DNA from: Bacteroidota bacterium | GTDB lineage: Bacteria > Bacteroidota > Bacteroidia > Flavobacteriales > Flavobacteriaceae | Assembly: GCA_022601215.1 (NCBI GenBank) | Contig: JAHZIZ010000029.1 | Span: 1 to 10,392 of the forward strand | Reading direction: 5' to 3' | DNA: 10,392 nucleotides | Part shown: positions 1 through 10,392 of the stretch, piece after piece | Position numbering within the stretch: position 1 is the stretch's first letter | How the letters are laid out: each line of letters opens with the position of its first letter | Notes under the pieces: model-generated | Told to the model about the DNA's origin: nothing | The model's database searches: none | The model's input: only the letters and a program-made list of their open reading frames with translations | Position numbers and translations under genes: made by a program

Positions 1-1283
1 CCATTGGTTCCATTTAGGTTATATCGTGCTCCTCCATCACCCCCTCGGGCACCTTTGTTGTTTACCGTTAAGCTAAATTTTGAGACCGATGGATCTTTAA
101 TTACGGTTACATTTCCGCCATTGCCCCCAGCACCTCCATGATCTCCGTTTGGGAATGCGTTACTACTACCTTTGCTACCCCACTGCCCAGCACCACCATT
201 TACATTTACAATGAGCGTGGTTTCAGGAGTGAGTTTATATCGAGCGATTACATTACCTTCATTTTCGTCGAACACTTCAATTTTATTAATAGAGATCCCT
301 TCCTTTTTGTGCTTTACAGTTTTTACCTTAATTCGAATATTATGCCCATTACCCCCTCGTTGACTCGCACCAAAAACAGCTTTTTTCGTTGCGATATGTC
401 GCTCAGAGCCACGAAAACCGTTTCTATTTACTTGTATAGAGATATCGTTGGTGGTAGAAAACGCCATTTGAGCTTTAAGTGAAGGGTGAAATACAGAGGC
501 TACTTTTAAGACAATTTCGTCGTTGTAGATTTTAGATGCGTCTTCCTCTACTCGTACCATTTCAGTTGTATTACTGCACCCAATATGGTTCATTTTAAAA
601 TCGCTCCAGGGTAGTTTTCCTCCGAGATTTGGTGTTTTTGCTTTTGAACCATCTTTGAGAATTGCAATCACTCCAAAGTTGATAGCTTCACTAAAATGAG
701 CTACTTTCTGTGGGATGTTTGTCAATTCTATTTCAATTTTTGAAACTTGCTTACCTTCCAACGAATTAGCTTTTCGATCCGCTTCTGCCATAGCCGCTTT
801 CTCCTGTTTCACATCGGCACGCGCATTGGTTTGGTTGGCAAAAATAGCTTTGGCATAGGTTGCTACTTCAATATTGGTTTTTTCCCAATTACCTGAAAAA
901 GACTTCCCAACGGGGACAAATATGTATTTTATCTTAGCGTTTTGCTTACCACTCCACTCATAATAAGCCACGTAGTTTTTTAGAAAGGATAGACGATATA
1001 CATTAAACCCAAAATAGGCAGGATAACCAGGAACATCTACCGCAAAACTTTCGTCTAAAATACCAGATCGCTTTACCATCACTTCTGCCACACCATCCCC
1101 ATTTTTAGTGATAGTAATAGGCCAAGTTTTCTTTACTTTTTCAAATTTTTTCTTATCCGTTACCTTATACACGTTGTAATCTCCCGAGTCATAGTTTCTA
1201 AGGATTTCATTCTGATTTTGTTGCGCATAGCTATTATGCACGAAGCAAAGAAAAATAAGAAGTAAGAATCTCATATAATTCAT
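1..1283 (-). CDS. Exported protein with glycine-rich C-terminal region, partial (runs off left edge)
   Basis: The minus strand is open from an ATG at 1283 to the window edge, about 427 codons with no stop, so the gene's 3' end lies outside. The N-terminus (MNYMRFLLLIFLCFVHNSYAQ) is a clear signal peptide, cleaved probably after A20, so the product is exported. An ATG at 1274 gives an equally good signal peptide, and the start is uncertain between the two. Residues of about 25-140 look like a beta-rich globular region. Residues of about 145-175 are Ala/Lys/Glu-rich and probably helical. From about residue 359 glycine becomes very frequent (GGAGQWGSKG, GGAGGNGGN, GARGGDGGA), a low-complexity tail seen in surface or matrix proteins. 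I recognise no enzymatic motif and cannot name a family. The gene has its own promoter region with a tandem direct repeat shared with the neighbouring two-component genes, which suggests control by that system. Confidence 0.85.
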   Translation of the reverse strand, partial: MNYMRFLLLIFLCFVHNSYAQQNQNEILRNYDSGDYNVYKVTDKKKFEKVKKTWPITITKNGDGVAEVMVKRSGILDESFAVDVPGYPAYFGFNVYRLSFLKNYVAYYEWSGKQNAKIKYIFVPVGKSFSGNWEKTNIEVATYAKAIFANQTNARADVKQEKAAMAEADRKANSLEGKQVSKIEIELTNIPQKVAHFSEAINFGVIAILKDGSKAKTPNLGGKLPWSDFKMNHIGCSNTTEMVRVEEDASKIYNDEIVLKVASVFHPSLKAQMAFSTTNDISIQVNRNGFRGSERHIATKKAVFGASQRGGNGHNIRIKVKTVKHKKEGISINKIEVFDENEGNVIARYKLTPETTLIVNVNGGAGQWGSKGSSNAFPNGDHGGAGGNGGNVTVIKDPSVSKFSLTVNNKGARGGDGGARYNLNGTN

Positions 1284-1306
1284 GTTAGATGATTATTAGT
1301 TAAGGT

Positions 1307-1314
1307 CAAAGATG
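1307..1314 (-). promoter_or_regulatory. Putative -7 promoter box of the glycine-rich protein gene
   Basis: Read on the minus strand this is CATCTTTG, five of six fixed positions of the Bacteroidota -7 consensus TAnnTTTG. It would start transcription near 1300, leaving a leader of about 18 bases before the ATG at 1283. No TTG lies at the usual -33 distance. A tandem repeat sits 31 bp upstream instead. Confidence 0.5.
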
Positions 1315-1344
1315 CTTTAGAAAAGGACTTACCGTTGTAGGAAA

Positions 1345-1374
1345 TTGCTGAAAAGGATATTTGAACTTCTGAAA
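1345..1374 (-). promoter_or_regulatory. Putative LytTR-type operator, copy 1 (direct repeat, 21-bp period)
   Basis: In the direction of the downstream gene there are two half-sites, TTTCAGAAG (1374-1366) and TTTCAGCAA (1353-1345), with starts exactly 21 bp apart. The first is followed by TTCAAA. The same arrangement recurs at three other promoters in the window. Paired 9-bp direct repeats two helical turns apart are the known layout for LytTR-domain regulators such as AgrA, and a LytTR regulator is encoded nearby. The assignment to that regulator is inference. Confidence 0.65.
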
Positions 1375-1445
1375 AGTCAAATACGTTCTCCATATCTACT
1401 CTCAGAATTCGTAGTCACTTCTCCTTCTAATTCAATGAGGTACAA

Positions 1446-1476
1446 TAAAAAAGACCATTCTAAAAAGAATGGTCTT
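1446..1476 (-). terminator. Rho-independent terminator of the small exported protein gene
   Basis: A perfect 11-bp stem (1451-1461 with 1466-1476; AAGACCATTCT pairs with AGAATGGTCTT) encloses an AAAA loop. On the minus strand it is followed by a T-rich run (TTTTATTG after the stem). It lies 28 bases downstream of the stop codon at 1504 and upstream of the next operator, so it separates the small gene from the glycine-rich gene. Confidence 0.85.
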
Positions 1477-1503
1477 ACTCTCAAAACATAATAGGTTAGT
1501 TAG

Positions 1504-1824
1504 TTATAGAAATTTAGAGAGTTTAATTGTTTTGCCGCACATATCGCTATCTATTTTAAAGATGACAGCTCCTTTTTTTCCATCATTCCCCCAACGAACT
1601 TCTTTGCCAGTATTACAAGTAATACTCGTTTTGGATCCTTTGTTGAGGCTTACAAAACCACTTCCAGTATAGATTCGAACTTTCTCCTTAGTGTCGTTTA
1701 CTAAACTAAAACTCGCAAAGGAAACTTCAGAGACAATGGTGTTATTTTCTTCTAATGAGACAACATTAGAAGGTGAAAAAGAGAAAAGACTGAGACTACA
1801 TATTACAAGGCATAAAATTTTCAT
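1504..1824 (-). CDS. Small exported protein of unknown function (106 aa)
   Basis: The N-terminus (MKILCLVICSLSLFSF) is a hydrophobic signal sequence, so the mature product of about 80 residues is probably periplasmic or extracellular. Cys5 and Cys9 are inside the hydrophobic core and are not in a good lipobox context, so I do not call it a lipoprotein. The mature part is beta-prone and carries two cysteines, C70 and C96, which could form one disulfide. It is rich in Lys, Ser, Thr and Gly. I do not recognise the family. It lies 96 bases downstream of the response regulator gene but has its own perfect -7 box and tandem operator, and it ends in a strong terminator. It is therefore likely a monocistronic target of the adjacent two-component system, though read-through from the regulator gene is possible because no terminator is visible between them. 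Confidence 0.75.
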   Translation of the reverse strand: MKILCLVICSLSLFSFSPSNVVSLEENNTIVSEVSFASFSLVNDTKEKVRIYTGSGFVSLNKGSKTSITCNTGKEVRWGNDGKKGAVIFKIDSDMCGKTIKLSKFL

Positions 1825-1851
1825 GAGATGGTTTTTTTAACGTTCATTATT

Positions 1852-1859
1852 CAAAACTA
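1852..1859 (-). promoter_or_regulatory. -7 promoter box of the small exported protein gene
   Basis: Read on the minus strand this is TAGTTTTG, a perfect match to the Bacteroidota -7 consensus TAnnTTTG. Transcription would start near 1846, giving a leader of about 20 bases before the ATG at 1824. No TTG lies 17-23 bp upstream; the tandem operator begins 30 bp upstream. Confidence 0.65.
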
Positions 1860-1888
1860 TCTGAAATCAAAAAAATAGAGTCTTAAAG

Positions 1889-1918
1889 TTTCTGAAACCG
1901 CCTTTTCAATTGCTGAAA
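1889..1918 (-). promoter_or_regulatory. Putative LytTR-type operator, copy 2 (direct repeat, 21-bp period)
   Basis: In the gene's direction the half-sites are TTTCAGCAA (1918-1910) and TTTCAGAAA (1897-1889), 21 bp apart, with TTGAAA following the first. The site lies just outside the stop codon of the response regulator gene (1921-1923), so it fills the short gap between the regulator and the small exported protein gene. A possible extra half-site, TTTCAGATA, lies at 1866-1858 and overlaps the -7 box. Confidence 0.7.
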
Positions 1919-1920
1919 CC

Positions 1921-2667
1921 TTACAGAGACTGCATAATTGATAAAAATTCACCTTTTTTTTCTTTTGAAATAGAAACACTTCGGTCATTATCCATTAGAA
2001 TATATCCTCCATCACTTTTTACATATTGCTTTATGAAAGTGAGATTGACTAAATAGGAACGATGAGGTTTGTAAAAAATGGATAATTCTTGAAGTAATTC
2101 AACAAAGTGTTTTAATGGCTTACTAATTAGTATTTCTTCCTGAGTCATGCTTATTTTAGTATACATCCCATCTGCCTCCATCATAATAATATCATCGAAC
2201 GCTACAAAACGAATCCCGTCGACCACAGGAAGTGCAATTTTTTTGAAATTTGAATGAGATAAGGCACTTTTCAACTCTTCAAGTTTCACGTTAATTTGCG
2301 AATTCCCAAGATGCTCAATGGCCTTCTCAACAGCATCAACTACCTTACTGGGTCGAATGGGTTTTAATATATAGTCAACCGCAGACAATTCGAAAGCCTG
2401 GATGGCATATTCGCTATAAGCAGTGGTAAAAATAATCTCAAAATCAAGTTCTTCTTTATCAAGAAAGTCCATAATCTCCAACCCTGAATGTTGGGGCATT
2501 TCAATATCTAGAAATACTATCTGCGGATGATGTTTTTTAATGAGGTCAACGCCACTCAATAAATCTTCTGCTTGAAATAGGCTATTAATTTTAGGACAAT
2601 TTTCGGTCACTAATACCTCTAATAATTTCCTTGCCTTGGGTTCGTCGTCAATAATAAGTGCTTTCAT
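1921..2667 (-). CDS. LytTR-family response regulator
   Basis: This is a two-component response regulator of the LytR/AlgR type, 248 aa, the usual length. Residues 1-120 form a receiver domain with the acidic pocket D7/D8, the phospho-acceptor D54 (FLDIEMP), T82 and the conserved K102 (LKP). Residues 143-248 form a LytTR DNA-binding domain (DIIMMEADGMYTKI..., FYKPHRSYLVNL). All key receiver residues are present, so it should be phosphorylatable. It lies 45 bp downstream of the sensor kinase gene on the same strand with no promoter or terminator visible between them, so the two are almost certainly one operon and cognate partners. LytTR domains bind paired direct repeats about two helical turns apart, and such repeats occur at four promoters in this window. 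Whether this protein binds them is inference. Confidence 0.96.
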   Translation of the reverse strand: MKALIIDDEPKARKLLEVLVTENCPKINSLFQAEDLLSGVDLIKKHHPQIVFLDIEMPQHSGLEIMDFLDKEELDFEIIFTTAYSEYAIQAFELSAVDYILKPIRPSKVVDAVEKAIEHLGNSQINVKLEELKSALSHSNFKKIALPVVDGIRFVAFDDIIMMEADGMYTKISMTQEEILISKPLKHFVELLQELSIFYKPHRSYLVNLTFIKQYVKSDGGYILMDNDRSVSISKEKKGEFLSIMQSL

Positions 2668-2675
2668 AATTTTTT

Positions 2676-2680
2676 CTCCT
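2676..2680 (-). promoter_or_regulatory. Shine-Dalgarno site of the response regulator gene
   Basis: On the minus strand the sequence AAAGGAGAAAAAATT precedes the ATG at 2667, with AGGAG eight bases from the start codon. This is a strong ribosome binding site, notable because the other genes here lack one. It supports the start at 2667 and suggests the regulator may be translated more strongly than the kinase. Confidence 0.65.
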
Positions 2681-2712
2681 TTCGCATAAGCTTAAGGTAA
2701 TAAGTCGGTTAG

Positions 2713-5631
2713 TTATTCTACTTCAAAAGGGATGCGTATAGTAACCTCTGTGCCAATAGCCTTGTCATTGGCATCATATAAGTCTGTTATAGCTACTCCA
2801 ATTTTTTTGTCTTTTCCTTGATTAATCATTTGCAATCGATCGTCATTTGCTTTTGTGGCAAACGATTTATGATTTTTCGCCCTTCTTTGTTGCAGTTGTT
2901 TCGCCTTTTCCCTCCCAATACCATTATCCCTAACCATACATATAATATGCTTAAAGTCTGAGCTGTGTTCAAAAGAAATTGTTAGCACACAATTTTCCTT
3001 TTTATGAAGGAGCCCATGTTTTAAGCTATTTTCAACATACGGCTGAACTAACATTGTTGGGATAAAAATTTCATCAAGGAAAAGGTTTTTAGACTTGGAG
3101 ACCTTATAACTTAATTTATCTTCAAAGCGCAGTTTCTCCAGTTCCAAATACATTTCTAGGCAATTAATTTCTTCTTGTAACGATATCGTCCCTTTTCCAC
3201 TATGTTTCAAATATGTTCGTACTAAATCCGCAAATTTTCCAAGGTAGTCACTGGCTAAGTCCTTTTTATTGAGAACAATATATTCCTGAATTGAGTTAAG
3301 GGCGTTGAAAATAAAATGCGGATTCATTTGAGAACGGAGATTCTCCAATTTTAAAGAGGTAAGCTGATTGTTAAGCTGTAATTGGGCCACCTCAAGGTCT
3401 TTTTCTTTTTCCTTTCTTGACTGAAACGATTTAAAATATGCCACAGCGATTAAAAGTGTTGCGGAAATGATTAAAGAAATAAACCACCAACGTTGCCAAT
3501 ACGGTAAGGCTATCGTGAATTGAATAGATTTTGGGAGCGACACTTTATTGCTATATACATTCTTGGCTCGTACGTTAAATAGGTAGGCTCCATTGGCAAG
3601 GTTATTAAATGTTACCTCTCTGACTCCATTCTGAAGGGAAATCCACTCATCCGTATCGTCATTGAATTGATATTGATAGATAATATTTTTATCGACTTGA
3701 AAGCCATTTGCATGAAACTCAATTTTTATTCGATTTTGTTGATAAGACAAATCATACGATTGTTTAAGATCCACTTTTTTATCAGCTATAGTAATGGAGG
3801 TGACGTATAATTGTGGGTTTCTACGCTCAATGAATGCCTTGTTCTTATCTACCGAAAACAACCCATCATTACTAGCAAAGAATATTTCATTACCAAGTAC
3901 GGTGATTTCGTTGATTTTAAAAGATGGAATCCCATCTTGTTGCGTAAGCACCTTCACTTCTTTCGTAATGGTATTGATATAAGCAACATCTTCTTGGGTT
4001 GCTGCCCAGATGTATTCTTCTTGGGTTTCAAGAATAGAAGTTCTATTGGTAGGCAAACCATTTGTAGCATTAAAAGCGGTCACAACGCTATCGTTCCTTA
4101 TCCCTAAAATTCCATGCTTAAAAGTAGTGACCCAAAGGGTGTTGTCTTCTGTCTGCGCCATATCTAAGGCGAAAATTGACTCCCCTTGGTATAAAATAAT
4201 GTGTTCCTTATACAAAGAATCGAACCTTCGCAAATGGTCTGTATTGCCTACAAAATAGCTCTTTTGAGAAGCATCATAAAAACAAGAATAAGACCTTTTT
4301 CTATTTAGCTGTTGTTCAGTCACCCAAGGTTCACGTGAATGTGCGGTATATATAGTACTTGAGTTATAGGTGGCTACAACAAATGTAGAATCATTAATTT
4401 GGGAAACATCTTTTAAGTTTCCAAACTCCTTATGCTGTCTAATTTGTTTTGACGTTACGATAACACCTCCCAAATCATTACTCGCGAGCAGTAAGTTTTT
4501 ATTCTCAAAGTAGCATAATTCTGAAATTTTTGCTGGGGCTTTATCCAATAAGGTATAATTCTGATACGTTGGATTATATGTCCCTACAGATCCATTAAAA
4601 CTTCCCATTACCAAGGCCCCGTCTTTATATTTTTTCAAACTTTTTATGTTTGCTACTTCTTTGGGTAAGGAGTATTTTTTAATATTGATATTGGGAATAA
4701 CGAACACACCATCGTCCAAACTACTTATCCAATAATTTTGGTCTTTATCTTTGGTCGCATCAGTAGGAAAATAACTCGTTAGAAAATTATTGACATATAT
4801 AAGTTTTTCATTTTCGTAACGATACGTAAATATTCCTTTGCTCGTAAAAAACCAAATATAGCCATCTAAGGAGCTCACTCTAGACCATCTCACTTGCAAT
4901 AATTCTTGCGGCAAGTGAATCGACGATACTATTTTAGCTTCAATGTCTAGTAATAGTAATGCATTCCCCCTGTTTCTATGTCTATAAATAAAGGTCTTTT
5001 CGTTATGCTGAAAATATTCATTCGAGTCATTGGTCACAAACAAATTACTATTCGAAAATATAGGTGTCAATTTTTTTGGGTTTGTAATATCCAAGAGAGT
5101 GTCCTTTCTTGTATTATAACATCTGCCTTTAAACATAAAGCTTGAGCCTCCAAATGAAGACTTAAAATCAATTTTTCCATACTCCATTTTTTTAGTATCA
5201 AAATCTATGATATAGCGCATGTAATACCCCGTTAGTACAACGTTGTTTTCTAAGAAATCGATTTTAACAGATTCTCCATATTTCCCCATATTGAGATCGT
5301 AGAATAAGTGCATTTTTTCATTCTGCACATAAAAAATCTGTCCTGTGATATTTTTACACCAGATTCGGCCATTTTTATCTTCAGCAATATTGAAAACGGA
5401 CAACCCTCGCTTCTCTGGATGATTGTAATTGATAAATGTCTTCCCATCGTATTTGTACAAGCCTTTGTCCGCAGCCAACCAAACAAAACCTTTACTGTCG
5501 GTAAAAAGATCATAGAACTCAATATCAGGCAAACCATCTTTTTCAGTTAAGTGAATCACACTTGGCTCCTGCGCGTTGATTGCCCAAGAACTCAATACCA
5601 TAAAAAATAGAATGAAAAACTGCTTCTGCAT
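2713..5631 (-). CDS. Hybrid propeller-type (Reg_prop/Y_Y_Y) LytS-like sensor histidine kinase
   Basis: This is a membrane sensor kinase, 972 aa from the chosen ATG at 5631. In order it has a signal peptide (MQKQFFILFFMVLSSWAINA, residues 1-20) and a large periplasmic beta-propeller region with Reg_prop-like repeats (for example DSKGFVWLAADKGLYKYDG and EEYIWAATQEDVAYI). Next come a Y_Y_Y domain at about 630-693, a transmembrane helix at about 716-734 starting at WWFISL, a coiled-coil linker, and a His_kinase (PF06580-type) domain with the phospho-acceptor His772 in NPHFIFNALNSIQ. The ATPase domain has an N-box (N868 in ENSLKH) and DNGIG at D902. An in-frame ATG at 5676 would add 15 residues. 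I prefer 5631 because it gives a standard signal peptide and because 5676 lies upstream of the predicted promoter box. The ligand is unknown; related propeller sensors often sense polysaccharide fragments. There is no receiver or AraC domain on the protein. The output goes through the downstream LytTR regulator. Confidence 0.95.
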   Translation of the reverse strand: MQKQFFILFFMVLSSWAINAQEPSVIHLTEKDGLPDIEFYDLFTDSKGFVWLAADKGLYKYDGKTFINYNHPEKRGLSVFNIAEDKNGRIWCKNITGQIFYVQNEKMHLFYDLNMGKYGESVKIDFLENNVVLTGYYMRYIIDFDTKKMEYGKIDFKSSFGGSSFMFKGRCYNTRKDTLLDITNPKKLTPIFSNSNLFVTNDSNEYFQHNEKTFIYRHRNRGNALLLLDIEAKIVSSIHLPQELLQVRWSRVSSLDGYIWFFTSKGIFTYRYENEKLIYVNNFLTSYFPTDATKDKDQNYWISSLDDGVFVIPNINIKKYSLPKEVANIKSLKKYKDGALVMGSFNGSVGTYNPTYQNYTLLDKAPAKISELCYFENKNLLLASNDLGGVIVTSKQIRQHKEFGNLKDVSQINDSTFVVATYNSSTIYTAHSREPWVTEQQLNRKRSYSCFYDASQKSYFVGNTDHLRRFDSLYKEHIILYQGESIFALDMAQTEDNTLWVTTFKHGILGIRNDSVVTAFNATNGLPTNRTSILETQEEYIWAATQEDVAYINTITKEVKVLTQQDGIPSFKINEITVLGNEIFFASNDGLFSVDKNKAFIERRNPQLYVTSITIADKKVDLKQSYDLSYQQNRIKIEFHANGFQVDKNIIYQYQFNDDTDEWISLQNGVREVTFNNLANGAYLFNVRAKNVYSNKVSLPKSIQFTIALPYWQRWWFISLIISATLLIAVAYFKSFQSRKEKEKDLEVAQLQLNNQLTSLKLENLRSQMNPHFIFNALNSIQEYIVLNKKDLASDYLGKFADLVRTYLKHSGKGTISLQEEINCLEMYLELEKLRFEDKLSYKVSKSKNLFLDEIFIPTMLVQPYVENSLKHGLLHKKENCVLTISFEHSSDFKHIICMVRDNGIGREKAKQLQQRRAKNHKSFATKANDDRLQMINQGKDKKIGVAITDLYDANDKAIGTEVTIRIPFEVE

Positions 5632-5652
5632 GAAGAAGGTTAAAAATAAAAG

Positions 5653-5660
5653 TAAAACTA
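5653..5660 (-). promoter_or_regulatory. Putative -7 promoter box of the kinase-regulator operon
   Basis: On the minus strand this is TAGTTTTA, differing only in the last base from TAnnTTTG and nearly identical to the box of the small exported protein gene. It lies exactly 30 bp from the upstream operator, the same as at 1852-1859. Transcription would start near 5647, only about 16 bases before the ATG at 5631, which argues against translation starting at 5676. Confidence 0.55.
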
Positions 5661-5689
5661 CGACAATGTTTTTCAACTTCTCTATCCAA

Positions 5690-5719
5690 TTTCCGAAGCA
5701 AGCGTTTCAACTTCCGAAA
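5690..5719 (-). promoter_or_regulatory. Putative LytTR-type operator, copy 3, upstream of the kinase operon
   Basis: In the direction of the kinase gene the half-sites are TTTCGGAAG (5719-5711) and CTTCGGAAA (5698-5690), 21 bp apart, with TTGAAA after the first. This copy has CGG where copies 1 and 2 have CAG. Its position implies autoregulation of the two-component operon. Confidence 0.65.
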
Positions 5720-5757
5720 TGTGATTTTATACGCCAATAAAACAGCCCAAAAGACGA

Positions 5758-5787
5758 TTTCACAAACTCAAAGACCTCTTTCAACAA
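5758..5787 (+). promoter_or_regulatory. Putative LytTR-type operator, copy 4, upstream of the FG-GAP gene
   Basis: On the plus strand the half-sites are TTTCACAAA (5758-5766) and TTTCAACAA (5779-5787), 21 bp apart, with CTCAAA after the first. It is more divergent than the other copies but points toward the plus-strand gene. The stretch TTTCAACAATTGAAAA (5779-5794) matches copy 2 (1918-1903, minus strand) at 15 of 16 bases. It shares the divergent intergenic region with copy 3. Confidence 0.55.
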
Positions 5788-5817
5788 TTGAAAACTTCTT
5801 CGACCATTAGATTTACT

Positions 5818-5825
5818 CAACTTTA
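5818..5825 (+). promoter_or_regulatory. Weak putative -7 box of the FG-GAP gene
   Basis: CAACTTTA matches four of six fixed positions of TAnnTTTG. The call rests mainly on its position: 31 bp from the operator, as at the other three promoters. Transcription would start near 5831, ten bases before the ATG at 5841. Confidence 0.3.
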
Positions 5826-5840
5826 TCAAAATTTATCGGT

Positions 5841-7580
5841 ATGAAATTAGCTTTTACCTTCATTTTTCTTATTAGTACATTAACCTATTCTCAAGTAGGA
5901 ATTGGCACTACTACCCCAGAAGGCGCATTCGATATTGTTTCACCCAATATGGGAATGGTACTTCCTAGAGTTAGTGCAATAGAAAATGTTGTACAACCCA
6001 ATGGTTCGACTGCAGCAAATGGAACTGTGGTATATGATATTTCTAGAGAAAAAGTGTGTCACAGGGTACAAAACACTTGGATATGCACAGGAATTGACAG
6101 TAATGGAAACTCCCAAACCCAGGTTACCCTTACCCCACCCACGGTAATAGCCACATACATAAAAGCATCCAATACGGATATTGCGGATAATTTTGGGCAG
6201 AGTGTTGCTTTAAGTGCCGATGGCAATTATTTGGCGATAGGGACCTTTTTTGAAGATTCCGTCTCAGGAGGGATTAACGGAAACCAAAGTAACAATAGCG
6301 CAACCAACTCTGGCGCCGTCTACTTATTTGTTAAAAGTGGCACAACATGGATTCAACAAGCCTATATCAAACCCTTTTTTCCAAATGTAAGTGATCATTT
6401 TGGTGAGGTTGTAGCTCTGTCCGAAGATGGTAGCAGACTTGTGGTAGGTGCACCTTTAGAGGATGGCGGAAGTATAGGTGTAAATGGAAATCAATTTGAC
6501 AACAGTGTCCAAAACGCTGGAGCTGCATTTGTGTATAGACGTACCGGAGTTAACTGGATACAAGAGGCCTACTTAAAATCGTTTGCTGTCGATATTGATG
6601 ATGTGTTTGGCAATGCCGTAGCTATAAGCAATGACGGTAGCGTTATTGCAGTAGGAGCAAGGCAAGAAGACAGTAATGCCATCGGTGTTGACGGGGATTT
6701 TACCAACAATGATACTACTACTTTGGACTCTGGTGCTGTATATACTTATACTCGATCAGGAACTAACTGGAATACCCAGTCTTACTTTAAAGCGGTCGAT
6801 ACGCAATACAGCACTATTTTCGGATTTAAGATCGCATTGGGTGGTGATGGAAATTTGCTAGTAGTTAGCTCACCCGGAGAAAGAAGTGATAGTACAGGAA
6901 TCAATGGGGATCCATATAACAATAATGCTTTAAGCTCTGGAGCAGTGTATGTATTCAGAAACCAAGGAGGTTGGGCTCAAGAAGCCTTTATCAAAGCAAG
7001 TAATACAGAAGCTAGTGATTTCTTTGGAGCAAGTGTCGCATTGAGTAACGACGGCAACAAATTACTTGTGGGGGCAGAAGGAGAATCAAGTAATGCCACT
7101 GGTCTTGATGGCGATCAATCCAACAACGGTGCTTCCACATCTGGCGCAGCCTACCTTTTTTCGCATGATGGAAATCAATGGAGCCAGATAAACTATATAA
7201 AAGCAAGTAACACAAGAGCAGGTCATCGTTTCGGGAAAACTGCAGAACTAAGTGGCTCTGGAACAAGAATTATCATAGGTACTACTGAAGAAAATAGCGG
7301 TAGTACAGGAATTAATGGCAATGAAAATAACACCAGCACCTTTAGGGCAGGAGCTGCTTATATATTTGATAAAGAAAATGGGGTTTGGGGTCAAACAGCT
7401 TACGTAAAATCAAGCAATACAGAAGCTAGCGATGTTTTCGGACATGCCATAGCAACCACGGCTATTGGCGATACTGTTGTTATTTCTGCCCCGGGAGAAG
7501 ACAGTAATGCCACTGGCATCAATGGTGACCAAGCCAATAATGGAGCCCAAGACTCAGGAGCCGTCTATATCATCAAATAA
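5841..7580 (+). CDS. Exported FG-GAP repeat protein, predicted seven-bladed beta-propeller
   Basis: This protein has 579 aa. It begins with a signal peptide (cleavage probably between S17 and Q18) and then the module QVGIGTTTPEGAFDI...PR...GTVVYDI...W, common at the N-terminus of exported Bacteroidota proteins. From residue 106 to the end there are seven repeats of 68-71 residues of the FG-GAP_2 kind: Y-I-K-A-S-N-T...D.FG..VALS.DG..L.VGA..E.S...G.NG...N....SGA.Y.F...W.Q. The seventh repeat ends at GAVYIIK and lacks the closing W.Q strand. The strand before repeat 1 (VIATYIKAS) could complete it, as in ring closure of propellers. The Asp/Asn/Gly-rich loops resemble metal-binding loops of integrin-like propellers. 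No type IX sorting domain follows. It is divergent from the kinase operon and preceded by a related operator, so it is a likely regulated surface or periplasmic target. The ligand is unknown. Confidence 0.9.
   Translation: MKLAFTFIFLISTLTYSQVGIGTTTPEGAFDIVSPNMGMVLPRVSAIENVVQPNGSTAANGTVVYDISREKVCHRVQNTWICTGIDSNGNSQTQVTLTPPTVIATYIKASNTDIADNFGQSVALSADGNYLAIGTFFEDSVSGGINGNQSNNSATNSGAVYLFVKSGTTWIQQAYIKPFFPNVSDHFGEVVALSEDGSRLVVGAPLEDGGSIGVNGNQFDNSVQNAGAAFVYRRTGVNWIQEAYLKSFAVDIDDVFGNAVAISNDGSVIAVGARQEDSNAIGVDGDFTNNDTTTLDSGAVYTYTRSGTNWNTQSYFKAVDTQYSTIFGFKIALGGDGNLLVVSSPGERSDSTGINGDPYNNNALSSGAVYVFRNQGGWAQEAFIKASNTEASDFFGASVALSNDGNKLLVGAEGESSNATGLDGDQSNNGASTSGAAYLFSHDGNQWSQINYIKASNTRAGHRFGKTAELSGSGTRIIIGTTEENSGSTGINGNENNTSTFRAGAAYIFDKENGVWGQTAYVKSSNTEASDVFGHAIATTAIGDTVVISAPGEDSNATGINGDQANNGAQDSGAVYIIK
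6156..7577 (+). repeat. Seven in-frame tandem FG-GAP repeats
   Basis: Repeats begin at codons for Y106, Y175, Y244, Y315, F383, Y452 and Y521, a period of 204-213 bases. Similarity also shows at the DNA level: AATACAGAAGCTAGTGAT in repeat 5 recurs as AATACAGAAGCTAGCGAT in repeat 7, and AGTAATGCCACTGG occurs in both. Repeats 2 to 4 are more diverged. This suggests growth by internal duplication, with repeats 5 and 7 the most recently related. Confidence 0.85.
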
Positions 7581-7636
7581 TATAATCAACAAAGAGTTTC
7601 TAAAATAGTAGTATTTTTAACCTCAAAATAACAGCT

Positions 7637-7762
7637 ATGGAAATACTCAATTTTTTAGGTGGAAACAGCATGTTTATGCTCTTGGGCTTATTCGTGGTTT
7701 TACTTGTTTTGTACAAGAAATTCAAAACGCGTAGATATCATCGTACTTCAAAAAAGAAATAA
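7637..7762 (+). CDS. Small single-pass membrane protein (41 aa)
   Basis: An ATG at 7637 opens a 41-residue frame ending in TAA at 7760-7762, two bases before the queD start. The product has a short N-terminal segment (MEILNFLGGNS), one strongly hydrophobic stretch of about 15-17 residues starting MFMLLGLFVVLL, and a very basic tail (KKFKTRRYHRTSKKK). By the positive-inside rule the tail would be cytoplasmic. The close spacing suggests co-transcription with queD. I do not recognise a family. The hydrophobic-plus-basic composition in one frame makes it unlikely to be chance, but no homology is available to confirm it. Confidence 0.65.
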   Translation: MEILNFLGGNSMFMLLGLFVVLLVLYKKFKTRRYHRTSKKK

Positions 7763-7764
7763 AC

Positions 7765-8217
7765 ATGAGCCAGATACGCATCACCAAACAATTTTCATTT
7801 GAAACTGGGCACGCCTTGTATGGCTATGATGGAAAATGCCGAAATGTTCACGGACATAGCTACAAGCTATCTGTAACAGTGGTGGGAACTCCAATTTCGG
7901 AAACTTCTCATGTGAAATATGGAATGGTAATCGACTTTAGTGATCTCAAAAAAATTGTGAAAAACGAAATTGTAGATGTGTTTGACCACGCCACGGTTTT
8001 CAATAAAAACACACCGCATGTTGAATTGGCAAAAGAGCTCAGTGACCGGGGGCACAACGTACTTTTAGTAGACTACCAACCCACCAGTGAGATGATGGTG
8101 ATCGATTTCGCAGAAAAAATAAAAACACACCTCCCTAGTAATATCCAATTACATTCTTTAAAACTCCAAGAGACAGAAAGTAGCTATGCACAGTGGTTTG
8201 CAAGTGACAACCTTTAA
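7765..8217 (+). CDS. queD: 6-carboxy-5,6,7,8-tetrahydropterin synthase (QueD family)
   Basis: QueD converts 7,8-dihydroneopterin triphosphate to 6-carboxytetrahydropterin, the second step from GTP to the 7-deazaguanine precursor of queuosine, in the cytoplasm. The 150-aa protein carries the zinc ligands H16, H29 and H31, the catalytic Cys25 in the spacing CxxxHGH that marks QueD rather than the longer spacing of eukaryotic-type 6-pyruvoyl-tetrahydropterin synthase, and D74-H75 (FDHAT) of the catalytic triad. It also has conserved acidic residues in PTSEM (E109) and LQETESS (E136/E138), one of which should hold the pterin. Length and motif order are normal. It follows the small membrane protein gene by two bases. 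No other queuosine gene is in the window. Confidence 0.93.
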   Translation: MSQIRITKQFSFETGHALYGYDGKCRNVHGHSYKLSVTVVGTPISETSHVKYGMVIDFSDLKKIVKNEIVDVFDHATVFNKNTPHVELAKELSDRGHNVLLVDYQPTSEMMVIDFAEKIKTHLPSNIQLHSLKLQETESSYAQWFASDNL

Positions 8218-8247
8218 TACAGGGCTACCCCTCAAAAAAAGGGTCTC

Positions 8248-8269
8248 GCTATTTGTGCTACCCAATAGC
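8248..8269. other. Short inverted repeat in the queD-lpxH gap
   Basis: GCTATT (8248-8253) and AATAGC (8264-8269) can form a 6-bp stem with a 10-base loop. No T-run follows, so it is not a convincing terminator. The surrounding gap (8218-8340) holds nothing else I can support, apart from TATATTTA (8306-8313) and TATCTTTA (8329-8336), weak -7-like boxes that could serve lpxH. Confidence 0.3.
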
Positions 8270-8340
8270 TAACGACTACCACAAACGTAGCTTTCTACAA
8301 AGACATATATTTACAATAAGCAATTTCCTATCTTTACCTA

Positions 8341-9096
8341 ATGCAAATTCCAAAGGGCAAAAAAATATACTTCTCTAGTGATAATCACTTAGGAGCTCCT
8401 ACCAAAGAAGCAAGCCGTCCGCGTGAACTTAAATTTGTACGATGGCTAGACGAAATAAAAGAAGATGCAGCAGCTATTTTTCTACTTGGCGATTTATTCG
8501 ATTTTTGGTTCGAATATAAAACAGTAGTTCCGAAGGGTTTCGTTCGAGTGCTAGGTAAGCTAGCAGAAATTAGCGACAGTGGTATCCCAATCCATTTTTT
8601 TGTAGGAAATCACGATCTCTGGATGCGCTCGTATTTTGAAGACGAACTCAACATTCCAACCTACCGTGATGTCAAGGAATTCACATTCAACGATAAAACT
8701 TTTTTACTAGGCCATGGGGATGGGAAAGGCCCTGGGGATAAAGGCTATAAACGCATGAAAAAAGTGTTTACAAATCCTTTTTTTAATTGGTCCTTTAGAT
8801 GGTTTCATCCAGAGCTAGGTATGCGGTTGGCACATTATCTGTCGGTAAAAAACAAGTTGATTTCTGGGGATGAAGATAAAAAACATCTAGGGGAAGAAAA
8901 TGAATGGCTTGCGCTATACGCCAGAAAAAAGCTTGAACAGAAACATTATGATTATTTTGTATTTGGGCATCGTCACCTACCTATGAAAATTGAAGTTGGA
9001 GAGAACAGCACCTATTTTAATCTTGGTGATTGGATTACCCATTTTACCTATGGAGTTTTTGACGGTAACGACTTCCAGTTAAAAGAATATAAATAA
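8341..9096 (+). CDS. lpxH: UDP-2,3-diacylglucosamine diphosphatase (LpxH type)
   Basis: LpxH removes UMP from UDP-2,3-diacylglucosamine to give lipid X, a step of lipid A synthesis at the inner face of the cytoplasmic membrane. The 251-aa protein is a calcineurin-like metallophosphoesterase with all five metal-binding motifs in order: SDNHLG (D14, H16), GDLFDFW (D51, D54), GNHD (N90, H91), GHGD (H125) and GHRH (H210, H212). The family's best-known members have GNRD at the third motif. The GNHD form here is the general phosphoesterase version and is found in LpxH-like proteins of Bacteroidota, so the exact substrate is inferred. Aromatic and basic residues in the 145-200 insert could form the lipid-binding lid. 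The start at 8341 leaves little N-terminal extension and no signal peptide, as expected for a cytoplasmic enzyme. Confidence 0.88.
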   Translation: MQIPKGKKIYFSSDNHLGAPTKEASRPRELKFVRWLDEIKEDAAAIFLLGDLFDFWFEYKTVVPKGFVRVLGKLAEISDSGIPIHFFVGNHDLWMRSYFEDELNIPTYRDVKEFTFNDKTFLLGHGDGKGPGDKGYKRMKKVFTNPFFNWSFRWFHPELGMRLAHYLSVKNKLISGDEDKKHLGEENEWLALYARKKLEQKHYDYFVFGHRHLPMKIEVGENSTYFNLGDWITHFTYGVFDGNDFQLKEYK

Positions 9097-9102
9097 CGTT
9101 AC

Positions 9103-9124
9103 GGGCTCTCATTGTAAAGAGCTC
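9103..9124 (+). terminator. Possible terminator after lpxH
   Basis: GGGCTCT (9103-9109) pairs with AGAGCTC (9118-9124), seven pairs including one G-U, around an 8-base loop. The T-rich tract after it is broken (AATATATATTTCTCTTGTTTT), so termination may be inefficient. It lies six bases after the lpxH stop and before the hydrolase gene. Confidence 0.4.
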
Positions 9125-9188
9125 AATATATATTTCTCTTGTTTTAGTGTTACTTTCTTACAGATCCTAAATTTCAACTATTTCGCAA

Positions 9189-10040
9189 ATGAATGATATG
9201 ACATACACTCATTTTAGACAACAGCAAGAATCATTTAATACTACAGACGGAACGATTAAGTATATCGATAAAGGCGAAGGAAATGTTATTCTTCTTTTAC
9301 ATGGTGTACCTACTTCCGGATGGCTGTATCGTCATATGATTGATTCTCTGGCGCAACATCACAGGATAATTGTACCTGATATGTTAGGTTTTGGCAGCAG
9401 TGATTCACCCAATGGATATGACATCTATTCTGAACAAATGCACGCAGACAGACTACTGGAATTAATGAATCATTTACACGTGTCCTCGTGGACGCACGTC
9501 TTACACGACGCTGGTGGATTATGGACCTGGGAGTTGCTAAAGAAAGATCCCAAGCGCATCTCAAAATTAGTGGTTCTTAACACCCTTATCTATGAGGAAG
9601 GATTTCATCCCCCTATCCGATTTAAAAAAGGGCTTTTAGCAAAAATAGCCATGTGGTCCTACCGAAATGGCATTACAACTAATGCCATGCTCAAAGGACT
9701 CTTCAAAAGTGGCCTCGTAGAAAACAACCTAAGCAAAACAGATATTGAAGGGTACAAAACTCCATTAAAAGAAGGTAAAACTCACGGCATGTATTATTTC
9801 TTTACCCAAACTTGCAATGCATTACCTGACTATTCGGAAACGTTAAAAGATCTCCAAATCCCAGTAATGATAATTTGGGGGAAGCACGATACTTTTTTAA
9901 GAATAATACCACAAAAAGAAACTGTCATTTCAGATTTGAACATTTCAGAAGAAAACATTCATTTGTTGAAAGCCAAGCATTTTATTCAGGAAGAAAAACC
10001 AACGAAAATCTCTGAGCTTATTTTAACCTTTTTGGAGTAA
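9189..10040 (+). CDS. Alpha/beta hydrolase with aspartate nucleophile (haloalkane dehalogenase / epoxide hydrolase-like)
   Basis: This is a cytoplasmic alpha/beta-fold hydrolase of 283 aa. It has the oxyanion motif HGVPTSGWLYR (38-48), the motif DMLGFGSSD (64-72), the nucleophile elbow LHDAGG with Asp107, a cap region at about 135-215, the acid Asp234 (WGKHD) and the base His264 (KHFIQEEKP). An aspartate rather than serine nucleophile and the HFxQE signature place it near haloalkane dehalogenases and epoxide hydrolases. However, the two residues that stabilise halide in dehalogenases are absent: the Asn/Glu after HG is Val40 and the Trp after the nucleophile is Ala108. Dehalogenation is therefore doubtful, and the substrate is unknown. 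The ATG at 9189 is used; an ATG at 9198 (Met4) is also possible. The gene converges on the next one with no spacer. Confidence 0.88.
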   Translation: MNDMTYTHFRQQQESFNTTDGTIKYIDKGEGNVILLLHGVPTSGWLYRHMIDSLAQHHRIIVPDMLGFGSSDSPNGYDIYSEQMHADRLLELMNHLHVSSWTHVLHDAGGLWTWELLKKDPKRISKLVVLNTLIYEEGFHPPIRFKKGLLAKIAMWSYRNGITTNAMLKGLFKSGLVENNLSKTDIEGYKTPLKEGKTHGMYYFFTQTCNALPDYSETLKDLQIPVMIIWGKHDTFLRIIPQKETVISDLNISEENIHLLKAKHFIQEEKPTKISELILTFLE

Positions 10041-10392
10041 TTATTGTAATAGATATTCCAGGGTAATGGCGTCCAATTTTCCATCCGGGAGCAAGCCATT
10101 TTTTGCTTCAAAATTCTGCAATGCACTAAATGTTTCGGTACTAAACAGCCCATCGTGCCTAATAGAATCTCCTTTGGAATTAAGAAGTCTTTGAATTTCA
10201 AATACCATGGCATTTTTCTCTCCTAGACGAAGTCCATTTGCCGCTGGGTTGGCATAAAAAGTCTTTTTAATGAGTATATTTTTCAAGGCCGTCCCAGTAA
10301 GTTCCTTTTCAACTAGCTCAGTGGTCTTAGGGTTTCTAATAAGGGATTCAAAATAAGCCACCTGAGCCTTTTTCTTGCCATATTCGACTACC
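10041..10392 (-). CDS. C-terminal part of a peptidoglycan-binding-domain protein, partial (runs off right edge)
   Basis: The minus-strand frame is open from the window's right edge to a TAA at 10043-10041, about 117 codons. No ATG lies in frame inside the window, only a GTG at 10361 that I do not take as the start because the frame continues upstream (VVEYGKKKAQVAYFES...). The last ~65 residues look like a PG_binding_1 domain: LRLGEKNAMVFEIQRLLNSKG, then DGLFSTETFSALQNFEAKNGLLPDGKLDAITLEYLL, with the typical helix-turn pattern and DG...F...T..AL..FQ-like core. Such domains attach proteins to cell wall and are often C-terminal in exported proteins. The rest of the protein and any catalytic domain are outside the window. 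Its stop codon abuts that of the convergent hydrolase gene. Confidence 0.75.
   Translation of the reverse strand, partial: VVEYGKKKAQVAYFESLIRNPKTTELVEKELTGTALKNILIKKTFYANPAANGLRLGEKNAMVFEIQRLLNSKGDSIRHDGLFSTETFSALQNFEAKNGLLPDGKLDAITLEYLLQ

Follow-up and report, generated by a model that had tools for sequence, protein, structure and literature searches.

Here we describe a DNA element made of two half-sites in direct repeat, which is very probably the operator through which a LytTR response regulator of the Flavobacteriaceae activates its own operon and the neighbouring genes for exported proteins. We show by computation that the repeats are present, conserved, held at a fixed geometry relative to the promoter and found together with the regulator across genomes. 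The window, by which we mean the whole stretch of DNA analysed (10,392 nucleotides), is part of contig C437 in a 2.83-Mb, 80%-complete genome of a marine flavobacterium.

Paired half-sites around a kinase and regulator gene pair

The genes for a histidine kinase and a LytTR regulator are consecutive in the window and are surrounded by three genes for presumed exported proteins, the signal sequences of whose products were assessed by eye. The genes and the candidate operators, A to D, are as follows.

3..1283, minus strand: presumed exported protein, target A; the contig end truncates the gene (427 aa visible)
1345..1374, minus strand: operator A, TTTCAGAAG-TTCAAA-N6-TTTCAGCAA, upstream of the exported-protein gene 3-1283; exact match to the strict pattern
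1504..1824, minus strand: presumed exported protein of 106 aa, target B, without a Pfam or NCBIfam family
1889..1918, minus strand: operator B, TTTCAGCAA-TTGAAA-N6-TTTCAGAAA, upstream of the gene for the 106-aa exported protein; exact match to the strict pattern
1921..2667, minus strand: LytTR response regulator with receiver and LytTR domains (domain scan), the presumed operator binder
2713..5631, minus strand: histidine kinase with Reg_prop propeller, Y_Y_Y and His_kinase (domain scan, read from 5676)
5690..5719, minus strand: operator C, TTTCGGAAG-TTGAAA-N6-CTTCGGAAA, upstream of the kinase/regulator operon
5758..5787, plus strand: operator D, the weakest, TTTCACAAA-CTCAAA-N6-TTTCAACAA, upstream of the FG-GAP repeat protein gene
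5841..7580, plus strand: FG-GAP_2 repeat protein of 579 aa (domain scan), target D

Both regulator domains score above the cut-off (Response_reg, 6.1e-22; LytTR, 1.5e-15), and the adjoining gene encodes a membrane histidine kinase (His_kinase PF06580 at 9e-24). Full-length relatives of target A occur at two related loci, L031 and L032. Between 1504-1824 and 3-1283 lies a perfect 11-bp inverted repeat (loop of 4 bases) accompanied by a T run (window:1451-1476), which is likely a terminator separating targets A and B.

The initial annotation had placed paired half-sites in four promoters, and all four pairs are confirmed, with start-to-start distances of exactly 21 bp. The first base of each site lies 91 (A), 94 (B), 88 (C) and 83 bp (D) from the start codon. 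An independent repeat search recovered the 21-bp spacing at three of the sites (A, B and C) and did not return D. To score the sites we used a weight matrix built from 26 sites of other species with the window sites left out; on both strands of the window it gives A, B, C and D the four best scores (28.5, 35.8, 18.9 and 16.1 respectively), with A and B strong, C weaker and D weakest, and the fifth-best score (13.9) is an overlapping register of D. Scores of at least 16 occur at a frequency of 1e-6 in 3 Mb of first-order Markov sequence, corresponding to 0.02 expected per window.

The genome-wide search proposed in the initial annotation gave few strict matches, mostly local: TTTCRGMAR-N12-TTTCRGMAR with zero mismatch matches twice in the 2.83-Mb genome, both times inside the window. 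At up to three mismatches the pattern is common genome-wide (381 matches versus 217 for the reversed pattern), and loose matches therefore carry no meaning. Although this abundance could be taken to favour chance or sequence bias, such an origin is hardly credible given that the window-free matrix places the four sites at ranks 1-4 and that the spacing peak and the fixed promoter distance are found again in other genera.

Site anatomy, promoter geometry and proposed activation

The consensus of 30 sites reads NTTYAGMARYT-SAAA-N6-TTTCAGMARYT. These were drawn from 36 listed sites after dropping three at L039, which are near copies of those at L035, together with L033:4929, L033:10006 and L035:9758. 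The direct repeat first described as 9 bp long stands as a repeat, but its half-site extends to about 11 bp. Accordingly, the YTSAAA block, which does follow half-site 1 in all four window sites (TTCAAA, TTGAAA, TTGAAA and CTCAAA), is not a separate block and consists of the end of half-site 1 (YT) plus SAAA. In some sites a palindrome, TTTCAGCAATTGAAA, can be read, under which half-site 1 would be the inverted repeat TTTCA-N5-TGAAA and its binder a symmetric dimer. We give this reading next to no probability and consider it ruled out, as position 12 is an even mix of G and C in the 30 sites (14 G, 13 C, 2 A, 1 T) and the SAAA arm is absent from the second half-site.

In 66 of 83 intergenic sites, a TAnnTTTG -7 box (at least 5 of 6 positions) begins 29-30 bp past the second 9-mer, compared with a mean of 1.2 sites at other offsets. 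This set leaves out L039, two sites within ORFs of more than 110 aa, scores below 18 and sites too near the locus ends, and takes in four distant loci selected by pattern (L220, L221, L222 and L236). A -33 TTG is not conserved, with a total of 4 across spacers of 17-23 in 78 sites. TAnnTTTG occupies -12 to -5 in Flavobacterium psychrophilum (PMC9723704), which puts the centre of the operator near -57 from the predicted transcription start. The corresponding boxes in the window are:

1307..1314, minus strand: predicted -7 box CATCTTTG, 30 bp past operator A
1852..1859, minus strand: predicted -7 box TAGTTTTG, 29 bp past operator B
5653..5660, minus strand: predicted -7 box TAGTTTTA, 29 bp past operator C
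5818..5825, plus strand: weak predicted -7 box CAACTTTA (4 of 6 matches), 30 bp past operator D

The position of the box at 5653..5660 suggests that the kinase starts at ATG 5631 rather than TTG 5676. At three loci of relatives (L199:10850, L201:10606 and L207:10476, plus strand), an additional inverted repeat (TTGCCAT...ATGGCAA-like) was seen by eye between operator and -7 box.

We propose that the sensor part of the kinase responds to a cue and that the kinase would then phosphorylate the regulator; a regulator dimer would occupy the two direct half-sites (TTYAGMARYT), which are separated by two helical turns and centred near -57, and would activate promoters that have a TAnnTTTG -7 box without a conserved -33 box. 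Binding, phosphorylation, the cue and activation over repression are what we infer here. Receiver residues D54 and K102 are invariant in 12 aligned regulators, making phosphorylation plausible. The geometry agrees with activation by a dimer that sits on one face of the DNA immediately before the promoter core, and most LytTR regulators bind upstream of -35 and activate (PMC11347149). The targets would be the kinase/regulator operon and the neighbouring exported-protein genes, which in relatives often appear to encode type IX cargo. An operator precedes the kinase gene both in the window and at many related loci, which points to positive feedback.

The local regulator could instead repress these promoters from the same operator, and a LytTR repressor, CoxC, is indeed on record (PMC11347149). 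We regard repression as very unlikely: the -7 box lies clear of the operator, about 30 bp downstream of its end, and there is no conserved -33 box, as fits activator-dependent promoters, whereas the CoxC operator overlaps its own -35 box (same source). Activation by the adjacent regulator remains the reading we follow below.

Conservation and distribution beside related regulators

Twelve relatives of the regulator (at loci L031-L042) are 65-80% identical, the next one being 46% identical. The closest, at 80%, is from a same-genus genome, G166, in which the contig coordinates and the sites are identical to those in the genome of Aureisphaera galaxeae (L031). An intergenic site was found with a window-site matrix in all 12 loci, mostly 74-99 bp before the start codon, and 32 half-site pairs are spaced at 21 bp, compared with 0-11 pairs for any other distance between 10 and 44 bp. 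The 21-bp period, which the initial annotation expected at orthologous loci, is thus conserved beside orthologous regulators. As the L031-L042 sites were first chosen by the window matrix, the independent tests are the window-free matrix and 23 further family loci chosen solely for regulator homology (a regulator at a contig end, in G089, was left out of the loci). An intergenic site scoring at least 19.1 is present in 21 of these 23, which jointly hold 58 sites at a score of at least 12 versus 2-6 in five Markov-shuffled sets; the matrix scan found no intergenic site in L214 and L218. At L217 the sole site lies about 3 kb from the regulator, before a gene that is not exported-looking, and the second regulator of L204 has no nearby site scoring above 12.4. 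These last regulators (L204:13451-14209, L217 and L218) form a second subfamily, about 50% identical, that seems to go without the operator, apart from the one far site at L217.

At loci L043-L054 there are seven matches at a score of at least 13, of which one is intergenic (L043:795) and five lie within ORFs of more than 200 aa. At L213, where the regulator is 58% identical, TTCATAA or TTTATAA replaces TTYAGMA in both sites (L213:8045 and L213:9629, minus strand), suggesting a possible co-divergence of regulator and operator; as one such genome is too few, no specificity residue can be named from the aligned LytTR domains.

Operator and regulator also co-occur across genomes, as the initial annotation would predict. 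A search of 11 genomes (about 49 Mb) with YTTYAGMARYTSAAA-N6-TTTCAGMAR at up to one mismatch found 20 matches spread over 10 genomes; the kinase/regulator locus accounts for 17, and the reversed pattern has none. Across 397 family genomes, the regulator is present in 28 (23 genera) at E 1e-75 or better and the pattern, again at up to one mismatch, in 32 (52 matches; control, 0). The pattern occurs in 18 of the 28 genomes with the regulator, the other 10 being without it, versus 14 of the 369 without the regulator; exact matches occur in 8 of the 397, and all 8 have the regulator. Fisher values, which ignore phylogeny, are 7e-16 for co-occurrence at up to one mismatch and 2e-10 for exact co-occurrence. 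We read the matches in 13 of the 14 matching genomes that lack the regulator (G154 was left out): nine lie within ORFs, and a -7 box of 5/6 at the right place is absent from all 13. Six distant matches in regulator genomes were also read; those at L220, L221, L222 and L236 are intergenic with a -7 box, and those at L136 and L235 are within ORFs and without one. Searching the 28 regulator genomes for the operator joined to the -7 element (offset 30 only, up to two mismatches) returned 65 matches in 22 genomes versus 7 for the reversed control, and at zero mismatch 18 of 20 matches are at the regulator locus.

These distributions bear on which protein binds the repeats. The source genome has nine LytTR genes, and one of the eight other LytTR proteins, or another regulator altogether, might be the binder. 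This is very unlikely: exact operator matches are confined to genomes with the local regulator, the sites cluster at its gene, and 18 loci with more distant LytTR regulators have no 21-bp peak (7 pairs at 21 bp, 12 at 27 bp). The adjacent regulator is therefore retained as the presumed binder.

Targets, sensors and known LytTR systems

The initial annotation spoke of a propeller kinase, which holds for the window, where Reg_prop is present, but not for the family. Among 15 scanned kinases (some read from a late start), eight have Reg_prop and/or Y_Y_Y (the window, L031, L033, L035, L041, L197, L200 and L211), six have TPR repeats instead (L038, L040, L042, L199, L203 and L205) and in one (L210) the kinase domain alone was found.

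Targets vary as well. A type IX secretion sorting tail is present in 17 of 37 scanned proteins encoded downstream of operators, most of which were scanned against just one of Pfam and NCBIfam; the domain scan found no such tail in the three window targets, of which target A is cut by the contig end. Other targets in relatives carry FG-GAP, fn3, cadherin, DUF285, NHL or InlB-type repeats, and one in L033 resembles GldB. A run of five targets at L203:814-10228 looks like a multiplied operator-plus-gene unit: every gene in it is preceded by an operator of its own, and promoter geometry hardly differs among them. A terpene synthase (Pfam) is encoded downstream of an operator at L035:17615-18640, and the regulon may thus include a volatile or other terpene. 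Two further genes with an operator upstream (L036:14680-15660 and L039:17550-18527) resemble this synthase by their sequence ends. A distant operator with a -7 box (L220:7081-7440, minus strand) precedes an 82-aa ORF without a match in the NCBIfam scan, the start of which we take to look like a double-glycine peptide leader.

The 106-aa protein of target B has 149 homologues, 120 of which are among the matches listed, and occurs at E 1e-12 or better in 6 of the 397 family genomes, all with the regulator. Its gene was found at eight loci, with an operator 93-99 bp before the start at six and a position downstream of other target genes at the remaining two. Structure prediction yields a beta domain, with pLDDT above 90 from roughly residue 40 onwards, for which Foldseek gave no match in the PDB at E 0.001 or better. 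Partial matches to thaumatin-like and VHL-like folds were non-significant and were rejected. Neither Pfam nor NCBIfam assigned the protein to a family, and 30 homologues were without a convincing Pfam family. It is conceivable, if unlikely, that this protein, produced from the same operator, is a circuit component and not a passive target: as a secreted signal or sensor partner, it would act back on the kinase via the kinase's exported sensor domain. If so, the locus would form a self-amplifying switch of surface state in Flavobacteriaceae, comparable to the peptide-driven LytTR circuits of Gram-positive bacteria.

Among known systems the closest in kind is AgrA of Staphylococcus aureus, a LytTR response regulator whose dimer occupies a pair of direct repeats immediately upstream of the promoter at P2/P3. 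The present system has the same hallmarks: a receiver joined to a LytTR domain, an adjacent membrane histidine kinase, the conserved receiver aspartate and lysine, and, upstream of the promoter, a direct repeat whose half-sites are separated by about two helical turns. The LytTR profile reaches few solved structures, AgrA chains among them (E of about 0.07). The AgrA half-site consensus presumably differs from the half-site here, and AgrA differs further in its unrelated sensor and targets and in the TAnnTTTG-type -7 box without a -33 box found here. Its repeats are centred near -60 (PMC4227749), versus near -57 here.

The LytTR Regulatory Systems HdrRM and BrsRM also control their own expression through direct repeats located ahead of the promoter, mostly with 12 bp between them, but, like the similar operons of Bacteroides, pair the LytTR regulator with a membrane protein that is not a kinase (PMC6193735); here, a kinase and a receiver are present. 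Autoregulatory LytTR repeats predicted in B. thetaiotaomicron and B. ovatus consist of 11-bp TCCGGnATTCA-like units with a 22-bp period versus 21 bp here (same source). RcoM1 and CoxC also use direct repeats about two turns apart, with half-sites TTCNNGCA and TTNNNGCN partly like TTTCAGCA, but have three half-sites and are one-component regulators of CO metabolism, CoxC acting as a repressor (PMC11347149). The 9-bp direct repeats with a spacer of about 12 bp that the initial annotation gave for LytTR sites agree with the 9-bp direct repeats and 10-13-bp spacers described in the same source. In the open-licence literature we found no experimentally mapped LytTR operator in Flavobacteriaceae, just the predicted Bacteroides repeats (PMC6193735). 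The operator and its local regulon are new, and the AgrA-like kind of system is already known.

Collectively, the sequence next to one regulator discloses an operator together with its promoter geometry and local regulon, so that activation from the phylum's unusual promoters can be tested directly. The analysis links a two-component system to the production of exported surface proteins in Flavobacteriaceae, in which sensor domains and targets are exchanged while the regulator and its operator remain together.
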